A stretch of DNA of 64,000 bases, taken from positions 372,001 to 436,000 of the forward strand of contig NZ_QBKT01000001.1 of assembly GCF_003054265.1 (NCBI RefSeq). Reading direction: 5' to 3'. A program made the position numbers and the translations under genes. Below the pieces are notes generated by a model. It saw only the letters and a list, made by a program, of their open reading frames with translations, searched no databases and had not been told where the DNA came from. Below, in pieces: positions 1 to 64,000 of the stretch (within the stretch, counting starts at the first letter, position 1; each line of letters starts with the position of its first letter). The stretch is from Kordia periserrulae (GTDB lineage Bacteria; Bacteroidota; Bacteroidia; Flavobacteriales; Flavobacteriaceae).

Positions 1-371
1 GTGTAGACTCTAGCTTCATAATTCGGAAACGTTCCATCTTGAATCAATTGCGCAAACGAGTTCATAGCGTAGGCAAAATCGTCTTTGTAAATGATGTTTA
101 CTAGATTGAAAGGCTCTTTTTTGATATCGTATCCAAAAAGTTTGACCGCTGCGTCGTTCATTTTGATTACGTTCCCTGTAGATGGATTGATGACAATGAA
201 AGCATCGAGAATATTGTCGAAAAACATATCGTACTCACGTGTCTTCACTTTGAGTGCTTCGCGCAGCTCTAGTAATTCACTCGTGCGATGTAGGAGTAAT
301 TCTTCCGCTTTTTCGCGGGCTCTTTTTTCGTTCTGAAGTGCTTCTTCTAGGGCTTGAATCGTATCTTTCAT
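1..371 (-). CDS. PAS-domain sensor protein, N-terminal part (runs off the window)
   Basis: The reading frame begins at ATG 371-369 and is still open at base 1, so only about 123 residues are visible. It opens with a charged, probably coiled-coil stretch (residues 1-45, rich in E, K and L). A PAS-like fold follows, around residues 46-115, with the typical pattern YDMFFDNILDAFIVIN, then NPSTGNVIKMNDAAVKLFGY. In Flavobacteriaceae this architecture usually leads into a histidine kinase, but no kinase domain is in the window, so that is inference. The next gene upstream encodes a single-domain response regulator in the same orientation, which would suit a sensor partner. The gene could instead encode a diguanylate cyclase or a PAS-only protein. 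Confidence 0.75.
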   Translation of the reverse strand, partial: MKDTIQALEEALQNEKRAREKAEELLLHRTSELLELREALKVKTREYDMFFDNILDAFIVINPSTGNVIKMNDAAVKLFGYDIKKEPFNLVNIIYKDDFAYAMNSFAQLIQDGTFPNYEARVY

Positions 372-509
372 TGAACGCAACTATAGTTTCGAGGGATTTT
401 CGCGTCTGAATATACTAAATTCAAAGCAATTTTCGGTCAATAAACAAAATTAACCGACGAAATGCACTTTTAAGGCTTTGGTTGGAAAAATAGTAGAAAA
501 TGGAACTTC

Positions 510-920
510 CTAAAATTCAATGACTTCATTCACCATCCAGTAGTCAACAACACGCTGTATTTTTTTAATATAATCTTCGTATCGCAGTGGTTTGATGATG
601 TAACCCGCAATTCCAAGATTGTAACTTTCGAGCATGTCTTGATGGTTATTTGAAGTGGTAACAATAATTGCAGGAATGTAACGTAAATGTGGATCTTCTT
701 TCAATTCTTTTAAGAATTCGAGACCGTTCATTTTTGGCATATTCAAATCCAAAAGAATGACGTTAGGTAGCTCTTGTTTCTTTTTTAAGATATCAAGTGC
801 TTCCTCTCCATTTTTCGCTTCGAGTATTTTATGTGTAAATCCTAGTTTTTTTAAGGATTTTTTGAACTTCAATACTTCGATCTCGTCATCTTCGATAAAT
901 AAAAATGAAAGATTCTCCAT
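510..920 (-). CDS. Single-domain response regulator (CheY-like receiver)
   Basis: The 136-residue protein is one complete receiver domain with no output domain. The acidic pocket is at E10/D11/D12, the phosphoacceptor is D58 in LLDLNMPKMNG, the switch Thr is T88 or T89 in IIVTTSNN, and the conserved Lys is K110 before P111. All residues needed for phosphotransfer are therefore present. Such stand-alone receivers pass phosphate to another protein or act by protein contact. The PAS-domain protein encoded just downstream, 138 bases away on the same strand, is the obvious candidate partner, by position only. ATG 920-918 is used as the start, and the domain begins directly after it. Confidence 0.92.
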   Translation of the reverse strand: MENLSFLFIEDDEIEVLKFKKSLKKLGFTHKILEAKNGEEALDILKKKQELPNVILLDLNMPKMNGLEFLKELKEDPHLRYIPAIIVTTSNNHQDMLESYNLGIAGYIIKPLRYEDYIKKIQRVVDYWMVNEVIEF

Positions 921-1078
921 GAATTCGTTAACTTATAGTTTTCAGCAATTAAAACGTAAATTTCTCGTTTATATGCGACTTGACACAGTTCTTTCGACTA
1001 AATGTTTTTTTTACTAGTCTAATGGACTTTTTAGACAGTTTAACGGTTTTGATTTTTTAGTCTTTTTTCGACTGTTTT

Positions 1079-1348
1079 CTATTGAGATTCCGCTATTTTT
1101 CTATGATGCGCAACAATATCAACAGGTTTGAAAACTCTTTTACTACTTACAGGATATTTTTTTAAGAGTTGTTTTGGACGAATGGGACGCTTGCTAAAAT
1201 CACCTCCACAATTGGGACATACATTTTTTAAAATCCCAGAAGCGCAAGCCTTACAATAGGTACATTCAAAAGTACAAATAACCGCATCTTCGGCATCGAA
1301 GGGTAGATCTTTGTTGCAATTTTCACAATTTGGTCGAATTTCTAACAT
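1079..1348 (-). CDS. DUF1272 zinc-binding-type small protein
   Basis: This 89-residue protein has a dense Cys pattern in its first 50 residues: CENC, then C-x3-C-x2-C-x2-C, then CPNCGG. That matches the DUF1272 family and suggests two treble-clef or ribbon zinc sites. The rest is basic (SKRPIRPKQLLKKYP) and may contact nucleic acid or simply be a tail. Function is not established for the family. The gene starts 4 bases after the stop of the MmcQ/YjbR-type gene upstream, so the two are very probably cotranscribed. Confidence 0.85.
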   Translation of the reverse strand: MLEIRPNCENCNKDLPFDAEDAVICTFECTYCKACASGILKNVCPNCGGDFSKRPIRPKQLLKKYPVSSKRVFKPVDIVAHHRKIAESQ

Positions 1349-1352
1349 ATTG

Positions 1353-1724
1353 TTATTGATACGTTTTGAGTGCTGCTTGTTGTTTTTTGGTCATTCCTTT
1401 TACCACCAAACGATACGATTCGTCAATAAGTTCTTGAATAAACTCGGTGGATAATTCGCCGTGAAACAGTTCTACTGTGTTCCAATGTTTTTTACTCATG
1501 TGAAAGCCTGGTTTGATACTTTCATAGTCACTCCGCAATTCTTCCGCTTTTTCAGGATCACATTTTAGGTTGATAGCCGCTTGTCCTTCTTCCCATTTAC
1601 GCAAAGAAGCAAGTGCAAACATTTTTCCTAGTACTTTAAAAACGAGTGTATCTTGATCAAAGGGAAACTCTTCAGTAACCGCTGGTTTTTGAATACAATA
1701 TTCGCGAAGTAATTCAATATTCAT
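1353..1724 (-). CDS. MmcQ/YjbR family protein
   Basis: The 123-residue protein matches the MmcQ/YjbR (CyaY-like fold) family along its full length. It has the N-terminal ELLREYCIQKPAVTEEFPFD segment, the FKVLGKMFALASL strand pair, NLKCDPEKAEELR, and the HMSKKHWNT motif near residue 75. The family is often labelled DNA-binding because of its fold, but the cellular role is unknown. It lies 4 bases upstream of the DUF1272 gene on the same strand, so an operon is likely. The start ATG at 1724-1722 gives the usual N-terminus of the family. Confidence 0.9.
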   Translation of the reverse strand: MNIELLREYCIQKPAVTEEFPFDQDTLVFKVLGKMFALASLRKWEEGQAAINLKCDPEKAEELRSDYESIKPGFHMSKKHWNTVELFHGELSTEFIQELIDESYRLVVKGMTKKQQAALKTYQ

Positions 1725-1788
1725 AGCATCTATTTACAAACAAGATATAAAAAATTGTGCAATAGACAGGAATAACGAATACTAAAAG

Positions 1789-1926
1789 TTATGCATTGAT
1801 ATCGGAACGATTTTGCATTTCTTTTTTCTTATTCTTTTCTTTGGTTGTCGTCTTGTGGATTGGCGCAATGTCCAAGCTTACCAATACATCATTTAGGTAG
1901 TAGACGACTTTATCGATTAGTGACAT
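1789..1926 (-). CDS. Small conserved-type hypothetical protein (45 aa)
   Basis: A short open frame runs from ATG 1926-1924 to TAA 1791-1789. It encodes an amphipathic N-terminal segment (MSLIDKVVYYLNDVLVSLD) followed by a strongly basic, polar tail containing KEKNKKKEMQ. It has no signal peptide and no Cys. It fills an otherwise empty gap between the MmcQ/YjbR gene and the DUF4230 gene, in the same orientation as both. I do not recognise a named family. The composition looks like real protein rather than a shadow frame, but at this length chance cannot be excluded. Confidence 0.5.
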   Translation of the reverse strand: MSLIDKVVYYLNDVLVSLDIAPIHKTTTKEKNKKKEMQNRSDINA

Positions 1927-2108
1927 CTTGCTGTTGTTATTAGGTTGGTACAAATATACGGCAACAATGCGGAAACCAATGTTAGATTTTCTTTAAATCC
2001 GTGTATATTTTCGATAAACTACCCATTTTCTATAAAAATAGTCTACAATAACACTAGACAAGTCATCCATTCATCACAAAAAATTAGTTTTCAAATACTT
2101 ATAAAATC

Positions 2109-2732
2109 TTACGCTTCTGAAGATTCTTTTAATTTTGGAACGGTTGTTTCAGGCAATGTTATTTCAGCATAATCCAATTCCCAACCAATGGTTTCAACAA
2201 TTTTTTCTATGACCAAAATAGCATTGAGCGCTTCTTTGTTGGCAGCTTCTATCAAACCACTTTCAGGAACTTTATCAACAATGTGTTGTTTTGCTTCTTG
2301 ATTGAGTTTGGTTAAATCGTCTGCTTTAAATTTATTCAGCAATCCGTCTTTGATATCGTAATATGTCACATCTGTTTCTACCGTTAAAATTTCGGGTTGC
2401 GGAAAGTGTACAATGCGTAGTTTTTTGCTGCTGTTATCGGCTTCTAAGCGTAGTTTTTTTAAATCGTATCCAACACTCGCTTTTGCTTTTATAACGACAA
2501 GCGCACTTTTTTTACTCGAAATCATTCGCAAAAAGTGGGCTGATTTATCTTCATACTGATAAATTTCACTAAAATCGCCTTCTACCGTAGTGAGTTTACA
2601 CACACTTTTAATTTTGTTTAAAAGCAAGTGAGACTGCTGCACGACACGATTTTCAGATTGCTTTTTATTTACCAAATAGTAAATAACATATGATACTATT
2701 CCTCCAAGAAGTACTGCTACAATTAAATCCAT
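2109..2732 (-). CDS. DUF4230 domain-containing membrane-anchored protein
   Basis: The 207-residue protein has one N-terminal membrane segment (about residues 2-20, LIVAVLLGGIVSYVIYYLV), then a short basic linker and a DUF4230 domain. The domain shows LTTVEGDFSEIYQYEDK, the KKSALVVIKAKASVGYDLKKL strand pair and a C-terminal helical part with NKEALNAILVIEKI. Topology suggests one anchor in the inner membrane with the domain in the periplasm or cytoplasm. The function of DUF4230 is unknown. The gene stands alone on the minus strand, with a 137-base AT-rich gap upstream before the next gene. Confidence 0.85.
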   Translation of the reverse strand: MDLIVAVLLGGIVSYVIYYLVNKKQSENRVVQQSHLLLNKIKSVCKLTTVEGDFSEIYQYEDKSAHFLRMISSKKSALVVIKAKASVGYDLKKLRLEADNSSKKLRIVHFPQPEILTVETDVTYYDIKDGLLNKFKADDLTKLNQEAKQHIVDKVPESGLIEAANKEALNAILVIEKIVETIGWELDYAEITLPETTVPKLKESSEA

Positions 2733-2845
2733 ACATCAGCAATTTACAAAAATCTTTTTTGTGTTATTGACTTGTAAAAATACTGTATTTTTTATTGGAT
2801 TGGCAATTTGAAAACTATGTATGTGTAAAATATGACAAAAATAAC

Positions 2846-3106
2846 TTACGTTATACCTAATATTCGATTTCTAGCTTCTTCGGTTTCTTTGATGCCTTCT
2901 TGTGTTCGGATAAACAGCTCTATGATGGCGTTTTCAATATCTTCATTTTCATTCAAACCATTAAAGACATTTCGAATCATAGAAGAACCGTAAGGCTTGC
3001 CGTTTCTGCTTTTAATATTTTTCTCTTTTAAAATTTTTAAGACACCATCTGTATAATGATATCCTAACACTTCTTTAAGCTTAACACGTTGTTTTTTTCG
3101 TATCAT
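2846..3106 (-). CDS. Small basic hypothetical protein, possibly DNA-binding
   Basis: This 86-residue protein starts at ATG 3106-3104; an in-frame TTG lies 12 bases upstream but is less likely. It is rich in K, R, E and N. Residues 10-55 (KEVLGYHYTDGVLKILKEKN, then a basic loop and SMIRNVFNGL) could form a helix-turn-helix-like fold, with an acidic helix behind it. I do not recognise a family. It is divergent from the first of two paralogous regulator genes and shares with it a 139-base AT-rich intergenic region containing a palindrome. This suggests, but does not prove, that the two are functionally linked. Confidence 0.6.
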   Translation of the reverse strand: MIRKKQRVKLKEVLGYHYTDGVLKILKEKNIKSRNGKPYGSSMIRNVFNGLNENEDIENAIIELFIRTQEGIKETEEARNRILGIT

Positions 3107-3195
3107 TTTTATACCCAAATTTAATATTACTAGTTAATTGCTATATTTGTGTCGATTTTATGACACACGTTATAGAACTGACAGTATAATATTAC

Positions 3196-3230
3196 AAACT
3201 ATTTTCTACATATAGAAATTTTTTGTAGAA
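3196..3230. promoter_or_regulatory. Palindromic operator-like element upstream of the first CI-like regulator
   Basis: The stretch begins with AAACTATTTTCTA (3196-3208), which recurs exactly upstream of the paralogous gene. It contains a 16-base palindrome, TTTCTA-CATA-TAGAAA (3203-3218). It also contains a second inverted pair, TTCTACA (3204-3210) and TGTAGAA (3224-3230). It ends 15 bases before the ATG at 3246. Nested inverted repeats at this position are what a self-regulated dimeric repressor would use. Binding is inferred, not shown. Confidence 0.5.
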
Positions 3231-3245
3231 TAATTTCATAAAACG

Positions 3246-3659
3246 ATGAAAATAATCGACAGAATACTCCTCTTCATTAAGCATAAAAACTTGAGTATGC
3301 GTATGTTTGATAAGTCAATCAGCGTAGGAAACGGCTATACAAGCAAGCAATCGAAAGCGAATGCTTCTGTAGGGAGCGACGTGCTTGAGAGAATAATCGA
3401 TACGTATCCCGATTTGAATCCGCTATGGTTGCTTACAGGAGAAGGTGAAATGATTCGTGAAATCACCAAAAAGCATCCTACCAAAAATACTACGGAAGAA
3501 CCACCATTGCAATACGACACGATTGACGACATGATTAATCATAAAATTGAAAGCTCCATACAACGACAATTCAAAGTGTTGTTAGACAAACTTGACACGT
3601 TTCCAACCATGGAAGACATCCGAAAAGAGATTGAAAAAATGCAAAAAAGTGACCAATAG
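3246..3659 (+). CDS. CI-like helix-turn-helix regulator, paralog 1
   Basis: The 137-residue protein has an N-terminal helix-turn-helix domain (residues 1-65) of the kind found in XRE/phage CI repressors of Bacteroidota. It reads MKIIDRILLFIKHKNLSM, then SVGNGYTSKQSKANASVGSDVLERI, and ends in the hallmark LNPLWLLTGEGEM. Residues 75-90 form a Pro/Thr-rich linker. The C-terminus (95-137) is a charged amphipathic helix, likely for oligomerisation. There is no peptidase (LexA/CI C-terminal) domain. The protein encoded at 3899 is very similar in the first 65 residues and in its general C-terminal plan, so the pair arose by tandem duplication. The target genes are unknown. Confidence 0.8.
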   Translation: MKIIDRILLFIKHKNLSMRMFDKSISVGNGYTSKQSKANASVGSDVLERIIDTYPDLNPLWLLTGEGEMIREITKKHPTKNTTEEPPLQYDTIDDMINHKIESSIQRQFKVLLDKLDTFPTMEDIRKEIEKMQKSDQ

Positions 3660-3847
3660 TCAGGAAAAATCTTCGTTTTACTACACATCTTCTAAAAGTC
3701 AACGCTACACAAAATTGAGAATCAACGGTATATAATTCCTGTCTTTTCAGAAAAAAAGCGACAGCTCTCATAAAATTATATTATATTTACGAGTTCACTA
3801 ATTTGTGCTGATTTACTGTCAATTTAAGTGACGTTTTAAAATTTTAA

Positions 3848-3881
3848 AAACTATTTTCTATGAAAATTTAATTTTTCATAG
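3848..3881. promoter_or_regulatory. Palindromic operator-like element upstream of the second CI-like regulator
   Basis: The element opens with AAACTATTTTCTA (3848-3860), identical to the one at 3196-3208. It then forms a 9-base perfect inverted repeat, CTATGAAAA (3858-3866) and TTTTCATAG (3873-3881), with a 6-base loop. It ends 17 bases before the ATG at 3899. The distance from the shared 13-mer to the start codon is nearly the same in both copies (37-38 bases), so the upstream region was duplicated with the gene. The inner palindromes differ, which may separate the binding specificities. Confidence 0.5.
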
Positions 3882-3898
3882 CTAAATTTCTATATAAA

Positions 3899-4291
3899 AT
3901 GAAAATAATCGATAGAATCATAGAGTTTATTAAGTATAAAAATATGAGCATGCGTGCCTTCGATATCTCAATAAAAGTGGGCAATGGCTACACCAGCAAG
4001 CAATCAAAATCGGGCGCTTCTATCGGAAGTGATGTTTTGGAGCGTATTATCGATACCTATCCAGACTTAAATCCGTTGTGGTTGATTACAGGAAATGGTG
4101 ATATGACGATTCCAATTCGAAAATCAGACGAGCCGCTTCCCGATTACGGAGAAACGATTGACGAAATTTTAGAAAATAAAATCAAGCGTATCGTACAAGA
4201 ACAGTTAAAAGAGTTTAGCGACAAATTAGAATCGTTTCCAACGTTGGATCAGATTAGCAAAGAGATTCAAAAAAATCTGCGCGGAGAATAG
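3899..4291 (+). CDS. CI-like helix-turn-helix regulator, paralog 2
   Basis: This 130-residue protein is a close paralog of the product of 3246-3659. It has the same N-terminal helix-turn-helix domain (MKIIDRIIEFIKYKNMSM, then VGNGYTSKQSKSGASIGSDVLERI, ending LNPLWLITGNGDM) and the same acidic-basic C-terminal helix (ENKIKRIVQEQLKEFSDKLE). The linker and C-terminal third have diverged most. The stop codon at 4289-4291 directly abuts the stop of the convergent cyclase-family gene at 4292, leaving no intergenic base. No terminator hairpin was seen at this junction. A role as a transcriptional regulator is inferred from the fold only. Confidence 0.8.
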   Translation: MKIIDRIIEFIKYKNMSMRAFDISIKVGNGYTSKQSKSGASIGSDVLERIIDTYPDLNPLWLITGNGDMTIPIRKSDEPLPDYGETIDEILENKIKRIVQEQLKEFSDKLESFPTLDQISKEIQKNLRGE

Positions 4292-5041
4292 TTACTTCAA
4301 AATTTTATACAAAATCGGTTTGCTTGGTGCAGCGTCGTTTTCAAAAGGCGCAATTTGAATGTTTACATAATACGCGCCGTCTTCAATCGAATTTGCCACA
4401 AAAATAAATTCTGTAATCGTTGCTTGCATGCGAATTTTTTCCGTAGTATTCCAAAACGCATTGTGTGCCAACAATTTTCCTTCGTCTTTTTCTTTATCGA
4501 TACTAGGCAAATCAATCAGCAAATGCTCAATTCCCTTTTCACAAAGATACACCGCAGCCGCTTCTTCCAAATATGGCGGATTGGTATGTGAATATTGTTT
4601 ATGAAGTTTTTCGTTAAAATTAGGCAACGTACGAATGATGATTGCTTCACGCTTTTTATTGCCGATAATCGATTGCAATTGCTTTCTGGAAATAATATAA
4701 TCATCGCCCATTTTTTCTGGCACGACCGTAATCAATTCCGCATAAAAGAAAAACTGCTTTAAATTTTGATTGATGGAATAGACTTCTTCTGTAATATGTC
4801 CCACACATTCGGTATGCGTTCCGTGTGCATGTGGATTGAACGAAATGGTGTTGAAATTGACATCGCCACCTTCTTTAACGCTGCCAACCCAACCGTCAAA
4901 ACGTACAGGCTGTACTGTTGGCGCATCTACATACCACGCGTTTACGTTGTCTTCGGAAGCCCGAAGCGGAATGGAAATGTCTAAAGGTTTGGATAAATCT
5001 ATTTGATGTTTGGTAGTATTTCGTTGTATTGTGCAAATCAT
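4292..5041 (-). CDS. Cyclase-family protein (kynurenine formamidase-like metal hydrolase)
   Basis: The 249-residue protein belongs to the cyclase/formamidase family (COG1878). It shows IDLSKPLDISIPLRASED at the N-terminus and the metal-binding motif HAHGTHTECVGH near residues 72-83. The C-terminal part has EDGAYYVNIQIAPFENDAAP, where family members close the active site. Known members hydrolyse N-formylkynurenine or related amides using Zn or Mn. The substrate here cannot be told, and no tryptophan-degradation genes are nearby. ATG 5041-5039 is chosen over an in-frame TTG at 5056. A TATTTTTG element lies only a few bases upstream of this ATG, so a very short leader is possible. Confidence 0.82.
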   Translation of the reverse strand: MICTIQRNTTKHQIDLSKPLDISIPLRASEDNVNAWYVDAPTVQPVRFDGWVGSVKEGGDVNFNTISFNPHAHGTHTECVGHITEEVYSINQNLKQFFFYAELITVVPEKMGDDYIISRKQLQSIIGNKKREAIIIRTLPNFNEKLHKQYSHTNPPYLEEAAAVYLCEKGIEHLLIDLPSIDKEKDEGKLLAHNAFWNTTEKIRMQATITEFIFVANSIEDGAYYVNIQIAPFENDAAPSKPILYKILK

Positions 5042-5101
5042 GTCACAAAAATACAAATTGATTACTCATCCTAAGAATGATTTGTAAAAAACTCTTTGTT
5101 T

Positions 5102-6226
5102 TTACACTTTAAAGAAATCTGCAGCAATTCCATCACAGAGAAACTTTCCTTTTTGAGTAGTTTTGATACTGTCTTTTTCGGTTTGAAGTGTTTCTTCTTG
5201 TAAATGTTTTTGGGCGCTTTTTTGTGTGTGATGTAGATAGTTGTCACCAAATTCCTTTTGAATGTATTGTAAAGAAATTCCCCAAATCGTGCGCAAACCT
5301 GTCATGACATATTCGTTGTATTGATCGTCTTTTGACAAGGTTTCTGTCGTAGATGGAAGTTCATTTTGTTCCATACTTTTGATGTATTTGGTATTGTTTG
5401 AAACATTCCAACTGCGGGTTTTTCCATCAAACGAATGTGCACTTGGGCCAATTCCGATATAATGAGCACCTTTCCAATACGAAGAATTGTGCTTCGAAAA
5501 ATAATTCGGCTTCCCAAAATTTGAAATTTCATAATGCACAAAACCTTGCTTTTCGGCTTCTTGAACCAACACGTTAAAATGTGCCAAAGACGCTTCTTCA
5601 GAAACATTTTGATATTTTCCTTGTCGGATAAATTTTTCCAATGCCGTTTTTGGCTCTACCGTAAGTGCGTAACTTGAAATATGAGAGATTCCAAAGTCAA
5701 AAACTGTTTGTAAGTTGGTTTGCCATTCTTCCATGGTCATGTTTGGAATTCCGTAAATCAAATCGACAGTAATATTGTCAAAATACTGCGTCGCGATTTC
5801 CAAGCATTGTTTCGCTTCTTCACTATCGTGCGCGCGATTCATTAGGGTTAAATGCGCATCAAAAAACGATTGAATTCCGATGCTTAATCGATTGACCGAA
5901 GATTTTGCCAACTCCATAATTTTTGCTTCGTGTAAATCGTCTGGATTGGCTTCTAGCGTAATTTCAGGGGTTTCAGAAACGGTATAATTTTCAGAAACCA
6001 CCGCTAAAAGCTGATTGATTTCTTCTGACGAAAGTACACTTGGTGTTCCACCACCGAAATAAATAGTTTCTACAGTAGTAGTTGCCAATTCTTCACGGCG
6101 CAATTCTAGCTCTTTTTGTAACGCTAACAGCATGGCATCTTTCTTGGCGAGCGACGTAGAAAAATGAAAATCGCAATAATGACAAGCTTGCTTACAAAAC
6201 GGAATATGTATATAAATACCAGCGAT
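5102..6226 (-). CDS. hemW: HemW-type radical SAM protein; expected start codon reads ATC
   Basis: The protein resembles HemW (heme chaperone, formerly called anaerobic coproporphyrinogen oxidase-like). It has the radical SAM strand AGIYIHIPFC, the cluster motif C-x3-C-x2-C (CKQACHYC), YFGGGTPS, LEANPDDL, RLSIGIQSF, and a C-terminal HemW-type region. From 6226 the frame gives 374 residues, the usual length, but it begins with ATC (6226-6224) where homologs have ATG before AGIYIHIP. The frame is closed by TAA 12 bases further upstream. The first in-frame ATG, at 6133, would delete the whole Fe-S cluster motif. Either ATC initiates, or the gene is damaged, or there is a sequence error. The ATC lies 13 bases after the upstream gene's stop, which would permit translational coupling. 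Confidence 0.75.
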   Translation of the reverse strand: MAGIYIHIPFCKQACHYCDFHFSTSLAKKDAMLLALQKELELRREELATTTVETIYFGGGTPSVLSSEEINQLLAVVSENYTVSETPEITLEANPDDLHEAKIMELAKSSVNRLSIGIQSFFDAHLTLMNRAHDSEEAKQCLEIATQYFDNITVDLIYGIPNMTMEEWQTNLQTVFDFGISHISSYALTVEPKTALEKFIRQGKYQNVSEEASLAHFNVLVQEAEKQGFVHYEISNFGKPNYFSKHNSSYWKGAHYIGIGPSAHSFDGKTRSWNVSNNTKYIKSMEQNELPSTTETLSKDDQYNEYVMTGLRTIWGISLQYIQKEFGDNYLHHTQKSAQKHLQEETLQTEKDSIKTTQKGKFLCDGIAADFFKV

Positions 6227-6238
6227 GACTTTCTGTTT

Positions 6239-6526
6239 TTAATCTGACAAACGCATAATTAATCGTACCAACAACAAAATAAAAATGATAATACTTAACA
6301 CCACACGCCAAACAGGAACGCGTTTTCCGTTGGCATCATATATATCATCAACTTCAATAGCCGCTTGTCGGTCTGCCATGCGTTTTTCGTGTTTTACATC
6401 TCTTACAAAATCGTCACATTTTAGCAAAAATGCTGGTTTTTCATTCGTTAAACCACATACAATTCCCTGCGACGAAGAGAACGAACGATTGGTACAGGTT
6501 TTACAAAATTCTATTTTATCACTCAT
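6239..6526 (-). CDS. Small zinc-ribbon-like, single-pass membrane protein
   Basis: The 95-residue protein has an N-terminal Cys cluster (FCKTCTNR, then VCGLT and LKCDDF), a charged middle (residues 40-68), and one C-terminal membrane segment (about 71-91, VWRVVLSIIIFILLLVRLIM). This fits a tail-anchored protein with a cytosolic metal-binding head. I recognise it only as a type of small protein common in Flavobacteriaceae, with no known function. Its stop codon lies 13 bases before the presumed hemW start, and 20 bases separate its ATG from the end of the LRR lipoprotein gene. The three are therefore likely cotranscribed with ruvC. Confidence 0.75.
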   Translation of the reverse strand: MSDKIEFCKTCTNRSFSSSQGIVCGLTNEKPAFLLKCDDFVRDVKHEKRMADRQAAIEVDDIYDANGKRVPVWRVVLSIIIFILLLVRLIMRLSD

Positions 6527-6546
6527 AATATTATTTTTTAGACTTC

Positions 6547-8253
6547 CTATTTTCGTGGAGTCACATTCAAATTCGGATTGATTGTTTGTAGCGAATCTAT
6601 GTTTTTTTGTGAAATATATTTTGGATTGACCATTAAATATTTTAATTCGGAATCTTTAGCTATTGATGTTGGAATGTTTGATATTGGTGTATCATGAACA
6701 TCAATACTGTATAAGTTTTTGAGCTTTGCTAGTTCTTTTGGATACATCTTAAAATCATTACTATCTAACGAAACATCAAACAAATTCTGTAATTTTTGAA
6801 AAGATTTGGGCAGTCCTTTCAATTTATTAGTACTTAAATTTATCGAACGAAGTGTTTCTAAATCTCCAAAAGTCTGCGGTAGCTTTTCAATTTTGTTATG
6901 ATGCATACTTAAGCTTCTTAAATTGACCAAATATGAAAGTGTTTCAGGTAAAGTTTCAATTTTACAACGATTGGCGGATAATTTTATTAATTGCGAACAG
7001 TAGCCCACAACAGCAGGAAACTGTTTAAGTCTTGTTTGAGAAATCTCCAAATACTGCAAGCACTGTAAATTTTGGAAAGTAACAGGAAGTGATGTGAGTT
7101 TTAAATTGGTTTCTAGGCTCAGGTATTTCAATTGTCGCAATTCTCCAATGCCATTGGGCAATTCTTGTAAAAGATTCCCTTGCAAACTCAACATCCATAA
7201 ATTATCAAGCAACGCTATATTCTCTGGAAGTTTTCTAATACCGCATTGACCAAGTTTTAAAATTCTCAAATTTGGCAATAAACTCAATTGTTGAATGGTT
7301 TTTTCAATGTCAGTAAATTGATTTCGCGACAAATCTAAAATCTCCAAATTTTTGAACTGAAATAATGTTGTGGGTAGTTCATGCAATTCACTGTCTCGAA
7401 GATTTACTATTTTCAATTCATTACGCTGCGGCAATAACGCTTTTAAATTTTCTGTTCTAGGCACTCTTGCAATACTATTTAAAATCTCTATTTGGAAACG
7501 TTTGTTTTCATCAAACATATTGAAATCAGCACAATTATTTTTCAGAATACCATCCATTTCTGATATGGTTAATTTTGGTAATTCAAACTTAGCAACTTGC
7601 TCAAACGTTATTTTATCTTCTATAATATTGCGCATTAAAAGCGTGTCTTCTTGAAAACCACGATTATCCAAAAAAGCAGTATCCCAAACAGCACCTTCTT
7701 TATTGTTCCCTAAATACTTGGAGAAAATCATGAAATAATAATTATTACGAATGTCTTCATACGTTCCAGGCATGCGCGTTCGTTGCTCATACACTTTGGC
7801 AGCAATATCAAATTTTTGTGACATAAACGCACAGTTTCCTTTCCACGAAAGTAGAAATGGATTTTTTCCATGGCGTTCAATAATGGTATCAATATCTGCC
7901 ATCGCTTTTTCGAATTCATTTGCATATAAGTATGCTTGAAAGCGAAACAATGTCGCTAAAGAACTTTCTGGAACATGCTCAAGATATGTATTCAAATCGG
8001 AAATGATTCCTTTGATGTCTAAAGGTGCAACATTGGTAGCGATTTTGGCTCGTGAAAAATACGCTTCTATATCTTCTGGCTTTCGCTCTAAATATTCGTC
8101 AATCAAATCTTTAGCCGCTTTCCAATTTTTAGATTCTGATGCTTTTTGATACCGTTCTTGTAGTTCTTCATCACTCAGTAAATTTCCACAAGTAATAAAA
8201 ATTATAGATAAGAATCCTATAGAAAGTATCTTAGAAAAATTCGTCAATTTCAT
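6547..8253 (-). CDS. TPR plus leucine-rich-repeat lipoprotein
   Basis: The 568-residue protein starts with a lipoprotein signal peptide ending in FITC (Cys22). Residues 30-175 are tetratricopeptide-like (KNWKAAKDLIDEYLERKPEDIEAYF and similar units). From about residue 280 to 545 there are roughly eleven leucine-rich repeats of the plant/bacterial type, with the pattern L-x2-L-x-L-x2-N-x-L-x2-LP. LRRs of this kind bind protein partners. A lipid anchor would place it at the inner or outer membrane, facing the periplasm or the surface. Its ATG overlaps the ruvC stop by 4 bases (8250-8253), so the two are translationally coupled. That is an odd pairing and probably reflects position rather than shared function. 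Confidence 0.85.
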   Translation of the reverse strand: MKLTNFSKILSIGFLSIIFITCGNLLSDEELQERYQKASESKNWKAAKDLIDEYLERKPEDIEAYFSRAKIATNVAPLDIKGIISDLNTYLEHVPESSLATLFRFQAYLYANEFEKAMADIDTIIERHGKNPFLLSWKGNCAFMSQKFDIAAKVYEQRTRMPGTYEDIRNNYYFMIFSKYLGNNKEGAVWDTAFLDNRGFQEDTLLMRNIIEDKITFEQVAKFELPKLTISEMDGILKNNCADFNMFDENKRFQIEILNSIARVPRTENLKALLPQRNELKIVNLRDSELHELPTTLFQFKNLEILDLSRNQFTDIEKTIQQLSLLPNLRILKLGQCGIRKLPENIALLDNLWMLSLQGNLLQELPNGIGELRQLKYLSLETNLKLTSLPVTFQNLQCLQYLEISQTRLKQFPAVVGYCSQLIKLSANRCKIETLPETLSYLVNLRSLSMHHNKIEKLPQTFGDLETLRSINLSTNKLKGLPKSFQKLQNLFDVSLDSNDFKMYPKELAKLKNLYSIDVHDTPISNIPTSIAKDSELKYLMVNPKYISQKNIDSLQTINPNLNVTPRK

Positions 8254-8825
8254 TTTTTTACGCGCTTTTCATTCTGTTTTACAAAACTCGCCCAACCCGA
8301 ATAACCTTTGCCTACGTCTACTCTGCCCGAATTGTAAAAGTGACACACTGCAGCCGCCAAACCGTCTGTAGAATCTAAGTTTTTGGGAAGCGATTTTAGT
8401 TGTAATAAACTTTGCAACATTTTGGCAACTTGCTCTTTACTAGCGTTTCCGTTCCCTGTGATTGCCATTTTTATTTTTTTAGGAGAATATTCTGTGATAG
8501 GAACTTCACGTGACAACCCTGCTGCCATCGCCACACCTTGCGCGCGACCGAGTTTGAGCATCGATTGTACGTTTTTTCCAAAGAATGGAGCTTCAATCGC
8601 GATTTCGTCTGGATGATAGGTATCAATCAATTCCACTGTGCGTTCAAAGATGAGCTTGAGCTTTAAATAATGATCACTGTATTTTTGAAGTTGCAATTCA
8701 TTAAGTTGTAAAAAGTGCATTTTTTTTCCCACCACTTTAATCAATCCGAAACCCATAATCGTGGTTCCTGGATCAATTCCAAGTATGATTTTTTCTGTTT
8801 TTCCTGTTTTTTTCTCTTGATTCAT
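8250..8825 (-). CDS. ruvC: Crossover junction endodeoxyribonuclease RuvC
   Basis: RuvC cuts Holliday junctions during recombination repair, working with RuvAB. The 191-residue protein carries the RNase-H-like acidic residues: D18 in ILGIDPGTT, E78 in AIEAPFFGKNV, and D151 and D154 in NLDSTDGLAAAVCH. The length is normal for the family, with a short basic C-terminal tail. ruvA and ruvB are not in the window. It is the first gene of a minus-strand cluster that continues with the LRR lipoprotein, the small Cys protein and hemW. It diverges from the membrane-protein gene at 8902 across 76 bases. Confidence 0.95.
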   Translation of the reverse strand: MNQEKKTGKTEKIILGIDPGTTIMGFGLIKVVGKKMHFLQLNELQLQKYSDHYLKLKLIFERTVELIDTYHPDEIAIEAPFFGKNVQSMLKLGRAQGVAMAAGLSREVPITEYSPKKIKMAITGNGNASKEQVAKMLQSLLQLKSLPKNLDSTDGLAAAVCHFYNSGRVDVGKGYSGWASFVKQNEKRVKK

Positions 8826-8901
8826 CTATCTCCCAAGCTAATCACATCACGAAAATATTCGTCATGACTATTTTGTTTGCCGAAATGCCTTATTTTGCAA
8901 C

Positions 8902-9885
8902 ATGCGAATTTCGGTATCACACAAAACTAAACAATTCTTCGTGTTCACAATAAAAGTAGCAATACTAATTGGTGCTGCCTATTTTATTTATGATAAATTG
9001 ACCAACAATTCGCAACTAGATTTTGCTACGTTTTGGACGCAATTGGAGCACTCAAAACTGTTACATTTTTCAACTATTAGCGTGTTGCTTTTTATAAGTA
9101 TTTTGAATTGGTTTGTCGAAATTGTAAAGTGGAAAACGTTGGTGAACAGTTTTAAAGAAATTTCACTTTGGGAAAGTGCTGCGCATACCTTGGGCGGATT
9201 AACGGCTTCGTTGTTTACGCCAAATCGCATTGGCGAATATGGTGCAAAAGCTTTGTATTTTCAGAAATCGGAACGCAAACGCGTTGTGGGACTGAATTTT
9301 CTTGGAAACGTTGCGCAACTATTAGCAACTATTTTTTTTGGTATGCTTGGTGGACTTTTTTTTATACTTCATTTTGAATTGACATTACCTTGGATAAAAG
9401 TGTGGCAAATTGTTTTTCTATTGATGATAATTGCGACATTGCTGATTGTGATTACAAAGCAAAAAATCATTCAAATTAAGGGTTTTTCTTGGGGACGTAT
9501 GCGTGATTTTGTACGGAATGTTTCTGGGGGAATTCACTTGAAAAATTGTAGTTATGCGGTGATACGCTATTTGATATTTTCACATCAGTTTTACTTTTTG
9601 CTATTGTTTTTTGGCTTGAATACTTCGTACTTTTTAACCATGAGTACTATTGCAGTAATGTATTTAATTACGTCGTTGATTCCGATGTTGTTTATTTTTG
9701 ATGTGGTTGTCAAAGGAAGTGTTGCCGTGTGGCTTTTTGGGTATCTTGATATTCCAGAATTGTCCATTTTAACCGTAGTTTCGTTAATGTGGATACTTAA
9801 TTTTGTGTTGCCAAGTATTGTAGGAAGTTATTTTGTGTTAAACTTTTCAGTTCCAAAAAGCAACGAAAAATCTGTAGTGTCATGA
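8902..9885 (+). CDS. LPG synthase/flippase-like integral membrane protein
   Basis: The 327-residue protein has about eight hydrophobic segments and resembles the lysylphosphatidylglycerol synthase transmembrane (UPF0104/AglD) family. A conserved-looking loop reads WESAAHTLGGLTASLFTPNRIGEYGAKALYF (residues about 91-121), the family's signature region with R and E in the membrane face. It lacks the soluble aminoacyl-transferase domain of MprF, so transport or flipping of a lipid or glycolipid is more likely than lysinylation. Its last 4 bases overlap the start of a family-2 glycosyltransferase gene. This supports a joint role in making or exporting a glycolipid, with the substrate unknown. Confidence 0.8.
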   Translation: MRISVSHKTKQFFVFTIKVAILIGAAYFIYDKLTNNSQLDFATFWTQLEHSKLLHFSTISVLLFISILNWFVEIVKWKTLVNSFKEISLWESAAHTLGGLTASLFTPNRIGEYGAKALYFQKSERKRVVGLNFLGNVAQLLATIFFGMLGGLFFILHFELTLPWIKVWQIVFLLMIIATLLIVITKQKIIQIKGFSWGRMRDFVRNVSGGIHLKNCSYAVIRYLIFSHQFYFLLLFFGLNTSYFLTMSTIAVMYLITSLIPMLFIFDVVVKGSVAVWLFGYLDIPELSILTVVSLMWILNFVLPSIVGSYFVLNFSVPKSNEKSVVS

Positions 9886-11009
9886 TGTTGATAATTCTTC
9901 TTTTCGTTTGTTTTAGCTACTTTTTGTTATTAGTATGTTTGATAGTTGGTTTTAGGAAATTGCCTGAAACTAAATTCAAAAAAACGCCGTCACAAACAAA
10001 TTTTTCTGTGATTATTCCCTTTCGGGATGAAGCAACACATCTTCCAAATTTGTTAGCATCTATCGCTGCACTAAATTACCCTGAAAGCAACGTTTCGTTT
10101 TGGTTTATTGATGACGATTCTCAAGATGATTCGTGTACAATCATTGAAGAATTGAGTAAGAAACACGCGATACAAAACGTACATCTTCTTCAAAACAAAC
10201 GCCAATCCAATTCGCCCAAAAAAGATGCGATAGTTACTGCCATTTCACATCTTAAAAATAATTGGATTGTAACGACAGATGCCGATTGTATGCTTCCAGA
10301 AAATTGGCTTCACATGCTGAACCAAAAGATTGTTTTAGAACAACCCAAAATGATTGCGGCTCCTGTGACATATGTGGAAGAAATGTCATTTTTCAAGTAT
10401 TATCAACTCCTCGATTTTTTGAGTCTGCAAGGAACAACAATCGGAAGTTTTGGTATAAAGATTCCTTTTTTATGTAACGGTGCAAATTTAGCTTATCAAA
10501 AAGATGCTTTTTTAGACGTCGATGGTTTTTCGGGAAACGACACTCTTGCCAGTGGCGACGATGTGTTTTTATTGGAAAAGTTCGTTCAAAAATTTCCTGA
10601 TGAAGTTGTCTATCTCAAATCAAAAGACGCTTTGGTAAAAACCTATGCGGTTTCCACATGGAAGGCATTTATTTCTCAGCGTGTGCGTTGGGCATCAAAA
10701 AGTGCTAATTATACACTGTACACAGGAAAAATAATCGGTATTATTGTGATGTTAATGAATTTGCTGTTTTGTGTACTTCCGTTGTTTTTATTTGGAGTGT
10801 TTTCATGGAAAGTTATTGTGTTGATTGTGGTTTCAAAAATAGTTCTCGATAGTGTTTTGTTACTTCAAACTTTACAATTCACACAACAAAAAATAAAGCC
10901 ATTTTTCATCTTCATTAGTGGAATTACCTATCCATATCTTACTATTTTTATTTTTATAAAATCATTGTTTTCAAGTTATCAGTGGAAGAATCGAACGTTT
11001 AAGAAGTAA
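9882..11009 (+). CDS. Membrane-associated family-2 glycosyltransferase
   Basis: The 375-residue protein has an N-terminal membrane helix (residues 2-22) and then a GT-A domain. The domain shows FSVIIPFRDEATHLPNLLAS, WFIDDDSQDDS, the metal-binding TTDADCMLPENW, an acidic acceptor-site SGDDVFL, and the QRVRW motif typical of processive or polyprenyl-linked GT2 enzymes. Three hydrophobic segments at the C-terminus (about residues 285-365) anchor it. It would transfer a sugar from a nucleotide donor at the inner leaflet of the membrane. Start and stop overlap in ATGA with the preceding flippase-like gene, so the pair is translationally coupled. Donor and acceptor cannot be read from sequence. Confidence 0.88.
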   Translation: MMLIILLFVCFSYFLLLVCLIVGFRKLPETKFKKTPSQTNFSVIIPFRDEATHLPNLLASIAALNYPESNVSFWFIDDDSQDDSCTIIEELSKKHAIQNVHLLQNKRQSNSPKKDAIVTAISHLKNNWIVTTDADCMLPENWLHMLNQKIVLEQPKMIAAPVTYVEEMSFFKYYQLLDFLSLQGTTIGSFGIKIPFLCNGANLAYQKDAFLDVDGFSGNDTLASGDDVFLLEKFVQKFPDEVVYLKSKDALVKTYAVSTWKAFISQRVRWASKSANYTLYTGKIIGIIVMLMNLLFCVLPLFLFGVFSWKVIVLIVVSKIVLDSVLLLQTLQFTQQKIKPFFIFISGITYPYLTIFIFIKSLFSSYQWKNRTFKK

Positions 11010-11015
11010 TGACTT

Positions 11016-11480
11016 CTATTTCTCTTGATACAACCGCGAATCAAAGCTAAATTTTTGAACTTTTGCGACGGTTATTTTGTGGAAATCTATGTGTAACGGA
11101 TTTAAGATATAATTGAATTCGTCTTTAACAATGGCAGAAGGCACTTTGAGTACGGCACATTTATTTTCCGTGACGAATTTGGTAAAAATTTCTTGCGTTT
11201 TGCTGTTGTATGGAAACGTATTCCAGTCTTTCGGAAGTTTTTGAAGTTCGTATATCGGAACTTCATCAGGAATGTCTACATGCACTAAAATACGATCGCT
11301 TGGCAAATCTTCTGTAATGTCAAGATGCATCACAACTTCCAAATATGCTAACGAAATGTGTTGCGAAGTATATACGGCACGCGTTCCAATTTCGTTCCAA
11401 CGTCCGCCAATTTTTTCTGCACCAATTCCAGAAAGCAAGTTGTTTTTCCGTTTGGCTCTGTCAATTCTGTAAACAATCAT
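11016..11480 (-). CDS. RES-domain toxin (NAD+ phosphorylase type)
   Basis: The 154-residue protein is a RES domain, with the conserved Arg in MIVYRIDRAKR, GGRWNEIGTRAVYTSQHISLAYLE (residues about 26-49), and a C-terminal half with the family's conserved Ser/Asn-containing segments. Characterised RES toxins degrade NAD+ and stop growth until blocked by a cognate Xre/MbcA-type antitoxin. Exactly such an antitoxin gene lies directly upstream, its TGA overlapping this ATG by one base (TGATG at 11480). ATG 11480-11478 is preferred to the TTG just upstream. The pair is therefore a complete type II toxin-antitoxin module. Confidence 0.9.
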   Translation of the reverse strand: MIVYRIDRAKRKNNLLSGIGAEKIGGRWNEIGTRAVYTSQHISLAYLEVVMHLDITEDLPSDRILVHVDIPDEVPIYELQKLPKDWNTFPYNSKTQEIFTKFVTENKCAVLKVPSAIVKDEFNYILNPLHIDFHKITVAKVQKFSFDSRLYQEK

Positions 11481-11893
11481 CAAGCAAAAATTCCGTAATC
11501 AATACGTCGTATTTCGTCAATGACCAACTTTACACCATAACTCGTATCTAATAGTGAAAAAGGCGTTTGCCCGCCCAAAACTTTACTTTTTTTATTGAGC
11601 CATCTGGTAAATTTTTTCTCATCACCAAATACTTCAAAACCTTTTGAATATACTTCAGCAATTTCAAACAAACGCTCGCTAACTTCTTTATCGTAACTTG
11701 TTTTTTTAGATAAGGTAGAATACGATGCAGGCACAATTTCTGATATCTTTGTCAAAGGCAATGCGACACGCAGGCTAAATTTTTTCAATTGTGAACGTGT
11801 CACACCATTTCGTGTGGCGTGAATGACTTTTAGTTTGTTTTGTGGTGAGTCATTTCTGTTGTCAATATAGCTTGTAAGAGTCAGCGCTTCCAT
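11480..11893 (-). CDS. Xre/MbcA/ParS-family antitoxin (DUF2384)
   Basis: The 137-residue protein has an N-terminal region with an Xre-like helix-turn-helix (about residues 30-75, including GVTRSQLKKFSLRVALPLTKI and PASYSTLSKK). Its C-terminal DUF2384 toxin-binding domain contains FTRWLNKKSKVLGGQTPFSLLDT and ends RIDYGIFA, where the last residues plug the RES active site in known complexes. It is transcribed first, before the RES toxin, as usual for this family. Autoregulation of the operon is expected from the family, but no clear palindrome was picked out in the 102-base gap upstream. Confidence 0.9.
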   Translation of the reverse strand: MEALTLTSYIDNRNDSPQNKLKVIHATRNGVTRSQLKKFSLRVALPLTKISEIVPASYSTLSKKTSYDKEVSERLFEIAEVYSKGFEVFGDEKKFTRWLNKKSKVLGGQTPFSLLDTSYGVKLVIDEIRRIDYGIFA

Positions 11894-11995
11894 GTTTGAG
11901 TTATTTTACCTAATACATTATGTAAATTTACAAATATTTTATGAGATTAGCATTGAAGATTTCACTTTTTTCTTATTTTTAACAAAAACTAGCCG

Positions 11996-12739
11996 ATGAG
12001 TTTATTTGGTTTGAAAACTTCGAATCCAGCGTTTACAAATTATTTTTGGGAAAATCCTCGTAGTAAAAGCGCTTCTGGAAAAATGACACTTCAGGGTGTG
12101 ATTGCTAAATCTGTTTTTTGCTTACTACTTGTGACGCTTGCTGCTGCTTTTGTTTGGAAATTATATTTTGATGGTGTATCCATCACTTGGTACACTTCCG
12201 GAGGTATTATTGTAGCACTGTTATGCAGCATTCTTATTTCTGTAAAACGCGAATGGACAATGCCTTTGACGCTTATTTATGCGATTGCCAAAGGTCTTTT
12301 TATCGGTGGATTTAGTGCTATCATTCACGGAAAATTTCCGTATTTACCTTTTCAAGCCGTTATCATTACCTTGGCTACTTTTTTGGTCATGCTTTTTCTC
12401 TATCTTGCCAAAATAATCAAAGTCACGAAAAAGTTTAAAAGTGTTATCATTGCTGCAACTACCGTTATTTTTGTCATTTACATTACAGCCTTTATTCTGC
12501 GCTTTTTTGATATTTATATCAGCTTTCTTTGGAGCAGTTCTTGGTATGCAATTACCTTTAATGTGATTGTGGCGATTTTTGCTTCGTTAAGCTTGCTGCT
12601 CGATTTTGATTTTATTAATAAATACGTCGGAAAGGCAAAAAAGCACTACGAATGGTTTGCCACTTGGGGATTGCTCGTAACCATTATTTGGTTGTATGTA
12701 GAAATTTTACGTTTGTTACGAAAACTAGCCGTTCGGTAA
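11996..12739 (+). CDS. Bax inhibitor-1/YccA-family membrane protein
   Basis: The 247-residue protein has a hydrophilic N-terminus (MSLFGLKTSNPAFTNYFW, rich in N and S) followed by seven hydrophobic segments. It ends with an EWFATWGLLVTIIWLYVEILRLL segment, a typical C-terminus of bacterial BI-1-like proteins of this subtype. Family members are integral inner-membrane proteins; some conduct calcium in a pH-dependent way. No specific role is known in Flavobacteriaceae. The gene is monocistronic, divergent from the RES/Xre module and convergent with the TonB_C lipoprotein gene. Confidence 0.88.
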   Translation: MSLFGLKTSNPAFTNYFWENPRSKSASGKMTLQGVIAKSVFCLLLVTLAAAFVWKLYFDGVSITWYTSGGIIVALLCSILISVKREWTMPLTLIYAIAKGLFIGGFSAIIHGKFPYLPFQAVIITLATFLVMLFLYLAKIIKVTKKFKSVIIAATTVIFVIYITAFILRFFDIYISFLWSSSWYAITFNVIVAIFASLSLLLDFDFINKYVGKAKKHYEWFATWGLLVTIIWLYVEILRLLRKLAVR

Positions 12740-12793
12740 AAAAGTACTTTCAATAATTGAATCTTTTAATCTTTCAATTAAAATAGAAAAAAA

Positions 12794-13276
12794 TCACTGT
12801 TCTTCGACTTTTAAAATGATGGGCAGCATAAATTTTGTAGTCACGGGAATGCCTCTTTTGTAAGCTGGAGACACTTTCGGAAGTGATGCTGTACTGGCTT
12901 TGATTAAACTGTCTAACGACGGAATTTGTTTTGCTGTTAACACCGCTTTGTGAATACTTGAAACTTCAATCACGCCAAGTGTATCAATTTGTAATGCTAC
13001 CTGAATGGTGTCTTGAATACGTTTGGTCACCGAAATAGTATGTTGCGAAAGTTTTTCGTGAATTTGATTGGTTAAGGTTTGAAAAAAACACGCTTTTTGC
13101 GCTTCTTTGTCCAATTCGTCACAGTTTGAAAAAGACGGAAACACATCTACCGTATTCAAATTGATACTTTCTTTTTCTTGCGCTATGATGGTTTCTTGCG
13201 AAACTACAGGCTTCTTAAAAAAGTCGCAAGACGCACAAACGCAAAATATCAGGCAATATGTCCAAAAATGTTTCAT
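12794..13276 (-). CDS. TonB C-terminal-domain lipoprotein
   Basis: The protein starts at ATG 13276 (another in-frame ATG is at 13291). Its signal peptide MKHFWTYCLIFCVCASC ends in a lipobox Cys. The mature part has the pattern DVFPSFSNCDE...ACF near residues 45-65. A TonB/energy-transducer-like fold follows, ending SPAYKRGIPVTTKFMLPIILKVE. This closely parallels the C-terminal third of the M56 protein encoded at 14482 (APIFPGCE... and SPGMKDGKPVSVKYVLPIAFKVE). The two are thus paralogous domains within one operon. It has no transmembrane motor-binding helix of true TonB, so a sensing or binding role is more likely than energy transduction. Confidence 0.78.
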   Translation of the reverse strand: MKHFWTYCLIFCVCASCDFFKKPVVSQETIIAQEKESINLNTVDVFPSFSNCDELDKEAQKACFFQTLTNQIHEKLSQHTISVTKRIQDTIQVALQIDTLGVIEVSSIHKAVLTAKQIPSLDSLIKASTASLPKVSPAYKRGIPVTTKFMLPIILKVEEQ

Positions 13277-13326
13277 TCGTACAAATATCATGAAAAATAC
13301 AACTTTTCAAGATTTTGCCGTCATTT

Positions 13327-14475
13327 TTAGTTTTTTTCTTCTGATTTTAAATGAATTTCTTCTTTTAACTCTCGAATTCGAGTGTTGACAATCGTTTTTA
13401 TTTCCACTTTTGCTTCTGGAAATTTTTCCAAGAAACGCTCATACATTTTCATCTTTTCATCCAAATCTGCAAAATAATTATCTGCGCATTGTGCCAATCG
13501 TAACTGCGCCAATTCGTACTCAGGATTTTCGTCTAAAGCCATTTGAAAGAGTTTCATAGCTTTTCGGAATTCTTTTCGGTCAAAATGCACCATTCCCAAA
13601 ATATAATAATCGCCCGAAGGATCGGTCATTTTTCCAACAATTGCTTGCGAAGCGTGATGTTCCGCTTTGTCTATAATTCCATCCTGATAATACAATTTCG
13701 CCAACTGCGAATGATAAAAATAATTTCCTGCATCGCGTTTGAGCGCCGCTTCGTAATATGAAATCGATTTTAAAATTTTATTCGTTCGATATGCAGAAAA
13801 CGCTGCTTTTTCATACACATATTGCGTCGCTTTCTTTTCGTTAATCAATTTTTCAAACCAAAGCAATGCTTTCCTATAGGCTTTGTTAGCATACAATAAT
13901 TGCGCGTTGAACCCAATGATTTTGGCATCTTCTTCATTGTTTTGCAAACCTTTTTGTATCAAATCTTCCGCTTTGTCAAATTCTTGATGTTCAATAGCAC
14001 TTTTAATCAATTTGTAAATACTTTTTTGGTGTTGTGCATCTAGTTGAAAAGCCGTTTCATACGATTGCAAATAATCGTTTCGCTCCAGCGCTTCTTTTAC
14101 CAATCCAATGTGATAATGAAAATTTGGGTTTAAGGTATCTTTTTCTTCCAGTTTCTCGAAAGTTTGTAATGATTTTTCGAGTTTTCCCGCACTAAATAAC
14201 AACTTCCCATAATCATACAACACCAAGGTATTTAGTGAATCTACTTTGAGTACATTTTCATAACTTTTAATTGCTTTTTTAGTATTTCCTAAGGCTTTGT
14301 AGGCTTTCGCGATTTGCGTTTCGGTATAGTTATTTTTCTCTTGCTGATATAACTGAATGGCTTTTGAATAATTTCCGACCAAATACAAACTATCTGCAAC
14401 AGACAAAGTCGAAGTTTGCGCTCCGACTTTGTAACATACTACACTCAACATACATGTGATGATTATTTTTTTCAT
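13327..14475 (-). CDS. Periplasmic tetratricopeptide-repeat protein
   Basis: The 382-residue protein has a signal peptide (MKKIIITCMLSVVCYKVGAQ, cleavage after the AQ region) and about nine TPR units through residue 350. Examples are KAYKALGNTKKAIKSYENVL and YDYGKLLFSAGKLEKSLQTFEKLEE. The last 30 residues are highly charged. TPR arrays in this setting act as protein-binding scaffolds. It sits 6 bases after the M56 peptidase gene and 50 bases before the TonB_C lipoprotein gene. It is therefore the third gene of a blaI-M56-TPR-TonB_C operon and probably works in the same envelope signalling system. Confidence 0.85.
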   Translation of the reverse strand: MKKIIITCMLSVVCYKVGAQTSTLSVADSLYLVGNYSKAIQLYQQEKNNYTETQIAKAYKALGNTKKAIKSYENVLKVDSLNTLVLYDYGKLLFSAGKLEKSLQTFEKLEEKDTLNPNFHYHIGLVKEALERNDYLQSYETAFQLDAQHQKSIYKLIKSAIEHQEFDKAEDLIQKGLQNNEEDAKIIGFNAQLLYANKAYRKALLWFEKLINEKKATQYVYEKAAFSAYRTNKILKSISYYEAALKRDAGNYFYHSQLAKLYYQDGIIDKAEHHASQAIVGKMTDPSGDYYILGMVHFDRKEFRKAMKLFQMALDENPEYELAQLRLAQCADNYFADLDEKMKMYERFLEKFPEAKVEIKTIVNTRIRELKEEIHLKSEEKN

Positions 14476-14481
14476 GTAAAT

Positions 14482-15714
14482 TTACTCTACTTTAAAGGCA
14501 ATTGGCAATACATATTTTACACTTACTGGTTTTCCGTCTTTCATACCTGGCGAAAGTTTCGGTAGTTTTTCCACTACGCGTTCTGCTTCTGCAGTCAATT
14601 CTGGATGCGGTGAATTTACATCGAGTGCTGTAATAGCTCCTGTTTTGTCTACCACAAATTTTACAAATATTTTTTGCGTTCCTGACAATCCAAGCTGACT
14701 TGCTTTTTTCGCATTAAAATGTTGACTTACATGCGTAGCAATTTTATTCGTAAAACAGCTTTTTAAGTCTTCTAATGTTTGCTCATTTTCGCACCCTGGA
14801 AAAATAGGCGCGCTGTCTATAATTTGAAAAGAAATGGCTTCTTTTTCAATAGCTTCTACCGTATCTTCAGCCTCTGTTGTGCTGTCTTCGCAAGACGTAT
14901 ACACTAATGATACTAGTAAAAGCGGCACTAATACTAAATACTTTAATTTTAAAATTTCTCGGGATTTTTGTTTTGATAACATACTAATTCGTTTTTTGAT
15001 TAATGAATGTTTAAAAAATTGATTGGTAAATGAAAAATGTTGTGTTTGAAAAACTTCTGATAACAATTTTTCGTAATAATTGGATTTGTTCGTGTGTTGA
15101 ACAACTCTATCATCAGCAATGTATTCGTGTAGTTCTGAAATTCGTTTTTGATAGATGTAGACTAATGGATTGAACCAACATAGAATTCGTAAGAGTTCAA
15201 AATACAGCAAGTCTAGTGAGTGTTTTTCTTGAATGTGCACCAATTCGTGCGAAAGAATGTCTTCCAATTTGGCTTCGTCAATCTCTTCTCCTATAAAAAC
15301 ATAGCTAAAAATGGAAAACGCCAAGCTGCTTTTGGGTATGATGACAATGGTGTAGTTTTCGTGTTTTACAAAACGTCCTTTGAAACGAAGCTTGAGCAAT
15401 TGTACTATTTTGTAGATGAATAGCAAACTACTTACTGCAATTCCAATAACTAAAAACCATTTCCAAGTAGGTTCAATAGTTTCGACTGCTTTTTGTGGTG
15501 TAAGCACAATTTCTGGTAGCAGAATAATGTATTCTTGCGGCACGACATTTTGAAAGCTTTCAATTTTGATGAATGGCAACACAAACGAAATCAACGAGGA
15601 AAAAATCAGATACATTCGATTCCAATTGAAAAAGGTTTCTTTTTTGAGAAACAAATCGTATCCCAATAAAAACAATAACTGAAACGCAACGACTTTGATA
15701 AAATAGACCATCAT
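14482..15714 (-). CDS. BlaR1-type M56 membrane metallopeptidase with TonB C-terminal domain
   Basis: The 410-residue protein has several N-terminal membrane helices (residues 1-20, 35-50, 85-105). An M56 peptidase core carries HELVH (H156, E157, H160) and a downstream ELHEYIADD segment that supplies the third zinc ligand. A further membrane helix (about 280-295) precedes a periplasmic TonB_C-like domain (about 310-410). In BlaR1/MecR1 systems such a peptidase relays an envelope signal and triggers loss of the BlaI repressor. Here the penicillin-binding sensor is replaced by the TonB_C domain, so the inducer is not obviously a beta-lactam. Its ATG overlaps the blaI stop (ATGA at 15711-15714). 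Confidence 0.88.
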   Translation of the reverse strand: MMVYFIKVVAFQLLFLLGYDLFLKKETFFNWNRMYLIFSSLISFVLPFIKIESFQNVVPQEYIILLPEIVLTPQKAVETIEPTWKWFLVIGIAVSSLLFIYKIVQLLKLRFKGRFVKHENYTIVIIPKSSLAFSIFSYVFIGEEIDEAKLEDILSHELVHIQEKHSLDLLYFELLRILCWFNPLVYIYQKRISELHEYIADDRVVQHTNKSNYYEKLLSEVFQTQHFSFTNQFFKHSLIKKRISMLSKQKSREILKLKYLVLVPLLLVSLVYTSCEDSTTEAEDTVEAIEKEAISFQIIDSAPIFPGCENEQTLEDLKSCFTNKIATHVSQHFNAKKASQLGLSGTQKIFVKFVVDKTGAITALDVNSPHPELTAEAERVVEKLPKLSPGMKDGKPVSVKYVLPIAFKVE

Positions 15715-16079
15715 GACTCTTGATTATTTTTTTCGATTTCTCTTCGTATTTCTTCCAATTCTGAAGTACTGATATCATTTTTTTGCATAAAAAATGACAC
15801 CATACTTTTAAAAGAGCCTTGAAAATAGCCATTTACCAATTTAGAAATGGACTGATTGCTATATTCCGATTGCGGCAATAAGGGAAAATAAATATGTCCT
15901 TTTCCAACTTTTTCGTATCCAACAAATCCTTTACTTTCCAAAATTCGCACAATGGTAGAAACCGTATTGTATGCAGGTTTTTCACCTTTGAGATGTTCAA
16001 TAATCGTTTTTACATTGGCGCGTTCTAGCTGCCATAGAATTTGCATGATTTCCTCTTCTGCTTTTGTCAATTGCTTCAT
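15711..16079 (-). CDS. BlaI/MecI/CopY-family repressor
   Basis: The 122-residue protein is a BlaI-type winged-helix repressor: MKQLTKAEEEIMQILWQLERANVKTI, then the recognition helix region GEKPAYNTVSTIVRILESKGFVGYEKVGKGHIYFPL, and a C-terminal dimerisation helix. The cleavage-type region between the two domains is present. The start is ATG 16079; an in-frame TTG upstream at 16103 falls inside the operator array and is less likely. It is the first gene of the operon with the M56 peptidase. The AACTAA/TTAGTT half-site array directly upstream is very probably its own operator, giving autorepression. Confidence 0.9.
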   Translation of the reverse strand: MKQLTKAEEEIMQILWQLERANVKTIIEHLKGEKPAYNTVSTIVRILESKGFVGYEKVGKGHIYFPLLPQSEYSNQSISKLVNGYFQGSFKSMVSFFMQKNDISTSELEEIRREIEKNNQES

Positions 16080-16090
16080 TGCTACTTGTA

Positions 16091-16166
16091 TTAGTTTTTT
16101 CAACTAAATCCTTAGTTCAACAATACAAATATAACTAAAATTTTAGTTTGAACTAATTTTTTAGTT
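16091..16166. promoter_or_regulatory. Array of seven AACTAA/TTAGTT half-sites (BlaI operator region)
   Basis: Half-sites occur at 16091 (TTAGTT), 16102 (AACTAA), 16112 (TTAGTT), 16133 (AACTAA), 16143 (TTAGTT), 16151 (AACTAA) and 16161 (TTAGTT). They form perfect palindromes, including AACTAAAATTTTAGTT (16133-16148) and TTAGTTTGAACTAA (16143-16156). The array covers the putative -7 element at 16126-16133 and the region just before the blaI start. This is the arrangement expected for a BlaI-type dimer repressing its own operon. Confidence 0.7.
16126..16133 (-). promoter_or_regulatory. Putative -7 element (TATATTTG) of the blaI operon
   Basis: On the minus strand the bases read TATATTTG, a match to the Bacteroidota consensus TAnnTTTG. 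It lies 46 bases upstream of the blaI ATG and overlaps an operator half-site by one base. No perfect -33 TTG is visible at the ideal spacing. Confidence 0.5.
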
Positions 16167-16207
16167 AAAAAATAGCAACTTTAACATTTTGAATGTCTTA
16201 AGATATA

Positions 16208-17482
16208 TTATTTTGAAAAGTACTTTATTTGTCGAAAAGTTTGTTCTTTTTTAACGCCGTTTTCTGTAAACGTTTTTGACGTCCAGTTGCCTTGTGCGTC
16301 GTACACATATTCATAAGCTAATTTTGTATTTTCCTCAAAATCAATTCGTAAAAGCTCATCTCCGTATATAGAATAAGTTACTTCTTCAACTAATTGATTG
16401 CCTTTATAATAGTATGATTTATATCCTTCATTATTTTTTTCAGTGATTCGATATAATTTTTGAGACGTGATTGTATTGTCCTTAAAACGAACAGTATATT
16501 GAAGTGTTTTACAAAGTTTCCCATTGTTAGAATCATACTCATACATTTTCAAGTTTCCTTTAACTGTATTATATTTTATAATTGCTTGCCGAAGTCTGTT
16601 GTTACTGTCAAAAATGTATTGCTCTATACTAGTTTCTATAGAATCATTTCTTCGTTTGCGATAGGTATTAATTTTCTTTACAGTTTTACCATCTTTATTA
16701 TATATGTATCTTTTATTACTTTTTAACTTATACTCAGAAAGGTTCCTTTTTGCAACAGGTTTTCCATATTCGTTACTAAAATCATATTCAAAAACATATG
16801 TTTTGATTTGAACCAATCTTTTTTTTTGATCATGTCCATAGAATATAACATAATCGCTATCGGGAATTCCTCCTTTACAACTTACAATATGACTTGTGAA
16901 CACATGATTATTGAGCGATTCATGTTTGACAAGTAATGTATCTTTTTGATATGTATAGCGCTGTTTGAGAAAAAAATTGTTTTGGTAGGATGATTTTCCC
17001 CAGACTTCTTTGAGTTTACCATATTCAGTATAGATTCGTTTCTCCTCTTCGATATGTATTCTTTTCAAGTTATTTGTCGTTCTATCATAGATTTTCCTAG
17101 ACTCAACTGAATGTATAAGTTGTCCAGAATCATTAAATGTATTTTGAATATCTGAGGAAACTATGCCGTTTTTATTAATGTATTCTCTTCGTAAAAGTTT
17201 GCCGTTTGAAAGATATTCAGACACTTCTTTAGATTCTTCTATAAATGTATCTGAACTAATTGTTTTATATTTTTTCAGAATGGAATCAAATTCAAATTGA
17301 ATGTAAAGGTGTTTTTGTGTAGTTACTTTTTTAACAGCTCCTTTAAATTTTTCACCATGTAAAAAATAATCATGATAATAGGGTTGCGGAATCAAAGTCT
17401 CATTATCCAATACAGTTTGCGCATTTCCAAAAGAAAATGAACTCAACATAAAGAATAGTGTAAAATATAGATTCTGCTGCAT
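16208..17482 (-). CDS. Secreted protein with RHS/YD-like repeat segments
   Basis: The 424-residue protein has a signal peptide ending near SFSFGNAQ. The rest is a run of short beta-strand units of the kind seen in RHS/YD or MORN-like proteins: EYLSNGKLLRREYINKNG, NTFNDSGQLIHS, YIYNKDGKTVKKINTY, YIFDSNNRLRQAIIKY and YVYDAQGNWTSKTF. There is no RHS core cleavage motif and no toxin C-terminus, so it is not a polymorphic toxin by sequence. It is probably a periplasmic or surface protein of unknown function. It lies 42 bases beyond the blaI operator array, in the same orientation as that operon. Confidence 0.75.
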   Translation of the reverse strand: MQQNLYFTLFFMLSSFSFGNAQTVLDNETLIPQPYYHDYFLHGEKFKGAVKKVTTQKHLYIQFEFDSILKKYKTISSDTFIEESKEVSEYLSNGKLLRREYINKNGIVSSDIQNTFNDSGQLIHSVESRKIYDRTTNNLKRIHIEEEKRIYTEYGKLKEVWGKSSYQNNFFLKQRYTYQKDTLLVKHESLNNHVFTSHIVSCKGGIPDSDYVIFYGHDQKKRLVQIKTYVFEYDFSNEYGKPVAKRNLSEYKLKSNKRYIYNKDGKTVKKINTYRKRRNDSIETSIEQYIFDSNNRLRQAIIKYNTVKGNLKMYEYDSNNGKLCKTLQYTVRFKDNTITSQKLYRITEKNNEGYKSYYYKGNQLVEEVTYSIYGDELLRIDFEENTKLAYEYVYDAQGNWTSKTFTENGVKKEQTFRQIKYFSK

Positions 17483-17727
17483 CTATTAACTAACGAAAAA
17501 AGTCATACTTTATTAAAAGAGGAAGTGAATTTTTATGTAGAGGATTCTAGCATACGCTGGAATTAAGTGTTCAATTAGAGTAAGCACTTTTAAAAACCGA
17601 GTTTCCCTAAAATAAAAAAGCATCCCTATTTTCGGTGAAGAAAAAAGGAAAGCTTTTCATTGGTTTAACTACTAAACCAAGGCAAACCAAGGGTTTACCT
17701 TAAACAACACAACTAAATCATTTTGCC

Positions 17728-17757
17728 AAAAAAAGCTTCTCAACTTAGGAGAAGCTT
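17728..17757 (-). terminator. Rho-independent terminator after tRNA-Asp
   Basis: On the minus strand a 9-base stem, AAGCTTCTC and GAGAAGCTT (17733-17741 with 17749-17757), is followed by a run of seven T. It lies 13 bases past the tRNA 3' end. Confidence 0.8.
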
Positions 17758-17770
17758 TCTGCAATTTTAG

Positions 17771-17844
17771 CGGTCTGGACGGGACTCGAACCCGCGACCC
17801 CATGCGTGACAGGCATGTATTCTAACCAACTGAACTACCAAACC
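17771..17844 (-). tRNA. tRNA-Asp (anticodon GTC)
   Basis: Read on the minus strand this 74-nt sequence folds as a standard cloverleaf. The acceptor stem is GGTTTGG with CCAGACC (one G-U), the discriminator is G, and the D-arm begins GTTCAGTTGG. The anticodon stem is CATGC/GCATG with loop CTGTCAC giving anticodon GTC, and the T-arm contains GGTTCGAGTCC. The 3' CCA is not encoded. A terminator follows. Confidence 0.96.
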
Positions 17845-17930
17845 GTTGCTTGATTGCGGATGCAAATATACACCACAATTCTATTTATGCAAATATATTT
17901 TAGCAAAAAATTAAAGTTTTTTTAATCCCG

Positions 17931-18860
17931 CTATGCAAATTTTTGTCTTTCAACGAGATAAGTCAATAAAATTTTCTCAAAGTTTTCATTGATATCTGCC
18001 GCTACGTACTTTATTTTGTATTGCGCGCATTTCATTTTGAGCTGTGAAAAATAGTCCGACACTGCTTTTTGATAGTTTTCTTGTACGGTATCTGCATAAA
18101 TGTCAATATGCTCGCCCGATTCTACATCTATGAAACGTTTGGGTTTGTTGTCGAAATCAAATTGTAATTCTTTTTGCGCATCAAACACGTGAAATAAAAT
18201 GACTTCGTGTTTGTTGTATTTTAAATGCTGCAATGCTTCAAATAATTGTTCGTCTGCTACACCATCTTGAAACATGTCTGTAAAAAGAAAAATAAGACTT
18301 CTGCGCTTTATTTTCTCGGCTATTTGATGCAAATAGGTGTACGTGTCTGTTTTTTTGTTGCTGCGCTTTGTAGTGACTGCCGTATCAAGTGCATTCAACA
18401 ACAACTGATGATGTCGCTCGCTTCCTTTTTCGGGCGCGTAAAAATCATACGTATCTGAATAAATACTCAAACCTATGGCGTCGCGTTGTTTTTTTAAAAT
18501 ATTCATCAAAGAAGCTGTTGCCAATGCGGAAAACCCGATTTTATTCAAGTTTTCTAAAGACAAATTCGCCACTTCAGGATAGTGCATGGAAGAAGAGTTA
18601 TCAATAATGATATGACAGCGTAGATTGGTTTCTTCTTCATATTTTTTAGTGTACAATTTGTCCGTTTTGGCAAACAATTTCCAGTCAATATGTTTGGTGC
18701 TTTCGCCCGAATTGTAAATTTTATGCTCTGCAAATTCCGCAGAAAACCCATGAAATGGACTTTTGTGCATTCCCGAAATAAATCCTTCAACGACTTGCTG
18801 CGCGAGTAATTCCAGATTTTTAAATCCTGAGGTTTTATTGAGTTCTTGTTGTAAATTCAA
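17931..18860 (-). CDS. DUF58 (von Willebrand-like) protein, TTG start
   Basis: The 309-residue protein contains the DUF58 signature GESTKHIDWKLFAKTDKLYTKKYEEETNLRCHIIIDNSSSM. Its central DxSxS-like MIDAS site (IIDNSSSM, about residues 88-95) suggests a metal-dependent adhesion fold. In this phylum DUF58 proteins accompany MoxR ATPases and BatA/B-type proteins, but none is nearby. Translation must begin at TTG 18860-18858: an in-frame TAA lies 15 bases upstream, and the next ATG, at about residue 31, would cut into the conserved N-terminus. The protein has no signal peptide and is probably cytoplasmic. Confidence 0.87.
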   Translation of the reverse strand: MNLQQELNKTSGFKNLELLAQQVVEGFISGMHKSPFHGFSAEFAEHKIYNSGESTKHIDWKLFAKTDKLYTKKYEEETNLRCHIIIDNSSSMHYPEVANLSLENLNKIGFSALATASLMNILKKQRDAIGLSIYSDTYDFYAPEKGSERHHQLLLNALDTAVTTKRSNKKTDTYTYLHQIAEKIKRRSLIFLFTDMFQDGVADEQLFEALQHLKYNKHEVILFHVFDAQKELQFDFDNKPKRFIDVESGEHIDIYADTVQENYQKAVSDYFSQLKMKCAQYKIKYVAADINENFEKILLTYLVERQKFA

Positions 18861-18974
18861 ATGATACAGACTTTAATGATGATATAAATGTACAATTAAA
18901 TATTGTTTTGAAAGAACGTCACGAAGGTATGAAACTGTTTTTAACTCTTTTTAAGAAGTTAAATTGAAGCAAAC

Positions 18975-19002
18975 AAAAAAGGCTTAGCAGTACGCTAAAC
19001 CC
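18975..19002 (-). terminator. Rho-independent terminator after trxA
   Basis: On the minus strand a stem of about eight pairs (GGTTTAGC with GCTAAGCC, one mismatch, loop GTACT) is followed by six T. It starts 31 bases past the trxA stop. Confidence 0.7.
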
Positions 19003-19032
19003 TTTCTTCTTTTTCACTAAGTTGTATATTTC

Positions 19033-19353
19033 TTATGCTAATAGCTTGTCTAACACGTCTGTATAGGTACTTTTCTGAGCTACACCAACTTGACGACCAA
19101 CTAATTCTCCGTTTTGGAACACCAATACGGTAGGAATGTTACGAACACCAAATTGAGAAGCATACTGCTGATTTGCATCAACGTCTAACTTACCAACAAC
19201 AGCTTTTCCTTCATATTCTCCAGCAATTTGCTCTACAACTGGTCCTAACATTCTACATGGTCCGCACCAAGCTGCCCAAAAGTCAACCAACACTGGCTTA
19301 TCGCTGTTCAAAACTACTTCTTCAAAATTTGCATCTGTGATTTCTAATGCCAT
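19033..19353 (-). CDS. trxA: Thioredoxin
   Basis: The 106-residue protein is a classic thioredoxin, reducing protein disulfides in the cytoplasm with electrons from thioredoxin reductase. It has FWAAWCGPC with catalytic C30 and C33, the buried D24, a cis-proline in RNIPTVLVF, and VGVAQKS at the C-terminus. The length is standard and no signal peptide is present. The gene is monocistronic, with its own terminator downstream (18975-19002) and a 157-base AT-rich region upstream. Thioredoxin reductase is not in the window. Confidence 0.97.
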   Translation of the reverse strand: MALEITDANFEEVVLNSDKPVLVDFWAAWCGPCRMLGPVVEQIAGEYEGKAVVGKLDVDANQQYASQFGVRNIPTVLVFQNGELVGRQVGVAQKSTYTDVLDKLLA

Positions 19354-19510
19354 AATTATATATTTTTAAAATGTTACTTTATTATTTGATTAATATGCAA
19401 TATTAGTCAAATATTTTACCAAAACTTACATCTCACACATTTGTTTTGACTATGTTTATATTGATTTTTCTTATTACTATCTAAATCTCAATTATTTAGA
19501 TAAAAAATCA

Positions 19511-20527
19511 TTATCGAGTCACCTCAACAGTGTACGTTGCTATTAAATCTTCTTTGATGTATAAATGCACATCGTAAAATCCTGTGAATTCGAACTTGTA
19601 ATCTATACTCAGCGAATTGTCTTTGATTGAAACTTCTTTCGGATAGATTTTGCGTTCTCTAAAACTACTTTCAATGACCAAATTGACATCTTTTTCAGCA
19701 ACTTCTTTTTGCAACTGTAAGGTAAAATTGATGTTTTGATTTCTTTGAATGGCATTGTGCATTTTTTGTGGATATGTATGACCGCTGAAATACGCATACG
19801 CTTTATTATAGATAATTGGCGCGTCCATAAAATCGTCAAACGATGGCGTTTCTCCTTCCAACAAAAACCACTTTTTAATTATCGGATGATGATTTATCGC
19901 AAAGATTTTCGGATCAGACAGAAAAAATCCTTCGTTAAAGTCAAATTGAAATTGATTGGATTCAGGATTAGGATTACCACTCGCCCACGTTGGATCACAC
20001 AAATACCATTTCCCATCAAGTTTTACCACATTCCAACTGTGATTAGGCGAATCTAAGGTTTTCAGATTGATAGTACTCGTTCTACCATAACCGTGAATCA
20101 TTTCGCATTCAATATCTGCCAAATTCGCCAATTCTTTCACCAAATACGCATAACCTGTACATATCGTAGAACGGTTTTTGAGGAGTCTTTTAAAGACAAT
20201 TTTCTGAAATTTAGAATTCCACGCTTTGAGTCGAGCTGGATTGTCTTTGTAGCGTTGGCGATTGCGTTTGTTGCGCTCGTACAAGCCGTAATTATTGGAC
20301 ACATTGCTACAAATCCATTTAAAAATAGCGCGAAATCGTTCCGCATCTGTGTCCAGTTGTGACGTGAGTTTGTAGACTAAATCAGGTAAGTTGTGCAATG
20401 TTTCATCTTTGTATTTCAGTGCTATTTCATCCGCTTTTTCAAAAGAAATATGACTAAAGTCTGAAATTTGAGCTGTTCCCTGAAATACAAAGATGTATAG
20501 GAATATGTATAATATAAATATTCGCAT
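19511..20527 (-). CDS. Secreted transglutaminase-like protein
   Basis: The 338-residue protein has a signal peptide (MRIFILYIFLYIFVFQGTAQ) and a transglutaminase/kyphoscoliosis-peptidase-type domain. Catalytic Cys is in NRSTICTGYAYL (about residue 121), His is in DSPNHSWNVVKL, and Asp is in YLCDPTWASG. Upstream residues 60-75 (FRAIFKWICSNVSNNYG) are also typical. The C-terminal 100 residues look like a beta-sandwich. It is likely a periplasmic protease or protein cross-linker. It lies 26 bases downstream of the carboxypeptidase-regulatory-domain gene, which encodes another envelope protein, so the two are probably cotranscribed. Confidence 0.85.
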   Translation of the reverse strand: MRIFILYIFLYIFVFQGTAQISDFSHISFEKADEIALKYKDETLHNLPDLVYKLTSQLDTDAERFRAIFKWICSNVSNNYGLYERNKRNRQRYKDNPARLKAWNSKFQKIVFKRLLKNRSTICTGYAYLVKELANLADIECEMIHGYGRTSTINLKTLDSPNHSWNVVKLDGKWYLCDPTWASGNPNPESNQFQFDFNEGFFLSDPKIFAINHHPIIKKWFLLEGETPSFDDFMDAPIIYNKAYAYFSGHTYPQKMHNAIQRNQNINFTLQLQKEVAEKDVNLVIESSFRERKIYPKEVSIKDNSLSIDYKFEFTGFYDVHLYIKEDLIATYTVEVTR

Positions 20528-20553
20528 GAAACTGCATTGCTACGGTAGCAAGG

Positions 20554-20955
20554 TTAATTTTTCCGTTTCGATTTGTAACGCTTATTGGTGTTGACCGCGC
20601 CCATAATTTCAATCACCTCATCGGATAAAATTGCTTTTACAAATGTTGTGTCCTCTTTAATGCGGAATTCAATCGATTCGTAGCCTAAAAAGCTTATCAC
20701 CAATACATCGCCAGTTTCAAGTGCTACAGGAAAGGTAAATTCACCTTTGGCATTGGTTACCGTTCCTTGGTTTTCACCTTTTAAAATAACATTGACACCT
20801 TCAAGCGGTCCTTGAGGATTGCTAACTGTTCCTTTAATAATTCGTCCCTTTTGTGCACTTGTGTTTTGTCCGTACATCGGATTGAACGCAAAAATGAGCA
20901 TCATTATCAACGCTGCATACCAAGCTTTTTTCGGAATTGTAATGTGTGTTTTCAT
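20554..20955 (-). CDS. Carboxypeptidase-regulatory-like domain protein
   Basis: The 133-residue protein has a signal peptide ending near NPMYGQ and a single CarboxypepD_reg-like beta-sandwich: IIKGTVSNPQGPLEGVNVILKGENQGTVTNAKGEFTFPV, then VLVISFLGYESIEF. This is the N-terminal domain found in SusC-type TonB-dependent receptors, here without the receptor barrel. The C-terminus is basic (NKRYKSKRKN). It may be a stand-alone periplasmic domain or a remnant of a larger receptor; its clean ends favour a real small protein. It is followed 26 bases later by the transglutaminase-like gene. Confidence 0.8.
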   Translation of the reverse strand: MKTHITIPKKAWYAALIMMLIFAFNPMYGQNTSAQKGRIIKGTVSNPQGPLEGVNVILKGENQGTVTNAKGEFTFPVALETGDVLVISFLGYESIEFRIKEDTTFVKAILSDEVIEIMGAVNTNKRYKSKRKN

Positions 20956-21144
20956 CTGTTTCTTTTTTTAATCTATGTTAAATGTATTGTTGCTATTGTA
21001 ATTATCAAAACCATTATGAGTAAACTCTCGGTTTGAGTGAGTAAATGGCTAATTTGATGTAATTTAAGCTTTTATTGAGCGAATTACAATAGTTTCAAAC
21101 CAAATTAACATTCTCTCTTTTTTGTTATTTGTTATTTGTTTTTC

Positions 21145-21182
21145 GGTGTTTCCTATAACACCCAACACCAAAAACCTAACAC
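21145..21182 (-). repeat. G/T-rich minisatellite-like tract after dnaE
   Basis: Directly after the dnaE stop, the minus strand reads GTGTTAGG, then TTTTTGGTGTTGGGTGTT, then GGTGTTTCC in reverse sense. The same GTGTTGGGTGTT word follows the AsmA-family gene stop at 42464. No gene is visible in this stretch. Confidence 0.55.
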
Positions 21183-24100
21183 CTAATTAATCCGATACAA
21201 CACGTCTTCTTCCGTCAACGCATCTAACAATTCTTGGGTAATGTTTACTTTTTTCTTTTTACTTGGTGCTTTGAGTTTTATTTTTTCGTTGGCTTCATAT
21301 AAGGTAAAATGCAAGGCTTTGTCACCTTTGTGTGTAGAAATGATATCGTTGATGCAATTCAATGTTTCTTCTTTCAATTCGTTGACATCCAATTGAATAG
21401 TGAGTTTTTTAGCTGCAGTTTCCATGACATCTTGCAGCAATTGCATGGAATTGAATTGCAATCTCGGTTCACCGCGTTTTCCTGTATCACGATTTACCCA
21501 ACCTTCCCGAATAAACGCTTTGATATACACAAACGAATTGGGCACAAAGAAATGTCTGAACTTTAAGTATTCTTCTCCAAAAATTCGAAATTCGTGCGAA
21601 TTGTTGTAATCTTCTACCGTAAACAATGCCCAACCTTTGCCGTTTTTGGAAACTCTATGTTGCACTTCCGTCACAACGCCACCAAACGAAATTTCACGAT
21701 TTACATAGTCTTCCATTCGTGAAAAACAACTCAAATCACCATTACAGAAGTATTCCATCTCGGTTTTAAAATCGTCCAACGGATGTCCCGAAATATAAAT
21801 TCCCACAACTTCTTTTTCGCGCGCCAACTTCTCCATCGTTCCCCATTCTTCACAAGGCGGCACTTTGGGTTCTGCAATTTGCACTTCGCTCGATTCGCCA
21901 AACAAACTTACCTGGGCTGAGTTTTGATTTTCTTGGAATTTTGCTCCGTATTTCACGGCTTTTTCTAAAAAAGTTACGCCGTCGCCTTCCGTGTGAAAGT
22001 ATTGTGCTCTATGTGTATCGCCGAACGAATCAAATCCGCCTGCTAAGGCTAAGTTTTCAAAGGCTTTTTTGTTGGCGGCGCGTAAATCAATTCGTTTTGC
22101 CAAATCGAACACAGACTTATATTTTCCATCTGCGCGTTCTTTTACAATAGTTTTTACCGCGCCGTGTCCCACACCTTTAATTGCGCCCATTCCAAAACGT
22201 ACCGCACCTTGATCGTTTACTGTAAACTTATAGAACGATTCATTCACATCTGGACCTAATACGTCCAATTTCATACGCTTACATTCTTCCATAAAGAAGG
22301 TAATCGTTTTGATATCGTTCATGTTGTTGGATAGTACTGCCGCCATGTATTCCGCAGGATAATGTGCTTTTAAATAGGCAGTTTGATACGCAATCCAAGC
22401 ATAACAAGTTGAATGCGATTTGTTGAAGGCATACGCTGCAAACGCTTCCCAGTCTTTCCAAATTTTTTCCAATTTGTCTTCTGGATGTCCTTTAGCAGAT
22501 GCTTGCGTAATAAACTTCGGCTTCATCTTGTCCAAAACCGCTTTTTGCTTTTTTCCCATCGCTTTACGCAAGACATCGGCTTCACCTTTGGTAAAATCGG
22601 CTAATTTCTGCGACAACAACATCACTTGCTCTTGATAGACCGTAATTCCGTAAGTTTCTTCCAAGTATTCTTGACACGCTTCTAAATCGTATTCAATGTC
22701 TTCTTCTCCGTGTTTTCTGCGGATGAAACTTGGAATGTATTCCATCGGTCCTGGACGATATAACGCATTCATAGCAATGAGATCGGCAAACGTTGTCGGT
22801 TTGAGCGATTTCATGTGTTTTTGCATTCCGGGCGATTCGTACTGAAACACACCAACCGTTTCTCCTCTTTGGAATAATGCGTAGGTTTCTTCATCGTCAA
22901 GCGGAATGTTTTCGATGTCGATGTCAATTCCGTGTTTGTATTTGACAAGCTTGACCGTATCTTTTATCAGTGTCAGCGTTTTGAGTCCTAAGAAGTCCAT
23001 TTTCAGTAAGCCAGCACTTTCCACTACTGAGTTGTCAAACTGTGTACAGTACATGTCGGAATCTTTTGCCAACGCGACAGGAACGAATTTGGTAATATCG
23101 TCTGGTGTGATGATGACTCCACAAGCGTGAATTCCCGTATTTCGTACCGAACCTTCCAATACGCGCGCCATATTGATGGTTTCTGCTTCGAGCCCATCTT
23201 CTTCGGAAAGATTCAACAGTTCGTTGATTTGAACGACTTCTTCTGCTCTAAATTTTTGTTTGAGTTCCGCCTCCGATTTTCCAAAAATCTTTTCCAGTTT
23301 TGTATTCGGAATCAGTTTGGCAATTCTGTCCGCTTCGTTGAGAGGTAAATCCAACACACGCGCTGTATCACGAATGGAGGATTTTGCCGCCATCGTTCCA
23401 TACGTAATGATTTGCGCCACTTGATTTTCGCCGTATTTATCAATTACGTATTGCATCACGCGACCGCGACCTTCATCGTCAAAGTCAATATCAATATCGG
23501 GCATGGAAATACGATCTGGATTTAAGAAACGCTCAAAAAGTAAGTCGTACTTTATCGGATCAATATTGGTAATCCACAAACAATACGCCACTACCGAACC
23601 TGCTGCTGAACCACGTCCTGGACCAACCGAAACGTCCATGTTTCGCGCTTCTCGGATAAAATCTTCTACAATTAAGAAATAACCTGGATATCCTGTGTTT
23701 TCAATGGTGGCTAGCTCAAAATCGAGCCGTTCTCTGATTTCAGGTGTGATTTCGCCGTAGCGTTTTTTGGCACCTTCATACGTTAAGTGACGTAGATATT
23801 TATTTTCTCCACGCTTTCCGCCGTCCATTTTGTCTTCTTCGCATTGAAATTCTTCTGGAATGTCAAATGCTGGCAATAAGACATCGCGTGCTAACTCAAA
23901 CGATTCTACTTTGTCAATGACCTCTTGAACATTCAGAATGGCTTCTGGTAAATCTTTGAACAAGGTTTTCATTTCGTTTGGCGACTTGAAATAGTATTCC
24001 TGATTCGGCAAACCGTAACGATAACCACGTCCGCGACCAATAGGCGTTGCTTGTTTTTCACCATCTTTTACACACAATAATACGTCGTGTGCGGTGGCAT

Positions 24101-25565
24101 CTTCTTGTGAAATATAATAGGTATTGTTGGTTGCGATTAACTTGATATCGTGTTTTTTGGCAAGTTGCACCAAGACATCATTTACGCGATTTTCATCTTC
24201 TTGATTGTGACGCATGATTTCCACATACAAATCGTCTTGAAAGGTTTCTTTCCACCATAATAAGGCTTCTTCCGCCTGAGCTTCTCCAACATTTAAGACT
24301 TTGCTTGGCACTTCTCCGTACAAGTTTCCGGTAAGCACCATGATATCTTCTTTGTATGTTTCGATGACATTTTTATCAATTCGTGGTACGTAGTAAAATC
24401 CTTTGGTGTATGCAATGGAAGACATTTTTGCCAAATTGTGATAGCCATTTTTGTTTTTGGCTAATAGTACAATTTGATATCCGTTGTCTTTTCGGGTTTT
24501 GTCTAAATGATCTTCGCAGACGAAAAATTCGCATCCTACAATCGGTTTTAGTAATTGCAAGTTGGATTCTTCACCATTTTCTGCAGCTTCCGCGATTTTT
24601 GCTTCGATTCCTTTGTTGTAACCACTTACTTCTCGCACAAAGTGAAACGCGCCCATCATATTTGCATGATCGGTAATGGCAACGGCTGGCATATTGTAAT
24701 CGGCAGCAGCTTTTACCAAATCGGCAATGCTTGAAGTGGATTGCAAAACGGAGAATTGCGAGTGATTGTGCAAGTGTGCAAACGCTGCATCTTTTAGTAC
24801 TTCAATATTTTCGGCGATTTCTTGCTTTGAAATTCCGCCGTCCGTTTGTTCTTTTGCTAAACGCTCTCTGATTTTTTGAGAAGCTGCTTTGAGATTGATG
24901 TGTTTTAGACCAATCATTTCGATTGGCTTCGGATTGTTTTCCGAGAAACGCTCAAAGTAATCAGGCGCGACATCAAGTTGTTCAATGGTGTATTCTCTTC
25001 TTCGGATAAGTTCTAGAAAACAGCGTGTTGTTGCTTCCACATCGGCAGTTGCGTTGTGCGCTTCTCCAAAACCGACTCCGAATAAGTATTCGTGTAATTC
25101 CGTTAGTGTGGGTAGTTTGAACTTTCCGCCACGTCCGCCAGGAATTTTACACAATTGCGCAGTATCTTCCGTACAGGTGTCCAACACCGGCAATTCTTGT
25201 AAATTGTTGACAACATTTTCACGATAGAATTCCGCACCCATGATATTGACATCAAAGCCAACATTTTGTCCGACAATGAATTTTGCTTTTGACAGCGCGA
25301 TGTTGAATTTTGCCAACACTTCTTGGAGTGAAATTCCTTGTTCTTGTGCCAATTCGGTAGAAATTCCGTGAATTTTCTCAGCATCGTACGGAATATTAAA
25401 TCCGTCAGGTTGTACCAAATAATCTTGATGTTCGATGAGATTTCCTAGTTCGTCGTGCAATTGCCAAGCGATTTGTATGCATCGTGGCCAATTGTCGGTA
25501 TCAGAAATTGTTGCGTCCCAACGTTTTGGTAATCCTGTTGTTTCGGTATCAAATATTAAGTACAT
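21183..25565 (-). CDS. dnaE: DNA polymerase III alpha subunit with fused N-terminal 3'-5' exonuclease
   Basis: The 1460-residue protein begins with a DEDDh proofreading exonuclease (residues 1-190: FDTETTG, IVGQNVGFD, EAHNATADVEATTR). A PHP domain follows (about 265-500, FAHLHNHSQFSVLQS and AITDHANMMGAF), then the C-family polymerase core. The core has GPGRGSAAGS and the acidic PDIDIDFDD cluster (D690, D692), plus YRPGPMEYIPSF. An OB-fold lies near residue 1260 (ISFGGVVTEVQHRVSKNGKGW). It is the main replicative polymerase. The exonuclease is elsewhere a separate DnaQ subunit; a fused form is known in Bacteroidota DnaE proteins. The gene diverges from rpsP and ends next to a G/T-rich tract. 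Confidence 0.97.
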   Translation of the reverse strand: MYLIFDTETTGLPKRWDATISDTDNWPRCIQIAWQLHDELGNLIEHQDYLVQPDGFNIPYDAEKIHGISTELAQEQGISLQEVLAKFNIALSKAKFIVGQNVGFDVNIMGAEFYRENVVNNLQELPVLDTCTEDTAQLCKIPGGRGGKFKLPTLTELHEYLFGVGFGEAHNATADVEATTRCFLELIRRREYTIEQLDVAPDYFERFSENNPKPIEMIGLKHINLKAASQKIRERLAKEQTDGGISKQEIAENIEVLKDAAFAHLHNHSQFSVLQSTSSIADLVKAAADYNMPAVAITDHANMMGAFHFVREVSGYNKGIEAKIAEAAENGEESNLQLLKPIVGCEFFVCEDHLDKTRKDNGYQIVLLAKNKNGYHNLAKMSSIAYTKGFYYVPRIDKNVIETYKEDIMVLTGNLYGEVPSKVLNVGEAQAEEALLWWKETFQDDLYVEIMRHNQEDENRVNDVLVQLAKKHDIKLIATNNTYYISQEDATAHDVLLCVKDGEKQATPIGRGRGYRYGLPNQEYYFKSPNEMKTLFKDLPEAILNVQEVIDKVESFELARDVLLPAFDIPEEFQCEEDKMDGGKRGENKYLRHLTYEGAKKRYGEITPEIRERLDFELATIENTGYPGYFLIVEDFIREARNMDVSVGPGRGSAAGSVVAYCLWITNIDPIKYDLLFERFLNPDRISMPDIDIDFDDEGRGRVMQYVIDKYGENQVAQIITYGTMAAKSSIRDTARVLDLPLNEADRIAKLIPNTKLEKIFGKSEAELKQKFRAEEVVQINELLNLSEEDGLEAETINMARVLEGSVRNTGIHACGVIITPDDITKFVPVALAKDSDMYCTQFDNSVVESAGLLKMDFLGLKTLTLIKDTVKLVKYKHGIDIDIENIPLDDEETYALFQRGETVGVFQYESPGMQKHMKSLKPTTFADLIAMNALYRPGPMEYIPSFIRRKHGEEDIEYDLEACQEYLEETYGITVYQEQVMLLSQKLADFTKGEADVLRKAMGKKQKAVLDKMKPKFITQASAKGHPEDKLEKIWKDWEAFAAYAFNKSHSTCYAWIAYQTAYLKAHYPAEYMAAVLSNNMNDIKTITFFMEECKRMKLDVLGPDVNESFYKFTVNDQGAVRFGMGAIKGVGHGAVKTIVKERADGKYKSVFDLAKRIDLRAANKKAFENLALAGGFDSFGDTHRAQYFHTEGDGVTFLEKAVKYGAKFQENQNSAQVSLFGESSEVQIAEPKVPPCEEWGTMEKLAREKEVVGIYISGHPLDDFKTEMEYFCNGDLSCFSRMEDYVNREISFGGVVTEVQHRVSKNGKGWALFTVEDYNNSHEFRIFGEEYLKFRHFFVPNSFVYIKAFIREGWVNRDTGKRGEPRLQFNSMQLLQDVMETAAKKLTIQLDVNELKEETLNCINDIISTHKGDKALHFTLYEANEKIKLKAPSKKKKVNITQELLDALTEEDVLYRIN

Positions 25566-25676
25566 AGAATGCTTTTGTAAAGAGGAAATTGAACGGATAA
25601 AATTACAAATTTATTTCCTGATTTTGAGAAGGAGTTATCAACACCGTATTAGTGGTTGAGCGGTTTGTTGGAGCTC

Positions 25677-25775
25677 TTTTTAGGCGCGTATTTCAACTCT
25701 TTCTTAGTGAAGTTATTCACTTTTTTGCGCCTAAAAAAGCGACTAGCGAAGACACGACCGCACTTTTTCGTGCGG
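25677..25775. promoter_or_regulatory. Nested inverted repeats upstream of rpsP
   Basis: An 11-base perfect inverted repeat (TTTTTAGGCGC at 25677-25687, GCGCCTAAAAA at 25727-25737) encloses a small hairpin AGTGAA-GTTA-TTCACT (25706-25721). A third hairpin follows, CCGCAC and GTGCGG (25758-25775, loop TTTTTC). All three lie upstream of the probable rpsP promoter, so they are more likely DNA sites, a divergent dnaE leader, a bidirectional terminator or a repeat element than part of the rpsP mRNA. Confidence 0.5.
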
Positions 25776-25802
25776 GAATACCAAAAAAAATAAATTTAAC
25801 TC

Positions 25803-25831
25803 CTTGTTTTTCAGAAATTATAGTATTTTTG
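25803..25831 (+). promoter_or_regulatory. Putative rpsP promoter
   Basis: CTTG (25803-25806) and TATTTTTG (25824-25831) resemble the Bacteroidota -33 and -7 elements, with a 17-base spacer that is a little shorter than usual. The -7 element ends 47 bases before the rpsP ATG. Confidence 0.5.
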
Positions 25832-25878
25832 CAGCCTTATTAATAATCGAGGTCGTGAACCTCACAAATTAATTTTTT

Positions 25879-26385
25879 ATGCCTGTTAAAATTAGATTAC
25901 AGAGACACGGTAAAAAAGGAAAACCTTTTTACTGGATTGTTGCCGCTGACGTGCGTGCAAAAAGAGATGGTCGTTACTTAGAGAAATTAGGTACGTACAA
26001 TCCAAACACAAACCCTGCAACGATTGACTTAAATGTTGACGGTGCTGTACAGTGGTTACAAAATGGTGCGCAGCCAACTGATACTGCGAGAGCAATTCTT
26101 TCTTATAAAGGTGCTATGTACAAAAATCACTTATTAGGTGGTGTACGTAAAGGTGCTTTGACTGAAGAGCAAGTTGAAGAGAAATTCAACGCTTGGATTG
26201 AGCAAAAAGAAGGAAAAGTACAAGGAAAAGTTGACAGTTTAGCAAAAGCTGAAGAAGAAGCAAGAGCAAAAGCTTTGGAAGCTGAGAAAGCTGTAAACGA
26301 GGCGCGTATTGCTGCCAGTGCTCCTGTAGTGGAAGATGCAGCGGAAGATGCTGGAGAAGTTCCTGCTGCAGGTGAAGAAGAATAA
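25879..26385 (+). CDS. rpsP: 30S ribosomal protein S16 with C-terminal extension
   Basis: The first 85 residues are canonical S16: [42 protein letters not shown] and [13 protein letters not shown]16 binds 16S rRNA and is needed for 30S assembly. The usual bacterial protein ends around residue 80-90. Here another 80 residues follow, first a helical part rich in K, E and A ([18 protein letters not shown]) and then an acidic tail ending in EVPAAGEEE. Such extensions are common in Bacteroidota. A terminator-like hairpin separates rpsP from rimM, which follows on the same strand and encodes a 30S maturation factor. Confidence 0.97.
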
Positions 26386-26407
26386 ATTATAGCTCGATAT
26401 AATTTTT

Positions 26408-26442
26408 AGCCTAGTAAATGTTAATTTTGCTAGGCTTTTTTT
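26408..26442 (+). terminator. Terminator-like hairpin between rpsP and rimM
   Basis: A 7-base perfect stem, AGCCTAG (26408-26414) and CTAGGCT (26430-26436), with a 15-base loop is followed by a T run. It lies 22 bases after the rpsP stop and 12 bases before the rimM ATG, so it would attenuate rather than fully separate the two genes. Confidence 0.7.
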
Positions 26443-26453
26443 ATGTTATTGAT

Positions 26454-26981
26454 ATGAAAGTTGAAGATTGTTTTTATTTAGGAAAGATTGTTAAGAAATA
26501 CAGCTTTAAAGGTGAGTTGTTGGCAAAATTGGATACCGACCAACCTGATTTGTACGAAGATTTAGATGCTGTTTTTGTGCAATTAGGACGTGATTTTTTG
26601 CCGTTTTTTATTGAGAAATCCTCGTTACACAAATCAGATTTGCTTCGAATTAAGTTTGAAGATGTTGATACAGAAGAAGATGCCGACCAACTATTGAAGT
26701 GTGATTTGTATTTGCCTCTAGCTGCCTTGCCAAAATTAGAAGGCAATAAGTTTTATTATCATGAAATTATTGATTTTACAGTAGAAGACGCTTCTTTTGG
26801 AATCGTAGGAACAATTACTGGCGTGAATGATACGACTTCGCAACCGTTGTTTGAAATTGAACGCGATGGTATTGAAATTTTAATTCCGATGAACGATTCT
26901 ATTATCAAAAAAGTTGATCGGAAAGCGAAAAAAATTCACATTGAAGCGCCCGAAGGATTGATTGATTTGTATTTGGAGTAA
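26454..26981 (+). CDS. rimM: 16S rRNA processing protein RimM
   Basis: The 175-residue protein is RimM, which binds S19 and helps mature the 30S head. It has the N-terminal beta-barrel (DCFYLGKIVKKYSFKGELLAKLDTD) and the C-terminal PRC-barrel (NKFYYHEIIDFTVEDASFGIVGTI, then EIERDGIEILIPM). The start ATG at 26454 gives the family's usual N-terminus. An ATG 36 bases upstream lies inside the hairpin loop and would add an unrelated hydrophobic dozen residues. The rpsP-rimM order is conserved across many bacteria, where trmD often follows; trmD is absent here. Confidence 0.95.
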   Translation: MKVEDCFYLGKIVKKYSFKGELLAKLDTDQPDLYEDLDAVFVQLGRDFLPFFIEKSSLHKSDLLRIKFEDVDTEEDADQLLKCDLYLPLAALPKLEGNKFYYHEIIDFTVEDASFGIVGTITGVNDTTSQPLFEIERDGIEILIPMNDSIIKKVDRKAKKIHIEAPEGLIDLYLE

Positions 26982-27034
26982 AAGTCAACTATTTCGGAGA
27001 AAAACCAAGAAGCATTTAGGAGAGACTATTGAAA

Positions 27035-27082
27035 CATTTCGACGCAAGCATTGGAGAATTTTTAATCTCGATTATTGAGTAA
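27035..27082. repeat. REP-like intergenic repeat, copy A
   Basis: This 48-base element begins CATTTCGACGC and ends GAGTAA. It matches the element at 53080-53127 at 39 of 48 positions without gaps. Both lie shortly after a gene's stop codon and just before a hairpin. The CATTTCGA...AATCTC pattern resembles dispersed flavobacterial intergenic repeats. Confidence 0.6.
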
Positions 27083-27115
27083 GCTCTCACAATAAAAACT
27101 GTAAGAGCTTTTTTT
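27081..27115 (+). terminator. Rho-independent terminator downstream of rimM
   Basis: An imperfect 11-base stem (AAGCTCTCACA with TGTAAGAGCTT, one mismatch) is followed by seven T in a row. It ends 25 bases before the stop of the convergent RiPP precursor gene. Confidence 0.75.
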
Positions 27116-27140
27116 ACTAAAATTTTGACGTAGTTATATA

Positions 27141-27353
27141 CTAAATGTCACAATAATAGATTGAATCAGGCTCGCCACACGCTGGTCTGTGTACTGAAAG
27201 TCCACAACCTTCATGCAAGAATGTTACATTTTTTATTGGTTCATCTGGCGTATCTCCTCCATCGTTTGGAGCTGCGCCACCTAAAACTGCTTTTGAATCT
27301 AACATTGAGATTCTTTCTTTGACGAATGTCAACTTTTTAAGTTGTTTTTTCAT
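27141..27353 (-). CDS. GG-leader RiPP precursor (class I lanthipeptide type)
   Basis: The 70-residue peptide has a basic leader, MKKQLKKLTFVKERISMLDS, followed by KAVLGG, the layout of Bacteroidota class I lanthipeptide precursors with cleavage after GG (residue 26). The core of 44 residues contains three Cys (CGL, ACGE, YCDI) plus Ser and Thr, as needed for thioether rings. The acidic GGDTPDEP stretch is near the core's start. No lanthionine synthetase, peptidase or transporter gene is nearby, so maturation would depend on enzymes elsewhere. The leader style is shared with the precursor at 38525. The class assignment is by leader resemblance only. Confidence 0.72.
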   Translation of the reverse strand: MKKQLKKLTFVKERISMLDSKAVLGGAAPNDGGDTPDEPIKNVTFLHEGCGLSVHRPACGEPDSIYYCDI

Positions 27354-27432
27354 TTTGATTAGATTTTTTATGGTTAATACACTTTAAAGTGCAGAATTAT
27401 TATTTTTGTTACCCATTGTTTTTCAAATAATT

Positions 27433-28146
27433 ATGAGCAAACCTTTTCGATTCAAACAATTCACCATCCTTCAAGATAAAACTGCCATGAAAGTAGGTAC
27501 GGATGGCGTTTTACTCGGTGCTTGGACGTCCGTTGAAAGTAATCCGTTTTCTATTTTAGATATTGGTGCAGGCACAGGATTGATTGCGTTGCAATTAGCA
27601 CAACGCTGTCATGCCGAAGTGATTGATGCTATTGAGATTGACGATGATGCTTATGAGCAAGCGGTTGAGAATTTTGAAAATTCTCCGTGGAGCGACCGAC
27701 TGTTTTGTTACCACGCAGGTTTGGATGAGTTTGTCGCTGAAATTGACGACAAATACGATTTGATTGTTTCCAATCCACCTTTTTACACTGAAAATTACAA
27801 AAGCGACAATACACAACGTGATTTGGCTCGTTTTACAGATTCGCTGCCTTTTGAAGAACTGATTGCTGGCGTTGCGCACTTGTTAGAACCTACAGGAACC
27901 TTTCACACAATTATTCCACATAAAGAATTCGCGCATTTTATTCATCTGGCGAAAGCCAACAACTTATTTCCATATAAAACTTGCCATGTAAAAGGAAATC
28001 CGACTGCCGATTTTAAACGAAGCATGATTTCGTTTTCGTTTGAAGAAAAGACACATTTGATAGAAGAATTGACTATTGAAACGGAAAGACATCAATATAC
28101 GGACGCTTATATTTCACTAACGAAGGATTTTTATTTAAAATTATAA
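27433..28146 (+). CDS. trmN6: tRNA1(Val) adenine-N6 methyltransferase (YfiC/TrmN6 type)
   Basis: The 237-residue protein is a SAM-dependent methyltransferase with MSKPFRFKQFTILQDKTAMKVGTDGVLLGAW at the N-terminus. Motif I is ILDIGAGTGLIALQLAQR, followed by an acidic AIEIDDDAYEQA. The adenine-N6 catalytic motif NPPF is at about residues 118-121 (LIVSNPPFYTENY). In E. coli the family methylates A37 of tRNA1(Val). ATG 27433 is preferred to upstream in-frame non-ATG codons because homologs begin here. The gene is isolated on the plus strand and diverges from the RiPP precursor gene. Confidence 0.9.
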   Translation: MSKPFRFKQFTILQDKTAMKVGTDGVLLGAWTSVESNPFSILDIGAGTGLIALQLAQRCHAEVIDAIEIDDDAYEQAVENFENSPWSDRLFCYHAGLDEFVAEIDDKYDLIVSNPPFYTENYKSDNTQRDLARFTDSLPFEELIAGVAHLLEPTGTFHTIIPHKEFAHFIHLAKANNLFPYKTCHVKGNPTADFKRSMISFSFEEKTHLIEELTIETERHQYTDAYISLTKDFYLKL

Positions 28147-28211
28147 CAATTAGTCTTTGTTTTGTGACATTTCATTAATTACATTTGTGAGCGCGATTTA
28201 CAAACATTGCG

Positions 28212-28219
28212 TACATTTG
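28212..28219 (+). promoter_or_regulatory. Putative -7 element (TACATTTG) of gcdH
   Basis: TACATTTG matches TAnnTTTG and lies 33 bases before the ATG. A second TACATTTG occurs 32 bases upstream, so which of the two is used is open. Confidence 0.4.
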
Positions 28220-28252
28220 AGTAGTTAAAAAAATGCTATAAACACACGATTG

Positions 28253-29431
28253 ATGAAACCAGATTTATTCCAAGCTCCTGATTACTACAACTTAGACGAG
28301 CTATTAACTGAAGAACATAAATTAGTACGAGATGCTGCCCGCGAATGGGTAAAAAGAGATGTATCTCCCATTATAGAAGAGTATGCACAACGCGCCGAAT
28401 TTCCAGAGCAAATTATTGATGGATTGGCAGGAATTGGTGCTTTTGGACCGTATATTCCAGAAGAATATGGCGGTGCTGGTTTGGATCAGATTAGTTACGG
28501 ATTAATCATGCAAGAAATAGAGCGTGGTGATTCTGGCGTGCGTTCTACAGCTTCTGTACAATCTTCCTTAGTGATGTATCCTATTTGGAAATACGGAAAT
28601 GAAGAACAACGCAAAAAATACTTACCAAAATTAGCTTCTGGCGAATGGATGGGTTGTTTTGGATTGACAGAGCCAGATCACGGAAGTAATCCTGGTGGCA
28701 TGACGACCAACTTTAAAGATATGGGCGATCATTATTTATTGAATGGCGCTAAAATGTGGATTTCCAACGCGCCATTTGCACAAGTTGCTGTGGTTTGGGC
28801 AAAGAATGAAGAAGGAAGAATTCACGGTTTAATCGTAGAGCGTGGTATGGAAGGATTTTCTACTCCTGAAACGCACAACAAATGGTCGTTACGTGCTTCT
28901 GCTACTGGCGAATTGATTTTTGACAATGTAAAAGTTCCAAAAGAAAACTTATTACCAAACAAATCAGGATTGGGCGCGCCACTTGGCTGTTTGGATTCTG
29001 CACGTTATGGAATTGCTTGGGGCGCTATCGGAGCTGCGATGGATTGCTATGATACTGCATTGCGTTACAGCAAAGAGCGTATTCAATTTGGAAAACCAAT
29101 TGGCGGATTCCAATTACAACAAAAGAAATTAGCCGAAATGATTACCGAAATTACCAAAGCGCAATTATTAACATGGCGTTTGGGTGTGTTGCGTAATGAA
29201 GGAAAAGCTACTTCTGCACAAATTTCAATGGCAAAACGTAACAATGTAGCGATGGCGTTAGATATTACACGTGAAGCACGTCAAATGTTAGGCGGAATGG
29301 GAATTACGGGAGAATATTCTATCATGCGTCACATGATGAACTTGGAAAGTGTAGTGACGTACGAAGGAACACACGATATTCACTTATTAATCACAGGATT
29401 GGATATTACTGGATTAAACGCTTTCAAATAA
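28253..29431 (+). CDS. gcdH: Glutaryl-CoA dehydrogenase-type acyl-CoA dehydrogenase
   Basis: The 392-residue flavoprotein is full length for the acyl-CoA dehydrogenase family. It shows GAFGPYIPEEYGGAGLDQISYGLI, CFGLTEPDHGSNPGGM (FAD and substrate contacts), KMWISNAPFAQVAVVW and RIQFGKPIGGFQLQQ. The C-terminal catalytic Glu is in VVTYEGTHDIHLLI. The RSTASVQSSLVMYPI segment is characteristic of glutaryl-CoA dehydrogenases, which oxidise and decarboxylate glutaryl-CoA to crotonyl-CoA in lysine and tryptophan breakdown. No electron-transfer flavoprotein gene is nearby. The start is ATG 28253; the TTG just before it is not needed. Confidence 0.9.
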   Translation: MKPDLFQAPDYYNLDELLTEEHKLVRDAAREWVKRDVSPIIEEYAQRAEFPEQIIDGLAGIGAFGPYIPEEYGGAGLDQISYGLIMQEIERGDSGVRSTASVQSSLVMYPIWKYGNEEQRKKYLPKLASGEWMGCFGLTEPDHGSNPGGMTTNFKDMGDHYLLNGAKMWISNAPFAQVAVVWAKNEEGRIHGLIVERGMEGFSTPETHNKWSLRASATGELIFDNVKVPKENLLPNKSGLGAPLGCLDSARYGIAWGAIGAAMDCYDTALRYSKERIQFGKPIGGFQLQQKKLAEMITEITKAQLLTWRLGVLRNEGKATSAQISMAKRNNVAMALDITREARQMLGGMGITGEYSIMRHMMNLESVVTYEGTHDIHLLITGLDITGLNAFK

Positions 29432-29443
29432 AATAAGAAGGCT

Positions 29444-29608
29444 TTACGAAGCTTTTTTCAATAAATCAAAACATGGGCAACGTTTACAACGCTTGCCCTT
29501 TCCTTTTTTATATTTCTTGCAACACTTACTTTTAACGTTCTTGACAATCTTAACTTTTTCCTTCTTCGATTTTGCAGGAACTTCTTCTAAAGCAATTAAA
29601 AAAGACAT
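29444..29608 (-). CDS. Tiny Lys/Cys-rich protein (54 aa)
   Basis: A complete frame runs from ATG 29608-29606 to TAA 29446-29444. The N-terminus is hydrophobic-acidic (MSFLIALEEVPAK). Then comes a long basic stretch (about residues 14-43) and a Cys cluster: CCKKYKKGKGKRCKRCPC, five Cys in all (residues 29, 30, 41, 44, 46). This looks like a small metal- or nucleic-acid-binding protein. The frame is convergent with gcdH, 12 bases away. I believe similar peptides exist in other Flavobacteriaceae, but I cannot check that here. The non-random Cys/Lys pattern argues against a chance frame. Confidence 0.65.
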   Translation of the reverse strand: MSFLIALEEVPAKSKKEKVKIVKNVKSKCCKKYKKGKGKRCKRCPCFDLLKKAS

Positions 29609-30247
29609 AAAAACTGAGTTCTAATTTCGAGGACAAATATAGTTATTTTAATTTATTCTAAATAAAAAAATTAAATTTTAACAACACAAGAAATAGCGTT
29701 GTGATTTTAAGAAAAAAAAGTAAAAAGAAAGCGTGGTGTGCGAAAGAAAGTTTGGGAAATCTCTTTTTAGGTTAATGGAAGTTATTTTAATTACTAAATG
29801 AGACCCCCTAATTTCTCAATTTAATACATAACTAACTTTTATATTTCTCTAAGTTTCCTCAGCAACACTAAAAAAAAGGGAGAATCACAAGTCATGATCT
29901 CCCTTTTATCTAATAGAATAATACTATTATAATGAGATTCCCCTAAACCTCAATATGTTTTTAACAAAATTACACGATATCTTCGGAGAAGGGTACGATT
30001 AAACATTACTTGTGTTACGGTTTTACCGTAATTATATTACGTTTAGCTTTTTATATTTCACAAATCATTATTTATCAGTTATTTATAATAAAAAACTATT
30101 TTCGACGATAAAAAATAATCGAACAAAATTCGTTTCCAAGTTAAAAAATTTAAAAATGAAAGAAGTAGAACTTGTAGAAAAAGTCATAAATTATCTCATT
30201 AAGTCTAATGCTGTTTATGGAGAAAATAACATATAAATATAAATAAC
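29609..30247. other. 639-base AT-rich gap with hairpin and 24-base repeat
   Basis: No gene is clearly supported here. Two similar 24-base segments, each starting AATGAGA and ending CTCAAT (29797-29820 and 29931-29954), flank a 110-base stretch. That stretch contains the hairpin at 29874-29907. A 26-codon frame (30156-30236, starting MKEVELVEKVINYL) lies just before the gene at 30248 and could be a leader peptide or chance. A small RNA in this region cannot be excluded. Confidence 0.5.
29874..29907. terminator. Terminator-like hairpin, possibly bidirectional
   Basis: A 10-base perfect stem (AAAAGGGAGA with TCTCCCTTTT) and 14-base loop has T runs on both strands, longer on the minus strand. 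The transcript it ends is not obvious, since gcdH stops over 400 bases upstream. Confidence 0.55.
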
Positions 30248-30631
30248 ATGAATCAAAGCATAATAAGACCAGAAAAAATACGAGTTGATATAGAAAATTT
30301 AGAATATTGGAAAACAGGAACCTACACTGGAGTAGATTACAAATATAACGGAAAACCATTCACAGGCTTTGCCGTATTGGGATATTACAACAATGGTCAA
30401 ATTGAAGGTGAGTGGGAATATCATGACGGTGAAAAATTGGGATGGGAAATTGATTATTATGAAAATGGTAATATTAAAGAAAAAACCTTGACTTATGGAG
30501 CTACTTCAATCGTATTTTACGAATACGATGAACAAGGTAATATAATTGATCACGGCTTCGTTGCTCCCAAAACTATTTATAACGAATGTGCAAGACTTAT
30601 CGGCATGCAAGAAATAGAAGAAGATGACTAA
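30248..30631 (+). CDS. MORN/YwqK-like small protein
   Basis: The 127-residue protein contains short repeats of the MORN/YwqK type: YKYNGKPFTGFAVLGYYNNGQIEGEWEYHDGEKLGWEIDYYENGNIKEKTLTY (residues 33-85), with aromatic-Gly patterns every 20-25 residues. YwqK-like proteins are known as immunity partners of secreted polymorphic toxins, which is the main hint of function. No toxin gene is adjacent. There is no signal peptide. It is followed 29 bases later by a SMI1/KNR4-like gene, another immunity-type family. This suggests an orphan immunity cluster, by inference. Confidence 0.7.
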   Translation: MNQSIIRPEKIRVDIENLEYWKTGTYTGVDYKYNGKPFTGFAVLGYYNNGQIEGEWEYHDGEKLGWEIDYYENGNIKEKTLTYGATSIVFYEYDEQGNIIDHGFVAPKTIYNECARLIGMQEIEEDD

Positions 30632-30660
30632 TCATTTTTTAGTGGGTTAAACTAACATTC

Positions 30661-31047
30661 ATGCAAAAATTAGAAGAATACCTAATCGAAAATAATATAA
30701 AAGATAGTTCTGGTATTCCGATAACTGAAATAGAAAACTTCGAACAAAAATTGAACATTAAGTTTCCTAAAGCCTATAAAGAATATAATGAGCTGGCGAA
30801 AGCTAATTTAAAAGAATATGGTCTAGAACATTTAATCACAAAAGATTTTTGGGTCATTGGAGAAATATATGGCTCTTTGTATATCAATTTTATATATTTA
30901 GACGAAGGAGATGATCCACCAGTATATGGCTTAGATATGGAGAATTATGAAGATTATCCAGAAAAATTTTTCAGAAAAATAGCCAACAGCTTTTCTGAAT
31001 ATGTAGAACGAGCTATTGACAGTTATGATCCTAGATATGATAGATAG
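30661..31047 (+). CDS. SMI1/KNR4 (SUKH)-like immunity-type protein
   Basis: The 128-residue protein has the SUKH layout: ITEIENFEQKLNIKFPKAYKEYNELA at the N-terminus, a central strand region, DEGDDPPVYGLDMENYEDYPE and KIANSFSEYVERAI at the C-terminus. SUKH proteins neutralise diverse nuclease and other toxins in contact-dependent systems. Here it is part of a three-gene plus-strand group with a YwqK-like gene before and an unknown 85-residue gene after, with gaps of 29 and 39 bases. No cognate toxin is in the window. A housekeeping role cannot be excluded. Confidence 0.75.
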   Translation: MQKLEEYLIENNIKDSSGIPITEIENFEQKLNIKFPKAYKEYNELAKANLKEYGLEHLITKDFWVIGEIYGSLYINFIYLDEGDDPPVYGLDMENYEDYPEKFFRKIANSFSEYVERAIDSYDPRYDR

Positions 31048-31086
31048 GACTATATAAAGCTTTGAAAACTATAGATAAATAAAGCT

Positions 31087-31344
31087 ATGTTAAAAAATAA
31101 ATATTGTAAAGTGGGAGATCGTCCCGTTAAAGGAATACAAAGTAAAGAAGGTTTCGGCGTGTATGTTTTTAATTGGGAAACTGGAAACTTTGATTTAGAC
31201 CTAGGTTATTTGGAAAAAATTTACTTTGGTTCTATGGACGATGTTGAAGAATTAACCAAAGAAGAATTTGAGATTTACACAAAACGCTTGAGAGCAGAAT
31301 TTAAAAAACAAAAAAAGCTTCACAAATTTGTGAAGCTTTTTTAA
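31087..31344 (+). CDS. Small hypothetical protein ending inside a terminator
   Basis: The 85-residue protein is not a family I recognise. It has a beta-rich first half (KVGDRPVKGIQSKEGFGVYVFNW) and an acidic-basic helical C-terminus (LTKEEFEIYTKRLRAEF). The last codons, encoding KKLHKFVKLF and the TAA, coincide with a 32-base palindrome that is also a terminator for the facing tRNA-Leu. The tail sequence may thus be shaped by RNA structure rather than protein function. By position it belongs to the immunity-type gene group starting at 30248. Confidence 0.65.
   Translation: MLKNKYCKVGDRPVKGIQSKEGFGVYVFNWETGNFDLDLGYLEKIYFGSMDDVEELTKEEFEIYTKRLRAEFKKQKKLHKFVKLF
31311..31342. terminator. Perfect 32-base palindrome, bidirectional terminator
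   Basis: The sequence AAAAAAGCTTCACAAA followed by its exact reverse complement forms a 16-base arm palindrome with A and T runs at both ends. It lies within the last codons of the plus-strand gene and 5 bases from the minus-strand tRNA-Leu 3' end, so it can terminate both. Confidence 0.85.
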
Positions 31345-31346
31345 AG

Positions 31347-31430
31347 TACTCGAGGCGGGACTTGAACCCGCACGAACTAATGTTCATTGGATTTTAAGTC
31401 CAACGTGTCTACCAATTCCACCACTCGAGC
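31347..31430 (-). tRNA. tRNA-Leu (anticodon TAA)
   Basis: This 84-nt minus-strand sequence has the long variable arm of a class II tRNA. The acceptor is GCTCGAG with CTCGAGT (first pair G-U), the discriminator A, the anticodon stem TTGGA/TCCAA with loop CTTAAAA giving TAA, and the T-arm GGTTCAAGTCC. It follows tRNA-Gly by 23 bases. Confidence 0.95.
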
Positions 31431-31453
31431 TTGGACTTTTAACTATTATTTAG

Positions 31454-31526
31454 AGCGAAAAACGGGGCTCGAACCCGCGACCTCAACCTTGGCAAGGTTG
31501 CGCTCTACCAGCTGAGCTATTTTCGC
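31454..31526 (-). tRNA. tRNA-Gly (anticodon GCC)
   Basis: This 73-nt minus-strand sequence folds as a cloverleaf. The acceptor is GCGAAAA with TTTTCGC, the discriminator T, and the D-arm is GCTCAGCTGGTAGAGC. The anticodon stem is CAACC/GGTTG with loop TTGCCAA giving GCC, and the T-arm contains GGTTCGAGCC. It is transcribed ahead of tRNA-Leu, probably as one unit. Confidence 0.96.
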
Positions 31527-31650
31527 AGTTTGTTTGTATGAACGTACAATACTATTGCTGTATTGCGGATGCAAATTTAAAACATTTCTTTAAATACCAA
31601 AGCGTTTTCTATAAAAAGAATGAACTTTTTTATAATTCACTCGTTATCAA

Positions 31651-34260
31651 CTACTTTTTTTTGCGTACCAACATCCGTTTGATTTCGTTGAGCTTCATCA
31701 AAGCCTCTACAGGCGTCAGCGTATCGATGTCGGTCATCAAAATTTCTTCCTTGATTTCTTCCAACAACGGATCGTCCATGTTGAAGAAACTCAATTGCAT
31801 ATCGTTTTCTACACTTTTTAAATCGTCTGCCAATTCTTCGCTGGAATGCGATTTTTCTAAGCGTTTGAGAATTTTATTGGCTTTGTGAATGACTTGCTGC
31901 GGCATTCCTGCCATTTTTGCCACGTGAATTCCGAAACTATGTTCGCTTCCACCTTTGACCAATTTTCGCAAGAATAACACATTGTCTTTCAACTCTTTTA
32001 CAGACACATTATAATTCTTGATGCGATCAAAAATCTCGGTCATTTCGTTGAGTTCATGGTAATGTGTTGCAAACAAGGTTTTCGCGCGTGATGGATGCTC
32101 GTGCAAATATTCTGAAATCGCCCACGCAATCGAAATTCCGTCATACGTACTCGTTCCACGACCAATTTCATCCAACAATACCAAACTTCTATCCGAAATA
32201 TTATTCAAAATTGACGCGGTTTCGTTCATTTCTACCATAAAAGTCGATTCGCCCATCGAAATATTATCGCTCGCGCCTACTCTGGTAAAAATCTTATCCA
32301 CCAAACCAATTCGCGCCGAATCTGCAGGTACAAAACTTCCCATCTGTGCCAACAACACAATCAAAGCAGTTTGACGCAAAATAGCCGATTTACCACTCAT
32401 ATTCGGTCCCGTAATCATGATGATTTGTTGGGCTTCTCTATCGAGATACACATCGTTGGCAATATAACTTTCGCCAATGGGCAACTGCTTTTCAATCACT
32501 GGATGACGTCCATTTTTTATCTCTAAATCGTACGAATCGTCAATTTGTGGATATGTATAATTGTTGTCTTTCGCTAACATGGCAAATCCACACAAACAAT
32601 CCAACTTCGCAATAATATTCGCGTTTTGCTGAACAGATTTGATATATTGATGCATCCAAACGACCAAATCGGCAAACAACTCTTGTTCTATCTGCATGAT
32701 TTTTTCCTCAGCACCCAAAATCTTCGTTTCGTATTCCTTTAACTCTTCTGTAATATAACGTTCCGCACTCACCAACGTTTGCTTTCGCGTCCACGTTTCT
32801 GGCACTTTTGCTTTATGCGTATTTCGAACTTCAATATAATACCCAAACACATTATTGGACGCGATTTTTAAGGACGGAATTCCCGTTGCAGCAGATTCAC
32901 GTTCCAACATTTTGTCTAAATAATCTTTCCCCGAAAAGGCAATCCCGCGCAATTCGTCCAACTTATCAGAATAACCATTCGCAATGGCATTTCCTTTTAA
33001 AATATTGACTGGCGCTTCTTCGTTGAGTGTTTCTTTAATTTTGGAGCGCAGCAATTCGCATTCATGAATCGTATCTCCAATAACTTTCAGTGCTTCGTTT
33101 TTACTTTTACTTGTAATTTGTTTGATGGGAATAATAGCTTCAAGCGAATTTTTCAGTTGAATGACTTCTCTTGGCGAGATTTTCCCTGTGGCGACTTTGG
33201 AAATCAAGCGTTCAATATCACTAATTTGTTTGATGTGATGCTGAATTTTTTCCAGTTCTGCAGTTTCTTGAAACAGATAATTTACCACTTCATGTCGCTG
33301 TTTTATCTGCTGACTGTTCTTTAGTGGCAAGGCTAACCAACGTTTCAACAAACGTCCGCCCATCGGAGAAATGGTTTTATCAATCACATCCAACAACGTA
33401 ATTGCATTCATGGCGGTTGAAGCGTACAATTCCAAATTTCGAACCGTAAAGCGATCCATCCACACATATGCATCTTCTGCAATTCGGGCAATCGACGTAA
33501 TGTGTTGCAATTGGTTGTGACGCGTTTCCGATAAATAATGCAAAACCGCGCCAGAAGCAATAATTCCTTCCTGCAAATCTTCTACACCAAAACCTTTTAA
33601 CGAACTGGTATCAAAATGTGTGATGAGTTTTTCGTGCGCAAAGTCCGATTTAAACACCCAATCTTCCAAATAAAACACATGAAAGTCATTGCCGAACGTT
33701 TCTGTAAATGCTAGTTTTTTCTGCTTCGGAATGAGAATTTCGCTCGGTTTAAAATTTTGCAAGAGTTTGTCAATATATTCTGCTGAACCTTGCGTTGTCA
33801 TGAATTCTCCCGTAGACACATCTAAAAAAGAAACGCCCAACAGCTTTTTTCCATAGTGAATGGCACACAAAAAATTGTTCGTTTTGGCTTGCAACACTTC
33901 GTCGTTAAACGCCACACCTGGCGTTACCAATTCGGTGACGCCGCGTTTTACAATAGTTTTTGTTTGTTTCGGATCTTCTAGTTGGTCACAAATTGCCACG
34001 CGCTCGCCTGCTTTGACGAGTTTTGGCAAATAGGTATTGAGCGAATGGTGTGGAAATCCTGCCAATTCAACATTTTCACCGCCGTTATTTCGATACGTTT
34101 GTACGATGCCTAAAATATGAGCCGCTTTCACAGCGTCTTCTCCAAACGTTTCATAAAAATCGCCCACTCTAAAGAGCAACATCGCATCAGGATATTTGCT
34201 TTTGATGCTATTGTATTGCTTCATCAACGGAGTTACTTTTTTCGCGCTACTTTTTGCCAA
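31651..34260 (-). CDS. mutS: DNA mismatch repair protein MutS, TTG start
   Basis: MutS recognises mismatches and recruits MutL. The 869-residue protein has the mismatch-binding domain I ([23 protein letters not shown], where F and E contact the mismatch), the lever and clamp domains, and the ATPase with Walker [14 protein letters not shown] and Walker [15 protein letters not shown]-terminal helical tail follows. The N-terminus [17 protein letters not shown] requires TTG at 34260-34258. The next ATG is at residue 13, just before KQYN, and would also leave domain I intact, so that start is possible. mutL is not in the window. Two tRNA genes follow on the same strand. Confidence 0.97.
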
Positions 34261-34507
34261 TGTTTGGAGTTTTTAATGTTATTTTTGCAGAAATCAATTG
34301 ATATGAACTCATATAACCTTTTTGTGCTTGCTAAAAAATTGTGATTTTAATTCCTGTATTCGTCTTTTTTGAGTTCCGTAACGTTGCTATGCAACTAAAA
34401 AAATACTTCAACAGAACTTAAAATTCCTAATTTTCGCCTAAACACAAAAAGTCTACATGAGTTCATCGCGAATTTAAGTAAATTCAAGGAAAACTTACGA
34501 AGTATCT

Positions 34508-35041
34508 ATGAGAAAACTCAAAAATAGTGAATTGAACAGATTGAGTGTAGACGAATTCAAATCGTCACAAAAAACACGTCTTATTGTTATCCTTGACAAT
34601 ATTCGCAGTTTGAACAATATTGGCTCAGTTTTTAGAACGAGTGATGCCTTTTTGGTGGAAAAAATCTACTTGTGTGGCATTACCGCAAAACCACCGCATA
34701 AAGACATTCACCGAACGGCTTTGGGCGCTACGGAATCCGTGGCGTGGGAATACCGAGAAGATACCTTAGCACTTGTAAAAGAATTGCAAGAAAACAACGT
34801 ACAAGTCGCTTCCATTGAACAAGCCGAAAATGCTGTGATGCTTCACGAATTTGCACCCGAAAAGGGAAACACTTACGCACTTATTTTTGGAAACGAAGTA
34901 AAAGGTGTGCAGCAAAAAGTGGTTTCCGCCAGTGATTACGTAATTGAAATTCCGCAATTTGGCACCAAACATTCGTTGAATATTTCGGTAAGTGCTGGCG
35001 TGGTGATTTGGGATGTGTTTTCGAAGCTGCGCTTCTTCTAG
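34508..35041 (+). CDS. SpoU/TrmH-family RNA 2'-O-methyltransferase
   Basis: The 177-residue protein has all three SpoU motifs: NIRSLNNIGSVFRTSDAF (motif 1, with the catalytic Asn/Arg), LIFGNEVKGV (motif 2) and IPQFGTKHSLNISVSAGVVIWD (motif 3). These form the trefoil-knot SAM site. It methylates a ribose in tRNA or rRNA, but the exact target cannot be told for this small subfamily. The gene is alone on the plus strand, divergent from mutS. Repeats follow immediately after its stop. Confidence 0.92.
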   Translation: MRKLKNSELNRLSVDEFKSSQKTRLIVILDNIRSLNNIGSVFRTSDAFLVEKIYLCGITAKPPHKDIHRTALGATESVAWEYREDTLALVKELQENNVQVASIEQAENAVMLHEFAPEKGNTYALIFGNEVKGVQQKVVSASDYVIEIPQFGTKHSLNISVSAGVVIWDVFSKLRFF

Positions 35042-35145
35042 ACTCGCTGCGCTCTTGGATACGCTTTGCTTTAGACTCGGCTGACGCCTTTTAGACACGC
35101 TTCGCTTTGGATTTTTGGACTGCTGACGCTTTTAGTATTTTTCTT
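35041..35145. repeat. Degenerate tandem repeats after the SpoU gene
   Basis: Imperfect units occur one after another: TAGACTCGCTGCGCT, GGATACGCTTTGCTT, TAGACTCGGCTGACGCC, TAGACACGCTTCGCTTTGGA and GGACTGCTGACGCTTTTAG. A related inverted copy lies at about 35288-35322. No gene is present. Confidence 0.6.
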
Positions 35146-35163
35146 TTTTTAGAATAATCTTAC

Positions 35164-35267
35164 TGTCATTCCGTACTTGATGCGGAATCCACTTTGCAAT
35201 TTCTATTATTTTTTTTGATAGCTCAACTAGTAAATCGAAATAGATTCCTGCCTACGCAGGAATGACA
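35164..35267. repeat. Long inverted repeat element with two inner hairpins
   Basis: Outer arms TGTCATTCC (35164-35172) and GGAATGACA (35259-35267) match perfectly. Inside are hairpins ATTCCG/CGGAAT (35168-35188) and ATTCCTGC/GCAGGAAT (35244-35263). The TGTCATTCC...GGAATGACA layout resembles a REP/MITE-type intergenic element dispersed in many Bacteroidota genomes. Confidence 0.65.
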
Positions 35268-35336
35268 GATTGTTTTCCAAGGAAAAAGGCGAACAGCCGC
35301 GTCCAAAGCGTCAGCGCGTCTCGTTTTCTAAAAAGT

Positions 35337-36470
35337 CTAAAAACTATTGATTTCCGAAATAATCTTCTGATAATCATTGGCATTCGCTACAAAATCCAAG
35401 TCAGAAACGTCGATGATTTTTACGTTGAGGTTTTTGTGTGTTCGGATGAATTCTAAATATCCGTTGTTGATTTTTTCTAAATATTCCGAAGGTATTTTTT
35501 GTTCGTAGTCACGTCCGCGTTTTTTGATGTTTCGCAACAAACGTTCGGTATTTTGATAGAGATACACATACAAATCAGGTTTTGGAATTTCTTTGTACAT
35601 GATATCAAATAACTTTCGGTAGAGTTTGTATTCTTCTTGTTGCAACGTGACTTTCGCAAAGATGAGCGATTTTACCACGTCATAATCGGACACTATAAAA
35701 TCTTTAAACAAATCCAATTGCGCTAAATCGTCTGAAATTTGCTGATACCTGTCTGCCAAAAACGACATTTCTAACGGAAACGCATAGCGACTGTTATCTT
35801 CGTAAAATTTTGGCAAAAACGGATTGTCTGCAAAACGTTCTAAAATCAGCTTTCCGTTAAAATCTTCTGCAATTTTGGTCGCTAATGAAGTTTTTCCCGC
35901 TCCAATGTTCCCTTCTATGGCAATGTAATTAAAACGAGAAAAACTCTTTTCAGCATTCGGGTTTTTCAATGTTTCTTTTTGCTTTTCTATGTCTTGAACA
36001 GGAATTTCATCGTTTAATTGCGATATTGTTTTTTTAAGTGTTGGATGAATTTTACTCGGCGCAATATCACACAAAGGATGCATGACAAATGCGCGTTCAT
36101 GTGCCAACGGATGCGGCAATGCTAACAATTCGGTTTTCATGACAACATCTTCGTAAAAGATAATATCAATATCAATGGTCCGATCTTGATAGCCTTTTTG
36201 CTCACTTCGCACACGACCTAATGCTACTTCAATTTCCAAAATTTGCATCATCATTTCTGCGGGATGCAACGCAGTTTCCACACACAAACAGGCATTGTAA
36301 AAATCATTTCCATCATATCCCCAAGAAGGTGTTTTATAAATAGGAGAAATTTTCACAATCCGCCCCACTTTTTTAGAAAGCTCGTCTACAGCGTTTTGCA
36401 AATGTGCGCGTTTGTCGCCAACATTACTTCCGATTGAAATGTATGTAGTATGTAACAGGTTTGGATGCAA
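35337..36470 (-). CDS. folK: HPPK (FolK) fused to a deoxynucleoside kinase, TTG start
   Basis: The 377-residue protein joins two enzymes. Residues 8-165 are 2-amino-4-hydroxy-6-hydroxymethyldihydropteridine pyrophosphokinase (YISIGSNVGDKRAHLQNAV, DRTIDIDIIFYED, LPHPLAHERAFVMHPL), a folate biosynthesis step. Residues 185-377 are a deoxynucleoside kinase (P-loop IEGNIGAGKTSLATKI, ERFADNPFL, KRGRDYEQKI). The fusion is common in Flavobacteriia. The frame is closed by TAA directly before TTG 36470-36468, and no ATG occurs before about residue 73, so initiation must be at a non-ATG codon, most simply this TTG. The gene diverges from sppA. Confidence 0.93.
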   Translation of the reverse strand: MHPNLLHTTYISIGSNVGDKRAHLQNAVDELSKKVGRIVKISPIYKTPSWGYDGNDFYNACLCVETALHPAEMMMQILEIEVALGRVRSEQKGYQDRTIDIDIIFYEDVVMKTELLALPHPLAHERAFVMHPLCDIAPSKIHPTLKKTISQLNDEIPVQDIEKQKETLKNPNAEKSFSRFNYIAIEGNIGAGKTSLATKIAEDFNGKLILERFADNPFLPKFYEDNSRYAFPLEMSFLADRYQQISDDLAQLDLFKDFIVSDYDVVKSLIFAKVTLQQEEYKLYRKLFDIMYKEIPKPDLYVYLYQNTERLLRNIKKRGRDYEQKIPSEYLEKINNGYLEFIRTHKNLNVKIIDVSDLDFVANANDYQKIISEINSF

Positions 36471-36651
36471 TTAAATCGATTTTTTGCGCTGAAAATAATT
36501 CCGCCAAAGATAGTCAAAATATGCAGACAGGAATTGCCAAACGGAAGAAAGAACATGTTAACTTATCAACACAGCAACCACATTAAGCATGATAAAACTG
36601 TAACTTTTACAGAGAAAACCACACTTACTTTCTAATTCAATTATTAATAGA

Positions 36652-36659
36652 TATTTTTG
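36652..36659 (+). promoter_or_regulatory. Putative -7 element (TATTTTTG) of sppA
   Basis: TATTTTTG matches the Bacteroidota TAnnTTTG consensus 17 bases before the sppA ATG. A matching -33 element is not clear. Confidence 0.45.
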
Positions 36660-36676
36660 TGTAAAATATAGACACT

Positions 36677-38443
36677 ATGAATTTTTTTAAACGTGTATTG
36701 TCCACAATTGTGGGATTGATCATTTTTGTTGCCCTTTGCTTTTTAATCTTGTTTTTTATGCTGTTCGCGAATGCGAGTTCGGCGAATGATTTGATTAGTG
36801 TAAAGAAAAATACGGTTTTAGAACTCGATTTGAGTCAGCCAATTGATGATTACGGCGGACGATTTGATTACAGCAAGGTCCCTTTTTTCCCTGATGAGCC
36901 AGAATATGACGGATTGTTTGATATTATTGATGCTATCAACCAAGCAATGAACGATGATAGAATTAAGGGAATTTCCATCAAAAACAATTCAATTGTCGCA
37001 GGAATGGCGCAAACCAAAGCCTTACGCGACGCACTGCTTTCCTTTAAAGAATCTGGGAAATTCATTGTTTCCTACAGTGATTTTTATTCTCAAAAAGATT
37101 ACTACTTAAATTCTGTTGCAGATACTATCTATCTAAATCCTGTAGGCGCTTTAGACTTTAAAGGCTTGGCAATGGAGCGCATGTATTACAAGGATTTTCA
37201 AGAGAAATACGGCGTAAAAATGGAAGTCGTGCGCCACGGAAAATACAAAAGTGCAGTAGAAGGCTATCTCAGTCAGGAAATGAGCGATGCCAATCGTGAA
37301 CAGATTTCAGTGTTTTTACAATCGATTTGGGACGAAATGCGAAAAGAAATCAGCGCGAGCAGAAATATTTCAAGTGACGAATTGAATACGTTGGCAGATG
37401 AATTGGCGGGCAGAACAGCAACAAAAGCATTGAATGCCAAACTAATTGATAAAATTGGTTATGAAGACGAGTTTGAAGCAGGAATTCAACACGCCATGGG
37501 CAAAAACACCTTGGTCAATCGCATGGATATATACGAATACGCAACTTACACAGGAAACCTAAGAGCTTATGATTCGTCTACCGATAAAATTGCGGTAATT
37601 TATGCGCAAGGCGAGATCATGTACACCGAAGGCGACGAAAATACCATTGGACAAGTGGTGATGAGTGAAGCTTTTAAAGAAGCTAGGGAAAACCCAAAGG
37701 TAAAAGCCGTTGTATTACGTGTCAATTCTCCTGGTGGAAGTGCGTTGGCAAGCGAACTCATTTGGCGAGAAATTGAATTGACAAAGCGCACAAAGCCTGT
37801 CATCGTTTCTATGGGCGACTTAGCAGCTTCTGGCGGCTATTATATTTCGTGCAATGCAGACAAAATTTTTGCAGAACCTAATACCATCACAGGAAGTATT
37901 GGTGTTTTTGGCACCATTCCAAACATTCATGAATTGGCAGAAGATTTAGGCATTAACGCAGAACAAGTTGGTACGAATAAAAATTCTGTTGACTATAGTA
38001 TTTTTGAACCGTTATCCGACGAACAACGCGCGTTGATTAAAGAAGGCATTGAAGATGTGTATGATTTATTTACCCAACGTGTGGCAGACGGACGTGGCAT
38101 GACGCAAGAAGCCGTTGACGAAATTGCACAAGGTAGAGTTTGGACAGGAAACGATGCGGTAAAAATTGGTTTGGTTGATGAAATTGGCGGATTGGACATG
38201 GCATTGCAAGCTGCGGCTTCTGCGGCTGAAATTTCAAACTATCAAATTTTGGAATTGCCTGTGTATAAAAAAGATTTACAAAGTATTATCAATCAATACA
38301 CCAACGGTTTTGTACAAACGAAAGAAGATATTTTAAAAGAAGAATTGGGCGATAAAAACTATCAATTGTTGCAAAAAATGAAGCGCCTTTCACAAATGAA
38401 AGGACCACAATTGTTATTGCCATACGAAATTGAGATTCGATAA
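36677..38443 (+). CDS. sppA: Signal peptide peptidase SppA, 67K type
   Basis: The 588-residue protein has one N-terminal membrane segment (about residues 7-33) and two tandem S49 peptidase-like halves, as in the long SppA form. The catalytic Lys is K191 in HGKYKSAVEGY of the first half, and the nucleophile is S385 in GDLAASGGYY of the second. SppA degrades leftover signal peptides in the inner membrane and may act in envelope stress. It carries its own putative promoter element and a strong terminator at 38471-38503, so it is probably monocistronic. Confidence 0.95.
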   Translation: MNFFKRVLSTIVGLIIFVALCFLILFFMLFANASSANDLISVKKNTVLELDLSQPIDDYGGRFDYSKVPFFPDEPEYDGLFDIIDAINQAMNDDRIKGISIKNNSIVAGMAQTKALRDALLSFKESGKFIVSYSDFYSQKDYYLNSVADTIYLNPVGALDFKGLAMERMYYKDFQEKYGVKMEVVRHGKYKSAVEGYLSQEMSDANREQISVFLQSIWDEMRKEISASRNISSDELNTLADELAGRTATKALNAKLIDKIGYEDEFEAGIQHAMGKNTLVNRMDIYEYATYTGNLRAYDSSTDKIAVIYAQGEIMYTEGDENTIGQVVMSEAFKEARENPKVKAVVLRVNSPGGSALASELIWREIELTKRTKPVIVSMGDLAASGGYYISCNADKIFAEPNTITGSIGVFGTIPNIHELAEDLGINAEQVGTNKNSVDYSIFEPLSDEQRALIKEGIEDVYDLFTQRVADGRGMTQEAVDEIAQGRVWTGNDAVKIGLVDEIGGLDMALQAAASAAEISNYQILELPVYKKDLQSIINQYTNGFVQTKEDILKEELGDKNYQLLQKMKRLSQMKGPQLLLPYEIEIR

Positions 38444-38470
38444 TTTTGTTAGTTATTAATCACAAGAAAA

Positions 38471-38503
38471 AGCCTTTCTCCGAATGTTGAGAAAGGCTTT
38501 TTT
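38471..38503 (+). terminator. Rho-independent terminator after sppA
   Basis: A 10-base perfect stem (AGCCTTTCTC and GAGAAAGGCT) with an 8-base loop is followed by T6. It begins 28 bases after the sppA stop and 22 bases before the end of the convergent RiPP precursor gene. Confidence 0.85.
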
Positions 38504-38524
38504 ATGTTAGTCATTTACAACGTA

Positions 38525-38686
38525 TTATAAACACCAGCAATAAGATCCACCACCTAAAATAATGGAAATTGGATGATCACAAGCTCGAGCATTAGATCCT
38601 CCCACAACTTTGGTTTTCGTTGAATGGTCGATAGCTGAAATAGATTTCTTGTTAAGCTTCAAGCTTTTTAAATTCTTTTTTTTCAT
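38525..38686 (-). CDS. GG-leader RiPP precursor (class I lanthipeptide type), second copy
   Basis: The 53-residue peptide starts at ATG 38686-38684; the frame is open further upstream but that part is not homologous in style. The leader (residues 1-30) is basic and ends TKTKVVGG, with LKSLKLNKKSISAID resembling the LKKL-type leaders of Bacteroidota lanthipeptides. The 23-residue core has three Cys (36, 50 and 52), Ser, and a GGGS turn, ending YCWCL. No modification, transport or protease gene is adjacent. A similar-length leader is found in the peptide encoded at 27141, but the cores are unrelated. Maturation in trans is inferred. Confidence 0.72.
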   Translation of the reverse strand: MKKKNLKSLKLNKKSISAIDHSTKTKVVGGSNARACDHPISIILGGGSYCWCL

Positions 38687-38915
38687 AATAATAGATTTTG
38701 TGATTAATATTGAAAACAAAGCTAAGCACGGAAACCTTGCTAAAAAAGCACTTATAATCAAGCATTTATAAATAACGAGTCGTGATTTATATATCTCGAC
38801 CATGATTTTTAAAAACAATAATTATGCTTTCTCCGTGACGATATGTAATTTCCAAATCTGCAAACACCTCAAAGCAAAACTTCTTTTCAACTAGAATCTT
38901 TAGTATCTTTACCAC

Positions 38916-39650
38916 ATGACCGTAGCCGATAAAAAACTTGCTGCTAAAATATACTTGTATTTGGCCGCATTATTCATTACTTCGTTAGTAGTTTCAAACT
39001 TAATTTTTCAAAAGTTTTTCTATTGGTATCCTGTAGATATTGAGATTTTTGGCGAAAATCTTTTTGAACTTTCGGTTGGTTTGTTACCGTATCCACTTAC
39101 CTTTTTAATTACAGATGCCATTTCGGAGATTTATGGAAAAAAGAAGGCAAATCAAGTTGTAATTGCGGGTATTTTTGCTTCGGTATTTTCGTTGGGAATC
39201 ATTTACATTTCAAAAAGTGTTCCTGCATTAGACAATTCTCCTATTAATGATGAAACGTTTACAAAAGTATTTGGAAATGCGCCACTAGCTGTTTTTGCCT
39301 CTATGTTGTCGTATCTTTTTGCACAATTTATTGATATTCAGCTATATCATTTCTGGAAAAAACTCACAAAAGGAAGACATTTATGGTTGCGTAATAATTT
39401 TTCCACGTTTGCCTCGCAATTTGTAGATACTTTTTCTGTGATAACGCTATTATGTTTGTTTGAAATTTTACCTTGGGATATTTATCTCGGTTTGGTTGCT
39501 AGTGGTTTTATCTTTAAAGTCTTAGTCGCTTTCATTGATACACCGTTTTTATATTTGATAGTATATGCCTTTAGAAAGCGTTTTGGCTTGAAAATTGGTG
39601 AAGAGATAGACTTAGACGATTACGCAACAGAAACAATTGAAAACAAGTAA
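38916..39650 (+). CDS. Queuosine precursor transporter (YhhQ/VUT family)
   Basis: The 244-residue protein has six or so hydrophobic segments and the family's typical landmarks: FELSVGLLPYPLTFLITDAISEIYGKKKANQVV near residues 47-79, and the central QFIDIQLYHFWKKLT plus RNNFSTFASQFVDTFSV. These match the YhhQ/VUT family, which takes up 7-deazaguanine precursors for queuosine in tRNA. No queuosine biosynthesis gene is nearby, and I saw no preQ1-type aptamer upstream. The C-terminus is an acidic cytoplasmic tail. Confidence 0.9.
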   Translation: MTVADKKLAAKIYLYLAALFITSLVVSNLIFQKFFYWYPVDIEIFGENLFELSVGLLPYPLTFLITDAISEIYGKKKANQVVIAGIFASVFSLGIIYISKSVPALDNSPINDETFTKVFGNAPLAVFASMLSYLFAQFIDIQLYHFWKKLTKGRHLWLRNNFSTFASQFVDTFSVITLLCLFEILPWDIYLGLVASGFIFKVLVAFIDTPFLYLIVYAFRKRFGLKIGEEIDLDDYATETIENK

Positions 39651-39790
39651 CTTTCTTTGTTTGACTGTGCGTTTTGGTCACTATCGAATCATTCTTTGAC
39701 GCATTCGATGGTATCTAAAAAATTTATCAACTTCTTAACAGTGATTTTTTGAAATTTTACGTTCTTAGGAGTAGAAAAAATGCCAAATCT

Positions 39791-42463
39791 ATGAAAGTGA
39801 AAAAAATAGTAAAACGTACAGGAATTACCTTCCTTATTCTGCTTATCGCCTTAATTGCAACACCCTATATTTTTAAAGATAAAATTATTGCGATGGTAAA
39901 AGAGAGCATCAACGAAAATATCAATGCGCGTGTTGATTTTGCCGATGCAGATCTTAGTTTCTTCCGCAATTTCCCAAAAGCTTCTATTGTATTGGAAGAT
40001 GTAAAAGTTATCAACAATGCACCTTTTGAAAATGATACGTTATTTTATGGAAAAGAAGTTTCGGTGACCACCGGAATTGGCGAACTTTTTAAAGGAAAAA
40101 ACGAAGCGATTCAAATTTATAGTTTTACAGTTGATGATGCGAAACTGAATATTGTGGTTGACGAAAACGGAAATGCCAATTACGATATTGCCAAACCCAG
40201 CGAAACACCTAAAACCGCAGATACAACTTCAGAAACGTCCAATTTTGCGTTCCAAATAGACAATTATCACATCCTAAATACTGATATTACCTATCACGAT
40301 GCAAAAAGCAAGACGTTTTTAACCATTGAAAATGCACAACACGAAGGTTTTGGCGATTTCTCATTAGCGACTTCCAAATTGGAAACGACGACAACGGCGC
40401 TGGTTTCGTTTGCGCTCGATGAGTTAACCTATATCAATCAGCAACAAGTACAACTAGACGCGCTCATTGGAATGGATTTGAACGAAGGAAAATACACGTT
40501 TTTAGAAAACGAAGCTTTAATCAACAAATTGCCGTTGAAATTTGATGGTTTTGTAAAAGTCAATCCGAATTCGCAAGAAGTACAATTGAAATTGCAAACA
40601 CCTTCTTCCGATTTTAAAAACTTTTTAGCAGTCATTCCTGAAGCGTACACCAAAGATATTACCAATGTAACAACCTCAGGAAATTTTGAAGTTTCTGGAG
40701 AAATCAAAGGAATTGTAGACGAAAACAATATTCCGAAAATTGATATCAATATTGTGTCCAACAATGCTTCTTTTAAGTATCCTGACTTGCCAAAAAGTGT
40801 GGAGAATATCAACATTAATGCACAAATTAAAAACACCACAGGAAAAACCGAAGACACGTATATCAACATCAACGATTTGGCTTTTAAAATTGACCAAGAT
40901 TCTTTTCGTGGAAACGGCACACTTTCGCAACTCATGAGCAATCCGAAAGTGAATGCGACCATCAAAGGAAAATTGAATTTAGGCAATATTTCCAAAGCGT
41001 ATCCAATCGAATTAAATAAAGAATTAAGCGGCATTGTCGACGCCAATTTAACGACCAATTTTGACATGAACGCGATTGAAAAACAACAATACAATCGCAT
41101 CAAAAATACAGGAAACTTAAAAGTGACGGATTTTTTATTTTCTTCCAAAGATGTGGTAAATCCATTAGCGATTTCGGAAGCTGCAATTGATTTTGTTCCT
41201 GGCAGAATTTCACTTCGAAAATTTGACGCTTCCAGCGGAAAAACAGATTTTAACGCCACAGGAGCCATTGATAACTTGCTTGGTTTTTTATTTAATAATG
41301 GAAAATTGAAAGGAAATTTCAATGTAAATTCAGATACTTTCTACGTGAGCGACTTCATGGTAGCTAGCGAAAAAGGAAGTGAAAATAAAAACACAGAAGT
41401 ACAGCAAGGAGAAGCCTTGAAAATTCCAGCGTTTTTGGATTGTAAGATTAACGTAAATTCAAAAAAGGTATTTTACGATACTATCGAGCTTACCAACGTA
41501 CAAGGAAGTTTATTTTTGGAAGATGGAGAAGCGATTTTAGAAAATGTCCGCTCCGATGTTTTTGATGGAAAAATCACCTTAAACGGATTGGTTTCTACAA
41601 AGCAAAACACGCCAAATTTTGCCATGGATTTAGGTATGAATTCATTTGATATTTCCAAATCATTCAACGGACTGGAATTATTGCAAAACATTGCGCCAAT
41701 TGCCAAAGCGCTGAACGGAAAACTCAATACAAATATTTCTTTAAAAGGTGATTTAAGCGACAATTATACGCCAAATTTAAAAACGATTTCTGGAAATGCG
41801 TTTGCTGAGTTATTAACTACGACCTTACGCTCTACAAACATAGATTTCTTCAATAAAATCAATGAAAAATTGACCTTTATCGACTTAAATAAAGTAAATA
41901 TTGAAGATATTAAAGCAAAGTTGTCTTTTGACAATGGGAAAGTAAGTGTAAAACCGTTTTCGTTCAATTATAAAGACATTGAAATTACCGTGAGCGGAAG
42001 TCACGGATTTGACCAATCACTAGCTTATAATGCTACATTTCAAATTCCTGCAAAATATTTAGGCTCGGAAGTGACGAATTTACTTTCGGAAATCAAATCG
42101 GAAGAAGCAAAACAGATTTCGATTCCTGTGTCAACAAAAATTACAGGAAACCTTACCAGTCCAAATTTTACTACCGATTTGGCAAGTGCCACCAAAGATT
42201 TGGTCACAAAATTAGCCAAACTAAAAGCACAAGAAGCATTAGGAAATATTGATACTGGAAGTGATACCGTAAATGATATTTTAGGAAGTGTGTTGAATGG
42301 AAATACCAAAGAAAAAGATTCTACCGTAACAACGCCAAATTCTAAGCTAGATGAGGTAAAAGGTGTTTTTGGGAATTTTCTAAAAAACCGTAAAAAGAAA
42401 AAAGAAGCCACAAAAAAGAATGATACGATTTCGCAAGTAGAAAAGCAGCAGGATTCTTTGTAG
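39791..42463 (+). CDS. AsmA-family envelope protein
   Basis: The 890-residue protein starts at ATG 39791; a TTG 42 bases upstream would add an unlikely extension. It has an N-terminal membrane helix (about residues 9-28, TGITFLILLIALIATPYIF). A long periplasmic beta-rich body follows, with the AsmA N-terminal segment SFFRNFPKASIVLEDVKVIN and the AsmA-like C-terminal domain (GLVSTKQNTPNFAMDLGMNSFDI, PNFTTDLASATKDLV). It ends in a basic stretch. The AsmA/TamB/YicH group builds hydrophobic grooves thought to carry lipids between the membranes. The exact role here is unknown. Confidence 0.88.
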   Translation: MKVKKIVKRTGITFLILLIALIATPYIFKDKIIAMVKESINENINARVDFADADLSFFRNFPKASIVLEDVKVINNAPFENDTLFYGKEVSVTTGIGELFKGKNEAIQIYSFTVDDAKLNIVVDENGNANYDIAKPSETPKTADTTSETSNFAFQIDNYHILNTDITYHDAKSKTFLTIENAQHEGFGDFSLATSKLETTTTALVSFALDELTYINQQQVQLDALIGMDLNEGKYTFLENEALINKLPLKFDGFVKVNPNSQEVQLKLQTPSSDFKNFLAVIPEAYTKDITNVTTSGNFEVSGEIKGIVDENNIPKIDINIVSNNASFKYPDLPKSVENININAQIKNTTGKTEDTYININDLAFKIDQDSFRGNGTLSQLMSNPKVNATIKGKLNLGNISKAYPIELNKELSGIVDANLTTNFDMNAIEKQQYNRIKNTGNLKVTDFLFSSKDVVNPLAISEAAIDFVPGRISLRKFDASSGKTDFNATGAIDNLLGFLFNNGKLKGNFNVNSDTFYVSDFMVASEKGSENKNTEVQQGEALKIPAFLDCKINVNSKKVFYDTIELTNVQGSLFLEDGEAILENVRSDVFDGKITLNGLVSTKQNTPNFAMDLGMNSFDISKSFNGLELLQNIAPIAKALNGKLNTNISLKGDLSDNYTPNLKTISGNAFAELLTTTLRSTNIDFFNKINEKLTFIDLNKVNIEDIKAKLSFDNGKVSVKPFSFNYKDIEITVSGSHGFDQSLAYNATFQIPAKYLGSEVTNLLSEIKSEEAKQISIPVSTKITGNLTSPNFTTDLASATKDLVTKLAKLKAQEALGNIDTGSDTVNDILGSVLNGNTKEKDSTVTTPNSKLDEVKGVFGNFLKNRKKKKEATKKNDTISQVEKQQDSL

Positions 42464-42512
42464 GTGTTGGGTGTTTGGTGTTGGGTTTTGGGTTTTGGGT
42501 TTTGGGTGTTTG
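42464..42512 (+). repeat. G/T-rich tract with G-quadruplex-type motif
   Basis: Directly after the AsmA gene stop the plus strand repeats GTGTTGGG and GTTTGG. It then carries four GGG runs separated by exactly four T (42483, 42490, 42497, 42504). That pattern fits an intramolecular G-quadruplex in the coding-strand RNA or DNA. Confidence 0.7.
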
Positions 42513-42539
42513 AAGTAAAATTATCAAATTTTCAAATCA

Positions 42540-42700
42540 ACAAATTTTCAAATTAAAAAACTGCTACATTGATACATTAAAAAAGCTGCCGCGTCGAAAG
42601 CTCCTCATAGTGACGTTTCAAAAAAGCAATTAACACATTTTCAAATTACCAAATTGACAAATTTTCAAATTAAAACACTGCTACATTGCTACATAAAAAA
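42540..42700. repeat. Two copies of an AT-rich intergenic repeat
   Basis: Copies at 42540-42582 and 42657-42700 share ACAAATTTTCAAATTAAAA, then CTGCTACATTG, then a TACAT-A-rich tail. Further fragments (TTTTCAAAT and TTGCTACATTA) surround them. There is no gene in the gap between the AsmA and DUF2797 genes. Confidence 0.65.
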
Positions 42701-42709
42701 ATTGCTACA

Positions 42710-43504
42710 TTAGCCAATTCCAAGACTCACCACCAAGCCTTCATTTCCGCGAATGTTGAAAACTGTATTGTCTTCAAAAATTAAATATTGTCCTTTGATG
42801 CCTTTTAAAATTCCTTCGTAGGTTGGTGTTTTGAGGAGATTCAAACTTTTTATCTTTTCAGGATAGGAAAGCACTGGAAAATCCAATTCTACCACTTCTC
42901 TATTCGGCAAATAATAATCTTTGGCTTCGTCAGGAATGAATTCTTTTAATTCTTCTTTTTTGGCGACTAAATCTGCTTCTTCATTCAGATTTTGCAGCAT
43001 TTTTCGCCAATTCGTTTTGTCAGAAACATGCGCTTTTAAAGCAACTTCCGTAATTCCTGCAATATATCTATTAGGTGCTTCCAAAATTTCTACCGCTTTT
43101 ACCGCGCCTTGGTCTATCCAACGTGTCGGAACTTGACGTTTTCGCGTCACACCAACTTTTATCTCGCTTGATAATGCCAAATAGACAATATGCGGTTGCA
43201 GCTGTACTTGCTTTTCGTATTCCAAATCGCGATCTTCAATACCTAGATGCGCAGTGCTCAATTCTGGTCGCATAATCCAATCGCCAGCCGTTGGAATCTC
43301 AAAAAAACAACTTTTACAAAATCCTTGACGGTAAATTTCCTTATCCAAATGACAATTTAGGCACTCAAACTTCTCAAAAGTCAGACTCATTTTCTTATCG
43401 AGTAACTGGTTCATATTCAAGAAATCATCTTCAAAATTTAGGTAATATTGTATCGGATTTCCGAACTCAGTTTGCATTTTCGTTAAAACACCTTTGTACA
43501 TCAT
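42710..43504 (-). CDS. DUF2797 protein
   Basis: The 264-residue protein matches DUF2797 along its length. It has a four-Cys zinc-ribbon-like pair near residues 48-69 (FECLNCHLDKEIYRQGFCKSCFF), then PELSTAHLGIEDRDLEYEKQVQLQPHIVYLALSSEIKVGVTRKRQVPTRWIDQGA. It ends with a small beta domain including GILKGIKGQYLIFEDNTVFNI. The VGVTR...WIDQGA pattern is GIY-YIG-like. Function is unknown. Two ATG codons (43504 and 43501) begin the frame. It is divergent from the GH3 gene. Confidence 0.85.
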   Translation of the reverse strand: MMYKGVLTKMQTEFGNPIQYYLNFEDDFLNMNQLLDKKMSLTFEKFECLNCHLDKEIYRQGFCKSCFFEIPTAGDWIMRPELSTAHLGIEDRDLEYEKQVQLQPHIVYLALSSEIKVGVTRKRQVPTRWIDQGAVKAVEILEAPNRYIAGITEVALKAHVSDKTNWRKMLQNLNEEADLVAKKEELKEFIPDEAKDYYLPNREVVELDFPVLSYPEKIKSLNLLKTPTYEGILKGIKGQYLIFEDNTVFNIRGNEGLVVSLGIG

Positions 43505-43637
43505 TAAAGATTTTTGCTATTTTTATTCAATTAAAGTAAGTTTACACACCAAAGAAAAGTGATAACGAAAGTAACAAACTTTTCGCGAGTAGCCATATTT
43601 TAATAGCTAAAATACAACCGAATAACCGTAAGACACC

Positions 43638-45158
43638 ATGCCGATACCTTTAGTAAATTCTATCGCGTCTTGGTTTTTAAAAAAGCGCATCACGCAAATT
43701 GAGCATTTTTTAAAAAACCCGAACGAAGTGCAGTCAGAACTGCTAAAGAACTTATTGTACGCGGCAAAAAAGACGGAAATCGGAAAGCAATACGACTTTG
43801 CCAACATCTCCAATTACCAAATATTTTCAGAGCGAATTCCCGTTACAACGTATGAAGACATTCAATCAATGATTGAACGCGCGCGCAGAGGAGAAAGTAA
43901 TATTTTTTGGCCAAAATCGATTCGTTGGTTTGCAAAATCGAGTGGAACTACCAATGCCAAAAGTAAATTTATTCCTGTGACAAACGAATCGTTGGAATGG
44001 TGCCATTATGCTGCGAGTAAGGATTTATTGTGCATGTATTTGAATAACAATCCTGAGGCGCAATTGTTTAATGGAAAGAGTTTACGCTTGGGCGGAAGCA
44101 AAGAATTGTACGAACAAAACGGTACATATTACGGCGATTTATCAGCCATTTTGATAGATAATTTGCCGTTTTGGGCAGAATTTAGCAGTACGCCAAGCAG
44201 TAAAGTATCGCTTATGGGCGATTGGGAAGTAAAGATTGATGCCATTATCAAAGAAACCTTGCGCGAAAACGTGACGAGTTTGGCAGGCGTTCCTTCGTGG
44301 ATGTTGGTATTGATGAATGAAGTATTAGTCCAAACACAAAAAGCAAATTTATTTGAAGTGTGGCCCAATTTGGAAGTCTATTTCCACGGTGGTGTGAGTT
44401 TTGCTCCGTATGAAGAGCAGTACAGAAACTTATTGCCAAATCCTGATTTTAAATACTACGAAATTTACAATGCTTCCGAAGGATTTTTTGCCATTCAAGA
44501 TCGAAATGATTCGGATGAACTTTTATTGATGTTGGATTATGGTATTTTTTATGAATTCATTCCGATGGATACCTATCATACCCCAAATCAGAAAGTAATT
44601 CCGCTGTCGGAAGTTGAGGTAGATAAAAACTATGCTGTTGTCATTACGACCAATGGCGGTTTGTGGCGCTATATGATTGGCGACACCATTCGTTTTACTT
44701 CTGTAAATCCGTATCGCATCAAAGTTACAGGAAGAACCAAGCATCACATCAATGTTTTTGGAGAAGAACTCATCATTGAAAATGCCGAAGATGCCCTCAA
44801 AAGAGTTTGCACTGCAACTCAGTCAAAAATTGCAGAATATACCGCAGGACCTATTTTTATGCAGGATAAAGAAAAAGGTGCGCACGAATGGATTATTGAA
44901 TTTAACAAAGCACCTGAAAATATTGACGAATTTGCTTTTCTGTTGGATGAAGCTTTGCAAAACATCAACTCCGATTACGAAGCCAAGCGTTATAACAACA
45001 TGACGCTAAACAGTTTAAAATTGAACGTAGCTCGTTCAGGATTGTTTTATGATTGGTTAAAGAAAAACGACAAACTTGGCGGACAACATAAGATTCCTCG
45101 ACTCTCCAACGAGCGCACGTATTTGGACGATTTACTTCAGATGAATTCACAAGGCTAA
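43638..45158 (+). CDS. GH3-family acyl-adenylating enzyme
   Basis: The 506-residue protein is a GH3 (auxin-responsive promoter family) member, part of the adenylating enzyme superfamily. It has RRGESNIFWPKSIRWFAKSSGTT with the ATP-binding SSGTT (about residues 100-104), YYEIYNASEGFFAIQ (motif II), and the C-terminal RYMIGDTIRFTSVNPYRIKVTGRTKHHINVFGEELI. In plants GH3 enzymes join amino acids to jasmonate or auxin. Bacterial members are full length, but their substrates are unknown. The gene stands alone between DUF2797 and the OmpA gene, and no pathway partner is visible. Confidence 0.9.
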   Translation: MPIPLVNSIASWFLKKRITQIEHFLKNPNEVQSELLKNLLYAAKKTEIGKQYDFANISNYQIFSERIPVTTYEDIQSMIERARRGESNIFWPKSIRWFAKSSGTTNAKSKFIPVTNESLEWCHYAASKDLLCMYLNNNPEAQLFNGKSLRLGGSKELYEQNGTYYGDLSAILIDNLPFWAEFSSTPSSKVSLMGDWEVKIDAIIKETLRENVTSLAGVPSWMLVLMNEVLVQTQKANLFEVWPNLEVYFHGGVSFAPYEEQYRNLLPNPDFKYYEIYNASEGFFAIQDRNDSDELLLMLDYGIFYEFIPMDTYHTPNQKVIPLSEVEVDKNYAVVITTNGGLWRYMIGDTIRFTSVNPYRIKVTGRTKHHINVFGEELIIENAEDALKRVCTATQSKIAEYTAGPIFMQDKEKGAHEWIIEFNKAPENIDEFAFLLDEALQNINSDYEAKRYNNMTLNSLKLNVARSGLFYDWLKKNDKLGGQHKIPRLSNERTYLDDLLQMNSQG

Positions 45159-45296
45159 AATCATTAAAAATCAAATAAATAGCTTTTTATATAGGGGAAA
45201 ATACGTGGTTTTTTCCTGTAGTTTCAGCGGTTTGTACTCCTTATCGGATATTCACGTCATTTATCTAAAAAAATGCGTTTAGCATAATTCCCGCTT

Positions 45297-45304
45297 TATA
45301 TTTG
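45297..45304 (+). promoter_or_regulatory. Putative -7 element (TATATTTG) of the OmpA/PD40 gene
   Basis: TATATTTG fits TAnnTTTG, 41 bases before the ATG at 45346. The leader is AT-rich, as usual for this phylum. Confidence 0.5.
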
Positions 45305-45345
45305 TGTTATCAGATTATTAACAATAGTACAATACTAAATTTCAA

Positions 45346-46977
45346 ATGAGAAAGTTTACAGCTACGGTGCTAACTTCTTTAGCACTGTTCACAGTAACTT
45401 TCGCAACTGCACAAGGGCCAGAGGCAGAAGCGATAGGGACTAGTGAAACCTACAGCAATGTAGCGGATAAAGACGCGGAATATCGCGCAATCAAAGCATT
45501 GGATCCAAACGGATTCATGTATGAATTCAAAAATCTTAATATCAACACTGAATTCTCTGAGCATGCAACTGCATTCTTTAGAGACAAAGTAATTGTGTCT
45601 TCTGCGAAAAAAATTGGGGCGTTTTTCACAAAGAAAGATCCAACTACAAACGAAGGATTTCACAATCTATACTGTGGTGATTTAAACCAAAAAGGAGATA
45701 TTAAAAACTTAGTGAATTTTTCTAGAGCAATCAATACTAGAGAAAATCACGAAGGTTCTGTTGCTTTAAACGATGCACAAAATGTAGTTTTCTTTACAAG
45801 AAGCATTGAAGAAAATGGGCAGCACAACTTGAAAATTTTCAAAGCAGAAATGCTAGAATACGAATGGACAAATTTTGAAATGTTGCCATTCAACGTAGCA
45901 GGATACGCTATTGAAAACCCTGTGTTATCTCCAGATAATAAAACGATTTATTTTTCATCAAATATGCCAGGTTCTAAAGGTGGATATGATTTGTTTTCAG
46001 TAACTATCAACGAAGACGGAACATACTCGAAGCCAAAGAACTTAGGAAGTGAAATCAATACACACAAAGACGAAAAGTTTCCATACGTAATGGCAGACAA
46101 TAGCGCTTTGTATTTTTCCTCTAACGGACATTACAACTTAGGAGGATTGGATGTATTTGAAAGTAAAATCATTGATGGAAAATTTAGTTTTCCTGTGAAT
46201 ATGGGAAGTTCATTAAACAGTCCAGAAGACGATTTTGGATTTTTGATGGATCAGACAAATTCTGGTTTCTTCACGTCAAATCGTGCGGGTGGAAAAGGTG
46301 GAAATGACATTTACTATTTTAAGAGAGAAAAAACAACTCAAACATTACAAGGTTTGATTGTTGACCACAAAACAAACATGATTTTACCAAATGCTACGGT
46401 AACTGTAGTAGACGCGTATGGTCGTGTTGTTGACAAAATTACGTCTGATGATAAAGGAATTTTCACTACAACAATTATTCCTTACAATTCATACACAATT
46501 CACGCTTCAAAAGATGGTTTTATTGACCAAGAAGAGGACTTCGAATCGTTTAGAGGTGATAATTATAAGCACAATGTAACGATTAAGTTGCCACAAGCAA
46601 AAGCTGAAATCGTACAGGAAGAAGAAAAATTAGTTATTAAAATCGAGAATATCTATTTCGATTATAACAAATGGGTTCTTAAAGATGAGTCTACGTTAGC
46701 ATTGAACAAAATCGTAGATGTATTGAATGAAAACCCAGAAATGAAAATTGAAATCAACGCGCATACCGACAACAGAGGTAGTGCAAACTACAACGCAAAG
46801 CTTTCTAACAAAAGAGCTACTGCGGCAAGAGCATACTTGTTAGCAAAAGGTGTAGCTGCCAGCCGTGTGATTTCTAATGGATATGGTGAATCGCAACCTT
46901 TAGTAGATTGTGGAACAACATGTTCAGAGGCGCAACACGAGACCAACCGTAGAATCGAGTTCATTATCGTGGAGTAA
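45346..46977 (+). CDS. OmpA-family protein with PD40 repeats and a carboxypeptidase-regulatory domain
   Basis: The 543-residue protein has a signal peptide ending ATAQ. A PD40/WD40-like propeller part follows (about residues 130-325, with units such as NPVLSPDNKTIYFSSN and FPYVMADNSALYFSSNG), then a CarboxypepD_reg-like domain (about 335-415). The C-terminal OmpA domain (about 425-543) has INAHTDNRGSANYNAKLSNKRATAARAYL, where D and R bind peptidoglycan. This order resembles PorE-type T9SS accessory proteins, minus the N-terminal TPR. It likely tethers an outer-membrane assembly to the cell wall. A terminator follows. Confidence 0.92.
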   Translation: MRKFTATVLTSLALFTVTFATAQGPEAEAIGTSETYSNVADKDAEYRAIKALDPNGFMYEFKNLNINTEFSEHATAFFRDKVIVSSAKKIGAFFTKKDPTTNEGFHNLYCGDLNQKGDIKNLVNFSRAINTRENHEGSVALNDAQNVVFFTRSIEENGQHNLKIFKAEMLEYEWTNFEMLPFNVAGYAIENPVLSPDNKTIYFSSNMPGSKGGYDLFSVTINEDGTYSKPKNLGSEINTHKDEKFPYVMADNSALYFSSNGHYNLGGLDVFESKIIDGKFSFPVNMGSSLNSPEDDFGFLMDQTNSGFFTSNRAGGKGGNDIYYFKREKTTQTLQGLIVDHKTNMILPNATVTVVDAYGRVVDKITSDDKGIFTTTIIPYNSYTIHASKDGFIDQEEDFESFRGDNYKHNVTIKLPQAKAEIVQEEEKLVIKIENIYFDYNKWVLKDESTLALNKIVDVLNENPEMKIEINAHTDNRGSANYNAKLSNKRATAARAYLLAKGVAASRVISNGYGESQPLVDCGTTCSEAQHETNRRIEFIIVE

Positions 46978-47002
46978 ATTGTAAATAATACTGATATTAC
47001 CC

Positions 47003-47036
47003 AAAAAAGGAACGTGCCCTGCGTTCCTTTTTATTT
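47003..47036 (+). terminator. Rho-independent terminator after the OmpA gene
   Basis: A 10-base perfect stem (AAAAGGAACG and CGTTCCTTTT) with a 7-base loop ends in a T-rich run. It also lies 4 bases from the stop of the convergent membrane-protein gene. Confidence 0.85.
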
Positions 47037-47039
47037 TCT

Positions 47040-47495
47040 TCAACTACTAGAATATTGTACAATTGACAGTATTGTCAATATTAGACCTATAACGGATATT
47101 ATGATTTGAATAGAAATCCAATATTTGTATAAGCGTGATTTATGTATCCATCCAAATCTCTCTCTAATTTTCTTTTTAGCTAGATCATTATCAATACTTG
47201 TATTTGGAAAATCTTCATGAATTTTTTCTTTATACAATCTACTGCAGTACAAATGCCATGAGAACCTTTCATAATGTTTTATAGAAAAAAAACTTCCAAA
47301 CAAGCCTAATATCATAAGTAAGGCTGATAAAATCATCTTTTCAATACTGACTTCCACATTAGTTATCACTGCTGTCAATATTGTTGACACTGTTAGAATT
47401 ATGTTAGTCATACTCGCACGCTGAGATTCATGATTAAGCATTGAATTTTCATGTTTTTTGTAAAACTCAAGAAGTATTTGATGTTTTGCCTCCAT
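47040..47495 (-). CDS. Three-helix membrane protein of unknown family
   Basis: The 151-residue protein has a polar N-terminus (MEAKHQILLEFYKKHENSMLNHES) and two close membrane helices (about residues 30-48 and 53-71). A soluble middle, rich in K, R and aromatic residues, contains KHYERFSWHLYCSRLYK. A third helix lies at the C-terminus (about 125-148). The layout recalls small SLATT/RipA-type membrane proteins linked to conflict systems, but I see no diagnostic motif. It is isolated, in an AT-rich zone with long non-coding flanks, which suggests an accessory gene. Confidence 0.65.
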   Translation of the reverse strand: MEAKHQILLEFYKKHENSMLNHESQRASMTNIILTVSTILTAVITNVEVSIEKMILSALLMILGLFGSFFSIKHYERFSWHLYCSRLYKEKIHEDFPNTSIDNDLAKKKIRERFGWIHKSRLYKYWISIQIIISVIGLILTILSIVQYSSS

Positions 47496-47997
47496 ACATA
47501 TAAAGCTTTATTAGTTAATAATTAAATAATATAACATGATTAACCAAAAAAATTATTGATAGTATCAAATGATACTACCGCACTAAGATAAGATACTCTA
47601 CATTAGCAAACACAAACTTCTTCTTCTTTTACAAAAAATCTCAGCAACTTTTTAGTTTTTCCTCAGCAACTTTTCATCCTTTCCTCCTTTACTTTCACTC
47701 AAAACCTCATGAGCTTTTGAAACTTTACTACCTATCAAAAAAAAGTTTAATACGTATTAAAATCATTTTTGCTACGTAGCAAACTAAATTTTACTATAGA
47801 GTAACTATTTAAAATGTCTTGACAATTCATTGTTTTTACACGGAGGTTTTCATAAAATGATACAGTACTATTGACTGTTATACCCTTTGCTAAAATGTTT
47901 AAAATAATTTTGTAAATTTCGATACGATTCTTCAAGAAGGATATAAGAACGCATTTGATTTTGAAATAGAGAATCTCTTACCCTAACTCCGTAAATA
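47496..47997. other. 502-base AT-rich gap
   Basis: I find no convincing gene. A 62-codon minus-strand frame (47747-47935) has no family resemblance, no neighbour and poor composition, so it is not called. A 13-base word, CTCAGCAACTTTT, occurs twice (47640-47652 and 47662-47674). A related CCTCAGCAAC is in the gap at about 29858. The promoter of the TPR-HTH gene must lie near the right end. Confidence 0.5.
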
Positions 47998-49866
47998 ATG
48001 AAAATAAAAGTAGTTTACATTATATGCTTTCTCTGCTATGCATCCTTTGCGCAAACCGATAGCTTAGAAACCAAGCTCAAAACAATTCCTAATGACACCA
48101 CAAAAGTTAAACTACTTAACGACCTTGCTCGGAGCAATTTCAATAAAAACATCAAAAAATCATTAGCGTATTTATCTGATGCAATAACGTTGAGTCAAGA
48201 AATCAATGACAATATAGGTTTATCAGATTCCTATAAAAACTTAGGAACAGCACACTATTATTTAAGTCAACTCGACAGTACAAAATTCTACTGGAATAAG
48301 TCCCTAAAACTTATTCCCGCAGATTCAACCGCTAAAAAAGCCGATGCCTTTAATAATATGGGAATTGTTTATTTAAGAATTGGGCAGACAGATTCTAGTC
48401 TATATGCGCATAACCAATCGCTTATATTAAGAAAAACATTGCCAGATTCTACCAATGTTGCACGTTCTTATCATAACATCGCAGCACTCTACAGATCTAA
48501 AGGCGATTATAATATAGCCATAGAATATTATTTTAAAGCTCTACCGATATACAAAGCGCATGACTTAGATAAGGAAACCTCTGATTTACTTAATAGCGTG
48601 GGATTATTATACCAAAATATTGAAAACTACGACGAAGCCTTGAAATTTCTTTTAGATTCTTATGAATTGAGAAAAGCGATTGGAAATCCAAGACTTATTG
48701 CAAGTTCTATAAATAACATTGGCACCTTGTACTATCAAATTGAAGCGTACGATAAAGCAGAGGAATATTATTTAAAATACCTTGATTATGCTGAAAAATT
48801 AAAGGATTCTAGAGGTATGGCGGGTTGTTATTTAAATTTAAGCAACATCTATAAATACAGGGAAGAAAATTCAAAAAGTATTGATTATCTGGTAAAGGCA
48901 AATACCCTTTTTGAAAAAATTAAAGACCTCAGAAGTTCCGCTTTCGCAAGTATTAATTTAGGAAGCCTCTATTTAAAACTAAACCAGTATTCCAATGCTA
49001 AAACCTATTATCTCGAAGCTAGAAACAAAGCAATCCAAATTGAATCGAAATCCATAGAAGTTAAGGCTTTAAACGGTCTTTCTGATGCCTATGCAGGAAC
49101 TAATGACTTTAGAGAAGCTTTAGCTTACTATAGAGTACGCGATAGTCTGAAAGAAGTCTTATTCAATACTGACCTCAATGAAAAAGTAGCGCATTACCAA
49201 GAGTTGTATGAAGCTGAAAAAAAGGCTAAAGAGATACAAATACTAGAAGCCGATACTCTCAAAAAGGAAAAAGAGGTAGCACTATATAAAGCCTACAGAA
49301 ATTGGGCTGTTGTATTCTCAATTCTTTTACTAATTACCATTTTTTTGATTATCAATCGAAATAAAATTAAGAAACAGTATCTTAAAAACGAGACTGAAAA
49401 ATTTAAGCTTCAGGCAGATTTGAATAAAAAAGAGCTTGAACTCAAGGAAGCCGAACTAAGTTCCATAGCGATGAAATCCTTACAGAAAAACGAAATTTTA
49501 ACTGCTATTGAAGACGAAGTTAATGCACTTAAAGCTGATAAACATCAAACAAAGACAAGTGTATTTAATGCCTTAGAACATCTAGTTAAAAAAGGGTTGG
49601 TAATGGATAACCAATGGGAAGTATTTCAAAAACACTTTAAAAATGTACATCCAGGGTTTTTCGATTATCTCAATAAAAATTTTCCAGAACTCACAAGTAA
49701 CGATTTAAAAGCTTGTGCTTATGTGCGAATGAATTTATCCTCAAAAGAAGTAGCATCGCTCACCAATGTGAACCCAAAAAGTGTAATTATGCATCGTTAC
49801 CGTTTAAAGAAAAAACTTCAATTGAACAAAGAGGATGATTTAAAGAATTTTCTGTACGATATTTAA
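47998..49866 (+). CDS. TPR-containing membrane regulator with C-terminal helix-turn-helix
   Basis: The 622-residue protein has a signal-like N-terminus (MKIKVVYIICFLCYASFAQ). About eight periplasmic TPRs follow (residues 40-390, such as ADAFNNMGIVYLRIGQTDSSLYAHNQSL). Next are one membrane helix (about 435-455, WAVVFSILLLITIFLII), a long coiled coil, and a cytoplasmic LuxR/GerE-like helix-turn-helix (about 570-622, DLKACAYVRMNLSSKEVASLTNVNPKSVIMHRYRLKKKL). It would sense an envelope signal and act directly on DNA. The T9SS adhesin-like gene starts 110 bases downstream on the same strand and is its most likely target, by proximity. Confidence 0.87.
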   Translation: MKIKVVYIICFLCYASFAQTDSLETKLKTIPNDTTKVKLLNDLARSNFNKNIKKSLAYLSDAITLSQEINDNIGLSDSYKNLGTAHYYLSQLDSTKFYWNKSLKLIPADSTAKKADAFNNMGIVYLRIGQTDSSLYAHNQSLILRKTLPDSTNVARSYHNIAALYRSKGDYNIAIEYYFKALPIYKAHDLDKETSDLLNSVGLLYQNIENYDEALKFLLDSYELRKAIGNPRLIASSINNIGTLYYQIEAYDKAEEYYLKYLDYAEKLKDSRGMAGCYLNLSNIYKYREENSKSIDYLVKANTLFEKIKDLRSSAFASINLGSLYLKLNQYSNAKTYYLEARNKAIQIESKSIEVKALNGLSDAYAGTNDFREALAYYRVRDSLKEVLFNTDLNEKVAHYQELYEAEKKAKEIQILEADTLKKEKEVALYKAYRNWAVVFSILLLITIFLIINRNKIKKQYLKNETEKFKLQADLNKKELELKEAELSSIAMKSLQKNEILTAIEDEVNALKADKHQTKTSVFNALEHLVKKGLVMDNQWEVFQKHFKNVHPGFFDYLNKNFPELTSNDLKACAYVRMNLSSKEVASLTNVNPKSVIMHRYRLKKKLQLNKEDDLKNFLYDI

Positions 49867-49976
49867 AAAAAATGAGCCTTGTAGACATTTTGTAGATACT
49901 CTTTTTTTTAAAATCCCCTTTCTAATTGGTTGATTTGCAACAACACAATTTGTGTATATGCAAAAAACCAATTTAT

Positions 49977-52900
49977 ATGAAAAAATTTTTACTTCTTAGT
50001 GTATGTATCATAATACCTAATTTATTTTATGGTCAACTTGTATTAACGACCAATGATGCTTTAGATATCACAGCATCCTCTGCTAGACTTGGTGGTAATG
50101 TATCATCAAACTCTAGTGTATTTCCAACATCATTTGGAATTGTGTATTCCAGTACCACTTCATCTCCTTTTGATGGTAACGCAAACAGTACTACCGATTG
50201 GAATGCTAGTGCCAGCGGTTTTGGTACTTTTGATGAAATTGTAGGAGGCTTGTCTAGTAACACTACCTATTATTTTAGAACGGTTGCCTGGGATAATCAA
50301 GGAAGTCGCTACCATGGTCCGGTAAAAAGTTTTACAACAGACACCTCGTCAGTACCTGTAGTATCTACAGCAGCCGCTTTTAATATTACAGCAACCTCGG
50401 CTTCTTTAGGAGGAACCGTTTCTCTACAAGGAACCTCGTCAGTAACCGAGCGCGGTGTTGTATATTCGAGTTTGGACAATACGCCTCTTATTGGAGAAAC
50501 TGATGTAACCAAAGACACTAATGGAGCCGGCATCGGTAGTTTTAATGAAGTGATAGCAAGCTTATCACCCAGCACAACTTACTATTACAGAACTTATGCC
50601 ACCAATGCTTCGGGTACTGGTTATGGACCTATAATGAGTTTTACAACCTTAAATGCTTTACCAGGAGTTGCTACGGCTACTGCAAGTAGTATCACAAGTA
50701 ATACCGCCACTTTAGGTGGTGACGTTACTAGTGAAGGAGCAAGTTCTGTTACCGAGCGCGGTGTAGTGTACTCAACGACCGACACCAATCCAACTATAGG
50801 AGCAAGTGGTGTTATAAAAGATGCCAACGGTAGTGGCTCAGGTACGTTTAGTGAAACCATAAGCTCACTCTCTAGTACAACAACTTATTATTTTAGGGCG
50901 TATGCTATCAATGCGTCAGGCACCAGCTATGGCAATACTTTAAATTTTACAACGCCCGCAGCACTGCCAACGGTAACTACCACAACACCTAGTAGCATAA
51001 CCACAAATTCAGCAGTCTTAGGAGGTAATGTTACTAGCGATGGAGGAGCATCTGTTTTTGAAAATGGAGTTGTCTACTCTACTACAGACGCTACACCAAC
51101 CATTGGAGAACCTGGTGTTACAAAAAATAGCAATGCTTCTGGATTAGGAACATTTAGCGAAACAATCAGTGGTCTTTCCCCAAACACTACCTATTACGTA
51201 AGCGCGTATGCTAGCAATGCTTCTGGAACAAGTTATGGCTCAGTAGTAAGTTTTACTACAACAGGGTTTAATTTACCAACTGTAACAACAACAACCGTTA
51301 TCAATACCGTTGCTACCATAGCTGTTTTCGGTGGTGACGTTACCGATGATGGTGGCGTACCAGTTACACAACGTGGAACGGTGTACTCTACAACCGATAG
51401 CACACCAGAAGTTGGAGAAGCTGGTGTCATGCAAACCTTTGATGGCGCTGGCACAGGAACTTTTAGCAATAACGTTGTGGTAGACAGAAATACGACCTAT
51501 TATTATCGTGCGTACGCTACCAACTCCGAAGGTACTGCTTATGGTAATCTCTTAACTTTTACTACACCTGCAGAGTTACCAACATTAACAACCTCTACAC
51601 CGACGAATATCACAAGTTCAGCAGCCGATTTGGGAGGTAATATTACTGATGATGGAGGTGATACCATTATAGAGCGTGGTGTAGTGTATTCATCAACGGA
51701 TACATCTCCTGCTATCGGTGAAGCCGGAGTTGTTACAGATACCAATGGCACAGGTACAGGAATTTTTAATGAAACTATTGGAGGATTAGCCAATTCTACC
51801 ACTTACTATGTAAGAGCCTATGCTATCAACTCTGCTGGTACGTCCTATGGTAACCTTATGAGTTTTAGCACCCCAAGTGCCAATGAACCAACTGTAACTA
51901 CCTATGCAGCAGTTGATATTATGCAAACTTCAGCGCTCCTTGGCGGGAATGTTAGTGATGAAGGCCTTTCGAGTGTTACTGAACGAGGTATAGTATACTC
52001 CACCACGGATAGCACTCCAGAAATTGGAGAAGCTGGAGTGATAAAAGATACAAATGGTAGTGGTGCTGGTAATTTTTGGGAAACCATCAGCGGACTTACT
52101 CCAGGTACAATGTATTATGTGAGAGCGTATGCTATAAATAGCTCTGGCACGGGTTATGGAAACATATTGACGTTTACAACTTTAGATCCTTTAACAGTGG
52201 TTACTTTGAATGCGACTGGCGCTAATACGTCCATCAGTTTTTCTGGTGAAATAGCTTCTGATGGAGGCTTGAATATCCTTTCTAGAGGTTTTTTATACTC
52301 TACAGTAGATACGAACCCAATAGCGGGAGCACCTAATGTTTTTTCAACAACATCATCAACGTCCATGTCGGTAGCAACATTTGCTAAAATCGTATTTGGC
52401 TTGACAGGAAATGGAACTACCTATTATTATAGAGCATGGGCAAATAGTTCTGAAGAAGGCTTAGCCTATGGTGATGTGTTGAGCTTTGTGTTGGTTTCAG
52501 ATGCAACTGTTTCAACTGTTAGCGTAAGTAATATCACTGATACTACTGCTGAAATGGGTGGTAATATTGTAGATAACGGTGGCGGCACCATTTCAGAGCG
52601 TGGAGTAGTATATTCTAGCACAAATACGAATCCTATAATAGGAGGTGCAGATGTTGTGAAGGATATCAATGAAACTGCTATGAATCCTTTTAGTGAAGTC
52701 ATTACAGGACTTAGTCCAAATACAACTTATTATTTTAGAGCGTATGTCATAAACGAGGCTGGCACTAGATATGGTGCTGTTGTAAGTTTCTCAACAAATA
52801 CCCTCGGTGTCGCATCCAATACTATTCAAGGATTTGAGTATTACCCCAACCCTACCAAACATACTTTGCACATTAAAGCAGCTACCGTATTGGACAATAT

Positions 52901-53054
52901 TACCGTTACCACTACTACGGGGCAAGTTATCCTTCAAAAAGAGATACATCAGTTGAGCGATGCTATTGATATCTCTCAATGGAATGCTGGCATGTATTTT
53001 ATAAAAGTACAGGCTTTAGATAAAACAGTTGTAAAGACAATTATAAAACAGTAA
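49977..53054 (+). CDS. Nine-repeat surface protein with T9SS sorting domain
   Basis: The 1025-residue protein starts at ATG 49977 with the signal peptide MKKFLLLSVCIIIPNLFYGQ. It then has nine fibronectin-III-like repeats of about 95-102 residues (roughly 20-945), each with a core like LGGNVTSDGG, then RGVVYSTTD, GTFSETISGLSPNTTYYFRAYA and SYGN-x3-FTT. Repeat 8 is the most divergent. The C-terminal 75 residues form a type A T9SS sorting domain (FEYYPNPTKHTLHIKA, GMYFIKVQALDKTVVKTIIKQ) for export and anchoring through the type IX system. It is probably an adhesin or matrix protein. An in-frame TTG at 49926 is not needed. Confidence 0.92.
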   Translation: MKKFLLLSVCIIIPNLFYGQLVLTTNDALDITASSARLGGNVSSNSSVFPTSFGIVYSSTTSSPFDGNANSTTDWNASASGFGTFDEIVGGLSSNTTYYFRTVAWDNQGSRYHGPVKSFTTDTSSVPVVSTAAAFNITATSASLGGTVSLQGTSSVTERGVVYSSLDNTPLIGETDVTKDTNGAGIGSFNEVIASLSPSTTYYYRTYATNASGTGYGPIMSFTTLNALPGVATATASSITSNTATLGGDVTSEGASSVTERGVVYSTTDTNPTIGASGVIKDANGSGSGTFSETISSLSSTTTYYFRAYAINASGTSYGNTLNFTTPAALPTVTTTTPSSITTNSAVLGGNVTSDGGASVFENGVVYSTTDATPTIGEPGVTKNSNASGLGTFSETISGLSPNTTYYVSAYASNASGTSYGSVVSFTTTGFNLPTVTTTTVINTVATIAVFGGDVTDDGGVPVTQRGTVYSTTDSTPEVGEAGVMQTFDGAGTGTFSNNVVVDRNTTYYYRAYATNSEGTAYGNLLTFTTPAELPTLTTSTPTNITSSAADLGGNITDDGGDTIIERGVVYSSTDTSPAIGEAGVVTDTNGTGTGIFNETIGGLANSTTYYVRAYAINSAGTSYGNLMSFSTPSANEPTVTTYAAVDIMQTSALLGGNVSDEGLSSVTERGIVYSTTDSTPEIGEAGVIKDTNGSGAGNFWETISGLTPGTMYYVRAYAINSSGTGYGNILTFTTLDPLTVVTLNATGANTSISFSGEIASDGGLNILSRGFLYSTVDTNPIAGAPNVFSTTSSTSMSVATFAKIVFGLTGNGTTYYYRAWANSSEEGLAYGDVLSFVLVSDATVSTVSVSNITDTTAEMGGNIVDNGGGTISERGVVYSSTNTNPIIGGADVVKDINETAMNPFSEVITGLSPNTTYYFRAYVINEAGTRYGAVVSFSTNTLGVASNTIQGFEYYPNPTKHTLHIKAATVLDNITVTTTTGQVILQKEIHQLSDAIDISQWNAGMYFIKVQALDKTVVKTIIKQ

Positions 53055-53079
53055 CTATCTGTTGCACCTTTTAGTCAAC

Positions 53080-53127
53080 CACTTCGACGCAGGCGTCGGA
53101 TTATTTTAAATCTCGATGATCGAGTAA
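53080..53127. repeat. REP-like intergenic repeat, copy B
   Basis: This 48-base element begins CACTTCGACGC and ends GAGTAA. It matches the element at 27035-27082 at 39 of 48 positions without gaps. Its inner CTCGATGATCGAG can fold back. It begins 26 bases after the stop of the T9SS protein gene. Confidence 0.6.
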
Positions 53128-53134
53128 AAACTGT

Positions 53135-53172
53135 GCTCAAGTGATTGTAATCAAATATAAAATCACTTGGGC
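53135..53172. terminator. Hairpin between convergent genes
   Basis: A 12-base stem with one mismatch (GCTCAAGTGATT and AATCACTTGGGC) and a 14-base loop lies between the T9SS gene and the convergent serine hydrolase gene. On the minus strand a short T run follows. It may terminate both. Confidence 0.55.
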
Positions 53173-53195
53173 ATGTTTTGAAGATAACTGTTTTA

Positions 53196-54470
53196 TTATT
53201 TTTTCTCTATGGCTTGTTGGTCTTTATTGGCAGTTTCTTTCTTCGGCAACATCTTTTTATAACGACCATTTCCGACGTATGTATATATTAACTCAGAAAG
53301 GTAGAAACGTTTGTTTCGCCATGAATCGCCTAAGCGAACTACAATGATGTTTTCATTTGGGTTTACATATACATATTGCCCTAAGATGCCTAGTGCATTG
53401 TAATCATCGCCTTGAAAGTGCGCTACATATTTGCCACTTTTCAGCTTTTTTGTGACTACCAAATCTTTATTGTTAGCTTCTGCATGTGCTTTCCCTTCTG
53501 CTTCTGTTTCAAACACATCGTAGTGTGTGTTGGTCCACCATTTGTTTTTGTATTGTTGATTGGCATAGATTTTTTTCCCGCTATCTGTTTTGGCTACCCA
53601 AGCGGCTGGCACGATTTGCTTTCCTTTGTATTTTCCGCCGTTTAGATACAATCTGCCTAATTTTGCAAAGTCTTCAGCCGTAGCATTTAAACAACAGAAT
53701 GCTTTCACCATTTTATTACGTTTGCTATCAACCGTCCACGTAGCATCCGATTTCATTTCGAGTGGCTTCCATAGCTTTTCAGAAAGGTATTCTTCTAATG
53801 GCATTTTTGTGACACGCTCTAAGATGACACCTAATACTTGCGTATCAATACTTCTGTAATTGAAACGTCCTGGCGCTTCTTCAATGGACATTCCATTAGT
53901 GATTTTTGTGCGAATGTTGGTTCCGTAATACAAACGTGCCATTCCTGTAAATGGATTGATGCGTGGATATTCGTCGAATTTGATACCGCTTTGCATGTTT
54001 AGCAAGTGTTTTACAGTGATTTTCTCAAAATCTTTGTCTTGTTTCAATAATTCTGGAATGTACGTGGTAATCGGCTCGTTTTCGTGTAATAAACCTTCTT
54101 CTTGTGCGATTCCTACCAAAGCAGACACAAATGACTTCGCTACCGAGAAAGAGGTTAGTAAGGAGTTTTCATCATAGTCATTAAAATACTTTTCGTAGAT
54201 AATGGTATCGTTTTTAATGACCATAAACGCGTTGGTGTTGCTTCCTTCCAAAGCTTCATCTAAAAAAGACGCCAATTCCGCATCTGTTTTTGCGGCAAAC
54301 ATAAATTCTTGTTCTCCTTTTTCAACAGCTACACTAGGTTGCCATTCGTTATCAGTGACATCGGCTTGACCATGTACTACAGTACGATATACCATGGTAC
54401 AACTTTCACAATAAAATGCGGTTACTATTATAAATGTAAGCGCGAAAATTTTAAATATTGACTTTTTCAT
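53196..54470 (-). CDS. Serine hydrolase of the class C beta-lactamase family (lipoprotein)
   Basis: The 424-residue protein has a lipoprotein-type signal (FIIVTAFYCESC, Cys near residue 24) and a beta-lactamase/transpeptidase-like fold. The nucleophile motif is S-x2-K in SVAKSFVSALVG (about residues 134-137). The second motif is Y-R-S in FNYRSIDTQVLG, where classic enzymes have Y-x-N. The C-terminal GQYVYVNPNENIIVVRLGD segment carries strand b3. Such proteins are esterases or peptidases far more often than true beta-lactamases. No resistance role should be assumed. It is convergent with the T9SS gene. Confidence 0.88.
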   Translation of the reverse strand: MKKSIFKIFALTFIIVTAFYCESCTMVYRTVVHGQADVTDNEWQPSVAVEKGEQEFMFAAKTDAELASFLDEALEGSNTNAFMVIKNDTIIYEKYFNDYDENSLLTSFSVAKSFVSALVGIAQEEGLLHENEPITTYIPELLKQDKDFEKITVKHLLNMQSGIKFDEYPRINPFTGMARLYYGTNIRTKITNGMSIEEAPGRFNYRSIDTQVLGVILERVTKMPLEEYLSEKLWKPLEMKSDATWTVDSKRNKMVKAFCCLNATAEDFAKLGRLYLNGGKYKGKQIVPAAWVAKTDSGKKIYANQQYKNKWWTNTHYDVFETEAEGKAHAEANNKDLVVTKKLKSGKYVAHFQGDDYNALGILGQYVYVNPNENIIVVRLGDSWRNKRFYLSELIYTYVGNGRYKKMLPKKETANKDQQAIEKK

Positions 54471-54588
54471 CTGTCTATCTTTTTATTGGTTTGACAGTTC
54501 AATATTCTGACATTTCCCCAGTGTTTACAACTATTTGTGGCGAATGAAACGATTTGAGTGGTGAAAATTTTTCGCTTTGGCGAACGGT

Positions 54589-55398
54589 TTATTCTGCGGG
54601 ATTAATGAATTTTGCTACCAATGCTTTTTTATAGGTTTTAGACACAGGAATTTCTGTGACATTTGGCTTCAAAATCAAAATAGTTTGTGCAGCATCGCGT
54701 TTCCATTCTAAAAAATGAACTGGATTGATTAGGAATGAACGATGCGTTTTTAGGAGAAACGGAAATTGTTTTTGCATGGCAGATATTTTGTTTCGGAAGA
54801 GTTCGCTTTTTAATTCACCATCTAACAAATAGCATACTTTTACATAATTGTTTGCCGATTCAATAAAAACCAACTCACTTTCTTTAATGTGCAATACTTC
54901 CGCTTTGTTTTCTCCTTTAATGACAATGGTAGGTTCTTTTATGGAAGCGGGTTCTTGTACAATTGTTTTTTCACTGAATAACCATCGCAAAAAAATCATC
55001 ACGGGAAGAATTAAAAAAACCGTCGGAATTACTTGTTGAAAGAAGAAATAGGAAAAACTGTGTGCGTACGGATCATTTTCAAGCAGAATGAATTTAAAGA
55101 ACAGATAGCCAATTCCACCCGAAATTAAAAGCATGGACAATATGAATAATCCTTCTTGTAAAAACGACCATTTTCCAGCCGATTTGTAAAGGAAACGCTG
55201 AATAGGAATGGTAATGATATAGGTTAAAACTCCAATAACACTATACCCAAAAACAGCTAACGTACGCTCGTTTCGAGGCAGCTGATACATGTCAAATGGT
55301 TCCACATAGTAAAAGAACAGAAACAGCCAAAATCCAATAAAAAATCCAATCAATAATTGCTTTTTTATTGATTGGATGTAAAAATTCTGTATTTGCAT
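54589..55398 (-). CDS. LytTR-domain transcriptional regulator with membrane domain
   Basis: The 269-residue protein has four N-terminal membrane helices (about residues 13-33, 45-68, 80-105, 118-140). A C-terminal LytTR DNA-binding domain follows (about 160-269, with ELVFIESANNYVKVCYLLDGELKSELFRNKISAMQ and FLLKTHRSFLINPVHFLEWKR). It lacks a receiver domain, so the membrane part is likely the sensor. It is located 10 bases after the clpX gene on the same strand, so it may be cotranscribed with clpX or have its own internal promoter. The target is unknown. Confidence 0.9.
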   Translation of the reverse strand: MQIQNFYIQSIKKQLLIGFFIGFWLFLFFYYVEPFDMYQLPRNERTLAVFGYSVIGVLTYIITIPIQRFLYKSAGKWSFLQEGLFILSMLLISGGIGYLFFKFILLENDPYAHSFSYFFFQQVIPTVFLILPVMIFLRWLFSEKTIVQEPASIKEPTIVIKGENKAEVLHIKESELVFIESANNYVKVCYLLDGELKSELFRNKISAMQKQFPFLLKTHRSFLINPVHFLEWKRDAAQTILILKPNVTEIPVSKTYKKALVAKFINPAE

Positions 55399-55408
55399 TA
55401 CCGTTGTT

Positions 55409-56641
55409 TTAGGATACTGCTTTTAATTTTTTGATGGCTACTTTCGATAGCTTTTTCTCAGCATAGGTTTTGCTGATTTTTAATTCTTTTTCGTCCGAAC
55501 CAGGCAATTCAAACATCGCATCGGTTAGGATAGTTTCACAAAGTGAACGCAATCCACGCGCGCCAAGTTTGTACTGAATTGCTTTTTCCACGATAAATTC
55601 CAACGCACCTTCCGTAATATCAAACTCAATATTATCCATTTCGAATAATTTTTTGTATTGTTTGATGATGGCATTTTTCGGCTCTGTTAAAATCGCGCGA
55701 AGCGTATTGGCATCTAGCGGATTCATGTGTGTCAATACTGGCAAACGACCAATGATTTCTGGAATGAGTCCAAAATCTTTTAAATCTTTCGGAATGATGT
55801 ATTGCAACAAGTTGTCGGTATCAATTGCGCCTTCATCTTTGGAAGCACTGTATCCAACGGCTTGCATGTTTAAACGACGCGTAATTACTTTTTCAATTCC
55901 GTCAAAAGCACCGCCTGCAACAAATAGAATGTTTTCCGTGTTGACTTCAATAAATTTTTGATCAGGATGTTTTCTTCCGCCTTTTGGTGGAACGTTTACT
56001 ACCGTTCCTTCCAATAGTTTCAACAACGCTTGCTGTACACCTTCTCCAGAAACATCGCGTGTAATGGATGGATTGTCGCTTTTGCGCGCAATTTTATCAA
56101 TTTCATCAATGAACACAATTCCGCGCTCTGCTTTTTCCAAGTTATAATCTGCTGCTTGCAACAAACGTGTTAGGATGCTTTCTACATCTTCTCCAACATA
56201 ACCAGCTTCCGTCAATACGGTTGCATCTACAATTGCCAACGGAACATTTAACATACGCGCCACGGTTTTTGCCATGAGCGTTTTTCCCGTTCCGGTTTGC
56301 CCAACCATGATGATGTTACTTTTTTGTATTTCGATATCATCATTCGTTGGTGGTTGCAACAATCGCTTATAGTGATTGTACACCGCAACCGACATTACTT
56401 TTTTAGTGGCTTCTTGTCCGATGATAAATTCGTCCAAAAAGGCTTTGATTTGTTTTGGTTTGCGAAGCACCAATTCAGACGACAATTCATCATTGCTAGA
56501 CTGTTTTGATTCTTCGAGCACAATTCCGTGTGCTTGCTCAATGCATCTGTCGCAGATATGCGCGTCCAAACCTGCTATTAACAGATTGGTTTCTGGCTTT
56601 TTTCTACCACAGAAGGAGCATTCTAATTCTTCTTTCGCCAT
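55409..56641 (-). CDS. clpX: ATP-dependent Clp protease ATP-binding subunit ClpX
   Basis: ClpX unfolds proteins and feeds them to ClpP. The 410-residue protein has the N-terminal zinc-binding domain (C8, C11, C30 and C33). The AAA+ module has Walker [13 protein letters not shown], Walker [17 protein letters not shown], the pore region GYVGEDVE, and the [11 protein letters not shown] and IGR (IIGRLPV) loops that contact ClpP. Sensor 2 is in GARGLRSL. The clpP gene lies immediately upstream with a 27-base gap, and tig lies before that. This conserved tig-clpP-clpX order supports joint expression. Confidence 0.97.
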
Positions 56642-56668
56642 TATTCTTATTGTTTACTTGTGTGGAGA

Positions 56669-57361
56669 TTATTCTCTTACAAGTATTTCGTCAATCATTC
56701 CGTATTCTTTTGCTTTGTCAGCTTTCATCCAGTAATCACGATCAGAATCGTTGTATACTTTTTCGTAGTCTTGTCCTGAATGTTTTGAAATGATTTTATA
56801 TAATTCTTCTTTTAGTATTAAGATTTCTCTTGCTGTAATTTCAATATCACTCGCTTGTCCTTGCGCGCCACCAAGTGGTTGGTGAATCATGACACGAGAG
56901 TGTGTTAATCCTGAGCGCTTTCCGGCTTGTCCTGCACATAACAATACCGCTCCCATAGAAGCAGCCATTCCTGTACAAATAGTTGCCACGTCTGGTTTGA
57001 TGAATTGCATGGTATCATAAATTCCCAATCCTGCATATACGCCTCCTCCTGGAGAGTTGATATAGATTTGAATGTCTTTTGACGAATCTACACTTTCCAT
57101 GAAAAGCAATTGTGCTTGTACAATATTCGCAACTTGGTCGTCAATTCCTGTTCCTAAGAAGATGATTCTATCCATCATTAAACGAGAAAAAACGTCCATT
57201 TGCGCTACATTTAGCTGACGTTCTTCAATGATGTATGGCGTCATTCCCACAGGATTTGAAAATGTTGATGGAGTCATACGACTTACAATTTTGTCGTAAT
57301 ACATATTATTGATACCGTGATGTTTAGTCGCGTATTTATGAAATTCTTTTTTATAGTTCAT
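56669..57361 (-). CDS. clpP: ATP-dependent Clp protease proteolytic subunit ClpP
   Basis: The 230-residue protein carries the serine protease triad: S135 in [12 protein letters not shown]160 in MIHQPLGG, and the Asp in the YNDSDRD region. [18 protein letters not shown] forms the oxyanion part. The protein has about 30 residues of N-terminal sequence ([16 protein letters not shown]) beyond the core, likely a propeptide removed on maturation. It forms a double-ring peptidase with ClpX. A terminator-like hairpin separates it from tig upstream, so it may also have its own promoter. Confidence 0.97.
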
Positions 57362-57384
57362 AAGATGTCTTTGTATTTTTGATT

Positions 57385-57418
57385 AAAAAAGGCGTTAAAA
57401 ATATGATTTTAACGCCTT
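57385..57418 (-). terminator. Terminator after tig
   Basis: On the minus strand a 12-base perfect stem (AAGGCGTTAAAA and TTTTAACGCCTT, loop of 6) is followed by a T run. It lies 20 bases past the tig stop and 24 bases before the clpP ATG, so it separates or attenuates the two genes. Confidence 0.8.
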
Positions 57419-57438
57419 AAATATAAGTATTTTATTTC

Positions 57439-58767
57439 TTACTCGCTATCTCCGTAAACTTCTTTAACGAAGTTTTCGTAGGTAACTTCTTTCGTTGTTA
57501 AGTTTGCCTTTTCTTTGAAAAGCTCTAATAATTTTTGACTCAACAATTGATCTGTTAATCTGCGTACTTCTTCTTGGTTTGATAAGATTCTTGCTGCAAT
57601 GTCTTCCAATTCTTGATCGCTAGGATTTAGCTGACCAAATTGTGCCATTTGCGCTTTAATCATTTGTTTAGCAAACTCTTTTAAGTCTTCAAACTCAACT
57701 TTTACTTCGTTTTCTTTTACCAATTTGTCTTGAATTAATTGGTAACGCAATCCTTTTTCAGATTTTGTGTATTCTTCTTCAGCTTGCTCTGGCGTTAATT
57801 CTTGCTCGCCTGCAGATTGAATCCACTTTATAAGGAAGTCCGCTGGCAAATCGAATTTTGTATTTTCAATCAAACCTTCTGTAACGTCATTTAACAAACG
57901 TTGGTCAGATTGCTGCAAAAATTGTCTTTCCGCGTCTTCTTTGATTTTTTCTTTTACTTCTTCTAGTGAAGAAACATTTCCTTCTCCAAATAACTTGTCA
58001 AACAATTCTTGGTTCAATGCTGCCAATTCTCTTTTGTTTGCTTCGTTAATTTTGAAAGAAACTTCAATATCTAAATCGTGTACTTCGTCGTGAGATACTT
58101 GCAAGAAGTTCATTAAATCGTGATCGTCGTTGAACAATCCTTTCGTGTTTAGTGTAATCGTATCACCAACTTTAGCACCGACAAATTTATTTAGATTCTT
58201 TTTTCCTTTTACTTTATCTAGACTGAAAGTTACGTTGTTTTCAATTTCTTTTTCTTCGTTTGAAAAGATTCCTGTTACTTCTGATTCCTCTGTTACCTCA
58301 TCTTGACTGATTAATTTTCCGTATTGCTTACGAATGTTTTCAATTTGTCCGTCAATCATTTTATCATCCGCTACAATGTTGTATCGTGTAACTTCATTTC
58401 CTTTCAAGTCTACACTAAATTCAGGAGCCAATCCTAATTCAAATTCGAAAGAAAACGTTTCTGCATTCCAATCGAATTCTTCTTGGATTCTAGGCAATGG
58501 ATTTCCAAGAATATCTAGTTTTTCTTCAACTAAATATTTGTTGAGGCTTTCTTGCAACAATTTGTTTACCTCATCAACTAAAACTGCTTTTCCGTATTGC
58601 TTTTTTACCAATCCTAAAGGCACATGTCCTTTTCTGAATCCTGGAATATTAGCCGTTTTTTTATAATCGTTTAAAATTTTTGTAACCTTGTCACTGTAAT
58701 CTTCTTTTTCAATATTTACAGTCACAACTGCATTTAATGCATCTATATTTTCTCTTGTTATATTCAT
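57439..58767 (-). CDS. tig: Trigger factor
   Basis: The 442-residue chaperone binds nascent chains at the ribosome exit. The N-terminal ribosome-binding domain has the signature GFRKGHVPLGLVKKQYG (about residues 44-60; other bacteria have GFRxGKxP). The middle domain is FKBP-like but degenerate, as is common in Bacteroidota, and the C-terminal helical domain runs from about residue 240. The start is ATG 58767; an in-frame non-ATG codon upstream would only add a polar dozen residues. It heads the tig-clpP-clpX group and diverges from no gene, with a 180-base AT-rich region upstream. Confidence 0.94.
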   Translation of the reverse strand: MNITRENIDALNAVVTVNIEKEDYSDKVTKILNDYKKTANIPGFRKGHVPLGLVKKQYGKAVLVDEVNKLLQESLNKYLVEEKLDILGNPLPRIQEEFDWNAETFSFEFELGLAPEFSVDLKGNEVTRYNIVADDKMIDGQIENIRKQYGKLISQDEVTEESEVTGIFSNEEKEIENNVTFSLDKVKGKKNLNKFVGAKVGDTITLNTKGLFNDDHDLMNFLQVSHDEVHDLDIEVSFKINEANKRELAALNQELFDKLFGEGNVSSLEEVKEKIKEDAERQFLQQSDQRLLNDVTEGLIENTKFDLPADFLIKWIQSAGEQELTPEQAEEEYTKSEKGLRYQLIQDKLVKENEVKVEFEDLKEFAKQMIKAQMAQFGQLNPSDQELEDIAARILSNQEEVRRLTDQLLSQKLLELFKEKANLTTKEVTYENFVKEVYGDSE

Positions 58768-58945
58768 CTTCTTATTAGTGGTATGAAAATTGGGTTGCAA
58801 AAGTACATTATTTTTAAACGCGAATCAAGTTTTTAACCAATTGTATATCAGTTTATTTTTGCTGCAACTACAGAAATTTTGCGGTATTGCATTCACTCAT
58901 TAAGCAATTTCAATTGAAATATTTCTAGCTAGTCGTTTTTACACA

Positions 58946-58975
58946 TAAAAAAAGCACCGAAAAATTCCGATGCTT
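58946..58975 (-). terminator. Terminator after the SGNH hydrolase gene
   Basis: On the minus strand a stem (AGCATCGGAA with TTCGGTGCT, one mismatch) is followed by seven T. It lies 25 bases beyond the SGNH gene stop. Confidence 0.75.
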
Positions 58976-58999
58976 CCTTTGTATATGTTTTTAGTAGTC

Positions 59000-60511
59000 T
59001 TAGTTTGATGGAACTACCGTAACGCCTGGATAATAACCAGCGGTTACTCTTGGCACATTTGCACCATATTTTTCATTAATTACTTGAATGAATTGATCAG
59101 CAATGATAGCATATCCTCTTGCATTTGGATGTACGCCATCTAAAGAGAATACTGCTGTAGACAAGGCATCGCTAGAACCGTCAAAATAGTTGTTTGTGTA
59201 AATTTGACCATCAGAAGTACGCAATCCTGAAACCAACTCTTCTAACAATACTGCCGTATCTACTACCGCTAAATCGTTCGCAGTTGCAATAGACACAATC
59301 GCATTGTTATAAGCCGTTCTTGCATCTCTTACTGCTTGAATTTCCGTTGCTGTCAATACCCAATTGTCTGCTAAAGGCACAGATACACCATTTATTTGTG
59401 TAGGGTCATTATTTACCTCTTCTCCTATAATTCCAGAAGAAGGCAATACTAATAAATCTTCAATAGTTGCTTGACGGTAACTTGGAATTCCAAATCCTGT
59501 CAAATCTGTTAAGTCTTCATCAACAATGACAACCGCGTTTTGACCTGCTGAGAACGAAATAGTACGTTGTGCAGCTTCTTCCGCAGTGATTAAACCGTTT
59601 CCTGCTGCAAACTGCAATCCACCATTATACGCTGCATATCCGCTATTTACAAATGCTGCCGTTGCTGCATCCATCGGAATTGGATTGTAAGGAACCGTTG
59701 TAAAATAAGGAATTGAAGTTACATCTGGTAAAGTTGCTACAATACCTTTAGCTCCGTTAGCCGTTAACGCATCTACCAATCCTTGATACGTAAATGCAAA
59801 TACTCCTGGGTCTGTGATGTCATTAAACCCATACGATAATACGTTCGGGTTTCCTGTTTGGTCAACACCTACACCACCAGAAGTTGCATACGATAAGATG
59901 TCGTTGTTTCCAATCCAAAGTGTAAAGAATGTTGGGTTTAAAGATACTGCGTCACCAATTACGGTAGCATTTGGCGCTGTAGCATGACGTACATAGTACG
60001 GATTTGCCGCACCAATAGCTAAGTTAGCTATGTTTCCATATCCTGGCGCTCCTAAGTGAAATGATTTTGCTCCAGGAACTCCCATGTTATTGTACGCCGT
60101 AGCTTGCAAGTTAGATACTTCCATTGTTGGCGCTACATTTAAGTTTTCAGGTCTTCCCTGACTAGCATCAATTACCAAACGCGTATCAAATCCTGGTAAT
60201 GGAACTCCACCTAATAAAAATCCTCCTGCATCATTTACATCATCATCATACGAAGGTTGTGTAAACGTTCCGCCGCCAGCAAATTCGAATTGCTGTGCCA
60301 TGATGTTTGGAAACGAGTTTTGTTGTCCGCTTCTAAATACGGTTCCGTCCATGAAACCTGCGGTAAGTGAATTCCCAACAGCAACAAACGTTGAAAAATC
60401 TGCTGAGCCACTTGTGTACGTTCCACTTTCGTCGATAGGATTGTCAAATTCTGGTTCACAGGCAAATAATCCTAACGCTAATACTGCTAAATATTTTATA
60501 TTGTTTTTCAT
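59000..60511 (-). CDS. SGNH/GDSL-type hydrolase lipoprotein
   Basis: The 503-residue protein has a lipoprotein signal (MKNNIKYLAVLALGLFAC, Cys18). SGNH blocks follow: Ser in VAVGNSLTAGF (block I, about residue 47), Gly in NNMGVPGAKSFHL (block II), Asn in WIGNNDILSYA (block III), and the Asp/His pair in LDGVHPNARGYAIIAD near the C-terminus (block V). The protein is longer than a minimal GDSL esterase because of an inserted region between blocks III and V. It is likely an outer-membrane or periplasmic esterase. The gene encoding a FadL-type porin is 19 bases upstream, which suggests lipid-related substrate use. Confidence 0.9.
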   Translation of the reverse strand: MKNNIKYLAVLALGLFACEPEFDNPIDESGTYTSGSADFSTFVAVGNSLTAGFMDGTVFRSGQQNSFPNIMAQQFEFAGGGTFTQPSYDDDVNDAGGFLLGGVPLPGFDTRLVIDASQGRPENLNVAPTMEVSNLQATAYNNMGVPGAKSFHLGAPGYGNIANLAIGAANPYYVRHATAPNATVIGDAVSLNPTFFTLWIGNNDILSYATSGGVGVDQTGNPNVLSYGFNDITDPGVFAFTYQGLVDALTANGAKGIVATLPDVTSIPYFTTVPYNPIPMDAATAAFVNSGYAAYNGGLQFAAGNGLITAEEAAQRTISFSAGQNAVVIVDEDLTDLTGFGIPSYRQATIEDLLVLPSSGIIGEEVNNDPTQINGVSVPLADNWVLTATEIQAVRDARTAYNNAIVSIATANDLAVVDTAVLLEELVSGLRTSDGQIYTNNYFDGSSDALSTAVFSLDGVHPNARGYAIIADQFIQVINEKYGANVPRVTAGYYPGVTVVPSN

Positions 60512-60530
60512 CTTTTTCTACTCTTTGATA

Positions 60531-61784
60531 TTATAGTTTGTACGATACTCCAATTCCTGCTACCAATGCGTTCGATTTGTAATCGCCTCCAAATGACAAA
60601 CGCTCTCCTGCTTCTACAAAGCTATCGTACGAGTTGTTTACTTCGTTAGAATGTACATATAATACAGAAGCATCAATTGCCCATTTACTATTTAGGTTGT
60701 ATGAGAAACCTGCTGTAAAGTTCACAGAGTCTGGACGTGGCGTTTCTGGCGCAAAGAATCCGTCTCTAATTGGCGATTCGTCATAGTAAAATCCTGCTCT
60801 TACGATTACTTTTTGCGTAGCTTCGTATTGCGCTCCTATTTTATAGATAGATGAGTTTTTGTAGTTTCTTGGGTTTCTTGACAATCCTGCTGCATTGAAG
60901 AATTGTACATCTAGTGATTTGTATGCATCCCAAAATGTTCTGGTATAATCAAATGCTACTAACCATTTTTCTGAAGGCTTGAATGATGCCCCAAATGTTA
61001 ATTCTGCTGGTAATGGTAATGATGAGGTAAAATCTCCGTCAGGAAAACTTCCCGCTAAAGCGCCAGGTATGTTTTCAAAATCGGCAGTTCCATCACCTCT
61101 TTCTACGTCCATATTAATTTTTGAACGATAGTTAAATCCTAAGTTGATATCTTCTGTAGGGCGAAACATGGCACCGATAGAATATCCCCAAGCGTTAATT
61201 CCTGAAGCATCAATCGTTACATTGGAACGATTTCCAGCTTCGTCCGTTAAGCTTCTTGATAAGTTTCTGTTGAAGTTTACTGCACCTGTTACATAAATTG
61301 GTCCACCACCAATACTTAATTTATCCGAAAGTTTAATAGCAATGGTTGGCTGTACGAAAATAGCCGACAGCTCAATTTCGTTTACCAAATGTGAACCTTC
61401 CCAATCAGATGGCCACTCTACTCTACTTCCGTACGGTGTATATACTGCCAATCCCGCAGATAACCAATCATTAATTTTGTACGAACCGTACGCATAAAAA
61501 GGTGTTCCTATTGGATTGTCTGCTTCTGACGAATATCCAAATTCACGATTTTGATAGATGGTGTTCGACATTACTACTGCCGCTCCTAGTGATACATTAA
61601 GCTCTCCATCCAAGTACACTAAACCTGCAGGATTGAAAAATGCTGATTCTGCACTTGTTACAACCGCAACGCCCGTATGCCCCATAGCCAACTGCTTATG
61701 ACCTTGTACTCCGACTCTATATCCTCCAGCATACATTACCGAAGCCGAAAACGCGATGGTCAGTACCAATAATAGTTTTTTCAT
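60531..61784 (-). CDS. FadL/OMPP1/TodX-type outer-membrane transport protein
   Basis: The 417-residue protein has a signal peptide (MKKLLLVLTIAFSASVMYAGG). The FadL-family N-terminal hatch pattern follows (QLAMGHTGVAVVTSAESAFFNPAGLVYL, with the NPAG motif), then a beta-barrel of alternating strands, ending in the aromatic/hydrophobic GIGVSYKL. FadL-type proteins move hydrophobic molecules such as fatty acids across the outer membrane. It is immediately followed (19 bases) by the SGNH hydrolase lipoprotein gene, so the two probably form an operon for uptake and hydrolysis of lipid-like substrates. Confidence 0.93.
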   Translation of the reverse strand: MKKLLLVLTIAFSASVMYAGGYRVGVQGHKQLAMGHTGVAVVTSAESAFFNPAGLVYLDGELNVSLGAAVVMSNTIYQNREFGYSSEADNPIGTPFYAYGSYKINDWLSAGLAVYTPYGSRVEWPSDWEGSHLVNEIELSAIFVQPTIAIKLSDKLSIGGGPIYVTGAVNFNRNLSRSLTDEAGNRSNVTIDASGINAWGYSIGAMFRPTEDINLGFNYRSKINMDVERGDGTADFENIPGALAGSFPDGDFTSSLPLPAELTFGASFKPSEKWLVAFDYTRTFWDAYKSLDVQFFNAAGLSRNPRNYKNSSIYKIGAQYEATQKVIVRAGFYYDESPIRDGFFAPETPRPDSVNFTAGFSYNLNSKWAIDASVLYVHSNEVNNSYDSFVEAGERLSFGGDYKSNALVAGIGVSYKL

Positions 61785-61912
61785 AATAAATAAAAATGTT
61801 GATTTAAGGTTAATTTTTGTAAAAAATCAGAGCTCCAAAATTAGTATAAATTATGATAAACACAAGAATTAAACGAATTTATTATGCATTCATAGTAAAT
61901 TTAATATGATTT

Positions 61913-62680
61913 TTATGAATTCAAGAAAAGTAAGGATTTTTCAAAAAATTCTTTTGGGTTTTCAGCGTGCAACCAATGTCCTGCATTTGACACTTCTTGT
62001 ATGATTGCATTCGGAAAGTGTTGTTGTATTACTCTTTCGTCGCCTGTAAGAATGTATTCAGACGCGTCTCCTTTTAAAAACAAGGTTTCTTTATGATAAA
62101 TAGCTTGAGGGGAAAGTGACTCACCAATTTCTTCTACATTTTCTATTAGTACATCTAGATTGATGCGCAATCCGAGCGTTTTATCATCTTTCCAATATAA
62201 GTTTTTGAGTAAGAATTGACGCGTTCCAAAGTCAGGAACATACTTTTCCATAATGTCTTCCGCGTCGCTTCTGCTGGTCAATGTTTCTTTTTGAATGGCA
62301 GCTAATCCTGCTAAGATTTGTTCGTGATGTGTGGGATAGAATTTTGGCGAAATGTCTACAATAATCAATTTATCAAGCATTGCTGGAAAGCGTGTGGCAA
62401 ATACCATCGCTGTTTTTCCGCCCATAGAATGTCCTATGAGCGATATATTTTCTAACTGATGGTGTTCACAATAGCGTTTTACATCTTCCGCAAGGAGATC
62501 ATAATTAAAGTCATCCGAATGAAAACTTCGTCCGTGATTTCGCTGATCGATTAAGTGTACTTGAAAACCTTGTTTAGCAAACTTTTTTCCCAGTGTTTTC
62601 CAGTTGTCTGACATCCCCAAAAACCCATGCAGTATCAACAATGGCTTTCCGTCTCCAAGAATATTTGAATGTAAAATCAT
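61913..62680 (-). CDS. Alpha/beta-fold hydrolase (YbfF-like)
   Basis: The 255-residue protein has the classic fold: LLILHGFLGMSDNWKTLGKKF, DQRNHGRS, the nucleophile elbow LIGHSMGGKTAM (Ser about residue 103), the acid in FLKGDASEYI, and His in NAGHWLHAENP (about residue 234). It resembles esterases of the YbfF type, whose natural substrates are not settled. Its ATG overlaps the pdxJ stop (62677-62680), so it is translationally coupled to vitamin B6 synthesis. There is no evident biochemical link. Confidence 0.9.
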   Translation of the reverse strand: MILHSNILGDGKPLLILHGFLGMSDNWKTLGKKFAKQGFQVHLIDQRNHGRSFHSDDFNYDLLAEDVKRYCEHHQLENISLIGHSMGGKTAMVFATRFPAMLDKLIIVDISPKFYPTHHEQILAGLAAIQKETLTSRSDAEDIMEKYVPDFGTRQFLLKNLYWKDDKTLGLRINLDVLIENVEEIGESLSPQAIYHKETLFLKGDASEYILTGDERVIQQHFPNAIIQEVSNAGHWLHAENPKEFFEKSLLFLNS

Positions 62681-63396
62681 GCTTTTAGTTTGTTTAAGTA
62701 CATATTTACTACATTTTCAATGCCTAAGTACAACGATTCAGAAATCAACGCGTGACCAATAGATACTTCGAGCAAACCAGGAATTTCTTTGACAAAAAAC
62801 GCAATGTTATCCAAACTCAAATCGTGTCCCGCATTTACGCCGATTTCTAATTCATTGGCACGTACAGCACAATCTACGTAAGGCTGAATGGCTTTGGAGT
62901 TGCCTAAACTGTATTGATGTGCAAATTCTTCCGTGTACAATTCAATGCGATCTGTTCCTACTTCTTTGGCGCCTTCAATCATTTCTATGACTGGATCTAC
63001 AAATATGGAAGTGCGAATTCCGTTGTTTTTAAATTCTGCAATCACTTCCGTGAGAAAGTCTTTGTGTTTTATGGTATCCCAACCAGCATTTGAGGTAATC
63101 GCATCAACCGCATCTGGCACCAACGTTACTTGTGTGGGTTGCACTTCCAACACCAAATCCATAAATTTTTGGATAGGATTCCCTTCTATATTATATTCGG
63201 TATAGACAATTGGTTTTAAATCGCGCGCATCTTGATAGCGAATATGGCGTTCATCTGGTCGCGGATGAATGGTGATTCCTTCTGCACCATATTCTTGTAC
63301 ATCTTTGGCAAATTGAACGAGATTTGGAACATCGCCGCCGCGTGAATTTCGAAGCGTCGCTATTTTATTAATGTTTACACTTAATTTTGTGCTCAT
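62677..63396 (-). CDS. pdxJ: Pyridoxine 5'-phosphate synthase
   Basis: PdxJ condenses 3-amino-2-oxopropyl phosphate with deoxyxylulose 5-phosphate to make pyridoxine phosphate. The 239-residue TIM-barrel protein has LSVNINKIATLRNSRGGDVPNLVQFA, TIHPRPDERHIRYQDARDL, QVTLVPDAVDAITSNAGWD and the C-terminal VNAGHDLSLDN and EVSIGHALISESL phosphate-binding loops. It is full length. It overlaps the following hydrolase gene by 4 bases and diverges from the CBS-domain gene across 97 bases. pdxA is not in the window. Confidence 0.96.
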   Translation of the reverse strand: MSTKLSVNINKIATLRNSRGGDVPNLVQFAKDVQEYGAEGITIHPRPDERHIRYQDARDLKPIVYTEYNIEGNPIQKFMDLVLEVQPTQVTLVPDAVDAITSNAGWDTIKHKDFLTEVIAEFKNNGIRTSIFVDPVIEMIEGAKEVGTDRIELYTEEFAHQYSLGNSKAIQPYVDCAVRANELEIGVNAGHDLSLDNIAFFVKEIPGLLEVSIGHALISESLYLGIENVVNMYLNKLKA

Positions 63397-63493
63397 TGTG
63401 GTATATTTTTTGTCTGATTACAAAAATACAAAGTTCGCTATACTTAAGAAGTAGTTATTTTTAATTAATTTGCACTCTCAAAATGCTATTGCT

Positions 63494-64000
63494 ATGAATA
63501 TTGCACAATATATATTGAATGATGTGAAACCCTTATCCGTTTCTGACAATGTAAAGGAAGCGCAATTGGTGTTTAATCAGCTTACGTTTTCACATATTCC
63601 AATTATGGAAAACGGAATCTATATAGGATGTATCTCTGAAACTGACACACATTGCTTTGACGCTGAAAAAGATATTTATGACTATCGCTATGCATTAGAG
63701 CAGTTTTTTGTGCGCGAACAAACCAATTGGATTGACGTATTGGAAGCGTTTGCACAGAATTCAGCGAACATCATGCCTATTTTAAATGATAAAAACGATT
63801 ATATTGGCTATTATGAACTGAATGATATTATTCAAGTTTTTAATGATACGCCATTTTTACACGAATTGGGAAGCGTATTGGTGGTTGAAAAAGGCGTGAA
63901 AGATTATTCGTTTAGTGAAATCTGTCAAATTGTAGAATCGAATAATGGCCGTTTGTTAGGCGCGTTTATTTCGAATGTGGAACGCGATATAGTACAAGTC
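63494..64000 (+). CDS. CBS-domain protein (runs off the window)
   Basis: From ATG 63494 the frame is open to the last base, giving 169 visible residues. Two CBS-type motifs are seen (residues about 1-55, MNIAQYILNDVKPLSVSDNVKEAQLVFNQLTFSHIPIMENGIYIG, and about 75-120). CBS pairs bind adenine nucleotides and regulate attached activities. The visible part continues past the pair (SEICQIVESNNGRLLGAFISN) but no attached domain can be named. It is divergent from pdxJ. Confidence 0.85.
   Translation, partial: MNIAQYILNDVKPLSVSDNVKEAQLVFNQLTFSHIPIMENGIYIGCISETDTHCFDAEKDIYDYRYALEQFFVREQTNWIDVLEAFAQNSANIMPILNDKNDYIGYYELNDIIQVFNDTPFLHELGSVLVVEKGVKDYSFSEICQIVESNNGRLLGAFISNVERDIVQV

Follow-up and report, generated by a model that had tools for sequence, protein, structure and literature searches.

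We present evidence that hemW of Kordia periserrulae (Flavobacteriaceae) very probably has its true start at an AUC codon, set in a leader of the type that precedes infC, the gene for initiation factor IF3, and that this arrangement would give low and probably IF3-restrained HemW synthesis. The gene lies in the window analyzed here, a stretch of 64,000 nucleotides of contig NZ_QBKT01000001.1 (positions 372,001 to 436,000; all coordinates below are those of the window). As the odd start recurs in many genera and sits in an infC-like leader, the ATC seems to be a genuine weak start, probably a regulated one, and neither an error nor the sign of a dead gene.

The hemW frame is on the minus strand, between 6238 and its stop at 5102, and translates as KQKV-I-AGIYIHIPFCKQACHYC... 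At the ancestral start, where relatives have ATG, stands ATC (6226-6224, minus strand; placed by the frame and the relatives), followed by GCT GGT ATT TAT ATA CAT ATT CCG. Read from it, the proposed coding sequence (5102-6226, minus strand) specifies 374 aa, an annotation based on the frame, the family match and conservation. Four codons, AAA CAG AAA GTC, separate the ATC from a TAA (6241-6239, minus strand) that is in frame with hemW and terminates an upstream 95-codon ORF (6239-6526, minus strand), which has no assigned family and is common to Kordia species. The gap is 12 bases; the preliminary description had given both 12 and 13. There is no ATG, GTG, TTG or CTG in the frame 5' of the Fe-S motif, and the first NTG is an ATG at 6133 (6131-6133, minus strand), a likely false annotated start whose 343-aa product lacks the CxxxCxxC signature. 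This signature is present as CKQACHYC (6173-6196, minus strand) when the gene is read from the ATC and is lost if translation begins at the first ATG. The frame thus bears out the earlier observations that no ATG, GTG or TTG precedes the motif, that ATC stands at 6226-6224, and that a start at 6133 would remove the radical SAM cluster. On this reading of the frame, the AUC at 6226-6224 is the only plausible start.

The product itself is an ordinary HemW, with only its start codon and leader being unusual. It matches TIGR00539 ('radical SAM family heme chaperone HemW') with 269.4 bits against a curated cut-off of 205.4, and also the Radical_SAM and HemN_C (PF06969) models; its N-terminus aligns through the cysteine motif with PDB entry 1olt, an oxygen-independent coproporphyrinogen III oxidase. 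The K. periserrulae genome has one HemW; the two weaker hits (25-29% identity) probably represent other radical SAM proteins. Between ruvC and hemW lie the 95-aa ORF and a protein with leucine-rich repeats and a lipoprotein-like start (6547-8253, minus strand); at hemW loci of other genera that have ATC, ATA or ATT starts, the ORF closest upstream has a RuvC-like end. Elsewhere in the window are two tandem and clearly related small ORFs (3246-3659 and 3899-4291, plus strand; MKIIDRI...NGYTSKQSK...DLNPLWLLTGEGEM), probably duplicated repressor-like proteins, and two adjacent ORFs (11016-11893, minus strand) that by eye resemble a RES-domain toxin and an Xre-type antitoxin.

Purifying selection has acted strongly on the codons that precede the first ATG. 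In the Kordia hemW genes starting with ATH (ATC, ATA or ATT), codons 2-31 have a pS of 0.57 and a pN of 0.037, i.e. a pN/pS of 0.065, as against 0.229 for the rest of the gene. Because of this low ratio, the segment is very probably translated and needed. In a screen of 222 non-overlapping genes with Kordia orthologues, drawn from 400 kb around the window, only hemW had an N-terminus whose conservation begins about 30 residues before the first NTG; the rest, as read from the list, start with ATG, GTG or TTG.

Of the 11 Kordia genomes compared, six have ATC as the start codon, four have ATG and one has ATA; the codon is ATC or ATT in Maribacter algarum, Aquimarina and Planktosalinus. Across a sample of 400 Flavobacteriaceae genomes, ATH occupies the hemW start in 26, spread over 21 of 237 genera (23 ATC, two ATA and one ATT); as pattern surveys miss divergent HemW proteins, this count is the minimum for the sample. 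With a wider pattern (D-T-N at the start), which also admits GTH and TTH, 227 genomes match; among the matches listed, inspection by eye revealed only ATG, TTG, GTG and ATH, and no GTH or TTH. At the level of the class Bacteroidia, a pattern widened to admit IYLHIP forms matches 73 of 119 genomes, with that of K. periserrulae being the sole ATH case. The control gene lepA, which matches in 106 of 121 family genomes, starts with ATG in all except one, which has GTG. Nearly all ATH hemW loci have an in-frame stop a few codons upstream, often a single codon away, with no NTG between; the exceptions are L084 (ATG at -29) and L098 (TTG at -16). Save for these incidental NTGs, a longer N-terminus beginning at another codon was found in none of the ATH-start hemW genes. 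Separately, the hemW of L044 has an N-terminus lengthened by a palindromic insert of the CCCCTTCGGGGAGG type, with no start codon at the usual site and an in-frame ATG upstream.

The ATH starts share a distinctive leader. Over 34 ATH hemW loci, remaining after removal of obvious duplicates, A occurs at -13, -12, -11 and -10 in 74, 91, 85 and 62%, and at -5 and -4 in 76 and 88%; a purine is found at -3 in 94% and a pyrimidine at -2 and -1 in 95 and 100%. The resulting R-Y-Y triplet immediately 5' of the start is seen in 31 of the 34 ATH loci versus five of 69 ATG hemW genes, which instead favour AAA. In the window, these features correspond to an A-tract at -14 to -10 (6236-6240, minus strand), which overlaps the upstream stop codon and matches both the prevalent A at -12 and the infC consensus; to AAA at -6 to -4 (6230-6232, minus strand), identified from the comparison of hemW and infC leaders; and to GTC as the R-Y-Y triplet (6227-6229, minus strand), recognized from the triplet counts and the infC leaders. 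The bare motif is not enriched across the K. periserrulae genome (115 matches versus 133 for a reversed control); hence, it is meaningful only at the start of an ORF. The hemW leader is less folded than its shuffled versions (z +2.16), and this comparison does not point to a regulatory hairpin. Shine-Dalgarno sites are naturally absent from Bacteroidota, and initiation in Flavobacterium johnsoniae is favoured by A at -3, -6, -12 and -13 (PMC6847099). The A-tract of the hemW leader fits these determinants, while the R-Y-Y triplet does not follow from them.

A close counterpart of this leader is found at infC, the textbook example of a gene with a non-AUG start. In all 36 Flavobacteriaceae genomes first parsed, infC starts with ATA and has no NTG upstream; of the four loci left from that parse, L231 and L235 also have ATA, L220 reads ATA-GCC-ATC, and L237 has ATC, again with no upstream NTG. 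The infC leader consensus, TTaAatTAAAAtTttW.AGcC, has features matching those of the ATH hemW signature. Scored with a matrix of infC leaders, ATH hemW leaders have a median of 4.7 versus -23.9 for ATG leaders, none of which reaches the ATH median (p about 1e-16, in a test that counts each species as independent and ignores shared ancestry). When the matrix is derived from non-Kordia infC genes only, the K. periserrulae hemW leader scores 12.0, a value attained, across 400 kb of the genome, by just two of 58,645 ATH triplets, one of them the hemW ATC itself. With the same matrix, four of the seven ATH Kordia hemW leaders score between -6.4 and -0.8, and the four ATG ones between -16.5 and -17.7. 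The infC-type match, as judged by these scores, is strong in K. periserrulae and looser in some of its relatives. In a scan of 1,142 ORFs, covering 1.6 of the 4.7 Mb of the K. periserrulae genome, hemW (13.5) and infC (13.3) stand out from the next best at 5.7; since both genes and their relatives trained this matrix, the scan speaks to the rarity of the signature and is not an independent discovery of it. In other Bacteroidia (L343, L345, L347 and L353), the infC starts also look like ATH (ATA or ATC), and several follow a GGAGG-like sequence (for example, caggaggttaac-ATA, taggaggttacc-ATA and aaggaggataat-ATC), an unusual context for a group said to dispense with Shine-Dalgarno sites.

A tree of 128 HemW proteins, computed by a quick method from an alignment that excludes the start codon, requires at least 19 changes in the ATH state, eight of which are forced by well-supported branches. 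By this reconstruction, the hemW start has switched state repeatedly. The leader seems to change together with the codon, because the close relatives L006 (ATG) and L112 (ATC) have leaders that differ throughout; these two form a natural before-and-after pair. As most Flavobacteriaceae use ATG, HemW function does not depend on the weak start.

We propose that ribosomes start hemW at the AUC at 6226-6224, with the initiator tRNA mispaired at the third base, and that the A-rich leader and the R-Y-Y triplet would offset part of the resulting weakness. IF3 would reject this start, thereby keeping HemW synthesis low and tying it to the level of IF3, as happens for IF3 itself; as a heme chaperone, HemW is probably needed in small amounts. 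Such an action has parallels in E. coli and Streptomyces, in which IF3 represses non-AUG starts, with autocontrol of infC; the infC start is ATT in the former and ATC in the latter, where the GTC start of sigR is also IF3-repressed (PMC5472188). Profiling in Staphylococcus aureus mapped an AUA start for infC along with further genes starting with AUA or AUU; output from such starts was about 10% of that from AUG in poor medium and, for one gene, up to 30% in rich medium (PMC13009471). By analogy with these systems, the AUC would lower HemW output, and hemW would come under the control of IF3.

The comparison with these known systems brings out both the likeness and the distinctness of hemW. 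Like infC, with its AUU, AUC or AUA start and IF3 autocontrol, it combines an AUH start with the same Flavobacteriaceae leader signature; however, infC is non-AUG throughout the family sample, whereas hemW is so in some genera only, and the infC autocontrol is one demonstrated in E. coli. The Streptomyces sigR (PMC5472188) is likewise a non-translation gene brought under a non-canonical start, but it codes for a sigma factor, uses GTC, and has demonstrated IF3 control, where hemW uses AUC and would be controlled by IF3 on the strength of the parallel. The pcnB gene of E. coli (AUU) and ccpN and cvfC1 of Staphylococcus (AUA/AUU; PMC13009471) also have AUH starts, and in these the start limits output. 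Unlike the staphylococcal AUA/AUU sites, which need extended Shine-Dalgarno motifs (PMC13009471), hemW has no such motif and instead has the A-rich leader and the R-Y-Y triplet.

The principal alternative is that the AUC is simply a tolerated weak start that sets a low output, with no meaningful regulation by IF3, and that the signature is what any AUH start needs where Shine-Dalgarno sites are not used. We regard this as possible, if rather doubtful. In its favour, the signature partly matches features known to promote initiation in F. johnsoniae (A at -3, -6, -12 and -13; PMC6847099), and the repeated gain and loss on the HemW tree (19 changes, at least eight of them forced) fits weak selection. 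Conversely, IF3 is documented to discriminate against non-canonical starts in both E. coli and Streptomyces (PMC5472188), and ATH persists through a group of Kordia species even though one substitution would restore ATG.

The remaining alternatives fare much worse. Initiation at the preceding triplet, which is GTC here and adjoins the ATC, has a precedent in the GTC start of Streptomyces sigR (PMC5472188), but it is very improbable in hemW: across the loci this triplet varies (ATC, GTC, ATT, GTT, GCC, GCT, ACC, AAT, CGT and CCT), whereas the next codon is always ATH and coincides with the Met position of relatives starting with ATG. We give equally little credence to an N-terminus supplied by readthrough of the upstream TAA or by a frameshift out of an overlapping ORF. 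The upstream ORF does end in frame, 12 bases 5' of the ATC, but in the Kordia species that have it the gap is 12, 14, 21, 17, 12 and 22 bases, so that the frame is not kept, and 31 of 33 ATH loci have no ATG in either of the other frames open into the start. Translational coupling to the upstream gene, which had been suggested to help the ATC initiate, was rejected as a requirement, the distance from the upstream stop to ATH hemW starts ranging from 2 to 338 bases (median 48) in varying frames. Finally, silencing of hemW by a point mutation and a sequencing error, listed in the preliminary description beside the now strongly supported option that the ATC initiates, are next to impossible, given the intact 374-codon frame, the purifying selection on the N-terminal codons (pN/pS 0.065 up to the first ATG), and the recurrence of the same codon in six Kordia genomes and of ATH in seven of the 11 Kordia genomes and 21 of the 237 genera, these independent genomes excluding an error.

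Non-AUG starts governed by IF3 are of an already known kind. As far as our search extends, what is new is hemW as such a gene, its repeated acquisition of the start, and a leader signature common to hemW and infC in bacteria that lack Shine-Dalgarno sites: a full-text literature search, which took in a minority of subscription papers, turned up neither a non-AUG start for hemW nor any account of infC starts in Flavobacterium. In practical terms, a gene finder that admits only ATG, GTG and TTG would place the hemW start at 6133 and lose the Fe-S motif; hence, hemW is likely to be misannotated or missed in genomes of this type.

The leader described here can serve as a sequence signature of non-AUG starts among bacteria that make no use of Shine-Dalgarno sites. 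We tentatively suggest, as a quite conceivable extension, that the Flavobacteriaceae may possess a dedicated, Shine-Dalgarno-free signal for AUH starts (an A-tract near -12, AA at -5/-4, and R-Y-Y), present in infC and repeatedly recruited by hemW, which would make heme delivery, like IF3 itself, subject to control by the level of IF3. If the part played by IF3 is true, this would represent a repeatedly evolved link between the fidelity of translation initiation and the delivery of heme.
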